A stretch of DNA of 64,000 bases from Comamonas odontotermitis (GTDB lineage Bacteria; Pseudomonadota; Gammaproteobacteria; Burkholderiales; Burkholderiaceae_C). The position numbers and the translations under genes are program-made. Below are positions 1-64,000 of the stretch, piece after piece. The notes under the pieces were generated by a model. The model was not told where the DNA came from and ran no database searches. It worked only from the letters and a program-made list of their open reading frames with translations. The stretch is taken from the NCBI RefSeq assembly GCF_014207855.1, contig NZ_JACHKZ010000011.1, forward strand, positions 62,001-126,000, written 5' to 3'. Within the stretch, counting starts at the first letter, position 1; every line of letters starts with the position of its first letter.

Positions 1-1177
1 CCGGTACACCGGTGTAGACGGCCAGCCAGATCACCCAGATGGTGATGGCTGCGGCACTGAAGAACAGCAGGGTGAACCAGTCAATCAGCGCAGCCATGGC
101 GCGGCGGAAGGTAGGCAAGGCAAATGCAGCGAGAGCCGCAAAGGCGGGCAGGCCCAGCAGCAGCGCGCGGTCTCCCGGATTGGTGGTGACGGTGTTGATG
201 AGAGCCAAGGCTCCCAGCAGTATCGGCAGCCACAGGTGGCGATGCACAAAGCGCCAGTCTGCAATCTGGCGGCGCCAGATCCACAGCGACCACAAGGCCA
301 GAGGCCATGCAGGCCATACAAACCAGACCAGCAACTCCAGCAGAGACTGGAACTGGCGGAATTCCTGCACAGGCAGGATGCGCCACTGCCATTGGTGCAG
401 GTATACCGCCAGCAGCAAGGCCAGCACGCTCATCACGGCAAAAGCAATGGACGCCTGCAGACTCTTGTTGCGCTGTGCGGCATTGACAGGGGTGAGTGCC
501 AGGATCAGGGCTGCGCCCAGGCCCATCAATACGCTGTAGGTGGGGGCGCCGCTGAGCGCCAGAATCAGAAGCCCGATTCCTCCAACGGTAAGGGGCAGTA
601 CAAACCGGTTGGGGATGCAGGCTGCGGCGAAAAAGACAAAACACACGCCAGTCAGCTGAACCACGTAGCTGCTGGCTTCATGGGATGGCTGTGCAAGGCC
701 CAGACATGCAATGAGCGCCAGCAAACCCCCATCGGCCATGGCGCGCGCATAGTCGATCTCAGACGCTTCGCCACCGAATGCAAAGGCCACAGGGCCTGCC
801 CCCGGGCTGCGGGCCAGGTAATAGACGGCATACCAGGTTGCCATCAATGCAAGCCACAGCAGGGCCGCAAAAGGCAGGCGGCTTGCCATGTTCGGTGGTA
901 TCACGTTGCCAAACGCCTGGATGGCCCAAGCGCCCAGCCAGTAGGGCAGCAGCCCCTCGGCGTCCGGATTCAGCCCCAGGATGGAGGGCGCCAGCCACGA
1001 TGTTTTGCCCTGCGCCAGCTCCAGAGAGTATCCGTAGGTGGTGATATCCAGTGCTTTCCACGGCGCGCGGCCAAAAAAGCCTGGCACGACGTAAGCCAGA
1101 CACAGCAACAGCAGCAGCGCCCGGGGGAGAGGGCGCACGGCAGCCTGAGGAACAATCGCTGGGGTTGGGAAATTCAC
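1..1177 (-). CDS. Putative ArnT-like GT-C family membrane glycosyltransferase (C-terminus cut by window edge)
   Basis: An open minus-strand frame reads from a GTG at 1177 to base 1 without a stop (392 codons), so the gene continues beyond the window. After a short hydrophobic leader near residue 25 it has the RAPWK-x-LD-x-TTYGYSLE stretch, typical of the first periplasmic loop of lipid-linked-sugar glycosyltransferases such as ArnT and dolichyl-phosphate mannosyltransferase-like proteins. Many hydrophobic helices follow, separated by short basic loops (for example WIWRRQIADWRF). Proteins of this class move a sugar or aminoarabinose from a polyprenyl carrier onto lipid A, protein or glycan in the inner membrane; the substrate here cannot be read. 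The start is uncertain: no clear Shine-Dalgarno precedes the GTG, and a TTG lies 30 bases upstream at 1207. The frame is supported by its uninterrupted length and membrane-protein composition, while overlapping frames give Cys/Arg/Pro-rich nonsense. Confidence 0.72.
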   Translation of the reverse strand, partial: MNFPTPAIVPQAAVRPLPRALLLLLCLAYVVPGFFGRAPWKALDITTYGYSLELAQGKTSWLAPSILGLNPDAEGLLPYWLGAWAIQAFGNVIPPNMASRLPFAALLWLALMATWYAVYYLARSPGAGPVAFAFGGEASEIDYARAMADGGLLALIACLGLAQPSHEASSYVVQLTGVCFVFFAAACIPNRFVLPLTVGGIGLLILALSGAPTYSVLMGLGAALILALTPVNAAQRNKSLQASIAFAVMSVLALLLAVYLHQWQWRILPVQEFRQFQSLLELLVWFVWPAWPLALWSLWIWRRQIADWRFVHRHLWLPILLGALALINTVTTNPGDRALLLGLPAFAALAAFALPTFRRAMAALIDWFTLLFFSAAAITIWVIWLAVYTGVP

Positions 1178-1283
1178 CGTAAGAGACCGAAAGGAGCAAG
1201 CAAGCAAAGATAGCAGAGCACGCGAGCGAAATCTAGGAGGTTTGTGGTTGCCTTCAAAGATTCAATGCTGCACCACACCCGCA

Positions 1284-1318
1284 AACAAAAAAGGCAGTAC
1301 GTCATCCGCACTGCCTTT
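1284..1318 (-). terminator. Rho-independent terminator of rpmE2
   Basis: An 8-bp stem (AAGGCAGT / ACTGCCTT, 1291-1298 and 1310-1317) with an 11-base loop is followed on the minus strand by a T-rich run (complement of 1284-1290). It lies 53 bases after the rpmE2 stop, in the correct orientation. Confidence 0.8.
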
Positions 1319-1370
1319 GCTTTGCCAGAAAACCGTGGCCTTGAAGACCACAGCAGAGGCAAACCGCAAA

Positions 1371-1616
1371 TTACTTCTTGCCGAAACGGTTGCGGAACTT
1401 CTCCACGCGGCCGCCCATGTTGTCCACCGACTTTTGGGTACCGGTGTAGAAGGGGTGCGATTCAGAGGATGTGTCCAGCTTGAACAGAGGATATTCCTTG
1501 CCTTCGAAGGTTTCGGTTTCCTTGGTGTTCACGCACGAACGGGTCACAAACTTGAAGCCGTTGGACAGGTCCACGAACAAAACTTCGCGGTAATCTGGGT
1601 GAATGCCTTCTTTCAT
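1371..1616 (-). CDS. rpmE2: 50S ribosomal protein L31 type B
   Basis: The product has 81 residues beginning [20 protein letters not shown], the recognisable start of type B L31, and ending in a basic [12 protein letters not shown] tail. It is a small protein at the base of the central protuberance of the large ribosomal subunit. The zinc-binding CxxC pairs of type A L31 are absent: only one Cys (SCVN) is seen, as expected for the zinc-independent type B paralogue. The start at 1616 is preceded by AAGGAAAG at good spacing; an upstream in-frame extension to 1700 lacks L31 homology and was rejected. It follows rho on the same strand by 138 bases, a common rho-L31 arrangement, and has its own terminator. 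Confidence 0.95.
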
Positions 1617-1754
1617 GATCTTTCCTTTGGTCAAGTGCGGGAGCCGTGCCAAGCCGGATACAACCTCTGTACCGCAATAAGCTGTGCGTACTTTCCGCAA
1701 TAAAAGCTCTCCATTATTGCATAAACGGAGAGCTCATGGCAAATCGGTGCGGTT

Positions 1755-3017
1755 TTAGCCACCCCGACGCATCATGTCGAAGAATTCGGTGTTGTTCTTC
1801 GTGGCCTTCATGCTCTTGATGACCATTTCCATGGATTCGATTTCGTCCATGTTGTACATGAACTGGCGCAGGATGCGGGTCTTTTGCAGGATCTCCGGCG
1901 ACAGCAGCAACTCTTCGCGGCGTGTGCCGCTCTTGTTGAGCTCAATGGCCGGGAACACGCGCTTTTCGTACAGGCGACGGTTCAGGTGCAGTTCGCTATT
2001 GCCGGTGCCCTTGAACTCTTCAAAGATCACTTCGTCCATGCGGCTGCCGGTATCGACCAGCGCGGTGGCGATGATGGTGAGCGAGCCGCCTTCTTCCACA
2101 TTGCGCGCTGCGCCAAAGAAGCGCTTGGGACGCTGCAATGCATTGGAGTCCACACCGCCCGAGAGCACCTTGCCCGACGAAGGCACGACGTTGTTGTAGG
2201 CGCGTGCGAGGCGGGTGATGGAGTCGAGCAGAATGACGACATCCTTGCCCATTTCGACCAGGCGCTTGGCACGTTCGATCACCATCTCGGCCACGTGCAC
2301 GTGGCGTGCTGCTGGCTCGTCGAAGGTGGAGGCGATGATTTCGCCCTTGACCGAGCGCTGCATCTCGGTCACTTCTTCCGGGCGCTCATCGACCAGCAGC
2401 ACCATCATGTGCACGTCTGGGTAGTTGGCGGTAATGGCGTGGGCGATGCTTTGCATCATCATCGTCTTGCCGCTCTTGGGCGGGGCGACGATGAGTGCGC
2501 GCTGGCCACGGCCAATGGGGGCGATGATGTCGATCAAGCGGCCGGTGATGTTCTCTTCGGCCTTGATGTCGCGCTCCAGACGCATCTGTTCCTTGGGGAA
2601 CAGGGGCGTCAGGTTCTCGAACATCATCTTGTGCTTGTTCTGCTCGGGGGGCAGGCCATTGACCTTGTCGAGTTTGGTCAGTGCGAAGTAGCGCTCGCCG
2701 TCCTTGGGCGTGCGTACTTCGCCTTCAATCATGTCGCCCGTGTGCAGGTTGAAGCGTCGCACCTGGCTTGGGGAGATGTAGATATCGTCGGTGCTGGCAG
2801 TGAAACTCGTATCGAGGCTGCGCAAGAAGCCGAATCCATCGGGCAGGATTTCCAGAACGCCGTCGGCAAACACCTGTTCACCGGCCTTGGCCCGTTTTTT
2901 GATGATCGCAAACATCAACTCCTGTTTGCGCATGCGGCCGGTATTTTCAATCTCAAGCTCTTCTGCCAGCTTGAGGACTTCAGACACATGGAGTGCCTTG
3001 AGCTCATTTAAGTGCAT
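1755..3017 (-). CDS. rho: Transcription termination factor Rho
   Basis: This is a 420-residue RecA-like hexameric RNA helicase that terminates transcription at C-rich untranslated RNA. The N-terminal Rho_N helical domain (about residues 1-45, [20 protein letters not shown]) is followed by the cold-shock-like RNA-binding domain ([11 protein letters not shown] near 57-67). The ATPase domain has Walker A (APPKSGKT, about 178-185), Walker B ([16 protein letters not shown]) and the Q/R loops. The length matches the family (E. coli 419). The gene is read after trxA, but a strong terminator separates them, so it probably has its own promoter: a TATAAT hexamer sits on the minus strand at 3155-3150 next to a GGGTGTT/AACACCC hairpin (3160-3177), with no convincing -35. 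No frame disruption is seen. Confidence 0.98.
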
Positions 3018-3262
3018 GAATGGACTCCAGAACGGAGCAACTGTTAGATGGAGGGGGAATGCAGAGCCGGCGCAACAAGCGGGAAACCGCCAAGCCGGAG
3101 ATCAGGCGTGATCTATTCTTAGAAAGGGAGACCGATGATCTGGACCCGTATTATAAACAGGGTGTTGGAAAACACCCCCTTTAAATGATCAACTATATGT
3201 ATCTTTAGGGTAAAAAATGCTGTTATCCCATGGCGAGGGCCAAAGTTTGCGCATATTCCCAT

Positions 3263-3291
3263 AAAAAAGCGCGGCTCGTCGGCCGCGCTTT
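3263..3291 (-). terminator. Rho-independent terminator of trxA
   Basis: A 10-bp GC-rich stem (AAAGCGCGGC at 3266-3275 with GCCGCGCTTT at 3282-3291) encloses a 6-base loop. On the minus strand it ends in a T run (complement of 3263-3268). It lies 24 bases after the trxA stop. Confidence 0.88.
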
Positions 3292-3315
3292 GCTTTTGGA
3301 TGATGGAGGTCAATA

Positions 3316-3648
3316 TTAGGCGAGTTGCTCGTCCAGGAACGCTGTCAACTGGGATTTGTTGAGAGCGCCCACCTTCGTGGCTGCCAGCTGGCCATTCTTG
3401 AACAACATCAGCGTAGGAATGCCACGGATACCGAATTTGGCAGAGATGGTGCGGTTTTCGTCCACATTCACCTTGGCGATCTGCAGTTTGTCCTTGTAGC
3501 TGACCGATACCTCTTCGAGCACAGGAGCAATCATCTTGCAGGGGCCGCACCACTCGGCCCAGAAATCCACCAGCACATTGGTGTTCGGCTGCAGTACGTC
3601 TGCTTCAAAATTGGCTTCGTTGGTATGCTTGATCAGGGAGTCCGACAT
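3316..3648 (-). CDS. trxA: Thioredoxin 1
   Basis: This 110-residue cytoplasmic thioredoxin has the invariant active site WCGPC (redox cysteines at 34 and 37) and the cis-proline motif GIPTLMLF further on. It passes electrons from thioredoxin reductase to ribonucleotide reductase, methionine sulfoxide reductase and other disulfide targets. The start at 3648 (MSDSLIKHT) is chosen because AAGGAA lies just upstream and it matches the normal family length; a 35-residue upstream extension has no thioredoxin similarity. trxA-rho is a classic proteobacterial neighbourhood. The 276-base spacer to the divergent gene at 3925 must hold promoters for both; I saw no unambiguous -35/-10 pair there. Confidence 0.97.
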
Positions 3649-3924
3649 GGCAGGTTCCTTGTTAAATTTCAAATGTCGTGGAGGTTCAGCGACCGCCGTA
3701 TTCAAAGTTGGGCCATTGTGACAGAAAGCAAGCCCATGTGCTGCAGGTGCCATGGGGCGCCAGTACCGGCAGCATGGGTGCTGTAATGGCTCTCAGAGAG
3801 GGGGCGGCCCCGCGTATCGATGCATACTATGATGGGCTTTGAAACTATCAATCACTGAGCCACTGCAGCGGGACCAAAGCTGTAGTAATCCCGGTACTCA
3901 ACAGGCAGGAGAGGTGCGCTATCC

Positions 3925-4416
3925 ATGGCCAGACACGATTTTGCAACGGACAGCATCTACCAGACTCCGCCAGGGGGCGATTTTGTCCGCTATGTGGAGG
4001 GGTTGTTGGCGCGCCAGTCGCTAGGCCATGTTCACCAGACCGCTTCGCAGATGGGTTCGGCGTCGGCGCGCATTGCTGCCAAAGCGTCACAAGGTCAGGC
4101 GAAAACCGTTTCACCGGTTTCTTCAGGCCGTGGGCAGAAAGCCACGGCGCCCACTGCCGCCGATGCTTTGCTGGAGCGTATTCGCCAGCTGGAAGGAAAG
4201 CGCCAAGGTAGCACTGCGCGTGCAGACAAGGCAGAGGAGATCTTTTCTCCAGTTGCATCCACTGCCACAGGCAAGCAGCCAGCCGGTCAGCAGGCGAGCG
4301 TGTTCAAGCTCATCGGCTGGGTGGTTATGGCCTTGATCGGTGTGGCGTTTCCGCCATTGGGCCTCGTGATGCTGGTCGGGGTCATCAAAAAGGCAATGGA
4401 CAATGCAAAGAAGTGA
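3925..4416 (+). CDS. Hypothetical protein with C-terminal membrane helix
   Basis: This 163-residue protein has no family I recognise. The N-terminal half is soluble and rich in Ala, Ser and Gln (MARHDFATDSIYQTPPGGDF, then a low-complexity linker). A short helix LLERIRQLEGKR is near 90-101, and the C-terminus holds one or two hydrophobic helices (VFKLIGWVVMALIGVAFPPLGLVMLVGVI, shown here only as its position, about 125-153) ending in a Lys-rich tail. This is the layout of a tail-anchored inner-membrane protein. A GGAGAGG ribosome-binding site precedes the ATG. It stands alone between trxA (divergent) and dut. The coding frame is supported by start context and codon pattern; no function can be assigned. 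Confidence 0.75.
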   Translation: MARHDFATDSIYQTPPGGDFVRYVEGLLARQSLGHVHQTASQMGSASARIAAKASQGQAKTVSPVSSGRGQKATAPTAADALLERIRQLEGKRQGSTARADKAEEIFSPVASTATGKQPAGQQASVFKLIGWVVMALIGVAFPPLGLVMLVGVIKKAMDNAKK

Positions 4417-4617
4417 AAAGTAGCACGAAGCTCTTTTCAAATCCACTGCAACAGTTACATCTTTGCCTGTAGTGGCGGCGGTGTCGTTACAAACGAACCA
4501 GCTTTTTCCTCTCACCTTGATTTCCGGCTGCCAGCCGGGTGCACCTGAGGGCCCGCGGTGCGTTAAGGTGGAGTGGGCTGTGCTAGCCTCGCCCATCCCG
4601 AGAAACAAAACCAAACC

Positions 4618-5067
4618 ATGATTGTTGATATCAAAATTCTGGATCCGCGCATGCAGGATCAACTGCCGCAGTATGCAACGCCTGGGAGTGCGGGCTTGGA
4701 TCTGCGTGCATGCCTGGACGAGCCGCTCACCCTGGCGCCCAATGCCTGGCAATTGGTTCCCACGGGCCTGGCCATTCATCTGCGCGATCCTGGCTATGCG
4801 GCCATGATTCTGCCGCGCTCCGGTCTGGGGCACAAACATGGCATTGTTCTGGGCAATCTGGTCGGCTTGATCGACAGCGATTACCAGGGGCAGCTAATGG
4901 TGAGTGCCTGGAATCGCAGCGACACAGCTTTTGTACTGCAGCCTATGGAGCGCTTGGCCCAGATGGTGATCGTTCCGGTGCTGCAGGCGCAATTCAATGT
5001 GGTGCAGGAGTTTGGTGAAGTCTCCGAGCGCGGCACGGGCGGTTACGGATCGACAGGAACCAAGTAG
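4618..5067 (+). CDS. dut: Deoxyuridine 5'-triphosphate nucleotidohydrolase (dUTPase)
   Basis: The 149-residue trimeric enzyme hydrolyses dUTP to dUMP and pyrophosphate, keeping uracil out of DNA and feeding thymidylate synthesis. All five dUTPase motifs are visible in order: [10 protein letters not shown] (22-31), PRSGLG (66-71), GLIDSDYQG (83-91, with the catalytic Asp), ERLAQ (111-115) and the glycine-rich C-terminal [10 protein letters not shown] (138-147). The start at 4618 ([12 protein letters not shown]) matches family length; the frame extends 15 codons further upstream without homology. The Shine-Dalgarno is weak. The next gene begins 70 bases downstream on the same strand. Confidence 0.97.
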
Positions 5068-5137
5068 GCAAGGTTCAAAATGCCAGAGAGGCTGCAATAC
5101 TCGGCAGCGACTGGCTCGAATGCTAAAGGAGAGAGCA

Positions 5138-5671
5138 ATGGCTCAACGCAATATTGGCTGGCGCACCGCGCTGGCGCGCAAAGCGGGCAAACTGGCTGCA
5201 GTGGTGGCCAGTGCATCGGTGCTGGCAGCTTGTGTTCAGGCGCCGCCTCGTTACGACAGTCGATATCCGCAAGGCGGCTACCCCCAGCAGGGCAACTATC
5301 CCCAGCAGCAGCCCCAGCAAGGCGGCTACGGCGTAGAGTACGGCTCGGTCAGCCACATTGAAGAGCTGCGCGGCCAATCCAGCAGCACGTCGGGCGTTGG
5401 CGTCATTCTGGGAGCCGTGATTGGTGGCGTGCTGGGTAACCAGATTGGAGGCGGTTTTGGCCGCGCTGCAGCCACCGCAGCAGGCGCAGGTGCAGGTGCG
5501 TTGGCGGGCAACGCCATCGAGCAGAACGGCAACCGCAACCAGACGCGCGGCTACCGCATCGTGATCAACCTGCAAAACGGGGGGCAGCGCGTTTTTGATG
5601 TGCCGCACCCAGGCGATTTGCGCCCGGGCGACCGTGTGCAGATCAACCAGGGCCAGATCTCGCGTTACTGA
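5138..5671 (+). CDS. Glycine-zipper outer-membrane lipoprotein (SlyB/Pcp-like)
   Basis: This is a 177-residue predicted lipoprotein. A basic N-region and hydrophobic stretch lead to the lipobox VLAAC, with the lipidated Cys at residue 32. A Gln/Gly/Pro/Tyr-rich segment follows (PQGGYPQQGNYPQQQPQQGG, about 45-64). Then come two glycine-zipper helices (VILGAVIGGVLGNQIGGGFG and TAAGAGAGALAGNAIEQNG), the Rick_17kDa/glycine zipper 2TM pattern of SlyB, Pcp and 17-kDa antigens. The C-terminus (YRIVINLQNGGQRVFDVPHP...GDRVQI) resembles the small beta domain of that family. The ATG at 5138 has an excellent AAAGGAGAG site, and a strong terminator follows. Such proteins support envelope integrity; a precise role is not evident. 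Confidence 0.88.
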   Translation: MAQRNIGWRTALARKAGKLAAVVASASVLAACVQAPPRYDSRYPQGGYPQQGNYPQQQPQQGGYGVEYGSVSHIEELRGQSSSTSGVGVILGAVIGGVLGNQIGGGFGRAAATAAGAGAGALAGNAIEQNGNRNQTRGYRIVINLQNGGQRVFDVPHPGDLRPGDRVQINQGQISRY

Positions 5672-5748
5672 ACGTGCCGGTGCTTCCTGGGTGAAGCACC
5701 GATGGCATCTGCGCTGCATTGGGCCACAATGGCGGCGGCGTGTGACAA

Positions 5749-5786
5749 GAAAGCGTGTACACAGCAATGGGTACACGCTTTTTTCA
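5749..5786 (+). terminator. Rho-independent terminator
   Basis: An 11-bp perfect stem AAAGCGTGTAC (5750-5760) / GTACACGCTTT (5771-5781) with a 10-base loop is followed by a T run. It lies about 80 bases after the lipoprotein gene and faces the same way. Confidence 0.85.
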
Positions 5787-5903
5787 TTGGCAGACCTTGC
5801 CTGGATGGAATGCGCTTTTCTCGAAGGGGGCTACTGCAGTTGCGCGGTAGGCTGTGGATGGGCCACGCTGTATATGTGGCGAATGAAGACCTAGGAGCAA
5901 GAA

Positions 5904-6695
5904 TTGCAAAGCAATAAATCAAAACTGATAACTGCCATGCTCTGCGCGGCGGGCGCAGTGGCCGTATTTTCCTCTGCGCCGGTGCAGGCAGGCCCGCGCC
6001 TGGATTCCATCATGCAGGCCAAGGTGCTGCGGGTGGGCACGCCCGGCGATTACCGGCCCTTTGCAATGAAGGCCGATGGCAAATATGCGGGCCATGACAT
6101 CGACGTGATCGAGGCCATGGCCAAGGAGATGGGTGTCAAGGTGCAGTACGTGGACACGACCTGGCCCAAGCTCATGTCTGACCTGCAGGAAAACAAGTTT
6201 GATGTGGCCGTGGGCGGCATCACCCGCAATGTGGCGCGCATCAGCAAGGTGCAGATGCTGCCGGGCTACGCACCGTTTGGCAAGGTGGCCCTGGTGCGGG
6301 CGGCTGACAAGGACAAGTTCACCACGCCCGAGGCGCTGAACCAGGCCAGCGTGCGCGTCATCAAGAATCCGGGCGGCACCAACGAGGCCTACGTGTTGCA
6401 GAACATGCAGACCGCACAGATCGCCACCCACGACAAGAACGCCGAGATTCCGGCACTGATCGCCGAAGGCAAGGGCGATGTGATGATCACCGAAACCTAC
6501 GAAGCGCTGCATTACAGCAAGGCCGATCCGCGCCTGCATGCCGCGTATCTGGATAAGCCCTTGACTCCCGTCAATCAACTCGGCTTCATGCTGCCAGCTG
6601 ACGATGCCGACTACAGCCGGGTGATGCAATTCACCTGGGACGTTCTGGCTTTGCGGGGCGTGCTGCAGCAGGAATCGCAAAAGTGGCTCAAATAA
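5904..6695 (+). CDS. Periplasmic SBP-fold protein, cyclohexadienyl dehydratase (PheC)-like or amino-acid binding protein
   Basis: The 263-residue exported protein starts at a TTG (5904) well placed after AGGAGCAAG. A signal peptide (basic NKSK, hydrophobic ITAMLCAAGAVAVFSSA, cleavage near PVQA-GP) precedes a type 3 solute-binding fold: RLDSIMQAKVLRVGTPGDYR near the mature N-terminus, FDVAVGGITRN in the middle and PGGTNE near residue 157. The order LDxIxxxxxLRVGTxGDYxPF ... NPGGTNE resembles periplasmic cyclohexadienyl dehydratase PheC, which turns prephenate or arogenate into phenylpyruvate or phenylalanine. A polar amino-acid ABC binding protein is the alternative. No permease or ATPase gene is adjacent and the gene is monocistronic, ending at a strong terminator, which slightly favours the enzyme. 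Confidence is high for the fold and low for the reaction. Confidence 0.82.
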   Translation: MQSNKSKLITAMLCAAGAVAVFSSAPVQAGPRLDSIMQAKVLRVGTPGDYRPFAMKADGKYAGHDIDVIEAMAKEMGVKVQYVDTTWPKLMSDLQENKFDVAVGGITRNVARISKVQMLPGYAPFGKVALVRAADKDKFTTPEALNQASVRVIKNPGGTNEAYVLQNMQTAQIATHDKNAEIPALIAEGKGDVMITETYEALHYSKADPRLHAAYLDKPLTPVNQLGFMLPADDADYSRVMQFTWDVLALRGVLQQESQKWLK

Positions 6696-6732
6696 TCTGC
6701 TCTTGAACCGGCGTCGGTTCTAACGCAACAAG

Positions 6733-6762
6733 CCCACCTGTTTTGCTGCAGGTGGGTTTTTT
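6733..6762 (+). terminator. Rho-independent terminator
   Basis: An 8-bp stem CCCACCTG (6733-6740) / CAGGTGGG (6749-6756) with an 8-base loop is followed by six T residues. It lies 38 bases after the stop of the PheC-like gene. Confidence 0.88.
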
Positions 6763-6861
6763 GTTGGTATCCAGGTTTTTCTTATTGATAAATCGGCTTT
6801 CAGCGCTTGATGCGTCAGCGTCAGAACGCCTGATTCAATAACAAATCATCTGCCTGCCGGG

Positions 6862-8457
6862 CTAGCGTGCAGCTGCGTGTCCATCGCGGCGGCCGTCCGA
6901 TGCAGCGCCGTAACCGCCGTGGGGCAGGCGCCAGATCACCTGGCCTGCGCCAAACTCCATGGTCGGATCGGTCACCGGCAGCAACGGGTGCCCCAGCGCT
7001 TGCAGACCATCGCGCAGTGGGGGCGCAAAACCGGGTTCGGTGTAGATGCCCTTTCCGGGCTCGATACGCCAGCGGGGCGCGTCGAGTGCCGCCTGTGGGT
7101 TCTGGCCATGGCGCAGCATGCGGGTGAGCACCTGTACATGGGCTTGCGGCTGAATGGGGCCGCCCATCACGCCAAAGGCCATCAGGGGCTGCCCACCCTG
7201 CGTGACAAAGCCGGGAATGATGGTGTGAAACGGCCGCTTGCGCGGCCCTACGCAATTGGGGTGGTTCGCCTGCAGGCTGAAGCCCGCGCCCCGGTTCTGC
7301 AGCGCCACGCCTGTGCCCGTGGGCACCACGCCGCTGCCAAAGCCATCATAGTTGGACTGGATCAGTGACACCATGCGGCCTTGCCGGTCTGCGGTGCAGA
7401 GGTATACCGTGCCGTGCCCGCCCAGGCCCGACGCAGGGTGCTGCGCGCGCTGCGGATCGATCAGGGGGGCGCGCCGGCGCAGATAGGCGTCGCTCAGCCA
7501 ATCGCGGGGCGGAATGCGCATGCTGGCAGGGTCGCCCAGGTGGGGGTACAGGTCAGCGAGCGCAAGCTTGGTGGCTTCAATCTGCCAGTGCATGGCAGCA
7601 GCACTGTCTATGTCGGCGGGCAGTTCGTGGTCGCGGGCGTTCAACATGCCCAGGGCCTGCAAGGCGGCGATGCCCTGGCCGTTGGGCGGCAATTCATGCA
7701 CCCAGCAATCGCCCCACACCCGCTGGGCCAGCGGCTGGACCCATTGGGACTGGTAGTCGCGCAGATCGCTCTCCTGCCAGGCGCTGCCGTATTGGCGGGC
7801 ATGGGCCAGCAGGCGTTGCGCGGTCTCACCTTCGTAGAATTCATCGGCGCCGTGCGTGGCCAGGCGTGCCAGCGTGTTTGCCAGTGCAAGGTTGGTGAAT
7901 CGCTCGCCCGCCTGCGGTGCGCGTCCGCCGGGCAGAAAGGTTTCTGCAAAACCGGGCTGGTTGCTCAGGCGCGTTACATGCAGGCCCCATTTGCTGGACA
8001 CGCCTTGCGGCACGATGAAGCCGGAGCGTGCGTAGTGCTCGGCGTATTCAAGCAGGCTGGCCCAGGGCTGTGAGCCAAAGCGCTGGTGCAAGGCCTGCCA
8101 GCCACGCAGCTGGCCGGGAATGGTCACGCTGTCCCAGCCTTCATACGGCATGCGCTCACGTCCGGCAAAGCGCTCGGGCGTCCAGCCTTGCGGCGCCCAG
8201 CCCGATGCATTGAGTCCGTGCAGTTGCGCTCCATCCCAGACCAGTGCAAAAAGATCGCCTCCCAGGCCGTTGTTGGTGGGCTCTACCACGGTCAGTGCCA
8301 TGGCGGCGGCCAGCGCAGCATCAATGGCGTTACCGCCCTGCGCAAACTGTGCCATGGCGGCCGATACCGCCAGAGGCTGGGAGGTGGCCGCCACGTCGTC
8401 GCCATACACGGGCTGGCGGGTGCTGGAATAGGGCAGCTCGGATGAGAACGTGATCAT
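6862..8457 (-). CDS. Gamma-glutamyltransferase family Ntn-hydrolase, YwrD-like, no signal peptide
   Basis: This is a 531-residue gamma-glutamyltransferase-type precursor that should self-cleave at a Thr. The N-terminal part has the GGNAIDAALAAAMALTVVEP and NGLGGDLF motifs. The nucleophile region reads HGTVYLCTADRQG followed by VSLIQSNYDGFGSG, the GTVYL variant of YwrD-like members rather than the TTHxS of secreted GGT. The C-terminal half carries the FGVMGGPIQPQAHVQ stretch, where many members read GxxGGxxQ. Start 8457 (MITFSSELPYS) is chosen; the frame runs 261 codons further, but that part is the shadow of the overlapping RpiR gene. There is no signal peptide, so a cytoplasmic enzyme is inferred. 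It is the last gene of a cluster with an M20 hydrolase and a peptide-binding protein, suggesting breakdown of gamma-glutamyl or other peptides. Confidence 0.9.
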   Translation of the reverse strand: MITFSSELPYSSTRQPVYGDDVAATSQPLAVSAAMAQFAQGGNAIDAALAAAMALTVVEPTNNGLGGDLFALVWDGAQLHGLNASGWAPQGWTPERFAGRERMPYEGWDSVTIPGQLRGWQALHQRFGSQPWASLLEYAEHYARSGFIVPQGVSSKWGLHVTRLSNQPGFAETFLPGGRAPQAGERFTNLALANTLARLATHGADEFYEGETAQRLLAHARQYGSAWQESDLRDYQSQWVQPLAQRVWGDCWVHELPPNGQGIAALQALGMLNARDHELPADIDSAAAMHWQIEATKLALADLYPHLGDPASMRIPPRDWLSDAYLRRRAPLIDPQRAQHPASGLGGHGTVYLCTADRQGRMVSLIQSNYDGFGSGVVPTGTGVALQNRGAGFSLQANHPNCVGPRKRPFHTIIPGFVTQGGQPLMAFGVMGGPIQPQAHVQVLTRMLRHGQNPQAALDAPRWRIEPGKGIYTEPGFAPPLRDGLQALGHPLLPVTDPTMEFGAGQVIWRLPHGGYGAASDGRRDGHAAAR

Positions 8458-8486
8458 GGGCGGGGCAGATGCAGGTGACAGAGGTT

Positions 8487-9434
8487 TCAGGGCGCCTTGC
8501 GCGCAGCACGGGCGCGCGGACTGGTGTCGACATGGAATGCGTCGGCCAGTTGCACACGCTGGCGCAAGTCTTCCGCGCTCCAGGGGCTGCTGGCGGCCAG
8601 CACGGTGCACAGCCCTTCGAGCAAGCCCAGCACGCCCATGGCTGATGCAGGCAGCATGGGGTGCTGTGCCGGGGCCAGCAAAATCTGCTGCGTGTATGCG
8701 GCAATGGGGGCATCCGGACGGTCGGTGATGGCAACGATGGGAATCTGCCGTGCATGCGCCAGGGCGCACAGCTCCAGCGTCTGGAGCGAGTAGCGGGGCA
8801 GCGAAATGGTCAGCAGCAGATCGTCCTTGCCCAGCGACATCAGCTTGCGCTGCGCTTCGCTGGGTCCTCCTGCCTGGGGAAGGCACTCCACATCTGGGCG
8901 AAAGAGGCTGGCGTAGCTGGCAAAGTACCCCGCGATATAGGCACTTACATCGCTGCCCAGCACTGTAATGCGGCGCGCCCTGGTAATGTGGTGGGCCATG
9001 GCTTCGGTGGCTGCAGGGTCGAGCAGTGCGGCTGCGGTCTGTGCCTGCGCGGCGCCGTTGTGCAGGGTGGATTGCAGGCGCCGGTGGGCAGTGCTGGGCA
9101 TGTTGCGCTGCTGCTGCAGCTTGTCGAGCGGCGCCATACCTGGCTGCAGCAATTGCTGCCAGTGGTTGCGGAAACTGCTGTAGCTGCCGTAGCCCAGGGC
9201 ACTGGCAAAGCGGTTCATGGTAGCGACCGAGACCGTGCACTCGGCGGCCATGGCGTCGATGCTCAGGGTTGCGGCTTCAAAAGGGTGTGCAAGCAGGTAG
9301 TCTGCCACCTGTCTCTGGCTGCTCGTCAGGCTGCCGTAGTGCACGCGGATGCGGTCGGGCGCATCCTGTGCCTGCGGCGTATAGGTGGGAGGAACGGTCG
9401 GGTCGTTGGCAGGCTGCTGGCGTTTAGCGCACAT
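8487..9434 (-). CDS. MurR/RpiR family transcriptional regulator with SIS domain
   Basis: The 315-residue protein has an N-terminal RpiR helix-turn-helix (about 30-110: LTSSQRQVADYLLAHPFEAATLS, and the recognition region TVSVATMNRFASALGYGSYSS). A C-terminal SIS sugar-isomerase fold follows (AHHITRARRITVLGSDVSAY near 150 and DLLLTISLPRYSLQTLELCA near 215), which in this family binds a phosphosugar or other small effector. The start codon overlaps the end of the binding-protein gene by 11 bases, so translation is coupled, and the GGT gene follows after 29 bases. It is the obvious local regulator of the cluster. A sugar-type effector domain controlling a peptide cluster is not typical, although RpiR-like proteins beside amidohydrolases and GGTs are found in Burkholderiales. 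Confidence 0.92.
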   Translation of the reverse strand: MCAKRQQPANDPTVPPTYTPQAQDAPDRIRVHYGSLTSSQRQVADYLLAHPFEAATLSIDAMAAECTVSVATMNRFASALGYGSYSSFRNHWQQLLQPGMAPLDKLQQQRNMPSTAHRRLQSTLHNGAAQAQTAAALLDPAATEAMAHHITRARRITVLGSDVSAYIAGYFASYASLFRPDVECLPQAGGPSEAQRKLMSLGKDDLLLTISLPRYSLQTLELCALAHARQIPIVAITDRPDAPIAAYTQQILLAPAQHPMLPASAMGVLGLLEGLCTVLAASSPWSAEDLRQRVQLADAFHVDTSPRARAARKAP

Positions 9435-11046
9435 GGATATAGCGAAGCGGTTGGCTGTTATCCGGCTGTTGTACCACGTCGATGTTCCGTTTTACGCCCC
9501 AGGCCAGATTCTGGTTGTGCAGTGGCAGAAGTGGAATGTCGTCCTGCACGATTTGCCAGGCCGCCTTCATCAGGCCCTGGCGTTTGGCGGGATCGATCTC
9601 CACGCCGATGTCTTGCGTCAATGCATCGAGCTTTGGGTTGGCGTACCCGCCCAGGTTGAAGCGGCCGCGCCCGTCGTTGGCGGGCGTGTTTAGCAGGGCC
9701 CATAGTGTGTTCTGCGCGTCGTTGCTGGCAGGTTGCCAGCCCAGCAGGAAGGCCGAAACATCGCGCTTGAAGGCGCGTGGCAGATACAGCGCCTTGGTTT
9801 CTGCATACAAGGTGGTCTTGATGCCCGCCCGTGTCCACATGGCGGTGACGGACTGGCAGATGGCCTGGTCGTTCACATAACGATCAGTGGGGCAGTGCAG
9901 ACCCAGCTCGAAACCGTTGGGGTAGCCTGCCTCTGCCAGCAGTTTTTTGGCGGCTGCCGGGTCGAAGGGCCGGCGCTTGTCCAGCGATGCATCGTAGCCA
10001 CGCACGCCTGGCGCGACGATGATGCCCGCAGGCTGGGCTGCGCCGCGCATGATCTTGCTGCGGATGGTTTCGATATCGATGGCCTGGTAGAGCGCCTGGC
10101 GCACACGCACGTCCTTGAGCGGGTTCTTGCCCTTGATATTGCTGTAGAGCAATTCATCGCGGCCCACATCCAGCCCCAGGTACATGGTGCGCAGCTCGGG
10201 CTTTTGCAGCACCTGCAGGTTGGCGCTTGACTGAATACGCTGAATGTCCTGCAGCGGCACCGGCTCCATCAGATCGACTTCCCCCGAGACCAGGGCCGCA
10301 ACCCGCGTGGCGTTGTTGGCAATCGGTGTGAAAACCACTTCGGTCAGGTTGTGCTCCTTCTGGCCCCACCAGCCGTCAAAGGGCTTGAGCACTGTGCGCA
10401 CGCCCGGCTGGCGCTGCTTGAGCTGGAACGGGCCGGTGCCGTTGGCGTTCAGGCTGGCATGGTTTTCCGTGCCCTTGCGCACATCGGCGGGAACGCCGGC
10501 ATTGTTCTTCTCGGCCCAGCCCTTGCCCATCACCAGCCAGCCTGACAGCAGATCCGGCAGTATGGGCATGGGCTGCGCAGTCTCCATCTCGACGGTGTAG
10601 GCGTCGACCTTGCGCATGGCCTTGATAGGGGCTACATACAGCTTGGTATCTGATGACTCCGATTGCGTGCGCTGGTAGCTGAAGATCACATCATCGGCCG
10701 TGAAGGCCGAGCCGTCATGGAACTTCACGCCCTGGCGCAGCTTGAAGCGCCAGGTCGTGGGCGAGGTCGCCTCCCAGGCGGTGGCCAGCATCGGCATCAG
10801 CGCAAAATGGCGGTCGCGGCCAATCAGTGGCTCATAAATGTTGCCCAGAAAGGACAGCTGAAACGATTCCTGCAGCGAATGCGGGTCCATCGACATGGGG
10901 TCACCCTGGTTGGCCAGGCGCAGGGTGTGGGCTTCGGCGTTCAGGCTCAGCAATGCGGCTGCGGCAATGACCAGTGCGTTTGCCTTCGCAAACAGTCGGA
11001 AAGGGCAGGGCGCAAGGTGCATTTCGGCGGGGGCTTGGGGCAACAT
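9424..11046 (-). CDS. ABC transporter substrate-binding protein, peptide/oligopeptide type (SBP_bac_5)
   Basis: This 540-residue periplasmic binding protein has a signal peptide (KANALVIAAAALLSLNAEAH). It shows the family 5 signatures: LRLANQGDPMSMDPHSL at the mature start, LATAWEATSPTTWRFKLRQG, VKFHDGSAFTADDVIFSYQR and VRQALYQAID. Family members (DppA, OppA, GsiB, NikA) deliver di- or oligopeptides, glutathione or nickel to an inner-membrane ABC permease. An excellent CAGGAGAC site precedes the ATG. It follows the M20 hydrolase by 47 bases and overlaps the RpiR gene by 11 bases, so the four genes look like one operon. No dppBCDF-type permease or ATPase genes are in the window, so the partner transporter must be elsewhere. 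A GsiB-like or dipeptide role would fit the gamma-glutamyltransferase context. Confidence 0.93.
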   Translation of the reverse strand: MLPQAPAEMHLAPCPFRLFAKANALVIAAAALLSLNAEAHTLRLANQGDPMSMDPHSLQESFQLSFLGNIYEPLIGRDRHFALMPMLATAWEATSPTTWRFKLRQGVKFHDGSAFTADDVIFSYQRTQSESSDTKLYVAPIKAMRKVDAYTVEMETAQPMPILPDLLSGWLVMGKGWAEKNNAGVPADVRKGTENHASLNANGTGPFQLKQRQPGVRTVLKPFDGWWGQKEHNLTEVVFTPIANNATRVAALVSGEVDLMEPVPLQDIQRIQSSANLQVLQKPELRTMYLGLDVGRDELLYSNIKGKNPLKDVRVRQALYQAIDIETIRSKIMRGAAQPAGIIVAPGVRGYDASLDKRRPFDPAAAKKLLAEAGYPNGFELGLHCPTDRYVNDQAICQSVTAMWTRAGIKTTLYAETKALYLPRAFKRDVSAFLLGWQPASNDAQNTLWALLNTPANDGRGRFNLGGYANPKLDALTQDIGVEIDPAKRQGLMKAAWQIVQDDIPLLPLHNQNLAWGVKRNIDVVQQPDNSQPLRYIHVR

Positions 11047-11093
11047 GGTTTGTCTCCTGGATTGTTATCTTGATTGGATGCCTGTCCGGCTGC

Positions 11094-12308
11094 TCAGCGA
11101 TCGGTTTGAAGCGGCAGCGCATCCAGTGCCAGACTGGCCAGCAGCGCAGCACCCAGTGGCAGGATTTCATCGTTGAAATCGTAGTTGGGGTTGTGCAGGG
11201 TGCGACCCTGTTCTGCACCGCCCTGGCCTACGCGCAGGTAGGCACCGGGGCGCGCTTCCAGCATGCACGAGAAGTCTTCCGATGCCGTTGATGGCATGGG
11301 CTTGGTGATCACGTGTTCCGCACCCACCAGCCTGGCGGCGACCTGGGCGGCAAAGGCTGCCTCGCGCTCGGTGCTGACGGTGGGCGGGAACAGGCGCGAA
11401 TACTCCAGCTCGGCGCGCGCGCCATGGGCGGCTGCGGTCTGCTGGGCGATTTCTGCAATGCGGCTCTCGATCAGATCCTGTACCGATTTGGAAAAGGTGC
11501 GCACAGTGCCGCCAATTTCCACAAAATCCGGAATCACGTTGCGAGCCTCCATGTCGCCGCCACGAATGGCGCAAATGCTGAGCACGGCATTTTCCATGGG
11601 TGGCACATTGCGTGGCACGATGTGGTGCAGCGCTGAGATCACATGGCTGGCAGCCACCACCGGGTCGGCTGCCAGGTGGGGATGGGCGCCATGACCCCCT
11701 TTGCCGATGATGCGCAGGGTGAACATGTCTGCCGACGACAGGCAGGCGCCGGGCGCCACCGCCACAGTGCCCACAGGCAGCACGGGCGAGTTGTGCAGCG
11801 CATAGATCTCGTCGCAGGGAAAGCGCTCGAACAGCCCGTCGGCCAGCATGGCCTGCGCGCCGCCCCGGCCTTCTTCTGCGGGCTGGAAGATCAGGTGGAT
11901 GGTGCCGTTGAACCGGCGGTGCCTGGCCAGAAAGCGCGCAGCTCCCAGCAGCATGGCGGTGTGGCCGTCGTGGCCGCAGGCGTGCATCACGCCGGGGTTT
12001 TGCGATGCGTGGCCAAAGCGGTTGAGTTCGCACAGGGCAAGCGCATCCATGTCGGCGCGCAGGCCCACGGCGCGGCCGCTGTCGGTGCGCTCACCCTCAA
12101 TGACCGCCACGATGCCCGTGCGGCCTACGCCACGGGTAAACGGAATGCCGAGCAAGCCCAGCTCCATGGCAATGCGGTCAGCGGTACGGTTTTCCTCAAA
12201 GCCCATCTCGGGCCAGCGGTGGAAGTCCTGGCGCAGCTGCGTCAGAAGGGCGTGTTCGCCAGGCTGGCGCAAGGCTTCCAGAACAGGGTTTGCAAGATGG
12301 GTGGGCAT
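11094..12308 (-). CDS. M20 family amidohydrolase / hippurate hydrolase-like peptidase
   Basis: The 404-residue dinuclear metal amidohydrolase is of the HipO/AmhX/IAA-amino-acid hydrolase type. Metal and catalytic motifs are visible: GLRADMDAL (about 84-92), MHACGHDGHTAMLLG (108-122), FQPAEEGRGG (141-150, catalytic Glu), GKGGHGAHPH (dimerisation/active-site His) and the late TASEDFSCML. These enzymes release an acyl group or amino acid from N-acyl amino acids or aminoacyl conjugates. It is the first gene of the minus-strand cluster and starts just downstream of the AT-rich control region at 12326-12378. The Shine-Dalgarno is weak. The preferred substrate cannot be read from sequence. Confidence 0.92.
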   Translation of the reverse strand: MPTHLANPVLEALRQPGEHALLTQLRQDFHRWPEMGFEENRTADRIAMELGLLGIPFTRGVGRTGIVAVIEGERTDSGRAVGLRADMDALALCELNRFGHASQNPGVMHACGHDGHTAMLLGAARFLARHRRFNGTIHLIFQPAEEGRGGAQAMLADGLFERFPCDEIYALHNSPVLPVGTVAVAPGACLSSADMFTLRIIGKGGHGAHPHLAADPVVAASHVISALHHIVPRNVPPMENAVLSICAIRGGDMEARNVIPDFVEIGGTVRTFSKSVQDLIESRIAEIAQQTAAAHGARAELEYSRLFPPTVSTEREAAFAAQVAARLVGAEHVITKPMPSTASEDFSCMLEARPGAYLRVGQGGAEQGRTLHNPNYDFNDEILPLGAALLASLALDALPLQTDR

Positions 12309-12325
12309 GGTGTTTTTCGAGAGTT

Positions 12326-12378
12326 GTGTAATTTAATTTTCAATTAATACATAAAAATAATTATTTAGAAAATTTTCT
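12326..12378. promoter_or_regulatory. AT-rich control region with two inverted repeats upstream of the M20 cluster (candidate RpiR operator)
   Basis: Within an unusually AT-rich patch in a GC-rich genome there are two dyads. The first is an imperfect repeat, GTAATTTAATT facing AATTAATAC (12328-12350), resembling the TGTAATT-type half sites bound by HexR/RpiR proteins. The second is a perfect 12-bp palindrome AGAAAATTTTCT (12367-12378). Both lie within 70 bases of the M20 start codon and could be bound by the cluster's own RpiR regulator. Assignment of the regulator is inference. Confidence 0.45.
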
Positions 12379-12588
12379 TTCTAATTGTTTTCACCAAGGG
12401 GACATTGGTGCTGTTTGTGCTTGCAGCCAATGCAGCCAAGCAGGATGGGGGGCGGGGGCGTCTCGCATACAAACCCCTGAATGGCGACTGGTTGAGCGTG
12501 TTGTCAGGCGAGCAGGGCAGGCGCCCGCTGCCAAAAATGCGCTTTACCTCCAGGCTTTTCGTGCCTGGATGTTTGCAACTTGATTCAA
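12379..12588. other. Rest of the 440-base spacer between the M20 and heme operons
   Basis: No credible gene is seen. A 102-codon frame from 12405 has no homology-like features and crosses the Fur/promoter region. A 7-bp hairpin TCCAGGC / GCCTGGA lies near 12548-12568 but has no T run. The segment appears to be plain upstream DNA for two divergent operons. Confidence 0.6.
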
Positions 12589-12610
12589 ATGAGAACTATT
12601 CGCATATAAT
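12580..12610 (+). promoter_or_regulatory. Promoter of the heme operon with overlapping Fur box
   Basis: ATGAGAA-CTA-TTCGCAT (12589-12605) is a near-perfect inverted repeat matching the 7-1-7/19-bp Fur-box pattern. It overlaps a perfect -10 TATAAT (12605-12610) and a TTGATT -35-like hexamer (12580-12585, 19-base spacing). A Fe-Fur complex here would block polymerase, so heme uptake should be induced in low iron. The leader to the proposed start is about 130 bases. Confidence 0.75.
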
Positions 12611-12748
12611 TGACGCCATTGCCAGCCTCGGACCAGCGTGGATTGACCGCGCTCTGCAACGCTTTGTGCTCTCGGGTCCCAGCCAGCTTCCTTGTTCAAC
12701 CTCTGTTGTCTGAAAGCTCGGTCCGTGGCTGCTTCATCTCTTTTCGGC

Positions 12749-15061
12749 ATGCGCTGCATGCCTTCGTCTGAATCCTGCACACTGGCAGATGGCCAGCCCG
12801 GCAAGGTGCTGGCTTTGCAACCGCTGGCGCTGGCTGCATTGCTGTGTGCCGCGCAAGCGGCCGGCGCCCAGACCTCGCCTGAAACGCCTGCCAGGGCTAC
12901 GGCTGCCGCCGCCAACCCGGCCGTCGTTCAGATCGCCGCAGCCGATGGCCCGGTGCTCAAGGAAATGGTGATCAGCGGATCGCGCCACGAGCAGGATCCT
13001 GACGAGTTGCCGATGAGCATTGATGTGCTCAATGCCCAGCAGATGGAAGAGCAGCAGGTGCGCGACATCCGGGATGTGACGCGAGACATGCCCAACGTGT
13101 CCGTCAAGCGCAGCCCGGCGCGGTTCACGCTGGCATCGGGCAGTACCGGGCGCGACCAGAATGCGGGCTTCAACATCCGTGGCCTGGATGGCAACCGGGT
13201 GCTGATGATGGTGGATGGTATCCGCCTGCCGCGCAGCTATGTGTTCAGCGCCAATGCCTTTGGGCGCGATTATCTGGATGTGGGCCTGGTGCAGCGCGTG
13301 GAGGTGGTGCGTGGCGCCACTTCGGCGCTGTATGGCTCGGACGGCATGGCGGGCCTGGTCAACTTCATCACCACCGATCCGTCCAGCCTGCTCAAGGACG
13401 GCAAGACCTTTGGCGGCCGTGCAAGCATTGGCTACGACAGCGAAAACACCGGCAGGACCCTGGGCCTGACGGTGGCTGGCAAGCCCAGCGATGCCGTGGA
13501 GTGGCTGCTGGGCGTCAACCTGGGGCGTAGCCGCGAGCTCAAGAGCATGGGCGACATCGACACCATCGACAGCCGTCGCACCCTGCCCAATCCGCAGCAT
13601 GACAAGGATGCCTCCCTGCTCGGCAAGGTGGTGCTGCGCCCGACAGCCGACCAGAAGCACACCTTCACGGTTGAGCATGTCGACAAAAAGGTGGATTACC
13701 AGCTCTACACGGCACGCACTGCACCGCCGGTCACGGCCTCCACCGCCGTGATCGATTCGGCATCCACCACTGACATGAAACGCACGCGCGGCACCTGGGC
13801 GGGCGAATGGCGCAATTTTGATGCCCCAATGCTGGACGATGTGAAGGCATCGCTGAGCTACCAGAACGCCGATTCGCGCGAGTTCATCTACGAAGACCGC
13901 CTCACTGCTGCAGACCGCACGCGCGATGTGACCTACCAGGAAAAGACTTTCCAGGCCAATGTACAGGCGCGCAAGCTCGTCAAGAGCGGCAGCAGCATGG
14001 CGCAGCAGTTCACCTACGGGCTGGACTATGTGCGTACCGATGTTGAAAACCTGCAGACCGGCCTGACGCCGCCCGTGGGCGAGACCTTTCCGCTCAAGCG
14101 CTTCCCCGATACCACCGAGTCGAGCTGGGCGCTGTATGGGCAGGACGAGATCAGCTTTGGCAACTGGACGATCACGCCCGGTCTGCGCTACGACCATTTC
14201 CGCATCAAGGCCGATCAGGCGGGCTTCAACGCGCAGGCAGTGTCGCTGTCGGGCAATGCCACATCGCCCAAGCTGGGCGTGATGTACCAGGTGAATTCCG
14301 ACTGGCGTGTATTTGGTAACTACGCCAAGGGCTTTCGCGCGCCCAATGCCGGGCAGGTCAATGCATTCTTCGAGAACCCGGTCGGCAACTACAAGACCAT
14401 TCCCAACCCCAATCTGAAGCCGGAGACCAGCCAGAACCTCGAAGTGGGCGTGCGGGGCCGCCTTGCGAATGTCTCGCTCGATGTGGCGGCGTTCACCGGC
14501 CGGTACAAGGATTTCATTGATGACCTGGTGCAGGTGGGTGGGACGGGCAGGCCAGGCGATCCGCTCATCTTCCAGTCCGTCAACCGCGGCAAGGTCAATA
14601 TCAGCGGGCTGGAGGTCAAGGGTCGTGCCGACTGGGGCCGCTATGCAGGCATTGGCTGGAGCACGCCTTTCGCCTGGGGCCGTACCCAGGGGCACGACAC
14701 CACCAGTGGCGAGCCGCTCTCGTCCATCGATCCCCAGCGCCTTACCGTAGGCCTGCGTGCCGATGCCGCCCAGTGGACGGCGCAGCTGGGCCTGAACTAC
14801 TCCCAGGGCAAGAAAGCCAAGGACACGGTCAACCCTTCGGGCGGTACCCAGTTCCTGAACCCGTCGGCCACCGTGGTGGATCTGACCGCGCAATGGCGCA
14901 TCCGCAAGGATTTGCGCCTGAACGTCGGCCTCTACAACCTGACCGACAAGAAGGTCTGGCGCTGGTCGGATGTGAGGGGCCTCGCCACCAGCTCGCCAGT
15001 GATCGATTCCTACACCCAGCCCGGGCGGTCCGCCAAGGTCACCCTGGTGGCAGAGTTTTAA
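12749..15061 (+). CDS. TonB-dependent outer-membrane heme/hemoglobin receptor
   Basis: This is a ligand-gated outer-membrane transporter of about 770 residues. A signal peptide (KVLALQPLALAALLCAAQAAGA) is followed by a plug domain (PMSIDVLNAQQMEEQQVRDI ... GFNIRGLDGNRVLMMVDGIR ... QRVEVVRGATSALYGSDGMA) and a 22-strand barrel ending in Phe. The FRAP ... NPNL motif pair of the heme receptor family is present (FRAPNAG and IPNPNLKPE), and hmuS and hmuTUV follow in the same direction. Within the FRAP-NPNL segment there is no His; a Tyr is there instead (codon 14390-14392). The start is uncertain: the frame opens at a TTG (12692), with GTG 12725 and ATG 12749 or 12758 as alternatives, none with a strong Shine-Dalgarno. 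ATG 12749 is chosen for a plausible signal peptide. Confidence 0.93.
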   Translation: MRCMPSSESCTLADGQPGKVLALQPLALAALLCAAQAAGAQTSPETPARATAAAANPAVVQIAAADGPVLKEMVISGSRHEQDPDELPMSIDVLNAQQMEEQQVRDIRDVTRDMPNVSVKRSPARFTLASGSTGRDQNAGFNIRGLDGNRVLMMVDGIRLPRSYVFSANAFGRDYLDVGLVQRVEVVRGATSALYGSDGMAGLVNFITTDPSSLLKDGKTFGGRASIGYDSENTGRTLGLTVAGKPSDAVEWLLGVNLGRSRELKSMGDIDTIDSRRTLPNPQHDKDASLLGKVVLRPTADQKHTFTVEHVDKKVDYQLYTARTAPPVTASTAVIDSASTTDMKRTRGTWAGEWRNFDAPMLDDVKASLSYQNADSREFIYEDRLTAADRTRDVTYQEKTFQANVQARKLVKSGSSMAQQFTYGLDYVRTDVENLQTGLTPPVGETFPLKRFPDTTESSWALYGQDEISFGNWTITPGLRYDHFRIKADQAGFNAQAVSLSGNATSPKLGVMYQVNSDWRVFGNYAKGFRAPNAGQVNAFFENPVGNYKTIPNPNLKPETSQNLEVGVRGRLANVSLDVAAFTGRYKDFIDDLVQVGGTGRPGDPLIFQSVNRGKVNISGLEVKGRADWGRYAGIGWSTPFAWGRTQGHDTTSGEPLSSIDPQRLTVGLRADAAQWTAQLGLNYSQGKKAKDTVNPSGGTQFLNPSATVVDLTAQWRIRKDLRLNVGLYNLTDKKVWRWSDVRGLATSSPVIDSYTQPGRSAKVTLVAEF

Positions 15062-15090
15062 GCCAAATGAGCCGAAGGCGCTTTCGTAAT

Positions 15091-15128
15091 AAGCACCAAT
15101 AAGCACCAATAGCTATTGAAAAAGGAGC
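15091..15128 (+). repeat. Tandem 10-mer and copy of the dispersed AGCTAT element; supplies the hmuS ribosome-binding site
   Basis: AAGCACCAAT occurs twice in tandem (15091-15100, 15101-15110). It runs into one copy of a dispersed 27-bp element (15102-15128) whose 3' part, AAAAAGGAGC, is the Shine-Dalgarno of hmuS. Other copies are at 18609, 48888, 57019 and 61240. Confidence 0.7.
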
Positions 15129-15134
15129 ATTCCG

Positions 15135-16316
15135 ATGATCACCACGAAAACCAAGCCTGCCGCCTTGACCAGCGACCGCGCTGCACAGATCCGCGAAGCC
15201 TATGCCGCGCAACGCGCCAAGGGCCTGCGTGCCAAGGATGCTGCTGAAGCCGCTGGCAGCAGCGAGGGTGAGGCCATTGCCGCGCATGCCATGCCACTGT
15301 TGGCTGCGGATACCCGCGAGGCCAGCACGCTGCAGGTGCAGCCGCTGCAAGCCCCGCAGGGCGGGTGGATCGAGGTGCTCAAGGCGCTGGAGCCCTGCGG
15401 CCCTGTGATGGCGCTGACGCGCAACGCCAGTACCGTGCATGAAAAGACCGGTACCTACACGGACCTCAGCGCCAGTGGCGAGCCGGGCATGCAGGTGGGG
15501 CTGGCGGTGGGGGAAGACATTGACCTGCGTCTCTTCTTTGCCAGCTGGCACGCAGCCTATGCGGTGCAGGAGGCGTCTGCCCACGGCGGCAGCACCGTGC
15601 TGCGCAGTTTGCAGTTCTACAACCGCGCGGGCCGTGCGGTGCACAAGGTGTTTGCCCGTGAGGCGACCGACCTGGCCGCCTGGGGCGCGCTGGTGGCGCG
15701 CTTTGCCTGCGCAGCAGATGTGGATGCGGCTGCCTTGCCCGGCTTTGACGCACCTGCGCCACGCCAGGTTATAAGCGTGCCGGCCGACAGCAGCGTGGAT
15801 GTGCCAGCGCTGCAATCGGCATGGGCGGCGATGCAGGATACGCACGAGTTCTTCAGCGTCATCAAAAACGCGGGTGCCGAACGTCAGCAGTCCTTCCGTC
15901 TGGTGCAGGGGCGCTTTGCCTGGCCGCTGGCCAAGGACAGCGTCACCCAGCTCCTGAACGAGGCCAGTTTTGCAGGCACGCCCATCATGGTGTTCGTCAG
16001 CAGTGGCGGTTGCATCCAGATTCACAGTGGCCCGGTGCAACGCGTGGAGCCCATGACGACGCCAACTGCCCAATGGATCAATGTGCTCGATGCAGGCTTC
16101 AACCTGCACATGCGCACCGACATGATTGCCAACGTCTGGCTCGTGGAAAAGCCCACCAGCGACGGCATCGTCACCTCGGTGGAAGTGTTTGATGGCCATG
16201 GCGATCTGATGGCCATGTTCTTTGGTGCGCGCAAGCCCGGCAAGCCCGAGTTGGCCCCCTGGCGCGCACTGGCAACCAGCCTGCCGCGTCTGGATGCCCA
16301 GGCGGTTGCGGCGTAA
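15135..16316 (+). CDS. hmuS: Hemin-degrading/heme-trafficking factor HmuS
   Basis: This 393-residue cytoplasmic protein of the HmuS/ChuS/PhuS family takes heme delivered by HmuTUV and degrades it or passes it to heme oxygenase. It has the duplicated family layout, with repeat 1 holding LRSLQFYNRAGRAVHKVF. The His in AVHKVF (residue 170) corresponds to the axial heme ligand of ChuS and PhuS. Repeat 2 holds WINVLDAGFNLHMRTD and VTSVEVFDGHGDLMAMFFG. An AAAAAGGAGC site, part of a dispersed repeat, lies seven bases before the ATG. It follows the receptor gene by 73 bases and precedes hmuT by 10 bases, so it is in the operon. Confidence 0.95.
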   Translation: MITTKTKPAALTSDRAAQIREAYAAQRAKGLRAKDAAEAAGSSEGEAIAAHAMPLLAADTREASTLQVQPLQAPQGGWIEVLKALEPCGPVMALTRNASTVHEKTGTYTDLSASGEPGMQVGLAVGEDIDLRLFFASWHAAYAVQEASAHGGSTVLRSLQFYNRAGRAVHKVFAREATDLAAWGALVARFACAADVDAAALPGFDAPAPRQVISVPADSSVDVPALQSAWAAMQDTHEFFSVIKNAGAERQQSFRLVQGRFAWPLAKDSVTQLLNEASFAGTPIMVFVSSGGCIQIHSGPVQRVEPMTTPTAQWINVLDAGFNLHMRTDMIANVWLVEKPTSDGIVTSVEVFDGHGDLMAMFFGARKPGKPELAPWRALATSLPRLDAQAVAA

Positions 16317-16326
16317 GGAGGCGGCC

Positions 16327-17325
16327 ATGGATGCGTTTTCTCGCGCTGGCCAGCGCAGCAACAGCTGCCTAGCCAGCCGCCGTGCGTTGCTGCTGGCTGC
16401 AGGTGGCACCGCCCTGATGCCTTTGGGTACCCTGGCGATTGCCCAATCTGCGCCGGTTGCTGCAAAAAATGCAGCAAATGCCGCAGATGGCGGCGCCAAG
16501 GCGGCGCTGCAGCCATATGTGGGCATTGCGCCGCCAACAGCAACGCGCCTGATCAGTCTGAGCGGCGCACTCACCGAGATCGTCTACCAACTGGGGGCCC
16601 AGGCGCTGCTGGTGGGCAGCGACACCACCAGCAACTACCCCGAAGCGGCCAACCGCATGCCCAAGGTGGGCTACGTGCGCCAGCTGGCCGCCGAAGGCGT
16701 GCTGTCGCTCAAGCCCGATGTAGTGATCGGCACCACCGAAGCGGGCCCGCCCGTGGTGCTGCAGCAGATTGCCCAGACCCGCGTTGCCATCGCTCTGGTG
16801 CAATCGGACCACAGCTGGGATGAAGTACTGCGCAAGATCCGGCTGGTGGGGCAGGCTACTGGCAGGCAGGCGCAGGCCGCACAACTGGCCCAGGATTTGC
16901 AGAAGGAGTGGGACACCGTGCAGGCCCAGGTACGCGCCACCGTGGCGACAGGCCGCTTGCCTCGCGCACTGTTTGTGCTCTCGCACAGCGGAACGCCGCA
17001 GGTGGCGGGCCAGGGCACGGCGGGCGATGCGCTGCTGCGCATGGGCGGGGCCAGCAATGTCATGCAAGGCTTTGGCGGCTATCGGCCGCTGACGGCAGAA
17101 GCCATGGCGCAGGCAGCGCCCCAGGTGATTGTGACAACGACACAAGGCGTGGAGGCGGTGGGAGGAGAGGCCAAGTTCTGGGCGCGCCCGGAACTTGCGC
17201 TGACCCCGGCCTACAAGAACAAGGCATTGATCGCCCTGGAAGCCAGCCAGCTGCTCGGCTTTGGCCCGCGCCTGCCGCTGGCGGTACGTACCCTGCACCA
17301 GGGTTTGCAGGCCGTGCAGGCATGA
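16327..17325 (+). CDS. hmuT: Periplasmic heme-binding protein of the HmuTUV ABC transporter
   Basis: The 332-residue class III binding protein carries heme from the outer-membrane receptor to HmuUV. The N-terminus has a twin-arginine-like signal (ASRRALLLAAGG). The mature part shows RLISLSGALTEIVYQLGA and SDTTSNYPEAANRMPKVGYV; the Tyr in VGYVRQLAAEG corresponds to the heme-ligating Tyr of ShuT/PhuT. The start at 16327 is used because the upstream in-frame extension lies inside hmuS. Its TGA overlaps the ATG of hmuU (ATGA), implying translational coupling. Confidence 0.94.
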   Translation: MDAFSRAGQRSNSCLASRRALLLAAGGTALMPLGTLAIAQSAPVAAKNAANAADGGAKAALQPYVGIAPPTATRLISLSGALTEIVYQLGAQALLVGSDTTSNYPEAANRMPKVGYVRQLAAEGVLSLKPDVVIGTTEAGPPVVLQQIAQTRVAIALVQSDHSWDEVLRKIRLVGQATGRQAQAAQLAQDLQKEWDTVQAQVRATVATGRLPRALFVLSHSGTPQVAGQGTAGDALLRMGGASNVMQGFGGYRPLTAEAMAQAAPQVIVTTTQGVEAVGGEAKFWARPELALTPAYKNKALIALEASQLLGFGPRLPLAVRTLHQGLQAVQA

Positions 17326-18542
17326 GCGATGCCGTGACTGCAACTGGCGCCGTGAGCGCCCGCCCGGTGCCGGGTACGGAGCGGCTTTCGCCATCGCAAT
17401 CTGCCAGCCCGGCGCGCGCTGGGCGGCTGGGCGTATCGAATGGCGCATCAGTTTCCATGGCGCCTGGTGTTCAAGCAAAACGCCAGAAGGGTGTATTTCG
17501 ACTGAGAAAATCCCACACCATTGGCCTGATGGCTCTGCTGGCGCTGACCGCGTTTGTATTTGCGGCCGGGCAGGGCGCTTTCGCCATCGACGCGGCACAG
17601 CTTCCCGCCATTGCCTGGAGCGCGCTGCAGCACTGGTGGCAGGGCGGCACGGACGCCGGCAGTACCGAGCAGCAGGTGTTTGCAGCCATCCGCGCGCCGC
17701 GTCTGGTGCTGGGCTTGGCAGCGGGCGCCGGACTGGGTCTGGCTGGCGCGTTGATGCAGGGGCTGTTTCGCAACCCGCTGGCAGACCCGGGGCTGATCGG
17801 CGTGAGCAGCGGAGCCGCGCTGGCGGCTGCCGCATTGATTGTGATGGGCGCGCTGTGGTTCCCATCGGTGCCGCGCAGCCTGGGCAGCTGGCCGCTGATG
17901 CTGTGCGCCTTCGCAGGGGGGCTGGTGACGACAGGCCTGATTTACGGACTGGCGCAGGCAGGCGGCGGCACGCGCATCGGCGTCATGCTGCTGGCGGGTG
18001 TGGCCATCAATGCGCTGGCCATGGCGGGCTTGGGTCTGCTCAGTTTTCTGTCGACCGATGAGCAATTGCGCAACCTGCAACTGTGGCTGATGGGCAGTCT
18101 GGGCAATGCGCGCTGGCCAGTCGCAATCATGGCGTGCGCCGTGGTGTCCATCAGTGCCTGGGTGGCGCAGCGCTTGGCACAGCCCCTCAACGCGATTGCA
18201 CTGGGCGAGGCGCAGGCCAGCCTGATGGGCGTGGCGGTGGAGCGCACCAAGCGTCTGGCGGTCATCGTGGCGGCGCTGGTGGTGGGTTGCATCACGGCAG
18301 CCTGCGGCATGATCGGCTTCATTGGCCTGGTGGCGCCGCACTGGGTGCGGTTGATCGCCGGGCCGGATCACCGTGTGGTGCTGCCCGCTTCCGCCTTGTT
18401 GGGCGCTGCCATGGTGGTGTTTGCCGATGCCTTTGCGCGCACGGTGGTTGCTCCGGCTGAGTTGCCGCTGGGCGTGCTGACGGCGCTGGTCGGGGTTCCG
18501 CTGTTTTTGGCCATGCTGCGCCAGTTTCGGCGGCAACTGTAG
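17322..18542 (+). CDS. hmuU: Heme ABC transporter permease
   Basis: This 406-residue FecCD/BtuC-type inner-membrane permease should form ten transmembrane helices. Family motifs are RAPRLVLGLAAGAGLGLAGA, LMQGLFRNPLADPGLIGVSS, IGFIGLVAPHWVR (the coupling loop near the ATPase) and the late LPLGVLTALVGVPLFLAML. The first 70 residues are a low-complexity cytoplasmic extension (Ala/Pro/Ser-rich) before the first helix, longer than in most homologues. The frame is open upstream to 16908, but that part is the shadow of hmuT; the ATG overlapping the hmuT stop is the logical start. It forms the transporter core with HmuV. Confidence 0.95.
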   Translation: MSDAVTATGAVSARPVPGTERLSPSQSASPARAGRLGVSNGASVSMAPGVQAKRQKGVFRLRKSHTIGLMALLALTAFVFAAGQGAFAIDAAQLPAIAWSALQHWWQGGTDAGSTEQQVFAAIRAPRLVLGLAAGAGLGLAGALMQGLFRNPLADPGLIGVSSGAALAAAALIVMGALWFPSVPRSLGSWPLMLCAFAGGLVTTGLIYGLAQAGGGTRIGVMLLAGVAINALAMAGLGLLSFLSTDEQLRNLQLWLMGSLGNARWPVAIMACAVVSISAWVAQRLAQPLNAIALGEAQASLMGVAVERTKRLAVIVAALVVGCITAACGMIGFIGLVAPHWVRLIAGPDHRVVLPASALLGAAMVVFADAFARTVVAPAELPLGVLTALVGVPLFLAMLRQFRRQL

Positions 18543-18552
18543 GGAGGGGCGC

Positions 18553-19491
18553 ATGTTCAAACCATTCGAGGTTTTCAGGGAGTCTGGCAATCCGATGCCT
18601 GCCCTTGAAGCGCAGCTAGCTATTCATAAAGTAGCGAAAGAGAATGCGCAGGGTCTTTACGCCAGCCCGCCTGCCCAGGGCAGCGGCTGGCAGCTGGACC
18701 AGTTGGAGGTGGGGGTGCCCGGTGGCGATGTGCTGGTGCGCCTGCACACCCACATAGCACCTGGCAGGCTCACGGCCATCGTTGGACCTAACGGCGCTGG
18801 AAAATCCAGCCTGCTGGCAACCTTGACGGGCCAGTGGGCGCCCCATGCAGGCCAGATTCTGTTCGATGGCCAGCCGCTCACCAGATGGCCGTCCGCTGAC
18901 CTGGCCCGGCGCCGCGCCATGATGGTGCAGGATGGCTCTGTGGCCTTTGACTTTACGGTGCAGGAAGTCGTGGAACTAGGTCGCTATGCCCACCGCCTGC
19001 AACCCAGCCGCAACGAGGCGGCCATTGTTCATGATGCCATGGCGGCCACGCAGATGGAGGCCTTTGCAGGCCGCAGCGTGCGCAGCCTCTCTGGCGGGGA
19101 ACGTGCGCGAGCGCACCTGGCACGTGCACTGGCACAGGTGTGGGAAGCGCCTTCTGGCGACCAGGCGCGCTGGCTTCTGCTCGATGAACCCACCGCCGCC
19201 ATGGATTTGGCCTGGCAGCACCGCACCATGGATCTGCTGCAACACTGGGCGCAGGTGCGGGGCGTGGGTGTGGTCGTTGTGGTGCACGATATGAATCTGG
19301 CACTGCGCTATGCGGATGATGCGCTGCTGGTGCACGGCGGCGGCTGCCTGCATGGCCCTGTGGGCGACGTGCTGTCGCTACAGACCATGCGCGATGTGTG
19401 GGGTGTGGGCTGCTTTGCCGCCACGGCACCAGACGGGACGCAGCAGTACCTGTTTGCAGGTGCCGACGTGGGTATGGGCTTGGGCGGGTAG
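18553..19491 (+). CDS. hmuV: Heme ABC transporter ATP-binding protein
   Basis: The 312-residue ABC ATPase energises heme import. Walker A GPNGAGKSS (78-86), Q-loop MVQDGS (124-129), signature LSGGE (179-183), Walker B WLLLDEPT (207-214) and the switch His in VVVHDMN are intact. It is about 45 residues longer at the N-terminus than usual HmuV. The extra segment (residues 1-45) is not ABC-like, and part of it is encoded by a copy of the dispersed AGCTAT element (18609-18635). GGGAGGGG just before the ATG at 18553 supports translation of the extension. An alternative ATG at 18595 would still include the element. It is the last gene of the heme operon. Confidence 0.94.
   Translation: MFKPFEVFRESGNPMPALEAQLAIHKVAKENAQGLYASPPAQGSGWQLDQLEVGVPGGDVLVRLHTHIAPGRLTAIVGPNGAGKSSLLATLTGQWAPHAGQILFDGQPLTRWPSADLARRRAMMVQDGSVAFDFTVQEVVELGRYAHRLQPSRNEAAIVHDAMAATQMEAFAGRSVRSLSGGERARAHLARALAQVWEAPSGDQARWLLLDEPTAAMDLAWQHRTMDLLQHWAQVRGVGVVVVVHDMNLALRYADDALLVHGGGCLHGPVGDVLSLQTMRDVWGVGCFAATAPDGTQQYLFAGADVGMGLGG
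18609..18635 (+). repeat. Dispersed AGCTAT element inside hmuV
   Basis: A 27-base copy of the pattern AGCGC-n-AG-n-AGCTAT ... AAAG-n-AGC lies in frame within the N-terminal coding extension of hmuV. Compare the copies at 15102, 48888 (reverse), 57019 and 61240. Confidence 0.65.
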
Positions 19492-19550
19492 GCGAGTTCT
19501 ACTGGTTTTATAGCAGCTGGGGCTTTACAGCCGTGCAGCAAGCCGCATTT

Positions 19551-20003
19551 TCATTCCAAGGGGCTATCGTCTGCTGTGCAGGCGCGCTGGAGTGATGAAG
19601 CCTCGTAATCCAGCGTCTGCTTCATCGCGCCGCCCAGCAGCTGCGCATTGATGTGCAGGCGAAAATCTGCGCCCGTGTTCACCTGGTTGGCCTGCGCGGT
19701 CAGCATCTTGCCGCAGGTCACCGTCCATTCCTTGCGGTTTTTGCCCACCAGCTTGCTGTCCTTGATGCGGCACTGGCTGAAATGCTGCGACAGGATCATG
19801 TCGGGGTACAGAAAACCCTCCTTGTCCACCAGCTCTGGCCCAATGCAGCGGTCTTTGGTGCGCGGTGGCTTGGCTGCCTTGTTGCCAATGGCAGATTTGG
19901 TTTCGGTGACGGAAAAGGCGCCAGGCTGGGCCGCCTGGGCAGCGCCGCACAGCAGCAATGCGCTGGCGAAGCTGCAGAGAAGGTGGGAGCGCAATGAATG
20001 CAT
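19551..20003 (-). CDS. Exported DUF3617-like hypothetical protein
   Basis: This 150-residue protein has a clear signal peptide (MHSLRSHLLCSFASALLLCGAAQA, cleavage near residue 24). The mature part has four Cys residues that could form disulfides (DRCIGPE, SQCRIKD, TCGKML, RACTADD). It ends with a pattern of weakly conserved beta segments (KEWTVTCGK ... DFRLHINAQL) like the DUF3617 family of small periplasmic proteins. The start is ATG 20003; a TTG two codons upstream is possible and no strong Shine-Dalgarno is visible. It converges with hmuV (59 bases between stops) and lies downstream of ppsR, with TATATATA-rich DNA upstream (20040-20050) that may be its promoter. The function is unknown. 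Confidence 0.75.
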   Translation of the reverse strand: MHSLRSHLLCSFASALLLCGAAQAAQPGAFSVTETKSAIGNKAAKPPRTKDRCIGPELVDKEGFLYPDMILSQHFSQCRIKDSKLVGKNRKEWTVTCGKMLTAQANQVNTGADFRLHINAQLLGGAMKQTLDYEASSLQRACTADDSPLE

Positions 20004-20265
20004 GGTCAAGACTGTTTGGTGTGTGAGGGCTTGTACCCTTTATATATAACAAGCTGGGGCTGGCCAGGGTATAGGCCAGATATAGCCGGTGTAAAGCTGT
20101 GTGACGGAATGCACGGCCCCCGCAGGTCATGGCCGCAAGCAAGGGCGAGCGCGCAGAAATCGCCCGATTTCACTCCAACCCGGAGGGACAGCGATTTTGG
20201 GGATGCCCGGTCAGGGATGCCCCGCAAAGCTGCTGTCGCGGCGCGAGGAGATCATAAACACGTTC

Positions 20266-21078
20266 TCAGCTCTCTTCCTTGAGCTCCTGCAGCACCACCG
20301 CTGCAATTTCCTCAATGGATTTGTGTGTGGTGGACAGCCATTGAATGCCTGCGCGGCGCATCATCGATTCGGCTTCGGCCACTTCCATGCGGCAGTTCTG
20401 CAGGCTGGCGTACTTCGAGTCGGGGCGGCGCTCATTGCGGATCTGGCTGAGGCGCTCGGGGGCAATCGTGAGGCCGAAGATCTTCTTTTTGTACGGCAGC
20501 AGGGCGGGAGGCAGTTGCTGGCGGTCAAAATCTTCGGGAATCAGCGGGTAGTTGGCCACTTTCAGGCCAAATTGCATGGCCAGGTACAGGCTGGTGGGGG
20601 TCTTGCCGCTGCGGCTCACGCCCACCAGGATCACATCTGCGCCAGCCAGATCGTGGTTGGTCTGCCCGTCGTCGTGCGCCAGACTGAAATTGATCGCCTC
20701 CATGCGCTCGAAATATTCCTTGCTTTCGCTGATATCGGTGAACCGGCCGATGCGATGGTGCGATTTGGCGCCCAGCTCGTCTTCCAGCGGCTGCACAAAG
20801 GTGGAGAACATGTCCATCACCAGGCCTTTGCAGTGGTCGTGCACCACCTGCACGGTGTCGGGCTCGACCAGGGTGGTGAAGACGATGGGCTTCTTGCCTT
20901 CCTGCTCGGCCGTGTGGTTGATCTGGCGCACCGCCTGGTGGGCCTTGTCCACGGTGTCGACAAAGGGCAGGCGCACGGCGCGCGTGGTGATGTCGAACTG
21001 CTTCATGATGGCGCGGCCAAAGGTCTCGGCTGTCACGCCTGTGCCATCAGAGATAAAGAAAATCGTGCGTTGGTGCAT
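20266..21078 (-). CDS. ppsR: PEP synthase regulatory protein (bifunctional kinase/pyrophosphorylase)
   Basis: The 270-residue protein of the DUF299/PpsR family switches phosphoenolpyruvate synthase off by ADP-dependent phosphorylation of a Thr and on by phosphate-dependent removal. It begins TIFFISDGTGVTAETFGRA, the family hallmark, and has the P-loop VGVSRSGKTPTSLYLA at about 150-165. The gene is divergent from ppsA, separated by 306 bases, which makes the assignment firm. No Shine-Dalgarno is obvious before the ATG. Confidence 0.96.
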   Translation of the reverse strand: MHQRTIFFISDGTGVTAETFGRAIMKQFDITTRAVRLPFVDTVDKAHQAVRQINHTAEQEGKKPIVFTTLVEPDTVQVVHDHCKGLVMDMFSTFVQPLEDELGAKSHHRIGRFTDISESKEYFERMEAINFSLAHDDGQTNHDLAGADVILVGVSRSGKTPTSLYLAMQFGLKVANYPLIPEDFDRQQLPPALLPYKKKIFGLTIAPERLSQIRNERRPDSKYASLQNCRMEVAEAESMMRRAGIQWLSTTHKSIEEIAAVVLQELKEES

Positions 21079-21384
21079 AGCGGCTGCGTGTTTTTCAAGC
21101 GATAGGAAACAATTTTTGTAGCAGGCAGCGGCCCGTCTGCTGCGCCTTCGTCATTCTTGGCCCTGGTGTTAACCAAGTCACAAGCAGAACGGCAGCCGCG
21201 CGCCTACAATGACGCCCATTATTCACATTTCCCGCATGTACTCCGGCCTACCAGTACAAATACAAAGCCAGATGTCCGCGCCAGCCATGGCCCGGATGGA
21301 GTACCTGCGCGCGCGCCACCGCCTGATCTGCGGCCGTGGGCGCCTCTGCCAGATACCACAGTTTTTAACTTCCGGAGCTCCATC
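21079..21384. other. ppsR-ppsA divergent spacer with candidate ppsA promoter
   Basis: The 306-base spacer has no gene. A TACAAT hexamer at 21205-21210 could be the ppsA -10 (no good -35 at 17 bases), giving a leader of about 170 bases before the ppsA ATG. The open frame that extends upstream of ppsA across this region is Pro/Arg-rich and not protein-like. Confidence 0.4.
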
Positions 21385-23778
21385 ATGTCCAACCTCTACA
21401 GCGCGACCGCCCTGGTCGTACCGTTTGAGAACCTGAGAATGACCGATGTCGAGGTCGTAGGCGGCAAGAACGCCTCGCTCGGCGAAATGATCTCGCAATT
21501 GCCGCAGGGCGTGCGCGTCCCCACCGGCTTTGCCACCACGGCCCACGCATTCCGCGAATTCCTGGCCTTTGAGGGCCTGGCTGGCAAGATCAGCGCCAAA
21601 CTGGGGGCGCTGGATGTGGACGATGTGCGAGCCCTCGCGCAAGTGGGTGCGGAAATCCGCGCCATGGTCGAGAGCCAGCCTTTCCCTGCCGACCTGGAAA
21701 AAGCCATCCGCGAGGCCTTTGTGACCCTGCAGGCGGGCAATGACCAGGCATCGTTTGCCGTGCGCTCGTCGGCCACGGCAGAAGACCTGCCCGACGCATC
21801 GTTTGCTGGCCAGCAGGAAACCTTCCTCAACGTGGTGGGCATCGACGATGTGCTGCACAAGATGAAGGAAGTGTTCGCGTCGCTGTACAACGACCGCGCC
21901 ATCAGCTACCGCGTGCACAAGGGCTTTGCCCACGATGTGGTGGCGCTGTCCGCCGGTGTGCAGCGCATGGTGCGTTCGGACAAGGGCGCCGCAGGCGTCA
22001 TGTTCACCATCGATACCGAATCGGGCTTTGACCAGGTGGTTTTCATCACCTCCAGCTACGGCCTGGGCGAAACCGTGGTGCAGGGCGCCGTCAATCCTGA
22101 CGAGTTCTACGTGCACAAACCCATGCTGCAGGCAGGCAAGCAGGCGCTCATCCGCCGCAACCTGGGCAGCAAGCTGATCCAGATGGTGTTTGCCACGCCG
22201 GAGGAGAAGGCTGCTTCGGGCAAGCTGGTCAAGACCACCGATGTGCCAGCCGAGCTGCGCAACCGTTACTCGCTCACCGATGCCGAAGTGCAGGAGCTGG
22301 CACATTACGCGCTGGTGATCGAGAAGCACTATGCCCGCCCAATGGACATCGAGTGGGGCAAGGACGGCACCGACGGCAAGCTCTACATCCTGCAGGCCCG
22401 CCCCGAAACGGTGAAGAGCCAGTCGAAGGGCCAGGCCGAGCAGCGCTACAAGCTCAAAGGCAGCGGCACCGTGCTGGCCGAAGGTCGCGCCATTGGCCAG
22501 AAGATCGGCACCGGCCCCGTGCGCCTGGTGTCCGACATCTCGCAGATGGACCAGGTGCAGGCCGGCGATGTGCTGGTGACCGACATGACCGACCCCAACT
22601 GGGAGCCGGTGATGAAGAAGGCTGCGGCCATCGTCACCAACCGTGGCGGCCGCACCTGCCACGCGGCCATCATTGCGCGCGAGCTGGGCATTCCTGCCGT
22701 GGTGGGTTGCGGCAACGCCACCGAGTTGCTCAAGGACGGCACCCTGGTGACCGTCAGCTGCGCCGAAGGCGACACTGGCAAGATCTACGACGGCTTGCTC
22801 GAAACTGAGGTGACCGAGGTCAAGCGGGGTGAAATGCCGCCCATCAAGACCAAGATCATGATGAACGTGGGCAACCCCCAGCTGGCGTTTGATTTTGCCC
22901 AGTTGCCCAATGACGGTGTGGGCCTGGCCCGCCTGGAATTCATCATCAACAACAACATCGGCGTGCATCCCAAGGCGATCCTGGACTACCCAGCGGTCGA
23001 TGCCGATCTGAAGAAAGCGGTTGAATCGGTGGCCCGTGGCCATGCATCGCCCCGTGCTTTCTACGTGGACAAGATCACCGAAGGCGTGGCCACCATTGCT
23101 GCAGCGTTCTATCCCAAGCCTGTCATCGTGCGCATGTCCGATTTCAAGTCGAACGAGTACCGCAAGCTGATCGGCGGCAGCCGCTACGAGCCCGATGAAG
23201 AAAACCCGATGCTGGGCTTCCGTGGCGCTGCGCGCTACATCTCGAAGGACTTCGGTGAAGCCTTCAAGATGGAATGCGAAGCATTGAAGCGCGTGCGCAA
23301 CGACATGGGCTTGACCAATGTGAAGATCATGATCCCGTTCGTGCGTACGCTCCAGCAGGCACAGCGCGTGACCGAGCTGCTGGCTGCCAATGGCCTGCAG
23401 CGTGGTGACAACGGGCTGGAGCTGATCATGATGTGCGAAGTGCCATCCAACGCCATCCTGGCAGATGAGTTCCTCGAATATTTCGACGGTTTCTCCATCG
23501 GATCGAACGACCTGACCCAGCTGACGCTGGGCCTGGACCGCGACTCTGGCCTGGAGCTGCTGGCTGCCGATTTTGACGAGCGTGACCCTGCAGTCAAGAA
23601 GATGCTGGAGCGTGCCATCAGTGCCTGCCGTGCGCAGAACAAGTACGTTGGCATCTGCGGGCAGGGCCCGTCGGACCATCCCGACTTTGCGCAGTGGCTG
23701 GCGGATCAGGGCATTGCCTCGATCTCGCTCAACCCCGACAGCGTGATCGACACCTGGCAGCGCCTGGCTGCCAAGTAA
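21385..23778 (+). CDS. ppsA: Phosphoenolpyruvate synthase
   Basis: This 797-residue enzyme converts pyruvate, ATP and water to phosphoenolpyruvate, AMP and phosphate for gluconeogenesis. The N-terminal ATP-grasp domain has [15 protein letters not shown] and [20 protein letters not shown]. The swivelling phosphohistidine domain carries [21 protein letters not shown] with the catalytic His near residue 427. The C-terminal TIM barrel has [25 protein letters not shown], and [20 protein letters not shown] with the later Cys acid in [11 protein letters not shown]. Start MSNLYS at 21385 follows GGAG; the 76-codon upstream extension is rejected. The divergent ppsR encodes its post-translational switch. 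Confidence 0.98.
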
Positions 23779-23822
23779 GCGGCCCGGCCCTGCGCCGTTC
23801 ACATCGCAAGAGCGAAAGATCG

Positions 23823-23855
23823 AAAGCCAGTCAGTTGCCTGACTGGCTTTTTTGT
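23823..23855 (+). terminator. Rho-independent terminator of ppsA
   Basis: A perfect 11-bp stem AAAGCCAGTCA (23823-23833) / TGACTGGCTTT (23840-23850) is followed by T residues, 45 bases after the ppsA stop. On the opposite strand it could also serve the convergent histidine-kinase gene. Confidence 0.88.
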
Positions 23856-23889
23856 TGCCGCTTGCGGGGCTGAGTTTGCAAAAGTATTG

Positions 23890-25242
23890 CTAGCTGGCAG
23901 GAAGAATGATGCCAATCCGGGTGCCGCTGGTATCGGACTCGGCAAACACCGAGCCGCCATGCATCTTGGCAATCGCCTGAACAATGGCCAATCCCAGGCC
24001 ATGGTTGTGGTCGGCATTGTGGCGCGATGAATCTGCGCGGTAAAAGCGCTCGAACAGATGACGCAGGTGTGTGGCCTCGATACCCGCGCCTTCATTGCAT
24101 ACGGTGATCACGGCCTCCTGGTGGTCGGCTTGCTGCCGGTTGCGAAGCTGTATCACGACCGCCGAGCCTGTGCGGGCATAGCGCGTTGCGTTGCTGAGCA
24201 GGTTGGAGAGGGCGCGGCGTATCAAGGGCGCATCAATGGGTGCGCTTGCATCTCCATCGATTTCGATTCGCAGATTGGCATCCAGCGCCACCGCTTCGTA
24301 GAAATCGGCCACTTCCGAAGCAACGGGCGCCAGGCGTGCGTTTTTCTTCTCCCGCGCACCAGCGCCCCGGTCGGCTCTGGAGAGAAAAAGCATGTCTCCC
24401 ACAATGCTGGCGATGCGGCGCAGGTCTTCCAGGTTCGACTCCAGCACCTCCCGCATCTCTTCCACGGTGCGGGGCTTGCGCAGCACCACTTCCGAGCTGC
24501 TGATCAAGGTGGCAAGCGGGGTGTTCAACTCATGCGCCACATCGGCGTTGAAGGATTCGAGCTGGCGGTAGGCATCGGCCAGTCGGTCCAGCAAGGCGTT
24601 GAACTGCGTCACCAGCGGGTGCAGCTCCTGCGGCAAGGCGCTGCCATCCAGGCGCTTTTCAAAGTCCTTGGCAGTGATGTCGCCAATCTGAGCAACGAGT
24701 GCCTTGATCGGCCGCAGGCTCTTTCTCACCAGCAGTCTGCCGAACAGGGACAGGATGAGCGAGCCTGCCACCATGGAGGCGAGGAGCGTCCAGGCCAGTG
24801 ACCGGAGCAGCGCGTCATCGGGCCGCCGATCCATCACCAGAGTGGCATTTGCGCTCAGCAGTTGCTCGGATTGTTCTGAATAGAAGGACACCCTGAATGA
24901 GCGCTCGATCGAGTGGTGCGCAGGAAAGGATGCAGTGCGGCTGTCGAACAGGGTGTTTCCGGCATCGTCCTTGATGTAGACCGCATAGTCTCCGTGGCCT
25001 GCCAGAAAATCCATCAGCATGTGCTGCAGCGACTTGGTTCTGTGCTCTTTCAGATCGTCTGCAAGCACATGGGTGAGCGAGGCCTGCTTTTGGTCCAGCA
25101 TTTCCTGCTGCCGCACGGACAGCGTATGGTCAAAGACCAGATAGACCGCCAGGCTCACAGCCCCCAGCCCGAGCATGGTAAGTATGGCCAGCCAGCGGAA
25201 AAGGTATTTCCCGAGGTGGGGAACAGGGGCGGCAGTGTTCAT
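23890..25242 (-). CDS. Heavy-metal sensor histidine kinase (CusS/CzcS/IrlS-type)
   Basis: This 450-residue membrane kinase has TM1 at about 14-37, a periplasmic sensor of about 110 residues, TM2 at about 148-171 and a HAMP linker. The phosphoacceptor box is [17 protein letters not shown] (His237), and the ATPase domain has N ([12 protein letters not shown]), G1 ([18 protein letters not shown]) and G2 regions. It matches the CusS/IrlS heavy-metal sensor subfamily in architecture and in position opposite an HME-RND efflux operon. Its ATG overlaps the TGA of the response regulator (ATGA), so the two are co-translated. The open frame continues upstream within the regulator and is a shadow. The likely signal is periplasmic zinc, cobalt, cadmium or copper; the sequence does not say which. 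Confidence 0.93.
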
Positions 25243-25928
25243 CCGACGGCCCTGGCCTCCAGTACATAGCCCATGCCGCGCACGGTCTGGATCAGTGGGG
25301 TGCCAAACGGATGGTCTACCTTCATGCGCAAGCGACGCACCGCGACCTCCACCACATTGGTTTCGCTGTCGAAGTTCATGTCCCACACCTGCGATGCCAG
25401 CTCCGTGCGTGAGAGCACCTCGCCCTTGCGGCGAAGCAGCAGCGCCAGCAGGTTGAATTCCTTGGCCGTGAGATCCAGCCGAGTGCCTGCGCGCGTGGCC
25501 TTGCGGCGGATGAGGTCCAGCTCCAGATCGCCTTCGCCGAGGATGGTGGGCTCTGGCGACTGCTGGTGCATGCATGTTCTGCGCAGCAGTACCTGGATGC
25601 GCGCAACCAGCTCGGAGAACGCAAATGGCTTGACCATGTAGTCATCGGCGCCGCTTTGCAGGCCGCGCACGCGGTCTTCCACATCGGAGCGGGCGGTCAA
25701 CATCAGAACCGGGGTGGCTTTGGACTGCCGCAGTGCAGCAAGCACGGCAAAGCCGTCAATGCCGGGCAGCATGCCGTCCAGAACGATGAGATCGTATTCC
25801 AGCTCCATCGCCATGTGGAGGCCGTCCACACCATTGATTGCGGTATCGACCGTATAGCCTTCTTCGGAGAGGCCTTTGCGCAGGTACTCCCCGAGCTTCG
25901 CTTCGTCTTCAATCAAAAGCAATCTCAT
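25239..25928 (-). CDS. OmpR/PhoB-type response regulator for heavy metals (CusR/CzcR-like)
   Basis: The 229-residue regulator has an N-terminal receiver ([20 protein letters not shown]; phosphoacceptor Asp51 in [13 protein letters not shown]; conserved MLTARSD and Lys in MVKPFAF). The C-terminal winged helix shows [40 protein letters not shown] and a final [11 protein letters not shown]. The start at 25928 is chosen because the receiver begins there; the frame continues about 100 codons upstream without homology and across the operator palindrome. Divergent transcription from czcCBA across a perfect palindrome implies that it activates the efflux operon and its own operon. Confidence 0.95.
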
Positions 25929-25961
25929 GCAGCAGATTGTCTGGCATTTGAAACAGAAATG

Positions 25962-25983
25962 CAGATTACAAATTTGTAATCTG
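25962..25983. promoter_or_regulatory. Perfect 22-bp palindrome, candidate operator for the metal response regulator
   Basis: The half-site CAGATTACAAA is followed directly by its exact reverse complement. The core ATTACA-n4-TGTAAT resembles the inverted repeats bound by CusR/CopR/CzcR-type regulators. It lies 34 bases before the regulator start codon and about 200 bases before czcC, between the divergent operons. Confidence 0.8.
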
Positions 25984-26180
25984 GCTGACGGCGTTGTGTC
26001 GTCCTTGAATTCATAGAGTCCGTCCAAGCGCGCATTGACCCTGCACGTCGCAATGCGCCGGGCCTGGTGTGCATGGCGAATGCATGAGAGCGCCAGGGCG
26101 ACCGAGCGGCACTTTGGTGCAGGCCGGACGCCCAGGCACAGGGTATGTGTGCGTGAACCTCGATTTCTGGAGATGCTCAC

Positions 26181-27518
26181 ATGGCGACCCCGCTCTATGG
26201 CCGGCTCATAGGCCCAACGCATATCAAAACGCTCTCGCTTGCCGCCGTGGTGGCGATAGCCTTCATCTACCCGGCACAGGCGGCGTCCGGCTGGGCTTAT
26301 CCCTCAGGTACGGCCTCCAGCCTTCCCACATCGGCTTCCCCGGCCCGCGCGGAGACCTCGCTCGCTGCTGCCTGGGGCAAGGCACTGGCTGCCAATCCTG
26401 GGTTGCAGGCTGCACGCCATGGTGCAGAGGCCAGCAGGGGCGCAGTGCTGCAAAGCCAGGCACGGCCCAACCCCGAGCTGGCCTACAGCCAGGAAGATAC
26501 CCGTTCTTCCTCGCGTTCGAGCACCGTGCAGTTGAATCAGCTGGTCGAGCTGGGCGGCAAGCGCGAGGCGCGCATTCAGGTGGCCGAGCGCGAAAGGGAT
26601 GTTGCCAACAGTACGGTGCTGGAAACCAGGGTGGCGCTCAGGTTTCAGCTGGTGAGCCAGTTCAATGAATTGCTGTTGGCCCAGCAGCGGGTGGAGTACG
26701 CCGCCAAAACGCATGCGCTGGCGCAGCAATCGGCAGACGCCGCAGCCCGCCGCGTGGAGGCTGGCAAGGTGCCGCCACTGGAGGCCAGTCGCGCACAGGT
26801 GGCGCAGGCCAATGCGCTGCTGGAGCTGAATCAGGCGCGCTCCAATGTGCTGGTGGCGCAGCAGAATCTGGCAGCGCTGTGGGGCGGGCAGGCCGCTGAG
26901 GTGGGTGTGGCGACGGGCGATTTTTCCGCCGTCGCAGAGTCCCCCGACTTCGATGACATTGACGCGCTTCTGAACAGCGCCCCAGGTATTGCAACGGCTC
27001 GCCTCGCGCTGGAGCAGAGCCGTGCAGCGTCCAACCTGGAGCGCAGCAAGCGTGTGCAGGATCTGACCGTCAGCCTGGGCGTCAAACGGGCCAAGGAAGT
27101 AGGGCGCAACCAGATCGTGTTTGGCGTGAGCATTCCGTTGCCATTGTTCGACAGCAACGAGGGCAACCAGCTGCAGGCCTTGCGCAAGGTGGACCAGGCG
27201 GAGCAACACCTGCAGGACGTGCGGCTGCAGATACAGACCCAGGTGTTTGCGGCGCGCCAGCAATTGCTCAGCAGCAACAGCCAGGTTCAGCTGCTGCGCA
27301 GCCAGGTGGTGCCGACGGCGCAGTCGGCGTACGAGCTGGCGGTGCGTGGCTTCAGCCTGGGCAAGTTCAGCTTTCTGGATGCCCTGGACGCGCAGCGCAC
27401 CTTGTTTGACAGCCAGCGCCAATTGCTGGAGCAGCTCAGCGCGTCCCACAAGGCGCGCGCGGAAATCGACCGTCTTCTGGGTACGCCCAATGTGGATCTT
27501 GCAGTCACTGGAATCTGA
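26181..27518 (+). CDS. czcC: Outer-membrane factor of heavy-metal RND efflux (CzcC-like, TolC family)
   Basis: This 445-residue protein has a signal region ([17 protein letters not shown]) and the duplicated outer-membrane-efflux-protein architecture. The first repeat starts [20 protein letters not shown] and includes [20 protein letters not shown]. The second includes [18 protein letters not shown] and [20 protein letters not shown]. It forms the trimeric channel through which metal leaves the cell. Long amphipathic helices (about 160-230 and 330-380) match the alpha-barrel. GGAG lies 9 bases before the ATG. czcB starts two bases after the stop. Confidence 0.94.
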
Positions 27519-27520
27519 AT

Positions 27521-28891
27521 ATGTCCGAGAAAACCAAATTCGACACCTCTCTCTCGTCCTCCCGGCAATGGATAGTGGTTGCCGCAATCCTTGCCACCGG
27601 CATGGTGGGGGGCGCACTTATTCTGCGGCCAGCAACAAAGCCTTCTCAGGCGCAGGCCCAGCAAGCCGGCCACACTGAATCCCACGCGCATGGCGATGGT
27701 GAGCACCACGGAGAGAGCCCAGCACCCGAAAAAGCCCATCAGGATGCGGACCAGCATCAGGATGGTGAGCACCACGAAGGCGAGGCGAAAAAACCCGCGC
27801 AGGCGGTCAGCCCCAAGACGGAAGAAGCGGGTCATGGCGACAAGGAAGAGGAAGGGCATGTCAAGCTCAGCCCCGTGCAGGCCAAGGCGGCAGGCATTGT
27901 GGTGGTGCAGGCGGATGCGGCATCCATCCGCAAGGAGATGGTGTTGTCAGGCGAGATCCGCTTTGACGAGGACCGCACCGCGCACGTGGTACCCCGGGTG
28001 CCGGGCGTGGTGGCTTCGGTGCATGCGCAACTGGGTGAGCGGGTTGCCAAAGGGCAGTTGCTGGCGGTGGTGCAGAGCGCTGCCGTTTCAGACCAGCGCA
28101 GCGAGCTGCAGACTGCGCAAAAGCGCCTGTCGCTGGCGCGAACAACCTACGACCGCGAGAGGAAGCTGTGGGAGGAGCGCATCTCTGCCGAGCAGGATTA
28201 CCAGCAGGCCAGAGCATCCTTGCAGGAGGCCGAGATTGCCGTCGCCAATGCCTCCCAGAAACTCGCTTCCATCGGCGCTGGCGCGGGTGGCGGCGGTGCA
28301 GGCGGCTTCAGCCGTTATGAGCTGAGGGCGCCGCTCGCCGGTGTGGTGGTCGAGAAGCACCTCACGGTCGGTGAATCGGTGGCGGAGAACACCGCCTCTT
28401 TCACCATCTCGGATATGAGCTCGGTGTGGGCCGAGATGAATGTTTCCGCACCGCAACTGCCTTTTGTGCGCGTGGGCTCGCCCGTCACGGTGCGCGCAAC
28501 GGCATTCGACTCCAGTGCTGAGGGGCGCGTGGCCTATGTGGGCGCACTGATTGGCGAGCAGACGCGCACTGCGCCCGCTCGCGTTGCACTTGCCAATCCG
28601 CAAGGCGTATGGCGCCCCGGCCTTTTTGTCGATGTGAAGGTGCTGGCAGAAGAATCGCAGGTACCCATTGCGGTGGATGCCAAGGCGATCCAGCAGCCCG
28701 ATGGCAAGGAGAGCGTGGTGTTTGTTCCCACCGATGACGGCTACAAGGCACAGGTGGTGCAGGTGGGGCGCTCGGATGGGCGCCTTGTCGAAATCAAATC
28801 GGGGCTGAAAGCCGGGCAGGCGTATGTCAGGGACGGCAGCTTCATGCTGAAGGCAGAGATGGGCAAGGCTTCTGCCGAGCACGCGCACTGA
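27521..28891 (+). CDS. czcB: Periplasmic adaptor (membrane fusion) protein of heavy-metal RND efflux, His-rich
   Basis: The 456-residue adaptor has an N-terminal membrane anchor (QWIVVAAILATGMVGGALIL, about 16-35). A His/Glu/Asp-rich segment follows (about 48-110, many HE, HH and HQD pairs), typical of CzcB and able to bind divalent metal. Hairpin, lipoyl and beta-barrel domains come next (VVPRVPGVVASVHAQLGERV, a coiled coil at about 190-240, YELRAPLAGVVVEKHLTVGE). It bridges CzcA to CzcC. The gene sits tightly between the other two and ends 14 bases before czcA. Confidence 0.95.
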   Translation: MSEKTKFDTSLSSSRQWIVVAAILATGMVGGALILRPATKPSQAQAQQAGHTESHAHGDGEHHGESPAPEKAHQDADQHQDGEHHEGEAKKPAQAVSPKTEEAGHGDKEEEGHVKLSPVQAKAAGIVVVQADAASIRKEMVLSGEIRFDEDRTAHVVPRVPGVVASVHAQLGERVAKGQLLAVVQSAAVSDQRSELQTAQKRLSLARTTYDRERKLWEERISAEQDYQQARASLQEAEIAVANASQKLASIGAGAGGGGAGGFSRYELRAPLAGVVVEKHLTVGESVAENTASFTISDMSSVWAEMNVSAPQLPFVRVGSPVTVRATAFDSSAEGRVAYVGALIGEQTRTAPARVALANPQGVWRPGLFVDVKVLAEESQVPIAVDAKAIQQPDGKESVVFVPTDDGYKAQVVQVGRSDGRLVEIKSGLKAGQAYVRDGSFMLKAEMGKASAEHAH

Positions 28892-28905
28892 ACGGGGGAG
28901 AGCAC

Positions 28906-32064
<3,159 letters not shown>

Positions 32065-32081
32065 TGGCACCGCAAAAACAG

Positions 32082-32111
32082 CGCCATGCCCAATCCGGCA
32101 TGGCGTTTTTT
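32082..32111 (+). terminator. Rho-independent terminator of czcCBA
   Basis: A 9-bp stem CGCCATGCC (32082-32090) / GGCATGGCG (32097-32105) with a 6-base loop and six T residues follows the czcA stop by 17 bases. Confidence 0.92.
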
Positions 32112-32306
32112 ATTCTGCAACGCAAGGGGCTCAGAGGTTATCGGGAAAGCGCTGGCTGCTATGGTTTCTATATTCTTTTTGTAACACGCAGGTGGCGAGA
32201 ATGTCATCTTCCGGTGGGCAATCCGTCAGGGTGTTTTTTTCAGAATAGAGCCATCTCGAATGCACTCGCTTCGAGGTGTTTACAAACCTTTGAAAGGCAC
32301 TTCCTC

Positions 32307-32651
32307 ATGCGAAAGAACCGTACTTCCCTGATCGCCGCCATGTCTGTTTTCGCCGCAGCGCTGCTGACGGGCAATGCAGCTTTTGCGAACAGCTATATCC
32401 ACCAGACCACCACGGAAAAGGGCTATGTCACATACCCCGAGCATTTCAAGAGCGAAAGAACCCGGGCTGAAGTGCAAGCCGAAGCGGCTGCGTTTGTGAA
32501 GCAAGGCGGCTCTGATGCGTTCCGTGGTGGCAACTTCCCGCCGCGCGATACCAGTGCTGCCTCCGGCAAGACCCGTGAGCAGGTCGTGAACGAGTTCCGC
32601 TCGCTGACCCCCCAGGAGCGCAAGGCATTGGAGACGCTTTACAGGGGGTGA
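32307..32651 (+). CDS. Small exported DUF4148-like protein
   Basis: The 114-residue protein has a signal peptide (MRKNRTSLIAAMSVFAAALL, cleavage near ANAAFA-NS). The mature domain contains the RTRAEVQAEAAAFVKQGG helix that marks DUF4148, a family of small secreted proteins greatly expanded in Burkholderiales. GAAAGG precedes the ATG at 32307; the frame extends upstream to 32064 but that segment includes the czcA terminator. A perfect terminator follows. The function of the family is unknown; no metal-binding motif links it to the neighbouring efflux operon. Confidence 0.82.
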   Translation: MRKNRTSLIAAMSVFAAALLTGNAAFANSYIHQTTTEKGYVTYPEHFKSERTRAEVQAEAAAFVKQGGSDAFRGGNFPPRDTSAASGKTREQVVNEFRSLTPQERKALETLYRG

Positions 32652-32743
32652 TTGCCGGAAGAACAGAACTCTCGCTCCGGCATGTAGTTCCTGCCCCTGT
32701 TGATGGTGTGCATGGTGCTGGAGGCTCCATGCATTGCGCATGG

Positions 32744-32783
32744 AAAGCCGCCCTGGTGTTAAGGCCAGGGCGGCTTTTTTCAT
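32744..32783 (+). terminator. Rho-independent terminator of the DUF4148-like gene
   Basis: A 13-bp perfect stem AAAGCCGCCCTGG (32744-32756) / CCAGGGCGGCTTT (32765-32777) with T residues after it. It may work in both directions for the convergent gene ending at 32811. Confidence 0.92.
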
Positions 32784-32810
32784 CCTCTCTCATCCCTTTG
32801 CAGACATGCA

Positions 32811-33902
32811 CTATCGACTGTCCAGGGGTATGGTTTGCGGCGCTGTGGACTTCCGGGGAGGCCTGCAGACTGGCGCGGGCTCTGGCATAGCCTTGCCTGC
32901 GGCTTCTGCTTCTTCGCGGGCTTGGATGCGGCGGGCCTGTTCGGCCTGGGCATCGGCAGGCATGGCCGGGTCGCAGTACGGTAGAGGTTTGGCTTTGCTG
33001 GTGGCCGTGCCGTGTTCTGCGGAAACCGGGGCCGCGGCTTCTGCCGTGCGCTCGGCTGCCGCGCTGGCATCTACGCTCGCCTGCGCATGTGCTCCGGCAG
33101 AGAATTCTGCCTCTTTTGCCCGGGCGCGACGGTCCAGTTGGGGGGGCGGGGTTACTGCAACAGGGGCCGCAGGAGCCGCGGGAGTCGGCATTGCAGCAGT
33201 AGGGAGCGCCGGCGCAGTTGCAGCATGGGGTGGTGCAACAGTGGCAGAGTGCATGTCTGCAGAAGCAGGTGCGTGTTGCTGGGCCTTGCGAGCGAAGGCC
33301 GCGCCGCCATCGCCGCCTGGCTGGGCCGTATCAGGTGCACTGGCTGCAGGTGGCAGAGGGTGCTCTGCCGTTTTTTTTGCTTCAGGTTTGATCGCCAATG
33401 GTGCATTTGGGGTGGGTGCGGGCAGTGATTTTTCTTCAAGATTGGCACTGGCCTTGCCATTGGCGATCGCATCGGCAGCCACAGGCTCTGTTGACGCTGC
33501 GGACGATACCGTGGCGGCGGATTCGCCCGCAGCCGAAGAAGCCGGTGCGGGGCTGTCGAGTTGAGGCGCGCCAGGCTCGTCCAGGTGATGCAAGGTGAGC
33601 CAGCCAACCAGGCCAATGGCGGCCAGACTGCCAAGCGCATGGCGCAGCCAGCGGCGGTCATTGGCGGGCTCTCCGTCAAAGCCGGCACCTGTGTCTGGTG
33701 CGGGCGTGAGTATCGGTTGTGTGTCGTTGGCTGTGCGCATGGCTGCCTGCTCACGTGCATAGGCCAGCACGCGGGCACTGGCCTCGGGGCTGGGGCCGTG
33801 TGGGCTGCCGTCTTCTGTGCTGGCTGCATGGTAGCGCTGCACCAGATCATCTGGCGGCGTGCCGGGCACGGGGGCGTTCCGGGGTGTGGTGCGGTCGGTC
33901 AT
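32811..33902 (-). CDS. Single-TM Ala/Pro-rich protein paired with an ECF sigma factor (anti-sigma-like candidate)
   Basis: This 363-residue protein has no named family I recognise. The N-terminal 85 residues are cytoplasmic-looking, with a helical segment PDDLVQRYHAAS ... EASARVLAYAREQAAMR that could contact a sigma factor. One transmembrane helix follows (about 87-106, HALGSLAAIGLVGWLTLHHL). The remaining 250 residues are low-complexity Ala/Pro/Ser/Lys, probably spanning the periplasm, ending in a short CDP...VCRPPR block with two Cys. Its ATG overlaps the TGA of the sigma gene (ATGA), the usual sigma/anti-sigma coupling. No ZAS zinc motif (HxxxCxxC) is present, so any anti-sigma role is inference from layout. 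Confidence 0.7.
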   Translation of the reverse strand: MTDRTTPRNAPVPGTPPDDLVQRYHAASTEDGSPHGPSPEASARVLAYAREQAAMRTANDTQPILTPAPDTGAGFDGEPANDRRWLRHALGSLAAIGLVGWLTLHHLDEPGAPQLDSPAPASSAAGESAATVSSAASTEPVAADAIANGKASANLEEKSLPAPTPNAPLAIKPEAKKTAEHPLPPAASAPDTAQPGGDGGAAFARKAQQHAPASADMHSATVAPPHAATAPALPTAAMPTPAAPAAPVAVTPPPQLDRRARAKEAEFSAGAHAQASVDASAAAERTAEAAAPVSAEHGTATSKAKPLPYCDPAMPADAQAEQARRIQAREEAEAAGKAMPEPAPVCRPPRKSTAPQTIPLDSR

Positions 33903-34495
33903 GCGGGCACCTTCTGTGGTTCTTCGTCGCCTGCTTCCAGGGCTTGGCGCAGTTTGGCGCGTGCATAGCGCAGGCGGCTTTTTGCGGTCTCCTGGGTCAC
34001 ATGGGTGGCTGCGGCGATATCGGCCACGGTCATGTCGGCCTCGGCTTGCAGCAAAAAGGCTTCGCGTTGTTCGGGCGGTAGTTGGGCCAGGGCGTTGAGC
34101 AGGGCACGGGCGATGTCCTTGCGGCCTTGCAGGCGCTCGGGATCAAAGCCGGAATTGGCAAACAGGGTTTCGGCAAGGGCCATGCCTTCGCCGGTTTCCT
34201 CGTCGAGGCTGGCATGGGGTTTGTGGCGGCGCCAGTGGTCCACCAGCTTGTGGTGCGCAAGGGTGAAGGCCCAGGTGCTGAACTTGGCACTGGGCTGGTA
34301 GCCGGGCGCTGCATCCACCACGGCGAACCAGGTGTCCTGCGCCAGGTCATCAGCGAGAGCTGCGTTGCCTGTGTTGCGGAAAAAATAGCGCCATAGGCGC
34401 TGGCTGTGGCGGGCGTAGAGTGGCTCAAACGCGGCGGCATGGCCGCGGGCATAGGCCAGCATCAGCGCTTCGTCGGGTTGTTGTTCATCCACCAT
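33899..34495 (-). CDS. ECF (extracytoplasmic function) RNA polymerase sigma factor
   Basis: The protein is about 198 residues, with region 2 (AFEPLYARHSQRLWRYFFRN, LADDLAQDTWFAVVDAAPGY, FSTWAFTLAHHKLVDHWRR) and region 4 (LAQLPPEQREAFLLQAEADM, VADIAAATHVTQETAKSRLR). It directs RNA polymerase to envelope- or stress-related promoters. MVDEQQPDEALM at 34495 is taken as the start; an ATG three codons earlier (34504) and a longer frame to 34648 are possible, and none has a good Shine-Dalgarno. It sits between an exported unknown protein (113 bases upstream) and the one-TM protein (ATGA overlap), forming a three-gene minus operon. Confidence 0.93.
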   Translation of the reverse strand: MVDEQQPDEALMLAYARGHAAAFEPLYARHSQRLWRYFFRNTGNAALADDLAQDTWFAVVDAAPGYQPSAKFSTWAFTLAHHKLVDHWRRHKPHASLDEETGEGMALAETLFANSGFDPERLQGRKDIARALLNALAQLPPEQREAFLLQAEADMTVADIAAATHVTQETAKSRLRYARAKLRQALEAGDEEPQKVPA

Positions 34496-34607
34496 CGGGC
34501 CCATTATGCAAAGCCGGATGCACAGTGCGAGCCGATGTGGAGAAAATCGCACAACCACCCCTGCCCAGGCTGGCGTATGCCAGGGCGGGGCGGATGGGTG
34601 CCGGCAA

Positions 34608-35669
34608 TCAATAGCGAGGTGGGTCGGGCACATAGCTGCGCTCGGCATCGGCGGGAAAGGCTTGGGGGCGGCGTTCAGGCGCAGGGCGCGGCTCGCGGAT
34701 CACGCCTTTGGCCACCAGGTTGGCGTAGCTGTCGTAGCGGATTCGGACGATCTGCTCGGGCCGTTGCGTGGCGCTGTCGAAATCCACCGTGCGGGTGTGC
34801 GAGGTTTCCAGCGCGCCGTGGCCGGTGCCAAGGCTTGGGGAGCGCGGCGCGGCGTTGGCTGTGGCTGCAGGCGCGCGCTTGGCGGCTCTTTCAGATGTGG
34901 ACGGGGCGGGTGATGCTTCGGCTGCGCTTTCTGCTGCCGGTGAGGAGGGCGGCTGTGAGGCAGCGGCGGGGGCGGCCTGTGGCGCGGATGGTGGCGTGGG
35001 CAAGGGTGCCGTCGTGGCTGCGGCATCGGCGGTGGATTTTTCCGATTCTTTCATACGGGCTGGCGCATGTTCTTCGGCCACGGGGCTGCGGCGCACGGCC
35101 GGTGGGGGGCGCACGGGTTCGGGCACGCGCTCACGGAACAGGGCGACGCCGATCACGCCTACGTCCAGCGGGCGGCCGGTGCGGCTGGCGTACGATGCGT
35201 CGCTTTCCGAAAAGTAGAAGGCCGCAACCTGGGACTGGCTTTTGCGCCAGCCGTTGATGGCCCAGTTTTGCCAGGGATTGAAGACATAGCCGTCATCCGG
35301 CGCGCTCGATGCGGTCTTGCCGTCAAGCGCGTTGACGCCGTCAACGCTGATGACAGCCAGAATGCGGCCGCCGGTACGGTTGGTGATGTCAATGGCATAA
35401 CTGGCGCCGGGACGGCCCGCCACCCAGTATTCGCCCTGGTACTGGTACAGCCGCAGGGGCTGGCCCGTCGTGCGGTCCACCAGCTTGACATCGGCCAGTC
35501 TGCCACGCGGCGCGGATGCGCTGGCATGGGCGGTGGGCATGCCTGCTGTCAGCAGGCAGGTGGTGAGCAGGGCTGAGAAAAGAGGCGAAAAACGGGTGGT
35601 GCGAAGACGCCCCGAGCGAGAGGGCGCCGAGTGAGAGCGGGCTGGGTAGGGATGTGCGGTCTTAGGCAT
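34608..35669 (-). CDS. Exported protein of unknown function, first gene of the ECF sigma operon
   Basis: This 353-residue protein has a long signal peptide (basic RTTRFSPLFSALLTTCLLTA, cleavage near THA-SA at about residue 49). It has two compact conserved-looking blocks separated by an Ala/Pro/Ser-rich linker (about 185-285). Block 1 (55-182) contains LVDRTTGQPLRLYQYQGEYW, VISVDGVNALDGKTASS, INGWRKSQSQVAAFYFSES and TGRPLDVGVIGVALFRE. Block 2 (about 288-330) contains VDFDSATQRPEQIVRIRYDS. I remember similar domains beside ECF sigma factors in other proteobacteria but know no function. Its position before a sigma factor and a one-TM protein suggests an envelope sensor or effector. I see no catalytic motif. 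Confidence 0.78.
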   Translation of the reverse strand: MPKTAHPYPARSHSAPSRSGRLRTTRFSPLFSALLTTCLLTAGMPTAHASASAPRGRLADVKLVDRTTGQPLRLYQYQGEYWVAGRPGASYAIDITNRTGGRILAVISVDGVNALDGKTASSAPDDGYVFNPWQNWAINGWRKSQSQVAAFYFSESDASYASRTGRPLDVGVIGVALFRERVPEPVRPPPAVRRSPVAEEHAPARMKESEKSTADAAATTAPLPTPPSAPQAAPAAASQPPSSPAAESAAEASPAPSTSERAAKRAPAATANAAPRSPSLGTGHGALETSHTRTVDFDSATQRPEQIVRIRYDSYANLVAKGVIREPRPAPERRPQAFPADAERSYVPDPPRY

Positions 35670-35816
35670 GGTGCATGCTCCGGCAGGGTTGTGGTACCTG
35701 CTGAATCGGAGCAGGCCGCCCCATGGGGTTAAGCCGTACAGTGCGGTTTGTATTTTTTTGTAATGCCGAGGCGGACCTTGCTTTGGACGCTGCCGCGTCT
35801 TGCGGTCCGCGCCGAT

Positions 35817-35838
35817 AAAAAACCCGGCGGGCGCCGGG
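35817..35838 (-). terminator. Rho-independent terminator of the LivK-like gene
   Basis: A short GC stem CCCGGC (35823-35828) / GCCGGG (35833-35838) with six T residues on the minus strand (complement of 35817-35822), 65 bases after the stop of the binding-protein gene. Confidence 0.75.
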
Positions 35839-35902
35839 CTTGGGTGTCATTGGTCTTTATGTGAAATCAGGCGCTGGTGCTTACCAGATAAGCCCAAGGT
35901 AC

Positions 35903-37114
35903 TCATTTTTTTGTAACAAGCGAGCAGGTGCTCTTGGACAGGGGCTGGAAGGCCTTGTCACCCGGTATGGTGTCGAGGATCTTGTAGTAATCCCAGGCTC
36001 CCTTGGATTCCTTGGGAGACTTCATCTGGGCAAGGAACATGTCGTGCACCATGCGGCCGTCTTCGCGCACATAGCCGTTTTGCGAGAACACGTCGTTGAT
36101 CTTCATCTTCTTGAGCTGGTTGGTCACCGCCACGCCTTCGTCAGTGCCTGCGGCATCGATGGCCTTGAGGTACTGGGTGACGGCGGAGTAGACGCTGGCC
36201 TGGTTCATCGACGGCATTTTCTTCATGCGGGCCTGGTACTTTTTGGACCAGGCGCGTGATTCATCATTGCGATCCCAGTAGAAGGCGGTGGCAAAGGTCA
36301 GGCCTTGGCCCAGCTCCAGCCCCATGGCGTGCGCATCGTTGATGTAGATGAGTTGCGGCACAAAGGTGATGTTCCTGGTCATGCCGAACTCCCGCGCCGT
36401 CTTGATGGAGTTGACGGTATCCTGCGTGGCGTTGGCAAGCGCCACGACCTGGGCCTTGCTGGCCTGCGCCTGCATCATGAAGGACGAGAAGTCGCTGGCA
36501 TTGAACGGGTGATAGACGGTGCCCAGCACCTTGCCGCCGCTTTCCTTGACAAAATCTGTCACCGTGGCGGCTGTCACCTTGCCATAGGCATAGTCGACCG
36601 CCAGAATGAACCAGTCTTTCTTGCCCTGCGCCATGATGCTTTCGACCGCAGACTTGCCCAGGGAGTAGGAGTCGACGGTGTAATGCACGGTGGTGGGTGC
36701 GCAGAATTCGTTGGTCAGGCCCGTGGACAGCGCGCCGGTGCTGATGGCCACCTTGTTGCGTTCCTTGGCCAGGGTGAACACGGCGCCGGCAATGGCGGAG
36801 TTGTTCAGATCCATGATCATGTCCACGCCTTCGGCATCCCACCACTGGCGGGCCTTGGTGCCACCGATGTCGGCCTTGTTCTGGTGGTCGGCAAATACCA
36901 GCTCAATGGGTTTGCCTTGTACTTTGCCGCCAAAGTCTTCGATGGCCATCTTGGCCGCCTCGACCGAGCCCTTGCCGCCCGAATCGGCATACTGGCCCGA
37001 CATATCGGTGAGCACGCCGATCTTGACCTTGTCATCCGAGATGCCGGTGGCCTGCGCTGCCAAGGTGGTGCAGGCCAGCATGGCGGCAGCTGCTGTGATT
37101 TTGAGATGGGTCAC
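35903..37114 (-). CDS. Branched-chain amino acid-type ABC substrate-binding protein (orphan)
   Basis: The 403-residue periplasmic binding protein (Peripla_BP_6/LivK superfamily) has a signal peptide (ITAAAAMLACTTLAAQATG). The mature part starts DKVKIGVLTDMSGQYADSGG and has two Rossmann-like lobes: VFTLAKERNKVAISTGALST, VDYAYGKVTAATVTDFVKES and SMNQASVYSAVTQYLKAIDA. Homologues bind branched-chain or aromatic acids, amides or urea; the ligand is not evident. No livHMGF permease or ATPase genes are adjacent, so it is an orphan SBP in this window. A terminator follows the gene. The 266-base spacer upstream to the symporter genes contains no gene. Confidence 0.92.
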   Translation of the reverse strand: MTHLKITAAAAMLACTTLAAQATGISDDKVKIGVLTDMSGQYADSGGKGSVEAAKMAIEDFGGKVQGKPIELVFADHQNKADIGGTKARQWWDAEGVDMIMDLNNSAIAGAVFTLAKERNKVAISTGALSTGLTNEFCAPTTVHYTVDSYSLGKSAVESIMAQGKKDWFILAVDYAYGKVTAATVTDFVKESGGKVLGTVYHPFNASDFSSFMMQAQASKAQVVALANATQDTVNSIKTAREFGMTRNITFVPQLIYINDAHAMGLELGQGLTFATAFYWDRNDESRAWSKKYQARMKKMPSMNQASVYSAVTQYLKAIDAAGTDEGVAVTNQLKKMKINDVFSQNGYVREDGRMVHDMFLAQMKSPKESKGAWDYYKILDTIPGDKAFQPLSKSTCSLVTKK

Positions 37115-37380
37115 GGCTGTTTGTCTCCAAAAATAGTTGTCGTCTGTGCAAGCGATGCGCGATCGCGGAGGCTGGCTGCCGCATGGTGTGCAGCTCCGAT
37201 TCAGGCTGGATTATCAAAACCCGGCTGTGGACGCTGCACCGTGCTTCCCCCTAGAGAGGGCGCAAACCAGTCCCATCTGCGACAAAATGGCGGGGCGACG
37301 GCTGCACAGAATGAAGAGCGTCGCAGAGCTAGCCACCCTTCATGGGCTTGGGTGGCCGTCCCACTCTCAATCTACTGCCA

Positions 37381-37659
37381 ATGAATACTGCCAACAAAAG
37401 TGCCAGCCCCGAGGCGACTCCTTCCGATCCATCGGCCGCTTTTGCGTCGATACGCTTGAACGCGGCCAAGCTGTGGGTGTTGCTGGTACTGGTACTCAGC
37501 ACCTTTGCCTGCCTGTACTGGGCGCCGCAACTCGATGCCGTCTGGGGCGCAGGCGCGGCCTACCGCTATGCCGCCTCGGGCCTGCCGGTTCTGTATGTAC
37601 TGCTGCTGGTGGCATATGCCTGGTATCTGCGGCTGCATCCGGAAAAGGATGTGCAATAA
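37381..37659 (+). CDS. Small two-helix membrane protein, probable small subunit of a sodium/solute symporter
   Basis: The 92-residue protein has two hydrophobic helices (KLWVLLVLVLSTFACLYWAP, about 23-42, and GLPVLYVLLLVAYAWYLRL, about 66-84) and a charged C-terminus. It precedes a VC_2705-type symporter by 15 bases. In that family a small DUF4212/DUF485-like two-helix protein is routinely encoded just upstream, and position and topology match, although the sequence is only weakly like the family. Start MNTANK at 37381 is chosen over an ATG at 37342; neither has a convincing Shine-Dalgarno. Confidence 0.7.
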   Translation: MNTANKSASPEATPSDPSAAFASIRLNAAKLWVLLVLVLSTFACLYWAPQLDAVWGAGAAYRYAASGLPVLYVLLLVAYAWYLRLHPEKDVQ

Positions 37660-37674
37660 GCAAGCACGGCTGCC

Positions 37675-39735
37675 ATGCAACGAATCCACAAGCTGTTTGC
37701 ACTGTATCTGCTGGGCCTGGCCTGTTTCATTGGGCTGGTAGGCTGGGCAGAGCATGCCGGTCTGTCGCGCCAATGGATCGGACCGATCTTCCTGTTTGTG
37801 CCGGTGATGATGTATGCCACCATCGGCGTGTGGGGCCGAACGGCCGATTCGGAAGAGTATTACGTGGCGGGCCGCCGCATTCCGCCCATCTACAACGGCA
37901 TGGCGACTGCGGCAGACTGGATGAGCGCCGCATCGTTTCTGAGTCTGTCGGGCGCGCTGTATCTGCAGGGTTTTGCAGGCACCAGCCAGCAGCCCGGCGG
38001 GCTCGCCTACCTTCTGGGCTGGACAGGCGGTTTCGTGCTGGTGGCGCTTTTGATTGCGCCCCAGCTGCGGGCACTCAATCTGTATACCTTGCCGGATTTC
38101 TTTCAGCTGCGCTATGGCGGACGCTGGCCGCGCGTGATTGCGGCGCTCGCTGCGGTGATGTGTTCGTTTTCGTATGTGGTGGCACAAATCTATGCCGTGG
38201 GCCTGATCGCGTCGCGGCTGACGGGTGTGCAGTTCGAGATCGGCATCATGCTGGGCCTGGGTGGGGTGCTGGTCTGCTCCTTTCTGGGGGGCATGCGTGC
38301 CATTACCTGGACGCAGGTGGCGCAGTACGTGATGATTCTTCTGGCGTTTTTGATCCCTGTATCCTGGCTTGCCTACCAGCGCCTGGGCAACCCGGTGGCA
38401 GCCGTGGCCTATACGCAGGAGTTGGGCAAGATTGCTGAATATGAAAAAGCCTTGCTGAGCGATCCGGCCGAGCGTGACGTGGAGCTGGTCTACCTGCAGC
38501 GTGGCATGGTGTTCGAATCGCGGCTGCGCAATATCCCGGCCGCGCTGGAGGCCGAGCGCGAGCGGCTGCGTGAGCTGGTGCACCAGCTGCGCATCAGCAA
38601 TGCCGATCTGGGCCAGGTGTTGGCAGCCGGGCGTGAGCTGGCGGCCTTGCCCCAGGACGAAACCACGGCGCGCGAGCAATGGACCGCTGCCATGCACGAA
38701 AACTACGCCCGCGCGCAGCCGCTGGGGGGCACGCCGCAGCATACGGTGCCGTATGCGGTGATTCCTGGTGTGGCAGAGGCCGCGCAGGTGCAGGAGGATG
38801 TGTCGCGGCGCAATTTTCTGGCCTTGATGTTTTGTCTGATGCTCGGCACCGCGGGCCTGCCTCACCTGCTGACACGCTACTACACCTTGCCCACGCCTGC
38901 AGCGGCGCGGCGCTCGGTTGCCTGGACCTTGTTTTTTGTGGTGCTGCTCTACACCAGCGCGCCTGCGCTGGCGGCGCTCGTCAAGCTACAGGTGATGCAG
39001 ACCTTGGTGGGCAGCAATTTTGATGCACTGCCCACCTGGATCGCCCAGTGGACGCGGGTGGACGGCTCACTGCTGTCGATTGAGGATGTGAATGGAGACG
39101 GCATTGTGCAGTGGGGCGAGATACGCCTGGGAGCCGATCTGATCATGCTGGCCACGCCAGAGCTGGGCGGGTTGCCGTTTGTCGTATCGGGCCTGGTGGC
39201 TGCTGGGGGGTTGGCGGCGGCCCTCTCAACAGCCGATGGCCTGCTGCTGACGATCAGCAATGCGCTGGTGCGCGATCTGTACCTGGTGGAGCGGGGCAAA
39301 TCCGTGACACCGCAGCAGCGGGTCATTCTGTCCAAATTCACCTTGCTGATGGTGGCGCTGGCGGCAGCAGCCGTGGCGTCGGTGCGCAGTTCCGGCATTC
39401 TGGTGCTGGTGTCGGCCTCATTTTCGATAGCCGCTTCTGCTTTTGTCCCCGCAATGCTGCTGGGTCTGTATTGGAAAGGGGCAACACGCCAAGGCGCCGT
39501 GTGGGGCATGTTGGCGGGCCTGGGCATTACCCTGTACTACATGGTGGTCAACGCATGGCCTGCACGCGCCACTGGCTGGCAATCGGCCCAGTACTCTCAT
39601 CTGTGGTGGGGCATACAGCCAACGCTGGCGGCGGTATTCGGGGTGCCTGCTGGGCTTCTGGTGATCTGGGTGGTCAGCAATCTGTCTCGCCGCAAAGGCG
39701 GGGTAGCCGCGGTGCAATCAGAGCAGCAGCGCTAG
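37675..39735 (+). CDS. Sodium:solute symporter, VC_2705 subfamily (large subunit)
   Basis: This 686-residue symporter of the SSS superfamily (acetate/pyruvate/proline-type LeuT fold) has the signature SEEYYVAGRRIPPIYNGMAT (about 58-77), ADWMSAASFLSLSGAL and the sodium-site region VSGLVAAGGLAAALSTADGL. A large cytoplasmic insert of about 120 residues (about 245-365) with a heptad-like charged helix (EAERERLRELVHQLRISNAD) interrupts the membrane domain, as in the VC_2705 subfamily. A further extramembrane loop contains an EF-hand-like calcium motif, DVNGDGIVQWGE (471-482). Substrates of the family are thought to be small monocarboxylates, but this is inference. The last residues are a polar C-tail. 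Confidence 0.9.
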   Translation: MQRIHKLFALYLLGLACFIGLVGWAEHAGLSRQWIGPIFLFVPVMMYATIGVWGRTADSEEYYVAGRRIPPIYNGMATAADWMSAASFLSLSGALYLQGFAGTSQQPGGLAYLLGWTGGFVLVALLIAPQLRALNLYTLPDFFQLRYGGRWPRVIAALAAVMCSFSYVVAQIYAVGLIASRLTGVQFEIGIMLGLGGVLVCSFLGGMRAITWTQVAQYVMILLAFLIPVSWLAYQRLGNPVAAVAYTQELGKIAEYEKALLSDPAERDVELVYLQRGMVFESRLRNIPAALEAERERLRELVHQLRISNADLGQVLAAGRELAALPQDETTAREQWTAAMHENYARAQPLGGTPQHTVPYAVIPGVAEAAQVQEDVSRRNFLALMFCLMLGTAGLPHLLTRYYTLPTPAAARRSVAWTLFFVVLLYTSAPALAALVKLQVMQTLVGSNFDALPTWIAQWTRVDGSLLSIEDVNGDGIVQWGEIRLGADLIMLATPELGGLPFVVSGLVAAGGLAAALSTADGLLLTISNALVRDLYLVERGKSVTPQQRVILSKFTLLMVALAAAAVASVRSSGILVLVSASFSIAASAFVPAMLLGLYWKGATRQGAVWGMLAGLGITLYYMVVNAWPARATGWQSAQYSHLWWGIQPTLAAVFGVPAGLLVIWVVSNLSRRKGGVAAVQSEQQR

Positions 39736-39798
39736 AAGAATGCCCGGGGGCGGCGTCATGCCTGTCGGGCGACGGCTCAGCAATGGGAGGCTTGCAAT

Positions 39799-39832
39799 GA
39801 AAAACTGCACCGGGCGTGTGCGCGGTGCAGTT
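39799..39832 (-). terminator. Hairpin terminator downstream of the FKBP gene
   Basis: A 10-bp stem AACTGCACCG (39803-39812) / CGGTGCAGTT (39823-39832) with a 10-base loop runs into TTTTT on the minus strand. It lies 109 bases past the FKBP stop, a rather long distance, and 63 bases beyond the symporter stop on the other strand. Confidence 0.65.
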
Positions 39833-39940
39833 CTTGCCGGAAATGGCTTTGAAGGGGAAATACCTTTTGTGGCGCAGCAGCGGTTGCTTGCTATCCGCCG
39901 CCAGCCCTCAGGCTGTCTTCCCCCATTGGGTTGCCCCGAG

Positions 39941-40294
39941 TTATACCTTCAGCAGTTCCACATCGAACTTCAGCGTGGCGTTGGGAGGGATTACACCGCC
40001 TGCGCCGCGCGCGCCATAGCCCAGCTCTGCGGGGATGATGAGGGTGCGCTTGCCGCCCACCTTCATGCCTTGCACGCCTTCGTCCCAGCCCTTGATGACC
40101 ATGCCTGCGCCCAGTGGGAACACGAAGGGATCATTGCGGTCCTTGCTGGAGTCGAACTTGTTGCCTTGCTGCCCATTGGCATACAGCCAGCCGGTGTAGT
40201 GCACGGTGACTTGCTGACCCTTGGCCGCTTCTGCGCCGGCGCCAACTTCGGTATCTTCGTATTGCAGGCCTGATGGGGTGGTAGTGAATGCCAT
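39941..40294 (-). CDS. FKBP-type peptidyl-prolyl cis-trans isomerase
   Basis: The 117-residue single-domain FKBP catalyses cis/trans isomerisation of Xaa-Pro bonds and acts as a chaperone. Conserved pocket segments are visible: VTVHYTGWLYANGQQGNKFD, FVFPLGAGMVIKGWDEGVQG, MKVGGKRTLIIPAELGYGA, GVIPPNATLKFDVELL. There is no signal peptide, so it is cytoplasmic. The start at 40294 has AAAGGATCACC before it; an upstream frame extension to 40360 crosses a terminator and is rejected. Confidence 0.96.
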   Translation of the reverse strand: MAFTTTPSGLQYEDTEVGAGAEAAKGQQVTVHYTGWLYANGQQGNKFDSSKDRNDPFVFPLGAGMVIKGWDEGVQGMKVGGKRTLIIPAELGYGARGAGGVIPPNATLKFDVELLKV

Positions 40295-40344
40295 GGTGAT
40301 CCTTTGAGAGTGTTCTTGCAACGGGCAATCATACCTGCCCACAA

Positions 40345-40371
40345 AGCACAAAACCCGCATGAAGCGGGCTT
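40345..40371 (-). terminator. Short terminator hairpin after the HxlR-type gene
   Basis: A 5-bp GC stem (CCCGC 40354-40358 / GCGGG 40364-40368) followed by TTTTG on the minus strand lies 26 bases after the regulator stop. It is short, so efficiency is uncertain. Confidence 0.55.
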
Positions 40372-40396
40372 GGCGTGGTTTTGTCGGGGAGGGGCT

Positions 40397-40705
40397 TTAT
40401 TTTTTGCCTTGGCCTGCAGCGACCCAGCGGGTGGCAAAGGCTTGCACGTCCGACAGGCGCTTGAGCAGATCCTGGCCCGAAGGGGTGACGGTGTAGCCGT
40501 CACTGTTGTGATCGAGGAAGCCAGCTTCGCGCAGCTCCTTGATGCGGGTGTTCAAGGTATTGGGGGTGATGCCGCCCACGCTGTCCTGCAGCAGACGAAA
40601 GGTTTGTGGATGGCCGTCACGCAGTGCCCACAGCACACGCAAAGCGTATCGGCATTCCAACCGCTCGAACAGCTGGTTGATGGCGGTATTTTCCTTGGCG
40701 CTCAT
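40397..40705 (-). CDS. HxlR-type winged-helix transcriptional regulator
   Basis: The 102-residue protein consists of one HxlR winged helix: LFERLECRYALRVLWALRDG, a recognition helix region FRLLQDSVGGITPNTLNTRI followed by KELREAGFLDHNSDGYTVTP, and a C-terminal helix LKRLSDVQAFATRW. A Cys (residue 18) precedes the first helix pair in ECRYAL; in some HxlR proteins such a Cys senses electrophiles. Start MSAKENTAINQ at 40705 has a perfect GCAAGGAGA site; the open frame to 40783 crosses the promoter. The target genes are unknown; no divergent partner is adjacent. Confidence 0.88.
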   Translation of the reverse strand: MSAKENTAINQLFERLECRYALRVLWALRDGHPQTFRLLQDSVGGITPNTLNTRIKELREAGFLDHNSDGYTVTPSGQDLLKRLSDVQAFATRWVAAGQGKK

Positions 40706-40774
40706 GTATGGTTCTCCTTGCGCTATGTTGAGGAGCGAAAGCGGCGCTTTCGCATTCAAATCCACAATATTGGG

Positions 40775-40807
40775 CGCGACCATAGTCGCGAGAAATATCT
40801 GCTACAA
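40775..40807 (-). promoter_or_regulatory. Candidate promoter with inverted repeat for the HxlR-type gene
   Basis: On the minus strand TTGTAG (40807-40802), a 17-base spacer and TATGGT (40784-40779) form a plausible -35/-10. The -10 lies between the arms of the inverted repeat CGCGAC (40775-40780) / GTCGCG (40785-40790), a natural place for autorepression. Confidence 0.45.
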
Positions 40808-40945
40808 GTTTAATAGCTCTTGATCGGCAATGTATAGGCGCAGTACCCCAATCTGGTGCGATGGCGCGATAAGTGTTGCTGATATGCTACGTTTTTTGAG
40901 TGCCTCAGGGCCGTCTGTGGGGCGCTGCGGGGCAGAAAGCAGTCT

Positions 40946-41776
40946 TTATCGATTGGCGGTATAGGCAATGGATCGCGCCCCCCGGCACAGGCCAAAAAGG
41001 CGCATGCCGGCCTGGTTTGCCACCTGAATAGCCAGGGTGGTTGGCGCAGAAATGGTGGCCAGCACCGGCAGCCCCAGGCGAGCGCATTTGCGCACCAGTT
41101 CGTAGCTGGCGCGGCTGGTCATCACCACAAACCCGGCTTGCTGGAGCAACTGCTGCTGCGCCATGCTGCCCAGCAGTTTGTCGAGTGCATTGTGGCGGCC
41201 CACATCTTCCATCACCAGTTGCAGCTGGCCATCGGCCGAGGCCCAGCCCGCGGCGTGGATGGCACCAGCCTGCTGGTTCAGAACCTGCAGCGCTGGCAAC
41301 TGGCTGAATGCGCTTTGCAGCTGCTCCAGCCCGATGTCATGCGCCCAGGCCATGGGTACCAACGGCTCGGGCACCATGTCCAGCGCATCCATCGAATCAA
41401 TGCCGCAGACGCCGCAGCCGGTACGCCCGGCCAGTGTCCGGCGCTTTTCCTTCAGGCGGGCGAAGCAGCGGGTTGCGATGGTGATTTCTACATGGATGCT
41501 GGGCAAATCGCCGTCGTTGCCCGATACATGGGCTGCGGCCACTTCGATGCCATAGCAGTCTTCAATGCCGTCGATGATGCCTTCCGACAGGGCAAAGCCG
41601 AGTGCAAAGGCTTCCAGGTTCTGCGGGGTGCACATCATGACTGCGTGCGATATGCCGTTGAACACAAGAGCCACCGGAACCTCGGCCGCAATCGCATCCG
41701 TGCTCGGCGTGCTCAGCGCGGGTGTAAGCACGGTGGCTGGCAAGGCTTGGATAGCAGAGGGCAAGGTGGTTTCCAT
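40946..41776 (-). CDS. fdhD: Formate dehydrogenase accessory sulfurtransferase FdhD
   Basis: The 276-residue protein moves sulfur from IscS to the molybdenum/bis-MGD cofactor of formate dehydrogenase, which is needed for activity. The hallmark GCGVCGIDSMD is present with both reactive Cys (121 and 124). EVPVALVFNGISHAVMMCTP (32-51), EAFALGFALSEGII and MEDVGRHNALDKLLG are also typical. The start at METTLPS (41776) is preferred; the open frame continues 33 codons further but that segment coincides with a degenerate copy of the dispersed AGCTAT element and is not FdhD-like. No formate dehydrogenase structural gene is in the window. Confidence 0.95.
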   Translation of the reverse strand: METTLPSAIQALPATVLTPALSTPSTDAIAAEVPVALVFNGISHAVMMCTPQNLEAFALGFALSEGIIDGIEDCYGIEVAAAHVSGNDGDLPSIHVEITIATRCFARLKEKRRTLAGRTGCGVCGIDSMDALDMVPEPLVPMAWAHDIGLEQLQSAFSQLPALQVLNQQAGAIHAAGWASADGQLQLVMEDVGRHNALDKLLGSMAQQQLLQQAGFVVMTSRASYELVRKCARLGLPVLATISAPTTLAIQVANQAGMRLFGLCRGARSIAYTANR

Positions 41777-41873
41777 AGTCCGGATTTTGACCCAAAACGG
41801 CATTTCGCGCGCATCCCTGGAGCGCGTAGTGCTATTGCTTCGATAGCTTTCCGGTGGCTTTGAAGTTTGCTGC

Positions 41874-41903
41874 AAAGAAAAAGCCCCGCTCGGGGCGGGG
41901 CTT
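41874..41903 (-). terminator. Rho-independent terminator of rpoD
   Basis: An 8-bp GC-rich stem AAGCCCCG (41881-41888) / CGGGGCTT (41896-41903) followed on the minus strand by TTTCTTT. It lies 18 bases after the rpoD stop. Confidence 0.85.
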
Positions 41904-41921
41904 GCAGGAGGGGCGAGGAGC

Positions 41922-44387
41922 TTAGATGAAGCTGCGCAGCTTGTCCGAGCGGCTGGGGTGCTTGAGCTTGCGCAGCGCCTTGGCTTCGATCTGGCGAATA
42001 CGCTCGCGCGTCACGTCGAACTGCTTGCCCACTTCTTCCAGCGTGTGGTCGGTGCTCATCTCGATACCGAAACGCATGCGCAGCACCTTGGCTTCGCGCG
42101 GGGTCAGACCATCAAGAATGTCCTTGACCACGTCGCGCAGGCCAGCCTGCATGGCGGCATCCACGGGCGCCGTGTTGGCGCTGTCTTCGATGAAATCGCC
42201 CAGGTGACTGTCGTCATCATCACCGATGGGGGTTTCCATCGAGATCGGCTCCTTGGCGATCTTCATGATCTTGCGGATCTTGTCCTCGGGAATCTCCATC
42301 TTCTCGGCCAGGATGGACGCATCAGGCTCGAAGCCGAACTCCTGCAGGTGCTGGCGCGAGATGCGGTTCATCTTGTTGATGGTCTCGATCATGTGGACCG
42401 GGATGCGGATGGTGCGGGCCTGGTCCGCAATCGAGCGCGTGATGGCCTGGCGAATCCACCAGGTCGCATAGGTCGAGAACTTGTAACCACGGCGGTACTC
42501 GAACTTGTCCACGGCCTTCATCAGACCGATGTTGCCTTCCTGAATCAGATCGAGGAACTGCAGGCCGCGGTTGGTGTACTTCTTTGCAATGGAGATCACC
42601 AGGCGCAGATTGGCCTCGATCATCTCCTTCTTGGCATTGCGCGAAGCACGCTCGCCGTCGTTCATGCGCTTGTTGATGAGCTTGAGCTCATCGAGCGGCA
42701 CCACCACGCGGGCCTGCAAGTCGATCAGGTTCTGCTGCAGCTCCTGCACGGGCGGGATGTTGCGACCCATGATGGCGCTCCAGCTGTTGCCAGCCTGGGC
42801 TTCCTTCTCGATCCATTGCAGGTTCAGCAGGTTGGCAGGGAAGAGCTGGATGAACTTTTCCTGTGGCAGACCGCACTTTTCCACGATGATCTTGCGCAGG
42901 GCACGCTCTTTCTGGCGTACGCTGTCCACCTGCTCGCGCAGCATGTCGCACAGTTTCTCGATGGTCTTGGCGGTGAAGCGGATGGTCATCAGCTCGGCAG
43001 ACAGCTGATCCTGCACCTTTTTGTATTGGGCGGAGCTGTAGCCGTTCTTGTCGTAGGCCTGGTGCAGCTGCTCGAACAGCGAATGCAGCTTGTCAAAGCG
43101 CGACAGTGCTTCGTTCTTCAGCTCTTCCAGGCGGCGGGTCATGGCCTTGGAGCCGCCCTTGCCATCGTCATCGTCTTCTTCGTCGTATTCGTCGAAGTCT
43201 TCTTCGGCCACGTAGTCATCGTTTTCGTCGGCGTCGGAGAAGCCGTCCACGATGGTGGAGATGACAACCTTGCCTTCACGAATTTCCTCGGCCATGGCCA
43301 GAATTTCGGCGATGGTGGCGGGTGATGCGCTGATGGCCAGCATCATGTCCTGCAGGCCGCCTTCAATGCGCTTGGCAATTTCAATTTCGCCTTCACGGGT
43401 CAGCAGCTCGACCGTGCCCATTTCGCGCATGTACATGCGAACGGGGTCGGTCGTGCGGCCAAACTCGGAATCCACGGTCGAGAGGGCGGCTTCCGCTTCT
43501 TCTTCCGCTTCTTCCTCTGTCGTTGCGGACTGGCCGGTGTTGTTCAGCAGCAGGGTTTCTGCGTCCGGGGTCTGCTCGTATACCGCTACGCCCATGTCGT
43601 TCAACATGGAGATCACGACTTCCAGCGTTTCGGCGTCAACCAGCTTGTCGGGCAGGTGGTCAGAGATTTCGGCGTTGGTCAGGTAGCCGCGGGTCTTGCC
43701 CAGCTTGATCAGCGCCTTCAGGCGCTGGCGGCGGGTGGACATTTCCTCTTCGGTCAGAACGGCTTCGTCCAGACCGAATTCCTTCATCAGCGCGCGCTCC
43801 TTGGCCTTGGAGACCTTCATGCGCAGCGGCTTGGCTTTCTCGACAGGGGAGTCGGGCGCAGCCTCGGCCTCTACCGTTTCCTCGCCTTCGAGATCGTCCT
43901 CGATGTCGGAGAAATCGGCATCATCATCGATGACTTCTTCGCTCTTGGCTTTTGCCTTGGCTTTGCCCTTGGCAGCCGTCTTCTTGGCGGCCTTGGGCTT
44001 TTCTTCTGCGGCAGGCTTGGCAGCTTTTGGTTTTGCGGTTTTTGCGGCGGCCTTGGCCTTCACAGGGGTTTCCGCTTCTTCGGCTTCCACCTTCTTGGTG
44101 GCACGTTTCTTGGGGGCGCCTGCATTCAGCAAGGCATCGGCAGCCTTGAGCAATTCTGCTTGAGACAGGCGTTGTTTACTTTCGGACACGGAGCTAACCT
44201 TCTTCGTCGCTGCCTTGGTAGGGGAGGGGGCGGCAGCACTGGCTTTTACGGTTTTGCCAGCTGCAACAGGTGTCTTGGCAGCCGCAGGTTTTGCGGCTTT
44301 GGACACGGTTGCAGCCTTGGCACTTTTGGCAGCGCTGGCTTTGGTTGGCGACTTGACGGACGACTTCGCGGACTTTGTAGCAGGCAT
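41922..44387 (-). CDS. rpoD: Primary sigma factor RpoD (sigma-70) with long Lys/Ala-rich N-terminus
   Basis: This 821-residue housekeeping sigma factor is over 200 residues longer than E. coli RpoD. Residues 1-155 are a repetitive Ala/Lys/Pro/Ser region ([20 protein letters not shown] and similar), resembling histone H1 tails. An acidic stretch ([18 protein letters not shown], about 150-167) and region 1.1 ([20 protein letters not shown]) follow. Regions 1.2 ([20 protein letters not shown]), 2.1-2.4 ([40 protein letters not shown]), 3 and 4 ([20 protein letters not shown]) are all intact. The start at 44387 has GAGGGTG upstream; a longer frame to 44453 is rejected. It follows dnaG after 312 bases. 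Confidence 0.98.
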
Positions 44388-44699
44388 GTACACCCTCGAA
44401 TCAAAGAAAACACACAAAGAAAACTGGCAAGCGCCATTAACCGGCGCATACAAAATAAATAAATACGGCGTCTGCCTGCAACAGGTGCAATGGGCAGCTG
44501 GGCCATACGAGGTGCGGAACCTCTGGGCAAGATGTTGGGGCGATCATTTGGAATGCAGTCCTTGCGGTATGTTGGGCGCTTGCGCTGGTGGCAAATCACG
44601 TAAGTCTTTACGCGGGCCCGGTCCGGAGGTGCTGCTGTCGCTCTTGCCGATGCAACAAATATTATACCTTTTTGGCGAATGTCAAGAGCTTGGCGCCAT
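44388..44699 (-). promoter_or_regulatory. 312-base dnaG-rpoD spacer with candidate rpoD promoter
   Basis: No gene is present. Just after the dnaG stop the minus strand has a consensus TTGACA (44685-44680) and a consensus TATAAT (44666-44661), but only 13 bases separate them instead of about 17. They may belong to overlapping promoters. The leader to rpoD would be about 270 bases, which contains a moderately structured GC-rich stretch and no identifiable riboswitch. Confidence 0.4.
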
Positions 44700-46754
44700 T
44701 TATTTGTTGACCTGGCGCTTGAGCAGGCCAATGCGGTGGAAATTGCTCTGGTAGCGCCGCAGGGCCTTGGGGTCAGAAGCCTGGGTGATGAGCTGGCGGT
44801 TCTGCTTTTCGAGGTGGTCGAGCACGATGCGGCTGAGCGAGTCACGCAGCTCGTCGCGGATCTCATCGAGCGGGCCGTCGATCTGGGCGTGGTGCCCTTG
44901 CATCAGCTGGGTGGCGAATTCCTCGATCACATGGCCACGCATGTGCTCCCGCAGCACGGCCCATGACTGCGCGCCGTGCGCCAGAAACTGCTGTTCTATC
45001 CAGGCAAACAGGCTGCCGTAGGGCGCATCCAACTGCGCCAGGGTGGCGGCATCTTCCGGGGAAAAGTTCTCCAGAAACGCCATGTGCGACAGCAGCAGGC
45101 GCGCGGCCTGGTCTTCCCGCGTGACTGCTACGGTGGGCATGGGTGGCTGCGGCGCAGGGCGTGGTTGCCAGTTGCTCTTGCGGCCCTTCCATTCGCCAGG
45201 GCTGCGCTTGCCGTAGGCATTGCCTCCAGCGCCATGGCCGAAGTTGCTGCCTGGTTGGGAGCCATAGCCATCGCTGCGCTGGCCGGGGTAACGGTCCATG
45301 CCGCCCTCGCCATCCCAGGGCGGTGCGTCGCCATACGAGGGAGGGGGCTCGACTGCCGCATCCCACGGCGCAGTGGATCGGGTGGGGTCGGCTCCCGGGT
45401 GGTGCGCACGGCCACCGCCTCCCTGGCGGGCCTGTTCCAGGGCCGTGGTCTTCTGCCACAGCCCGTCGAGTTCAGCGGCAGGAAGCTGGGCCTTGTCGGC
45501 AATTTCGACCAGCAGTTGGCGCTTCAAGGCTCCATCGGGCAGCAAATTCCATAGCGGCCGGGCGTTGCTGGACATGCGCGCGCGTCCTTCTGCTTGCCCC
45601 AGATCGCAGCCTTCGCTGGCGGCTTCAAGCAAGAAGCGCGACAGCGGGGTTGCGTCATGTACATGGCGGGCAAACGCATCGGCGCCATATTCGCGCACAA
45701 AGCTGTCCGGGTCGTGCTCGGAAGGCAGGAAGAGGAATTTGATGCTGCGCGTATCGGTGGCATAGGGCAGGGCGCCGTCGAGCGCCTTGCGGGCGGCGCG
45801 GCGTCCGGCGGCGTCGCCGTCAAAGCTGAACACCACGGTATCGGTAAAACGGAACAGCTTGTGTACGTGATCGGGCGTGCAAGCGGTCCCCAGGGTGGCG
45901 ACGGCATTGGGAAAGCCCAGCTGCGCCAGCGCTACTACGTCCATATAGCCTTCGGTTACCAGGACGTAGCCGTGTTCGCGGATGGCGGTGCGCGCCTCAA
46001 ACAGGCCGTACAGTTCACGCCCCTTGTGAAAGACCGGTGTCTCGGGCGAATTCAGGTATTTGGGCTTTTCGTCGCCGAATACGCGGCCGCCAAAGCCGAT
46101 GCATTCGCCTTTGACATTGCGGATCGGAAACATCACCCGGTCGCGGAAGCGGTCGTAGCGCTTGGCATCGCCCCCCTTGTCGTCTTCGGACTCGATCACC
46201 AGCCCCGATTCCACCAGCTTGGCGTCATCGTAAGCAGGGAAGACGCTGGCCAGGCCGCGCCAGCCTTCGGGCGCATAGCCCAGGCCAAAACGCTTGGCAG
46301 TGGCGCCAGAGACACCTCGGCCTTTCAGATAGGCAATGGCTTTTTGCGACTGTGACAGGTGCTTGCGGTAGGCGTCGCCCGCCTTTTCCAGCATGTCGGT
46401 GAGTGTCGCCTGCTTTTCGCGCGCCTGGGCGGCGCGTTCGCGTTGCTGGGGCGAGACATCGTCTTCGGGCACCTGCAGGCCGGTGCTCTGGGCCAATTCG
46501 GTCACCGCTTCACGGAAGCCCATACCCGTGTGGTCCATCAGAAAACCAATCGCGTTGCCGTTTTTGCCGCAGCCAAAGCAGTGGTAGAACTGTTTGGAAG
46601 GGCTGACGCTGAATGAAGGCGACTTTTCGCCATGAAAAGGGCACAGCCCCATGTAGTTGGCGCCGCCTTTTTTCAGCTGTACATAGCGGCCCACCACATC
46701 GACCACATCGACGCGGGAGAGCAGTTCCTGGATGAATGACTGGGGGATGGACAC
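44700..46754 (-). CDS. dnaG: DNA primase
   Basis: The 684-residue primase synthesises RNA primers at the replication fork. The CHC2 zinc finger is intact (CPFH and CFGC; Cys38, His41, Cys59, Cys62). The TOPRIM domain has VLVTEGYMDVVALAQLG and FSFDGDAAGRRAARKAL, and the C-terminal DnaB-binding helical domain ends LKRQVNK. A Gly/Pro/Asn-rich linker (about 440-560, with PPSYGDAPPWDGEGGMDRYP) is much longer than in E. coli. The start is taken as GTG 46754 (V-SIPQSFIQELLSRVD); a TTG six codons upstream is the alternative. The rpsU gene that precedes dnaG in E. coli is not here. Confidence 0.97.
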   Translation of the reverse strand: MSIPQSFIQELLSRVDVVDVVGRYVQLKKGGANYMGLCPFHGEKSPSFSVSPSKQFYHCFGCGKNGNAIGFLMDHTGMGFREAVTELAQSTGLQVPEDDVSPQQRERAAQAREKQATLTDMLEKAGDAYRKHLSQSQKAIAYLKGRGVSGATAKRFGLGYAPEGWRGLASVFPAYDDAKLVESGLVIESEDDKGGDAKRYDRFRDRVMFPIRNVKGECIGFGGRVFGDEKPKYLNSPETPVFHKGRELYGLFEARTAIREHGYVLVTEGYMDVVALAQLGFPNAVATLGTACTPDHVHKLFRFTDTVVFSFDGDAAGRRAARKALDGALPYATDTRSIKFLFLPSEHDPDSFVREYGADAFARHVHDATPLSRFLLEAASEGCDLGQAEGRARMSSNARPLWNLLPDGALKRQLLVEIADKAQLPAAELDGLWQKTTALEQARQGGGGRAHHPGADPTRSTAPWDAAVEPPPSYGDAPPWDGEGGMDRYPGQRSDGYGSQPGSNFGHGAGGNAYGKRSPGEWKGRKSNWQPRPAPQPPMPTVAVTREDQAARLLLSHMAFLENFSPEDAATLAQLDAPYGSLFAWIEQQFLAHGAQSWAVLREHMRGHVIEEFATQLMQGHHAQIDGPLDEIRDELRDSLSRIVLDHLEKQNRQLITQASDPKALRRYQSNFHRIGLLKRQVNK

Positions 46755-47009
46755 CGTCCTATTGTCGCCCAAGCGCAGCCACGCCCAAGTGCTGCATGGG
46801 CAAATTGCTGCGGCACTCGGCTTGACCGGTTGCTTGCCAAGCAGGCATGGATTGCTATGAAAAAAGGATTGATGTTGCCCAATGGGCGGGCGCTAGCAGT
46901 CATTTTTACCATATTCACCGATCCGTATTCTTGGTGAGAGCCCATCGGCCATTGCAATTTCCGTGTCAGCCATCTGTGGCACAGTGGTTTCCAAGGAGAC
47001 ACAAGACCG

Positions 47010-48668
47010 ATGACGAGCATGTACGACACCCGGTTGGAGCGCAATGAGGCCAACCACGCCCCGCTGACCCCCTTGAGCTTTCTTGAGCGCGCGGCCGAGG
47101 TTTACCCCGAGCGGCTGGCCATCATCCATGGCGATCTGCGCCAGACCTGGGGGCAAACCTATGCCCGCTGCCGCCAGTTGGCCAGCAGCTTGCAGCAGCA
47201 TGGCATTGGCAAGAATGACACAGTAGCGGTGATGCTGCCCAATACGCCCCCCATGGTGGAGGCGCATTTTGGCGTGCCGATGGCGGGCGCCGTGCTCAAT
47301 GCTCTCAACACCCGGCTGGATCCTGAAACCATTGCTTTCATGCTGGACCACGGGGAAGCCAAGGCATTGATCGTGGATCCCGAGTTCGCCGGTGTGGTGG
47401 CCAAAGCGCTGCAGTTGCGCCAATCGGCCACGCCGTTGCTGTTGATCGATGTGGAAGACGCCATCTATGGCGAGGCCAGCGAGCGCCTGGGCATCCTCAC
47501 TTACGAACAGTTGCTGGCGCAGGGCCGGGCAGACTTTGAGTGGGTCTTGCCGGGCGATGAGTGGGATGCGATTGCACTGAACTACACCAGCGGCACCACC
47601 GGCAACCCCAAGGGCGTGGTCTACCACCACCGGGGCGCGGCGGTAAACGCCACCAGCAATGTGCTGGAATGGGACATGCCCAAGTTTGCTGTCTATCTGT
47701 GGACCTTGCCCATGTTCCACTGCAATGGCTGGTGTTTTCCATGGACGGTGGCGCTGCGCGCAGGAGTCAACGTTTGCCTGCGCCGGGTCGAGGCGCAGGC
47801 CATCTTCAACGCCATCAAAACCCATGGCGTAACCCACTACTGTGGCGCTCCCATCGTGCACAGCCTGCTCGTCAACGCCCCGGCGGCCATGAAGGAGGGG
47901 ATGCAGAATCTGGCGCAGGGTGGCGTCAAATGCATGGTGGCGGGTGCGGCGCCGCCCGCATCGATGATCGAAGGCATGGAGCAGATGGGCTTTGACCTGA
48001 CCCATGTGTATGGTCTGACCGAGGTTTACGGCCCCGTCACTGTCTGTGCCAAGCAGGAGAGCTGGAATGGGCTGGACGTGGGCGAGCGTGCCCGCCTCAA
48101 TGCGCGCCAGGGCGTGCGCTACCACCTGCAGCGCGCGGCCCGTGTCATCAATGCCGAAACCATGGAGCCTGTGCCGGAAGACGGCGAAACCATGGGCGAG
48201 ATCATGTTGCGCGGCAACATCGCAATGAAGGGCTACCTCAAGAACCCGACCGCCACGGACGAGGCTTTCCGTGGTGGCTGGTTCCACACGGGAGATCTCG
48301 CGGTGCAGTACCCGGATGGCTACATCAAGATCAAGGACCGCAGCAAGGACATCATCATCTCCGGCGGAGAGAACATCTCGTCCATCGAGGTGGAAGACGT
48401 GCTCTACCGCCATCCCGCAGTTCTCGCCGCCGCCGTGGTGGCCAAACCCGATGCCAAATGGGGCGAGACACCCTGCGCCTTTGTCGAGATCAAACCTGGC
48501 GCGGCGGTGACGGCCGAGGACATTGTGGCCCACTGCAAAAAGCATCTGGCAGGGTTCAAGGTGCCTCGCGCTGTAGTGTTTGGCGATCTGCCCAAGACGA
48601 GTACGGGCAAGATCCAGAAGTTCGAGCTGCGCAAGCTGGCCGGGTCTGCAGACGCCATTGATGTGTGA
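47010..48668 (+). CDS. Fatty-acyl/aryl-CoA ligase (acyl-CoA synthetase, AlkK/DmdB-like)
   Basis: This 552-residue ANL superfamily enzyme activates a carboxylic acid with ATP and then CoA. Motifs are the AMP-binding P-loop YTSGTTGNPKG (about 192-202), YGLTEVYGP (A5), GWFHTGDLAV, YIKIKDRSKDIIISGGENIS (A8 hinge) and PKTSTGKIQKFELR with the catalytic Lys (A10). Overall it resembles medium-chain AlkK ligases and the methylmercaptopropionate-CoA ligase DmdB, so a short- to medium-chain acid is likely; the exact substrate is inference. CAAGGAGACAC precedes the ATG. It is monocistronic or loosely linked to the cupin gene 160 bases downstream. Confidence 0.94.
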   Translation: MTSMYDTRLERNEANHAPLTPLSFLERAAEVYPERLAIIHGDLRQTWGQTYARCRQLASSLQQHGIGKNDTVAVMLPNTPPMVEAHFGVPMAGAVLNALNTRLDPETIAFMLDHGEAKALIVDPEFAGVVAKALQLRQSATPLLLIDVEDAIYGEASERLGILTYEQLLAQGRADFEWVLPGDEWDAIALNYTSGTTGNPKGVVYHHRGAAVNATSNVLEWDMPKFAVYLWTLPMFHCNGWCFPWTVALRAGVNVCLRRVEAQAIFNAIKTHGVTHYCGAPIVHSLLVNAPAAMKEGMQNLAQGGVKCMVAGAAPPASMIEGMEQMGFDLTHVYGLTEVYGPVTVCAKQESWNGLDVGERARLNARQGVRYHLQRAARVINAETMEPVPEDGETMGEIMLRGNIAMKGYLKNPTATDEAFRGGWFHTGDLAVQYPDGYIKIKDRSKDIIISGGENISSIEVEDVLYRHPAVLAAAVVAKPDAKWGETPCAFVEIKPGAAVTAEDIVAHCKKHLAGFKVPRAVVFGDLPKTSTGKIQKFELRKLAGSADAIDV

Positions 48669-48827
48669 TGCTCGGGCGCCTGACGCTGCCGCCGGGCTGT
48701 ATGACGCGAGGTGTTGGCTGAAAGCTGCGTTGTATTTGCCGCTCGGGTTTGCCGCAATGGCTCTGGTGTGGCCCAGTGCCTAGAGTGGCTTGGTTCATCC
48801 ACATTTCAATCGACAAGGACACAAGCC

Positions 48828-49298
48828 ATGCAACACGCCCCAAGCGCCACCTCTCGCACCGCACCTCGCAGTATATTATGGCTAAGTGCTTCTTTTTTGA
48901 TAGCTACTGGCGCGCTGCTATTGGGCGGAAAAGCCCATTCCGAGGTGTATGCCAAGGAGAGCATGCTCAAGGCGCAGAAGGAAAAGGCGGGTGGTGGCCA
49001 GGGCGTGCTGGTAGGTGAATATGCCTTTACCCGTGACAAGGCCAAAAAGGACGAGGCGATCAAGGAAATCAGCTGGCTGAGCTTGAAGCCGGGCGATTCC
49101 ATCGGTTACCACCCGCACACCACCAACGAGGACACCTACATCATCGTCTCGGGCACTGGCGTCTTCAAAGACAAGGATGGCAAGGATGTGCCGGTGAAGG
49201 CGGGAGACGTGACCATCGTGCGCAAGGGCGAATCGCATGGCTTGACGGCAACAGGCACGGAACCGCTGGTGTTCATTGATGTGATTGCCGAGCAGTGA
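48828..49298 (+). CDS. Exported cupin-domain protein
   Basis: The 156-residue protein has a signal peptide (ILWLSASFLIATGALLLGGK, cleavage near AHS-EV at about 38). A single cupin barrel has the two metal-binding-type motifs GDSIGYHPHTTNEDTYIIVS (motif 1, with His/His/Glu) and VRKGESHGLTATGTEPLVFI (motif 2, with His). Such exported cupins may bind a metal or small ligand; no enzyme can be inferred. AAGGACAC precedes the ATG at 48828. Part of the signal-peptide coding sequence is a reverse copy of the dispersed AGCTAT element (48888-48914). A terminator follows. Confidence 0.87.
   Translation: MQHAPSATSRTAPRSILWLSASFLIATGALLLGGKAHSEVYAKESMLKAQKEKAGGGQGVLVGEYAFTRDKAKKDEAIKEISWLSLKPGDSIGYHPHTTNEDTYIIVSGTGVFKDKDGKDVPVKAGDVTIVRKGESHGLTATGTEPLVFIDVIAEQ
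48888..48914 (-). repeat. Dispersed AGCTAT element inside the cupin signal-peptide region
   Basis: On the minus strand this 27-mer reads AGCGC-CAGT-AGCTATC-A6-GAAGC, the best match in the window to the element also seen at 15102, 18609, 57019 and 61240. It encodes residues of the signal-peptide hydrophobic core on the plus strand. Confidence 0.7.
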
Positions 49299-49325
49299 TG
49301 CGCGCATCTGTGCGCATGAAATAAC

Positions 49326-49352
49326 AAAGGAGCCACGCAGGCTCCTTTTTTC
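49326..49352 (+). terminator. Rho-independent terminator of the cupin gene
   Basis: A 9-bp stem AAAGGAGCC (49326-49334) / GGCTCCTTT (49340-49348) with further T residues. Its mirrored A/T flanks could also serve the convergent ggt gene. Confidence 0.88.
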
Positions 49353-49370
49353 ATGCCGGGCGCCGAGGCC

Positions 49371-51281
49371 TTACTGCCCCATCACCACGCCTTCGCGCCG
49401 TGGGTCTGCGCCGCCGAACCACAGCGATTTGCCATGGGCCTCGCCGCGCGAGATCGCTTGCAGGCCGCTGGTCAGGTTCTGCTCCTTGACTTCGGCTCCG
49501 CGCTTGGCGAGGGCTTCTACCGTGGCGGCAGGGAAGCGCTTTTCCTCCAGCACGGTAGGTCCGTTCAAGCTTCCAAAATTAGGCAGGTTGATGGCTTGTT
49601 GTGGCATCAGGCCCCAGTTGAGCATGCCGTACAGCGTTTTGGCGGTGTAGTGGATGATCCAGGCGCCACCAGGGCTGCCGGCGCTCACCACCAGCTTGTC
49701 GGTGGCCTTGTCAAACACCAGCGTGGGTGCCATCGACGAGCGTGGGCGTTTGCCAGGCTCGACCCGGTTGGCGATGAGCTGGCCCTGGGCATCGCGCGGA
49801 GCCAGGCTGAAGTCGGTCAACTCGTTGTTCAGCAGAAATCCGCCGGACAGACCCCGGCCGGTGTTCACCATCTGGCGCGAGCCGAACTGGTCTTCGATAG
49901 TGGTGGTCATGGCAATCGCATTGCCATAGGCATCGACGATGCTGATGTGGCTGGTGCCATATTCCATCTGGTAGGGCTGGGTGGCGTAGGCGATTTTCAC
50001 GGCACCGGGCTGGCCGGGCTGGGCTTGTTTCATGCTTTGCGCACCGATGAGCTTGGCACGCTCAGCCAGGTATTGCGGACGCAGCATGTTGTGCCAGTCG
50101 TTGCCGGGAGCCTGAACGAAAGCAGGATCAGCCACGTACTGGTTGCGGTCGGCAAATGCAAGGCGCGACGCTTCTGCGTACAGGTACAGCCAGTCGGCAG
50201 TAGGCAGGCCATCGGCGCCCAGCGCCATTTGCGGGGCCGGGGTATTGCCCAGTATGCCCAGGATCTGCCCGACTGCAATGGCGCCCGAGCTGGGTGGCGG
50301 GAAGCCGCACACGCGGTAGCTGCGTGCAGCCGCATTGGCTGCAGCTTGCGGGCTGTAGTCGCTGCACAGTGCTTCGCGCTTGACGGGCTGGTAAGCGGCC
50401 AGATCGGCTGCTGTCATCTTGCCGGGGTTGGTGGCATGGCCTTGCACCTTGCGCACAATCGCTTCTGCCACCGGGCCTTCCAGCAGCGCCTTGGAGCCAT
50501 TCTTGGCGATGTCTTTCAGGATTGCCGCGTATTCCGGGTTTTTCAGCACATGGCCCACGGGCCAGGGCTTGCCGTTGGCATCGAGAAAATAGCTGCTGGC
50601 GACTGTATCCTGGCCCAGAAACTTTTCCTGTGCCGTGAGCGTGTTCAGGCGAGGGCTGACCTTGAAGCCGTCGCTCGCCAGCTTGATGGCGGGCTCAAAC
50701 AAGGTGGCCCAGGGGAGCTTGCCGTGCTCCTTGTGGGCCAGCTCCAGCATGCGGATGGCGCCAGGCACGCCCACCGAGCGGCCGCCCACCACGGCATCGT
50801 GGAAGACCATGGGCTTGCCGTCCTTCATGAACAGGTTTTCATCGGCGGCCATGGGGGCGACTTCGCGGCCGTCATAGGCCTCTACCTTACTGCCCTGGGC
50901 ATGCAGCAGGAAGGCTCCGCCGCCGATGCCGCTGGACTGCGGCTCAACCAGGCCGAGCACCAGTTGTACGGCAATGGCTGCATCAATGGCGCTGCCGCCG
51001 GCCTTGAGCACCTGAAAGCCTGCATCCGTTGCCAGCGGGTTGGCTGCAGCCACTGCGTACTTTTCGTTGGCCCAGCCGGGCTTATCGATCCAGCCGGAGC
51101 TGCCTTCGGGCTGGTCGGCCACGGCAGGTGGGGTGTAGTGGAGCGATGGCGCGCTGGTGCAGGCGGCCAACAGGGCCGCCGCCGCCAGTGTGCTGATCTG
51201 CAAGGCATGGCGCGCGCCGCGCGTGAGCGGTTGGCGGGCCTTGTTTCTGGCTTCGAGATTCAGGGAAGTCTGGTGTGCCAT
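49371..51281 (-). CDS. ggt: Gamma-glutamyltranspeptidase, predicted lipoprotein
   Basis: This 636-residue autoprocessing enzyme cleaves gamma-glutamyl bonds such as in glutathione. Signal sequence ISTLAAAALLAAC ends in a lipobox with the lipidated Cys at 41, so it is membrane anchored. The catalytic Thr region reads EYGTSHISIVDAYGNAIAMT, in the place of the TTHxSVVD of secreted GGT. The large subunit has GGSAIDAAIAVQLVLGLVEP and SSGIGGGAFLLH. Substrate-loop motifs GRGLSGGFLLNNELTDF, KRPRSSMAPTLVF and SAGSPGGAWII are intact. It starts 122 bases before the PhoD gene ends and may be transcribed with it. Confidence 0.95.
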   Translation of the reverse strand: MAHQTSLNLEARNKARQPLTRGARHALQISTLAAAALLAACTSAPSLHYTPPAVADQPEGSSGWIDKPGWANEKYAVAAANPLATDAGFQVLKAGGSAIDAAIAVQLVLGLVEPQSSGIGGGAFLLHAQGSKVEAYDGREVAPMAADENLFMKDGKPMVFHDAVVGGRSVGVPGAIRMLELAHKEHGKLPWATLFEPAIKLASDGFKVSPRLNTLTAQEKFLGQDTVASSYFLDANGKPWPVGHVLKNPEYAAILKDIAKNGSKALLEGPVAEAIVRKVQGHATNPGKMTAADLAAYQPVKREALCSDYSPQAAANAAARSYRVCGFPPPSSGAIAVGQILGILGNTPAPQMALGADGLPTADWLYLYAEASRLAFADRNQYVADPAFVQAPGNDWHNMLRPQYLAERAKLIGAQSMKQAQPGQPGAVKIAYATQPYQMEYGTSHISIVDAYGNAIAMTTTIEDQFGSRQMVNTGRGLSGGFLLNNELTDFSLAPRDAQGQLIANRVEPGKRPRSSMAPTLVFDKATDKLVVSAGSPGGAWIIHYTAKTLYGMLNWGLMPQQAINLPNFGSLNGPTVLEEKRFPAATVEALAKRGAEVKEQNLTSGLQAISRGEAHGKSLWFGGADPRREGVVMGQ

Positions 51282-51402
51282 GGCGGTATTCCTTCTCTAT
51301 TTCTGTAGTGGGATGCTGCATCGTACCTGCTCTGCCAGATAAGCCATTGAGGGAGTGCACCGACACACGCATCCAGATGTAAATAGGCTCTTGCGCGCTG
51401 CT

Positions 51403-53046
51403 TCAGGCGAGCTGTGGCCCGGCCACGCGGTCTTCCACCACAAAGCGCGCCAGGGTACGGATGCCACTGTCCGCACGCAACGGGTCATCGACGGCGCGCA
51501 GCTGCGTCTTCCACAGGGTAGGTGTAACTTCGCACAGGCCATAGCCGCGCTCGTCGCAGCGGGCAAACAAGATTTGTGGGTTGCGAGCAACGACGGCATC
51601 GACCCGGGCCTGCGTGGTGCCCGAGTGCGATGTGATGGATGTGCCACAGAATTCGCTTGCCACCGCACGGGGTGCGCGGCCCTCGGCTTCGGGGTTGTCG
51701 ATGCGGCAGACATAGTTCTGGTGGATGTCGCCGCCCAGCAGCACGGTGTTGCGCAATGCGGCCTGATCGATGGCGCGGATCAGGCGCTGGCGCGCTGCGG
51801 GGTAACCGTCCCAGCTGTCGGTGCTGGTGCGACCATTGGGATAGTGGCGAGGGGCAAACAGGGTTTGTTGGCAAATCACGCTCCATCGCTTGCTGGATGA
51901 GCGCGAGGCGCTATTGTTCTTGAGATTTTCTGCCAACCAGCGCTCTTGATCCCACCCCAGAAAACTGCGGGCATCGAGGGCCAGATCGGGGCAGTCATCC
52001 GCATGGACGGAGCCGTTGCTTTTATCGCCCGGTGTGCGGCAGGCCTGAATGTCTCGGTACTGGCGCGCATCAAGCACCATCAGTTCAGCGAGGTTGCCCC
52101 AGGCGAACCGGCGGTAGATCTGCGTATTGCGCAGGCTACCGGCTGCACTGGCTTTGGCGGCCACGGCAGCGCGCAGCGGCATGTTTTCGTAGAACGCCTG
52201 ATAGGCAGCCAGGCGCTTGGCGGCAAAGGCGGTAGCGCTGCCCACGCCTTCCAGGCCCACGTAATCGTTTTCCACCTCGTGGTCGTCCCAGGTCATGACC
52301 CAAGGGCAATAGGCGTGCATGGCCTGCAGATCGGGATCGCTTTTGTGCAGCGCGTAGCGGTCACGGTAGTCTTGCAGGCTGCGCGGGTAGGCCAGCGGCT
52401 GCAGGCGCGCCAGCTTGGAGAGCTGTGACTGGGTTTTCGCGTCGCTGGCATCGGCTTTGGGTGATGCGTATTCGTAGATGTAGTCGCCCAAAAAGACCAC
52501 CAGGTCTGGATCGTCTGCCCGCGCATGGCGCCAGGCAGCGTAGTAGCCGTGTTCCCAGCGCTGGCACGAGGCAAACACGAGCCGCATGCGCTGTACGGGC
52601 GCGCCATCGACCGGGGTGGTGCGTGTGCGTCCGGTGGTACTGGTCTGGCCATTGCAGTGAAATCGATAGTGGTACCAGCGGTCAGGTGCCAGGCCGCGCG
52701 CCAGCACATGCACGCTGTGGCCCCAGTCTGTTGTGGCCAGTGCTTCGCCCTTTTGCACGACATGCTGGAACTGCTCGTCGTGGGCAATTTCCCACTGCAC
52801 TGATTGCGGCCCAAGCAAGGGCATGCGCGGGCTGGGCAAGAGCCGCGTCCACAACACTACGCTGTCGCTGGCGGGCTCGCCGCTGGCTATGCCCAGGCCA
52901 AAGAGCTGCTCGCTGACCGGCCAGGCCGCAGTCGCCAGGGCTGCATGGCTGGCCAACGACATGCCGCCGAGGCTTGTGGTTGCAAGCCATTGCAGCCATT
53001 GGCGGCGGGATATATTGGCCGGAATACTGCTTTGCGCTTGATGCAT
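51403..53046 (-). CDS. phoD: Alkaline phosphatase D / phosphodiesterase, Tat-exported
   Basis: The 547-residue PhoD-type metallophosphoesterase has a twin-arginine signal (ISRRQWLQWLATTSLGG, cleavage near SHA-AL). PhoD motifs are VVLWTRLLP, RLVFASCQRWEHGYYAAW, LVVFLGDYIYEYASP, MTWDDHEVENDYVG (metal ligands Asp, Asp, His) and VLLGGDIHQNYVCRI. The enzyme binds Fe3+ and Ca2+ and hydrolyses phosphomono- and diesters in the periplasm. No Pho box is evident upstream; the 245-base spacer to ihfB holds that gene's terminator. The start codon has only a weak Shine-Dalgarno. Confidence 0.95.
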   Translation of the reverse strand: MHQAQSSIPANISRRQWLQWLATTSLGGMSLASHAALATAAWPVSEQLFGLGIASGEPASDSVVLWTRLLPSPRMPLLGPQSVQWEIAHDEQFQHVVQKGEALATTDWGHSVHVLARGLAPDRWYHYRFHCNGQTSTTGRTRTTPVDGAPVQRMRLVFASCQRWEHGYYAAWRHARADDPDLVVFLGDYIYEYASPKADASDAKTQSQLSKLARLQPLAYPRSLQDYRDRYALHKSDPDLQAMHAYCPWVMTWDDHEVENDYVGLEGVGSATAFAAKRLAAYQAFYENMPLRAAVAAKASAAGSLRNTQIYRRFAWGNLAELMVLDARQYRDIQACRTPGDKSNGSVHADDCPDLALDARSFLGWDQERWLAENLKNNSASRSSSKRWSVICQQTLFAPRHYPNGRTSTDSWDGYPAARQRLIRAIDQAALRNTVLLGGDIHQNYVCRIDNPEAEGRAPRAVASEFCGTSITSHSGTTQARVDAVVARNPQILFARCDERGYGLCEVTPTLWKTQLRAVDDPLRADSGIRTLARFVVEDRVAGPQLA

Positions 53047-53211
53047 ATACGTAATTTGCTATGAATTTTGAGTTTTTACAGTATCGGCCGAGCATAGCGC
53101 GTCAACGGCGTGCTGGTTTGTCGCAGTGGTAAAGCAAGGTGGAAAAAACGCCTGAGGGCGCTGATCCCGTTGGGTGCCTTGGGGGACGTTGTTCCGAAGC
53201 AGGCCTGCCAA

Positions 53212-53237
53212 TAAAAAACGCTCCATGAGGAGCGTTG
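53212..53237 (-). terminator. Rho-independent terminator of ihfB
   Basis: A perfect 8-bp stem AACGCTCC (53218-53225) / GGAGCGTT (53230-53237) with a 4-base loop runs into TTTTTTATT on the minus strand, 54 bases after the ihfB stop. It ends the rpsA-ihfB unit. Confidence 0.88.
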
Positions 53238-53291
53238 TTGATTGTGATCAATGGGCCGATTCAAGCCTGTGATTCGCCACAGGAGGCAGTC

Positions 53292-53630
53292 TTATTCGTC
53301 GTTGTTCTGCAATTGCGCCTGCGGGTTGGCGGCCGATGCCAGGATGTTGGCAGGGTCGTCCACGGCCTCGCGCAAGGCCTTGCCTGGCTTGAAATGCGTG
53401 ACGCGCTTGGCAGGCACCTGCACGGCTTCGCCGCTGCGGGGGTTGCGGCCCAGGCGTGGCTGGCGGTGGGTGATGGTGAAACTGCCAAAACCACGGATCT
53501 CGATGCGCTGGCCGCGCACGAGGGAATCTTCGACGGCCTCGAGAATCGTTTTGACAGCCTGCTCTGCATCCCGCTGGGTCAGCTGGTGAAAACGTTCGGC
53601 AAGCTCTTCAATCAGATCGGATCGGGTCAT
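53292..53630 (-). CDS. ihfB: Integration host factor subunit beta
   Basis: The 112-residue DNA-bending protein dimerises with IhfA. It starts [20 protein letters not shown] and has [20 protein letters not shown] and [20 protein letters not shown], with the Pro of the intercalating beta arm (NPRSG). A C-terminal tail of about 15 residues ([12 protein letters not shown]) extends past E. coli IhfB. The start at 53630 is the family start; the upstream frame is rejected. It lies directly after rpsA, the conserved order. Confidence 0.97.
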
Positions 53631-53755
53631 ACGAATGGGAATCTTCAGTAATCTATATAGGCAAAACGTAGATGGGCGCACTGGGCGCCCACCTTGAATG
53701 CTGGCTACCGACTATACCAAGCTGTGCAAGGTATGTCGGCAGCAGGGGCCGTCAA

Positions 53756-55438
53756 TTACTTGTCGGCGTCCAGCTTGGCGCGCAGCAGAGCGCCCAGGCT
53801 GGTGGTACCAGCATTTTCCTTGGACGATTGCTGCGACAGCGAAGCCATGGCTTCTTGCTGCTCAGCGTGGTCCTTCTGCTTGATCGACAGGGAGATGCTG
53901 CGGCTCTTGCGATCCACATTGGTCACCACGGCGGTCACGTCGTCGCCTTCCTTGAGCACCGAGCGAGCGTCTTCCACGCGGTCTTGGGAGATTTCCGAAG
54001 CACGCAGGTAGCCGACGATGTCGTCGCCCAGGTCGATTTCAGCGCCCTTGGCGTCCACAGACTTGACCTTGCCGGTCACGATCTGGCCCTTGTCGTTCAC
54101 GGTAGCGAACGTGGTGAAGGCGTCGCTGTCGAGCTGCTTGATGCCCAGCGAGATACGCTCACGGTCCACATCCACGGCCAGCACGATGGCTTCCACTTCC
54201 TGGCCCTTCTTGTAGTTACGAACGGCGGCTTCGCCAGCTTCGTTCCACGACAGGTCAGACAGGTGCACCAGGCCGTCGATGCCCGAGGCCAGGCCCACGA
54301 ACACGCCGAAGTCGGTGATCGACTTGATCGGGCCCTTCACGCGGTCACCGCGCTTGGTGTTCTGAGCAAATTCTTGCCATGGGTTGGCCTTGCATTGCTT
54401 CATGCCCAGGGAGATGCGACGCTTGTCTTCGTCGATTTCCAGAACCATGACTTCGACTTCGTCGCCCAGAGACACGAGCTTGGAAGGAGCAACGTTCTTG
54501 TTGGTCCAGTCCATTTCGGAAACGTGCACCAAACCTTCGATGCCTGGTTCCAGTTCCACGAACGCGCCGTAGTCGGCAATGTTGGTGACCTTGCCGAACA
54601 GACGGGTGCCCGATGGGTAGCGGCGCGACACGCCCAGCCATGGATCGTCGCCCATTTGCTTCAGACCCAGGGACACGCGGTTCTTCTCGGTGTCGAACTT
54701 CAGGATCTTGGCGGTGATTTCCTGGCCAGCAGTCACCACTTCGGATGGGTGACGCACGCGGCGCCATGCCATGTCGGTGATGTGCAGCAGGCCGTCGATG
54801 CCGCCCAGATCCACGAACGCACCGTATTCGGTGATGTTCTTGACCACGCCCTGAACGATGGAGCCTTCCTTCAAGGTTTCCATCAACTTGGCGCGCTCTT
54901 CGCCCATCGAGGCTTCCACCACGGCGCGGCGGCTCAGCACCACGTTGTTGCGCTTGCGGTCGAGCTTGATGACCTTGAATTCCAGGGTCTTGTTTTCGTA
55001 AGGGGTCAGGTCCTTGATAGGACGGGTGTCGATCAGCGAACCGGGCAGGAATGCGCGGATGCCGTTGACCAGAACGGTCAGACCGCCCTTGACCTTGCCG
55101 GAGGTGGTGCCGGTCACGAATTCGCCCGATTCCAGGGCCTTTTCCAGCGACAGCCACGAGGCCAGACGCTTGGCGGTATCGCGCGACAGGATGGTGTCGC
55201 CGTAGCCGTTTTCGATGGAGCCGATGGCCACGGACACGAAGTCACCCACTTGGACTTCGATTTCGCCCTGGTCGTTCTTGAATTCGTCGATAGGCACATA
55301 GGCTTCCGACTTCAAGCCGGCGTTCACCACGACGAAGTTGTGCTCAACGCGCACGACTTCAGCGGTGATGACTTCGCCAGGACGCATTTCGGTGCGTGTC
55401 AACGACTCTTCAAAAAGGGCGGCAAAAGATTCAGACAT
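53756..55438 (-). CDS. rpsA: 30S ribosomal protein S1
   Basis: This 560-residue protein has six S1/OB-fold repeats that bind mRNA and bring it to the 30S subunit. Clear repeat signatures are [60 protein letters not shown] and the divergent first two repeats that bind protein S2. The length is close to E. coli S1 (557). AAGGAAACAC precedes the ATG. It lies between aroA-cmk and ihfB with 189 bases upstream that may contain a promoter; S1 usually represses its own translation through its leader. Confidence 0.98.
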
Positions 55439-55627
55439 GTGTTTCCTTAGACATAGTCAGGTTTCCGTTAGCACTATTGCTATCGTTTTTAAGGCTGGCT
55501 ATGCAGGTTGCGGAGGTTCCGCGGGTTAAAGTTAAACAACCCGGCAACCCATGGTGGTATGGAACGCACCAGTGGAAGGCGGCCGGGGCCTTGCAAACCG
55601 TCTACATCAGGGCAAAAGCCACACTGT

Positions 55628-57733
55628 TCAGGCGCTGGCCTGGGAGTGGGCCGCCACTGCGGCAAACGGTTGGCGCTTTTCCCACCACGCCAGCACCTGG
55701 GCCACGGCTTCTTCAACCGTGATGTCGGAGTTGTCGAGCAGGAGAGCATCTTGCGCAGCTTGCAGCGGAGCGGTGGCGCGGTTCATGTCGCGCGCATCGC
55801 GCGCCTCAAGGTCAGCACGAAGGTCGGCTATTGTAGCCGGTATTCCTTTTTCTATCAACTGTTTATGACGGCGCTGCGCGCGCTGGGCGGCGCTTGCCGT
55901 CAGATAGATCTTGAGCGGGGCGAGGGGGAAAATCACGGTTCCCATGTCGCGGCCGTCTGCCACGAGGCCGGGCAGCTGGCGAAAATCATGTTGCATCTGC
56001 ACCAGTGCCTGGCGCACGGCGGGCAGGGCCGAGCCGAGCGAGGCGTTCATTCCCGCCTCTTCGGAGCGGATGGCAAGGCTGATGTCCTCGCCGTCGAGCA
56101 GCACGCGCTGGTCGGGTGTGAAGGTGATGTCCAACTGGGCAATCAGGGCTGCGATCTGGCCCGCGTGATCGGCATCGATAGGAATGCCCGCGCGCGTGGC
56201 AGCAAGGCCGGTGATGCGGTAGAGCGCACCCGAATCGAGCAGGTGGTAGCCTAGCGCAGCAGCCACGGCAGACGCCACGGTGCCTTTGCCGGAGGCCGTG
56301 GGCCCGTCCACACAGATCACGGGCACGCTGCCGGGTACGGGGCGTACGGCAGAGAACAGTGCTTCAAAATAGCCAGGAAAGGTCTTGGCTACGCACTTGG
56401 GGTCTTCAATGCGCACCGGCACGCCTGCGGGGTTGAAGGCTGCGAGCGAGAAGCACATGGCAACGCGGTGGTCGTCATAGGTGTGGATGCTGGCGGGCCT
56501 CCACGCTTCACGATCCGCAGGCGGTGTGATACTGATGTAGTCAGCGCCTTCTTCCACGGTGGCGCCGAGCTTGCGCAGCTCGGTGGCCATGGCGGCCAGG
56601 CGGTCGGTTTCCTTCACGCGCCAGCTGGCAATATTGCGCAAGGTGGTGGTGCCGTTGGCGTACAGCGCCATGGCTGCCAGTGTCATGGCGGCATCGGGAA
56701 TGTGGTTGCAGTCCATGTCGATGGCTTGCAGCGGCCAGTTGCCCCGGCGGATTTCCAGCCAGTTGGGGCCGCTGGTGATGGCTGCGCCCATGGCCCGCGC
56801 AGCATCGACAAAGCGGATATCGCCCTGGATGGATTGGGCGCCTACGCCCAGCACTTTGACGCTACGGTCGATATGGATGGTGGAGTTGTTGGGGCCGGGC
56901 TTGCTGCTCTTGCCCGCGGCGATGGCGCCCAGCGCGATGAAGTAGCTGGCCGACGAGGCATCGGCCTCCACATGGATCTCGCGTGGCGACTGATAATGGC
57001 TGCCCGCAGGGATGGTAAAGCGCTGCCAGCTATCATTTTTGACAGCGATGCCGAAGCGCTGGAGCAGCTCCAGCGTGATGTGGATGTAGGGCTTGGAGAT
57101 CAGCTCGCCCATGACTTCGATGGTCACATCCTGCTGGCGCCCCACCAGCGGGAGCGCCATCAGCAGGGCTGTCAGGAACTGGCTGGACACATCGCCGCGC
57201 ACGGGGATGGGTGTCTGCAGGTGCAGCTGGGCCGTTGTTACCGGATGAATGCGCAGCGGTGGGTAGCCTTCGTTGCCGAGGTAGTCGATCCTGCAGCCGA
57301 GCTGGCGCAGCGCGTCGACCAGGTCACCAATCGGGCGTTCGTGCATGCGGGCGACGCCGCTCATCTCGAAATTGCCGCCCAAGAGTGCCAGTGCAGCCGT
57401 CAGCGGGCGCATGGCGGTGCCAGCGTTGCCCAGGAACAGTTGCAGAGTGCGCGCCGCCGTCGCGGGTGCCAGATGACCGCCAAGGCCGGTGACGTGGTAG
57501 CTGTTGAGGTGTGCCGGATCGGTGCTGCGCACTACGGCGCAACCCAGTTGCTCCAGAGCTTTGAGCATGACCTGGGTGTCGTCGGAGTCGAGAAGGTCAT
57601 GGATGGTGGTGGTGCCCTGGCTTAGCGCGGCGAGCAGCAACACGCGGTTGGAGATGCTTTTGGAGCCGGGCAACTGCACTTCACCATTGGCGCTTTGCAG
57701 TGCGGGAATGTCAAGAAAAGCGGTGGTGAACAT
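55628..57733 (-). CDS. aroA-cmk: Fusion of 3-phosphoshikimate 1-carboxyvinyltransferase (EPSP synthase) and cytidylate kinase
   Basis: The 701-residue bifunctional protein has AroA at residues 1 to about 460 and Cmk from about 468 to 690. AroA makes EPSP from shikimate-3-phosphate and PEP ([82 protein letters not shown]). Cmk phosphorylates CMP/dCMP (P-loop [20 protein letters not shown] near 471, [29 protein letters not shown]). There is no stop between the domains, so this is a genuine fusion of two enzymes that are separate neighbours in E. coli. All key motifs are intact. Confidence 0.96.
57019..57046 (+). repeat. AGCTAT element-like sequence within aroA-cmk
   Basis: AGCGC-TGCC-AGCTATC-A-T5-GACAGC resembles the dispersed element, here inside the AroA core coding region (the protein reads VKNDSWQRF on the opposite strand). 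Because the protein is normal here, it may be coincidence. Confidence 0.4.
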
Positions 57734-57999
57734 GGTTTGCTCTGCTTTTAGGAGTTAATGCGCACAGGTGGCGGTCGCTGGCGGCCAATTCTATTGAACT
57801 ATTGAGAATGATTGGTGCAACAAGCCCAGGCAACGTCCGTCTGAAAAATTCAAAAATCGACTCCAGATTTTCTTGCCTTTCCAACCCTTTCCAAGCCTTG
57901 CCAACCAAGGCCTTGCGACGGGTTGGCAACACCCCGCCTATTATCGACTGGCACCGGCTGACCGCCTGCGGTGATTGCCGCCGACAAGGTGCCGAGGCC

Positions 58000-58911
58000 T
58001 CAGGTCGTGGGCTTGGTTTTGGACAGCGATTCTGGCGTGTACAGTTTGCCCGGCTTCCATTGCGCCCGGGTGTCCGAGGCGCTGCGGATCAGGCTTTCGA
58101 CTGCGGCCTGGTTGTCAGTCATCAGGGCCGCTTCATAGCGCCCCAGCATGTGCTGCAGGTAGTGGATCTGCTGGAGGATCTCGGTGCGGTTGGCGCTGAA
58201 GATATCGCGCCACATATTGGGCTCGCCAGCGGCAATGCGGGTGAAATCGCGAAAACCGGGGCCTGCCAGCGACAGGATGCGGTGGCCGTCTTCCTGCGCA
58301 AGGATCGCGTTCATATAGGCCATGGCGATCAGGTGCGGCGCGTGGCTGCTGGCAGCCAGGGCAGCATCGTGCATTTCCGGAGACATGCTGGTGACATGCG
58401 TGCCCAGTCCCTTCCACAGGGCTTCGGCCTGGCGCAACTGGGCCACCTTGGTCAGCTCGGTCGGCGTGAGCACCACCTGGGCATCGTTGTAGAGGTTGAC
58501 GTCTGCATGATCAACGCCCGATACCTCTTTACCGGTGATGGGGTGTGCGGGCACAAAGCAGCCAAAACGGTCCTTGAGTGCGCCGCGCGCGGCGTTCACC
58601 ACATCGACCTTGGTCGATCCCACATCCATGACCAGGGTGCTGGGCTGGATCAGATGCTTGATGGTGCGCAAGGTGGGTTCGGTCGATGCGACCGGAATCG
58701 CCAAGATCACCAAATCGGCGCCAGATACCGCGATCAAGGCCGAGCTGGCTTCTTCGTCGATGGCACCCATCTGGCGCGCGCGGCTGGTGGTGGAGGGCGA
58801 CTTGCTGTAGCCCACGATGCGTTTGACGAGCCCCGCTCTCTTGACGGCCAGCGCGAACGAGCCGCCCATCAGCCCGCAGCCGATCAGCGCCATGTGTTCA
58901 AACTTTTTCAC
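58000..58911 (-). CDS. tyrA: Prephenate dehydrogenase
   Basis: The 303-residue NAD-dependent enzyme converts prephenate to 4-hydroxyphenylpyruvate for tyrosine. The N-terminal Rossmann motif HMALIGCGLMGGSFALAVKR and VMDVGSTKVDVVNAARG precede the helical dimer domain (FVPAHPITGKEVSGVDHADV with the catalytic His, and HAPHLIAMAYMNAILAQEDG). The start is taken as GTG 58911 (TTG 58914 is also possible); AGGAG lies in the end of pheA. The genes abut (pheA stop TGA 58917-58915), so they are translationally linked. Confidence 0.95.
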   Translation of the reverse strand: MKKFEHMALIGCGLMGGSFALAVKRAGLVKRIVGYSKSPSTTSRARQMGAIDEEASSALIAVSGADLVILAIPVASTEPTLRTIKHLIQPSTLVMDVGSTKVDVVNAARGALKDRFGCFVPAHPITGKEVSGVDHADVNLYNDAQVVLTPTELTKVAQLRQAEALWKGLGTHVTSMSPEMHDAALAASSHAPHLIAMAYMNAILAQEDGHRILSLAGPGFRDFTRIAAGEPNMWRDIFSANRTEILQQIHYLQHMLGRYEAALMTDNQAAVESLIRSASDTRAQWKPGKLYTPESLSKTKPTT

Positions 58912-58914
58912 CAA

Positions 58915-60015
58915 TCAGGCTCCTACAGGGTAGGCGCCCAGCATCTTGAAGAAGGCGCATAGCTCGCGCAATTCTTCCAGAGCCTTGGCAACATTGGGCT
59001 GGGCGGGATGGCCGTCGAGATCAATGTAGAAGTAGTATTCCCATTGGCCGGTGCGGGCAGGGCGTGATTCGAAGCGCGTCATCGACACGCCATGCTTGGA
59101 CAGCGGCACCAGCAGATCGTGCACTGCACCAGGGCGATTGGGCACGGAGACAATCAGGCTCGTGCAGTCCTTGCTCGACGGCTGCGGCATGGCCAGTGTG
59201 TGTGGCAGGCAGATGATGGCAAAGCGCGTGCGGTTGTAGGCGTCGTCTTGAATCGCGTGACTGACGATATGCAGGCCAAACTGCTGCGCGGCGCGCTCGC
59301 CAGCAATGCCAGCCCAGTTGGGGTTGAGCGCTGCCAGGCGCGCACCTTCGGCATTGCTCTCTACCGGTCGGCGCTCGGCGTTGGGCAGGTGCTTGGACAG
59401 CCAGCCCTGGCACTGTGCCAGCGCCTGCGGGTGGGCGGCAACCACTTCGATGCCTTCAAGCGAGTTGCTGGTGCGCATCAGGTTGTGGCGGATCAGCATG
59501 CTCACTTCGCCCACCACATGGCAGGGCGTGTGCAGGAGCATGTCCAGCGAACGCGTCACCACGCCTTCATTGGAGTTTTCCACACCCACGACGCCAAATT
59601 GCGAGCTGCCGGCGGCGGTGGAATGGAAGACTTCTTCAAAACTGTTGCAGTACTTGATATCGGCAGCGCCTCCAAAGTACTGGATGGCTGCTTCTTCGCA
59701 GAAAGTACCGGCGGGGCCGAGCACAGCCACGCGCTGGGGGGATTCCAGTGCCAGGCAGGCCGACATGATTTCGCGCCAGATGGCCGAGACATGCGCATTC
59801 TTCAGTGGGCCGGGGTTGGCGTTTTCGATCTTCTGGATGACCTGGGCGACCCTATCGGGACGGAAGAACGGCGTGCCTTCGCGCTTTTTGAGCTCGCCAA
59901 CGCGTTCGGCCACCAGGGCGCGCTGGTTCAGCAAGGTCAGGAGCTGGGTGTCCAGATTGTCGATCTGTACACGCAGTGCGGCGAGTTCGGGGGACGCTTG
60001 GGGTTGGTTGCTCAT
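58915..60015 (-). CDS. pheA: Bifunctional chorismate mutase / prephenate dehydratase (P-protein)
   Basis: This 366-residue enzyme converts chorismate to prephenate and then phenylpyruvate. The AroQ mutase domain (1-95: LRVQIDNLDTQLLTLLNQRA and VAERVGELKKREGTPFF), the PDT domain (97-275: VLGPAGTFCEEAAIQYFGGA, GVVGVENSNEGVV, NRTRFAIICLP) and the C-terminal ACT domain (SLIVSVPNRPGAVHDLLVPL and ESRP, the phenylalanine-binding feedback site) are all intact. It lies between serC and tyrA. Confidence 0.97.
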   Translation of the reverse strand: MSNQPQASPELAALRVQIDNLDTQLLTLLNQRALVAERVGELKKREGTPFFRPDRVAQVIQKIENANPGPLKNAHVSAIWREIMSACLALESPQRVAVLGPAGTFCEEAAIQYFGGAADIKYCNSFEEVFHSTAAGSSQFGVVGVENSNEGVVTRSLDMLLHTPCHVVGEVSMLIRHNLMRTSNSLEGIEVVAAHPQALAQCQGWLSKHLPNAERRPVESNAEGARLAALNPNWAGIAGERAAQQFGLHIVSHAIQDDAYNRTRFAIICLPHTLAMPQPSSKDCTSLIVSVPNRPGAVHDLLVPLSKHGVSMTRFESRPARTGQWEYYFYIDLDGHPAQPNVAKALEELRELCAFFKMLGAYPVGA

Positions 60016-60109
60016 GGGTACTGGTACAGGTCAGGCCACGCAGAGCGCGTGCGCCAGCCTGCAAGAATAGCTCAGGAATGTCTCCGGGTAAAAGCCTGGG
60101 GCTTGTAAA

Positions 60110-61213
60110 TCAGGCCTGTTTCTCGAAAGTTTGCATGTAGTCAACCAGTGTTTGCACGCCAGCCAGCGGCATGGCGTTGTAGATGCTGGCGCGCATGCCA
60201 CCTACCGATTTATGGCCCTTGAGTTGCAGCAAGCCGCGCTCCTTGGCGCCATCGAGGAAGGCCTGGTTGCGCGATTCGTCCTTCAGGAAGAACGGCACAT
60301 TCATGCGCGAGCGGCAGTCGTGCGCCACGCGGTTTTCGTACAGTTGCGAGCCGTCGATCGCGCGGTACAGCAACTCGGCTTTGGCCTGGTTGCGCGCCTC
60401 CAGCGCGGCTACGCCGGTCAGCGCGCCTTCCCGTTGGCGCAGGATCCAGTCAAACGTCAAACCTGCCATGTAGATGCCCCAGGTGGGCGGGGTGTTGTAC
60501 ATCGACTGGTTATCGGCCACCAGGCGATAGTTGAAGGCGCTGGGGCATGCTGCCATGGCGTGGTCCAGCAGGTCGTCACGCACCACTACCAGGGTGAGGC
60601 CCGCAGGCCCCAGGTTCTTTTGCGCGCCGCCAAAGGCAAGGCCAACCCGGCTCCACTCCACGGGGCGCGACGCGACGTGCGACGAGAAATCGATCACCAG
60701 GGGCGCCTTGCTGCCCAGTGTTGCCAGATCGGGCAACTCCTGGAATTCGACTCCGTTGATGGTTTCGTTGCTGCAGATATGCACATACTGCGCGCTGTCG
60801 CGCAGCTTCCAGCCTGCCGCTGCGGGGATGTGGGTAAAGCCCTGCGCCTCGTCGCTCGCCACCGTCTGCGCATCGCAGAACTTGCCCGCTTCCTTGACGG
60901 ATTTCTGGCTCCAGCTGCCGGTGACCACAAAATCGACCGCGCCGCCCCGCGACAGGTTTAGCGGCACGATGGCGTTTTCCGCCAAACCGCCGCCTTGCAT
61001 GAACAGGATGTGGAAGTGATCGGGCACGGCGAGCAGCTTGCGGAAGTCGGCTTCGGCCTTTTCGGCGATGGAGATGAATTCCTTGCCTCGGTGGCTCATT
61101 TCCATCACGCTCATGCCCGAACCATGCCAGTTCAGCATTTCGGCGGCTGCCATTTGCAGCACTTCCTCGGGAATGGCGGCCGGTCCGGCCGAGAAGTTAT
61201 AGGGGCGTTGCAT
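60110..61213 (-). CDS. serC: Phosphoserine aminotransferase
   Basis: The 367-residue PLP enzyme converts 3-phosphohydroxypyruvate and glutamate to phosphoserine, and also serves pyridoxine synthesis. It begins [20 protein letters not shown], with [33 protein letters not shown] and the PLP lysine in [15 protein letters not shown]. The start at 61213 follows an AGAGG site; 20 upstream codons are rejected. It belongs to the gyrA-serC-pheA-tyrA-aroA order, though a terminator separates it from gyrA. Confidence 0.97.
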
Positions 61214-61239
61214 TAAAAGGCCTCTTGCGCCCAACCATG

Positions 61240-61266
61240 GGCGGTAGTAGCTATATAAAAAGGAGC
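61240..61266 (+). repeat. Dispersed AGCTAT element in the gyrA-serC spacer
   Basis: A 27-base copy (AGTAGCTATATAAAAAGGAGC core) lies between serC and the gyrA terminator. Its AAAAAGGAGC 3' end matches the copy that serves as the hmuS ribosome-binding site, but no plus-strand gene follows here. Confidence 0.65.
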
Positions 61267-61278
61267 AAACCAATCGAA

Positions 61279-61304
61279 GAAAAAGCCATGTCGCAACATG
61301 GCTT
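61279..61304 (-). terminator. Rho-independent terminator of gyrA
   Basis: A perfect 9-bp stem AAGCCATGT (61283-61291) / ACATGGCTT (61296-61304) with a 4-base loop and T-rich 3' end on the minus strand, 10 bases after the gyrA stop. Confidence 0.82.
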
Positions 61305-61313
61305 GTTCAGGGC

Positions 61314-64000
61314 TTATTCGGTTGCAGGCGTGTCGTCTGCGTTTCCTTCACTGCCCTCGCTGTCGGCGCCTTCCGCATTTTCATCGGCCTGCGCATCGTT
61401 TTCTACGATTCGCTGCAGGCCGCTGAGCTTGGCGCCTTCATCCAGGCTGATCAGGGTGACGCCCTGGGTGGCGCGGCCCATCTCACGAATCTCGGCCACG
61501 CGGGTGCGCACCAGTACACCAGTGTCGGTTATCAGCATGATCTGGTCATCCGGGCTCACCAGGGTGGCGGCCACCACCTTGCCGTTACGCTCGGACTGCT
61601 GAATTGCAATCATGCCCTTGGTGCCACGGCCGTGGCGCGTGTATTCGCTGATGTGGGTGCGCTTGCCATAGCCGTTTTCCGTGGCGGTCAGCACACTTTG
61701 GGCGCTGGAGGATGCGGCGGCTTCCGTGTCGCCGGACAGCATGGCGTCGGCCGATTCGGCGTCGGCCACCAGCATGGCGATCACACTCTGGTGGTCTTCG
61801 ATGTTCATGCCGCGCACACCGCGGGCATTGCGGCCCATGGGGCGAACATCGTTCTCATCAAAGCGCACGGCCTTGCCGCCATCGCTGAACAGCATCACAT
61901 CGTGCTTGCCGTCGGTGAGCGCCGCGCCGATCAGGTAGTCGCCTTCGTCCAGGCCCACGGCGATGATGCCGGCCTTGCGTGGGTTGCTGAACTCATCCAG
62001 CGAGGTCTTCTTGACTGTACCCATCTTGGTGGCCATGAACACGTAGTGGTCGGCAGGAAAACTGCGGTATTCGCCGGTGAGAGGCAGCACCACGTTGATT
62101 TTCTCGTCGTCCTGCAGCGGGAACATGTTGACGATAGGGCGGCCACGGGAGCCGCGCGAACCCGCAGGCACTTCCCAGACCTTGAGCCAGTACAGGCGCC
62201 CACGGTTGGAGAAGCACAGCAGGTAATCGTGCGTGTTGGCGATGAAGAGCTGGTCGATCCAGTCGTCTTCCTTGGTCGCTGTGGCCTGCTTGCCGCGGCC
62301 ACCACGCTTTTGCGAGCGGTATTCGGACAGGGGCTGGCTCTTGATATAGCCGGTGTGTGAGAGCGTGACCACCATGTCGGTGGGGGTGATCAGGTCTTCG
62401 GTGGACAGATCCTGCGCGCTGTATTCCACCAGGCTGCGGCGGGCGCCCAGCTTGGTCTGGCCAAATTCGGTCTTCAGGGCCACCAGCTCTTCGCCGATGA
62501 TGGTGGAGACGCGCTCTGGCTTGGCAAGGATGTCCAGCAGGTCTTCGATGACCGCCATGATCTCCTTGTATTCCGCCACGATCTTGTCCTGCTCCAGGCC
62601 GGTGAGGCGCTGCAGACGCATCTGCAGGATTTCCTGGGCCTGGGTTTCCGACAGACGGTAGAGACCATCTTGCTGCATGCCAAATTCGACTTCCAGGCCT
62701 TCGGGGCGGTAGTCATCGGCGCTGACGACGCCTCCATCGGCGCGGGTACGGGTGAGCATTTCGCGCACCAGCTGGCTGTCCCAGCTGCGGTTCATCAACT
62801 CGGCCTTGGCCACAGGGGGCGTAGGCGCGTTGCGGATGATGGCGATGAAGTCGTCGATATTGGCCAGTGCCACGGCCAGGCCTTCGAGCACATGGCCGCG
62901 ATCACGCGCCTTGCGCAGCTCGAACACGGTGCGGCGGGTGACCACCTCGCGGCGGTGCTCCAGAAACACCTTGATCAGGTCCTTGAGGTTGCACAGCTTG
63001 GGCTGGCCGTTGACCAGCGCCACCATATTCATGCCAAAGGTATCCTGCAGCTGGGTCTGCTTGTACAGATTGTTCAGCACCACCTCGGGCACTTCGCCGC
63101 GCTTGAGCTCAATCACCAGACGCATGCCGGACTTGTCCGACTCATCCTGGATGTGGCTGATGCCCTCGATCTTCTTCTCGTGCACCAACTCGGCCATGCG
63201 CTCCTGCAAGGTCTTCTTGTTGACCTGGTAGGGCAGCTCATCCACGATGATGGACTGGCGCTGGCCTCTGTCGATGTCTTCAAAATGTACCTTGGCGCGC
63301 ATCACCACCTTGCCGCGGCCGGTGCGGTAGCCTTCCTTGACGCCGTTGATGCCGTAAATGATGCCGGCAGTCGGGAAATCTGGCGCAGGCACGATCTCCA
63401 TCAGATCGTCCACCGTGGCATCAGAGTGGTGCAACAAATGCAGGCAGGCATCCACCACTTCATTCAGATTGTGTGGCGGAATATTGGTGGCCATGCCGAC
63501 CGCAATACCGCCGGATCCATTGACCAGCAAATTGGGCAGGCGGCTGGGCAATACCAGCGGCTCGCTCTCGCTGCCATCGTAGTTGGGGCCGAAGTCCACC
63601 GTCTCCTTGTCGATATCGGCAAGCATTTCGTGGGCGATCTTGGAGAGGCGGATTTCGGTGTATCGCATGGCGGCGGCGCCATCGCCATCGACCGAGCCGA
63701 AGTTGCCCTGGCCGTCCACCAGCATGTGGCGCATGGAGAAATTCTGGGCCATGCGCACAATGGTGTCGTATACCGACTGGTCGCCGTGTGGGTGGTATTT
63801 ACCGATCACATCACCAACGATACGCGCCGACTTCTTATAAGGACGGTTCCAGTCGTTATTGAGTTCGTGCATCGCATACAGAACCCGGCGATGCACTGGC
63901 TTCAGGCCATCGCGTGCATCGGGGAGTGCGCGGCCAACGATCACGCTCATTGCGTAATCCAGGTAGCTGCGGCGCATTTCCTCCTCGAGGCTGATGGGCA
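61314..64000 (-). CDS. gyrA: DNA gyrase subunit A (N-terminus cut by window edge)
   Basis: The visible 895 codons lack only about the first ten residues. The frame continues past 63977 as [20 protein letters not shown] to the window end. The breakage-reunion domain holds the catalytic Tyr in [10 protein letters not shown], and the quinolone-resistance region reads [18 protein letters not shown]: the position of E. coli Ser83 is Gln (codon 63779-63777), while Asp87 is conserved. The GyrA box of the C-terminal DNA-wrapping domain ([10 protein letters not shown]) is present, followed by an acidic tail ([19 protein letters not shown]). It wraps DNA and, with GyrB, introduces negative supercoils. 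Confidence 0.97.

Follow-up and report, generated by a model that had tools for sequence, protein, structure and literature searches.

A PhuR/BhuR-type heme receptor in the hmuRSTUV operon of Comamonas odontotermitis, with a predicted tyrosine heme ligand and no histidine in the plug

The window analysed here, a stretch of 64,000 nucleotides from Comamonas odontotermitis, encodes an ordinary PhuR/BhuR-type TonB-dependent heme receptor within an hmuRSTUV operon (Table 1). Tyr548, its predicted ligand between the FRAP and NPNL motifs, very probably binds heme, the protein serving as the ordinary receptor of hmuRSTUV uptake. The initial annotation regarded the receptor as a deviation from the usual His ligands. 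This framing is not upheld: among aligned relatives, a Tyr without a plug His is the rule of its own receptor family, so the His pattern of Yersinia and Shigella is not the standard by which to judge it. The sequence state is real, and it is explained by membership of a known receptor type. A reading of lost ligands is replaced by a testable rule, namely that in PhuR/BhuR-type receptors a Tyr should be sought and not the enteric His pair; the textbook FRAP-His-NPNL motif would misjudge many beta-, alpha-, and gammaproteobacterial receptors.

Table 1. Coordinates of the receptor gene, its candidate ligand positions, and the downstream genes in the window
Feature	Position	Strand	Basis
hmuR/bhuR, TonB-dependent heme receptor, PhuR-type, 770 aa	12749..15061	+	TIGR01786, TIGR01785, Pfam Plug + barrel, PhuR 8the
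Plug loop following VDGIR, residues 155-184, His-free with Tyr164 and Tyr175	13211..13300	+	
FRAP motif, residues 529-532	14333..14344	+	
Tyr548 (TAC), predicted axial heme ligand, = PhuR Tyr529	14390..14392	+	HMMER alignment to 8the; relatives
NPNL motif, residues 553-556	14405..14416	+	
hmuS, HemS/PhuS-type heme-trafficking/degradation protein	15135..16316	+	PF05171 236 bits
hmuS ligand position His237	15843-15845	+	opposite HemS His196 (2j0p)
hmuT, periplasmic heme-binding protein	16327..17325	+	top match 5b58 chain T, 3.3e-64; HmuT 3md9
hmuU, FecCD-type permease, start codon picked by eye	17331..18542	+	PF01032 269 bits
hmuV, ABC ATPase, nearest a heme ABC ATPase model	18553..19491	+	NF010068 257.6 bits, just below cut-off 261

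Identity of the receptor and alignment to PhuR

The receptor scores above the cut-offs of two NCBIfam heme-receptor models, TIGR01786 (412 bits vs. 323.75) and TIGR01785 (393.1 bits vs. 316.85), and contains the Pfam Plug and barrel domains. Its top PDB sequence match is the heme-bound PhuR of Pseudomonas aeruginosa (8the, E 2.4e-100), with ShuA at 2.3e-30. An AlphaFold2 model, built from 28 family sequences and modelled without ligand (pLDDT 82.6, pTM 0.82), also has 8the as its top match in both Foldseek (TM 0.80/0.86) and VIA-align (Z 40.6, rmsd 2.1, 657 aligned residues, vs. Z 37.3-38.1 for ChuA and ShuA); at residues 541-550, the pLDDT is only ~64. Translation could alternatively begin at a TTG further upstream (12692).

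In the HMMER alignment to 8the, the receptor sequence NYKTIPNPNLKPE lies opposite GYHIEPNPNLKPE of PhuR, gap-free around Tyr548 (NYKTIPNPNL in the receptor, GYHIEPNPNL in PhuR), and Tyr548 falls on chain index 542. The PhuR plug sequence QTHRNY, with its His at chain index 137, is opposite AFGRDY, the column of this His corresponding to Gly172/Arg173 of the receptor. The numbering of the 8the entry is apparently 13 below the chain index (last aligned residue 764 vs. 777 in the chain), and with this offset the two indices become Tyr529 and His124, which Smith et al. in 2015 are said to have described as the heme ligand pair of PhuR. By this alignment, the receptor, which shares the fold of PhuR at 34.5% identity, retains its FRAP-NPNL Tyr (548 for 529) but not its plug His (Gly-Arg in place of His124). 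The initial statement that PhuR uses Tyr with His agrees with the His-Tyr heme motif given for PhuR in a section of a 2025 review (PMC12670364); a section of a 2013 review already describes PhuR as missing part of the standard FRAP/NPNL-His set (PMC3792355).

Histidine and tyrosine in the plug and the FRAP-NPNL segment

The residues first noticed in the two segments were borne out. The linker from FRAP to NPNL, NAGQVNAFFENPVGNYKTIP, contains Tyr548 as its single Tyr and no His, while the plug loop after VDGIR carries two Tyr residues and the whole plug domain (residues 85-202) is free of His. Because the receptor is His-poor, with 6 His per 770 residues, the absence of His is unsurprising by itself: given this content, a His-free 20-residue linker would arise by chance with P ~0.86 and a His-free 118-residue plug with P ~0.40. 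The feature beyond chance is Tyr548, not the missing His. Neither the HemR/ShuA-type pattern (a His in the FRAP-NPNL segment plus a His in the plug) nor the pattern of PhuR itself (plug His124 as the second ligand) is found in the receptor. The PhuR/BhuR-type pattern is, both as a Tyr at PhuR position 529 and as linked hmuSTUV/phuSTUV genes, recognized by Pfam/NCBIfam and PDB matches. Yersinia HemR, Shigella ShuA, and E. coli ChuA share with the receptor the TonB-dependent heme receptor fold and the FRAP and NPNL motifs but differ in carrying His in both the plug and the FRAP-NPNL segment (letters from 3fhh), the heme ligands of these receptors; ShuA and ChuA are ~22% identical to the receptor.

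The hmuSTUV genes

The genes downstream of the receptor correspond in type to the phuSTUV-type operon of PhuR, as mentioned in a passage of a study of Stenotrophomonas (PMC9241770). In HmuT, the Tyr of VGYVRQ proposed as a ligand is confirmed, with Tyr116 and His220 (VLSHSG) opposite the Tyr and His of HmuT/BhuT. HmuS was correctly said to retain its ligand, but the residue named for it was wrong: His170 (AVHKVF) is aligned with a HemS His other than residue 196, and by counting along the HemS chain it is His237 (QDTHEFF) that stands opposite His196, the heme ligand of HemS. Upstream of the operon, the best 19-base match to a Fur-box consensus was 12/19, and a more Fur-like stretch at 12585 gave 11/19 against the same consensus; since 12/19 was often reached by single-base shuffles (71/500), no Fur site is claimed. 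The hemP motif [KR]LIL[TRSN]K was absent from all six frames of the 64-kb window.

Position 548 among relatives

At a threshold of 1e-60, relatives were found in 56 of 200 genomes of the family; an order-level sample yielded matches in 41 of 300 genomes (12/42 places without a locus) and a class-level sample in 14 of 274, the receptor's own genome being included in each count. Named contigs supplied 79 loci from the best 80 of 545 matches. Fifteen far loci (~24-27% identity; L153, L162-L170, L181-L185) were dropped by eye, L182 and L158 gave no alignable match, and duplicates of the receptor and of L020 (L171, L172), as well as the receptor and the paralogs of its own genome (L001-L008), were skipped. 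The remaining 159 family rows were aligned with PhuR and ShuA, in line with a proposal of the initial annotation; Tyr548 is placed on PhuR Tyr529, and His124 has no counterpart. A relative is termed hmuS-linked when an hmuS profile matches anywhere in its retrieved stretch, the profiles being derived from the receptor's own neighbouring genes and their matches.

Position 548 is occupied by Tyr in 134 of the 159 family rows, Val in 9, Ala in 6, Asn, His, and Leu in 2 each, and Phe and Ile in 1 each, with 2 gaps; L033 is scored as Tyr with an ambiguous alignment at this site. Among the matches listed, Tyr548 is present in 62/62 hmuS-linked relatives (60 distinct sequences). With the far rows dropped, it occurs in 69/69 relatives linked to hmuS or hmuT, or in 69/70 if the dropped row L184 is counted, which has Asn at the aligned site and hmuT and hmuU profile matches nearby; L184 and L185 carry a His in the FRAP-NPNL segment and are HemR/ShuA-type in appearance. 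Across residues 70-770 of the 62 hmuS-linked rows, 23 positions are invariant, among which Tyr548 is the only Tyr or His, and each of the other 20 Tyr of the receptor is kept in 0 to 57 of these rows. His occupies the PhuR His124 column in 0/62 hmuS-linked and 1/159 family rows; to judge from this column, the plug His is a mark of PhuR and not of the wider family. Neither the plug loop nor the FRAP-NPNL segment contains a His in 56/62 hmuS-linked relatives, the six exceptions having one in a single segment (plug loop in L016; FRAP-NPNL in L035, L037, L068, L072, and L076). With the Tyr universal, His124 absent, and both segments mostly His-less in these 62 relatives, the His-less state is normal for the family, and the receptor, with a Tyr outside and no plug His, is no oddity. 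A FastTree tree computed without the FRAP-NPNL columns places it among Tyr-bearing, hmuS-linked receptors.

Other letters than Tyr stand at position 548 in 23/159 family rows, besides the 2 gaps, and hmuS was found at 0/19 of those with readable flanks. The Tyr is present but no hmuS lies nearby in 48 flanked relatives. A Fisher test of Tyr against hmuS, which ignores descent, gives P 1.1e-6 for the 129 of 157 lettered rows that are flanked on one side by 1200 bases or more. When descent is considered, a sign test is not significant, and the Tyr-hmuS link is not independent of descent, with only ~1-2 informative pairs on the tree. Within the receptor clade of L196, L029 and L098, which lie near the receptor's group, keep the Tyr with no hmuS in the retrieved stretch; in G086, from which L029 comes, HemS matches are absent altogether. 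Two divergent members, L062 and L139, have His at the aligned Tyr (ATFIHDF and ATFVHDF), so their ligand may have switched to His.

Proposed mode of heme binding

The earlier suggestion that heme may be bound by Tyr is well supported by the alignment of Tyr548 with PhuR Tyr529. Heme would be caught at the outer face of the receptor by Tyr548 in the FRAP-NPNL loop, with its phenolate as ligand to ferric heme, drawn past the plug using TonB energy, passed to HmuT, and then delivered via HmuUV to HmuS; ligation of the iron by Tyr548 is the step that we infer. The second axial ligand may be water, plug Tyr164 or Tyr175, or none. The most economical arrangement would pair the one Tyr with water or with a plug residue that is weak and variable, since within loop 156-184 not a single His, Tyr, Met, or Cys is common to all hmuS-linked relatives. 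Since the plug His of PhuR is missing here, binding could be weaker or different.

Two characterized systems are comparable in this respect. The Stenotrophomonas receptor L149, 35.6% identical to PhuR, has the Tyr and is His-free in both segments like the receptor, with hemP ~100 bases upstream of its open frame. According to passages of the Stenotrophomonas study, deletion identifies HemA (Smlt0795) as the hemin receptor in S. maltophilia; it is 37% identical to PhuR and, unlike the receptor, belongs to a hemP-hemA operon without hmuSTUV (PMC9241770). L149 is likely an ortholog of HemA and hence a His-less receptor whose function is likely proven. Burkholderia BhuR/HmuR (bhuRSTUV), represented by L108, resembles the receptor in having hmuS in the locus, Tyr548, and no His in either segment but differs in its 37% identity and its different tree branch; bhuRSTUV of Burkholderia is linked to heme use in part of a published account (PMC5681537).

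It is unlikely, though worth weighing, that heme is held between two tyrosines, with plug Tyr164 or Tyr175 in place of PhuR His124. The plug loop of the receptor offers both residues, and at least one Tyr occurs at 156-184 in 51/62 hmuS-linked relatives (Tyr175 in 40/62, Tyr164 in 32/62), but the loop is entirely without Tyr in the other 11, and PhuR, which has its His124, also carries a Tyr at column 175. Ferric heme with two Tyr ligands is, moreover, unusual for receptors, which counts against such an arrangement.

A second ligand provided by a His elsewhere in the receptor (His284, 304, 310, 483, or 649, the five His beyond residue 80) is improbable. His304 is present in 26/27 close Tyr-type rows, the receptor included, but equally in 14/14 rows of the Tyr-less clade described below, and both His304 and His310 fall within a predicted barrel strand (302-318) of the AlphaFold2 model. 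The 62 hmuS-linked rows keep His304 in 26, His310 in 24, and His483 in 13, and at 284 and 649 His does not rank among the two most frequent letters. That the protein is not a heme receptor, or serves a specific hemoprotein instead of free heme, is highly improbable: the enteric His ligands are missing and transferrin receptors (TbpA) occur among both the sequence and the fold matches, but hmuSTUV lies downstream, the heme-receptor models score above cut-off, PhuR is the top match, and no sequence feature indicates one hemoprotein. The preference for another hemoprotein source that was initially considered finds no support in anything examined.

Tyr-less relatives and NirS-like genes

A Tyr-less clade of 14 rows, mostly from the receptor's own family, is nested among Tyr-bearing, hmuS-linked receptors in the FastTree tree; 13 rows have another letter than Tyr, and the fourteenth is the ambiguous L033. 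A cytochrome d1-domain gene, whose product is NirS-like (~570 aa, including a cytochrome c portion), was found at 11 of 13 loci of this clade (L186-L195, L197, L117, L099) and was absent from L186 and L117. It is divergent within ~0.5 kb of the receptor at 9/13 loci and lies ~6 kb away in L191 and ~11 kb away in L197, whereas it occurs at 0/28 chosen Tyr-type loci. In chosen genomes of the receptor's family, supplemented by G433 from a different family, cytochrome d1 was matched strongly (>470 bits) in 11/11 Tyr-less vs. 0/15 Tyr-type genomes and HemS in 1/11 vs. 13/14, the latter count being without the receptor's own genome. Elsewhere in the tree, L128, L142, L143, L145, and L179 are Tyr-less and near a cytochrome d1 gene too.

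The Tyr is nevertheless kept in L141 and L154 despite a nearby cytochrome d1 gene, and in L088, before which a nirS-like gene lies at 1.7 kb (G221). Outside the receptor's family, Tyr and nirS often occur in one genome, mostly far apart, as in G212 (L081), G221 (L088), G231 (L076), G238 (L085), G323 (L079), G329 (L073), G400 (L082), G413 (L089), and G471 (L083). A general link to nirS was rejected: among the matches listed, a receptor-like match lies within ~1-1.5 kb at 3/60 nirS loci, of which L258 (same genome as L179) is the only clear family member, L217 and L222 being weak plug matches (31-34% over ~150 residues). Loss of the Tyr is thus seen in receptors beside nirS and not in nirS genomes at large, and a change of cargo in these nirS-adjacent receptors would fit this pattern. 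Among the matches listed by a literature search, judged by titles, no title names a link between Tyr loss and nirS.

A broader reading, which we hold only tentatively, is that most of the family uses one extracellular Tyr without a conserved plug ligand, the His-Tyr pair of PhuR being a special case, and that at least two nirS-adjacent lineages lost the Tyr, suggesting a change of cargo. It is rated lower because Tyr-bearing receptors occur in nirS genomes. If true, Tyr548 would be a one-residue marker separating heme importers from look-alikes, and the solved PhuR structure would represent only one variant of heme capture.

A role of the Tyr-less clade in copper transport, an idea based on part of a report on CrtA/BfrG (PMC12914433), was not adopted; no COX1, COX2, or SCO gene was present at 11/13 loci, and CrtA/BfrG group separately by sequence, in a cluster that is for the most part linked to PepSY genes. 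At L117 and L197, both Tyr-less, COX1, COX2, and SCO1/SenC-like genes lie within ~6 kb, which hints at a connection to respiration or copper. In G027, receptors of both kinds, Tyr-less L064 and Tyr-type L061, share one genome. A Tyr-less genome, G196, has hmuSTUV on another contig (L198, contig 3), where these genes adjoin a TonB receptor only ~25% identical to the HmuR/BhuR receptor.
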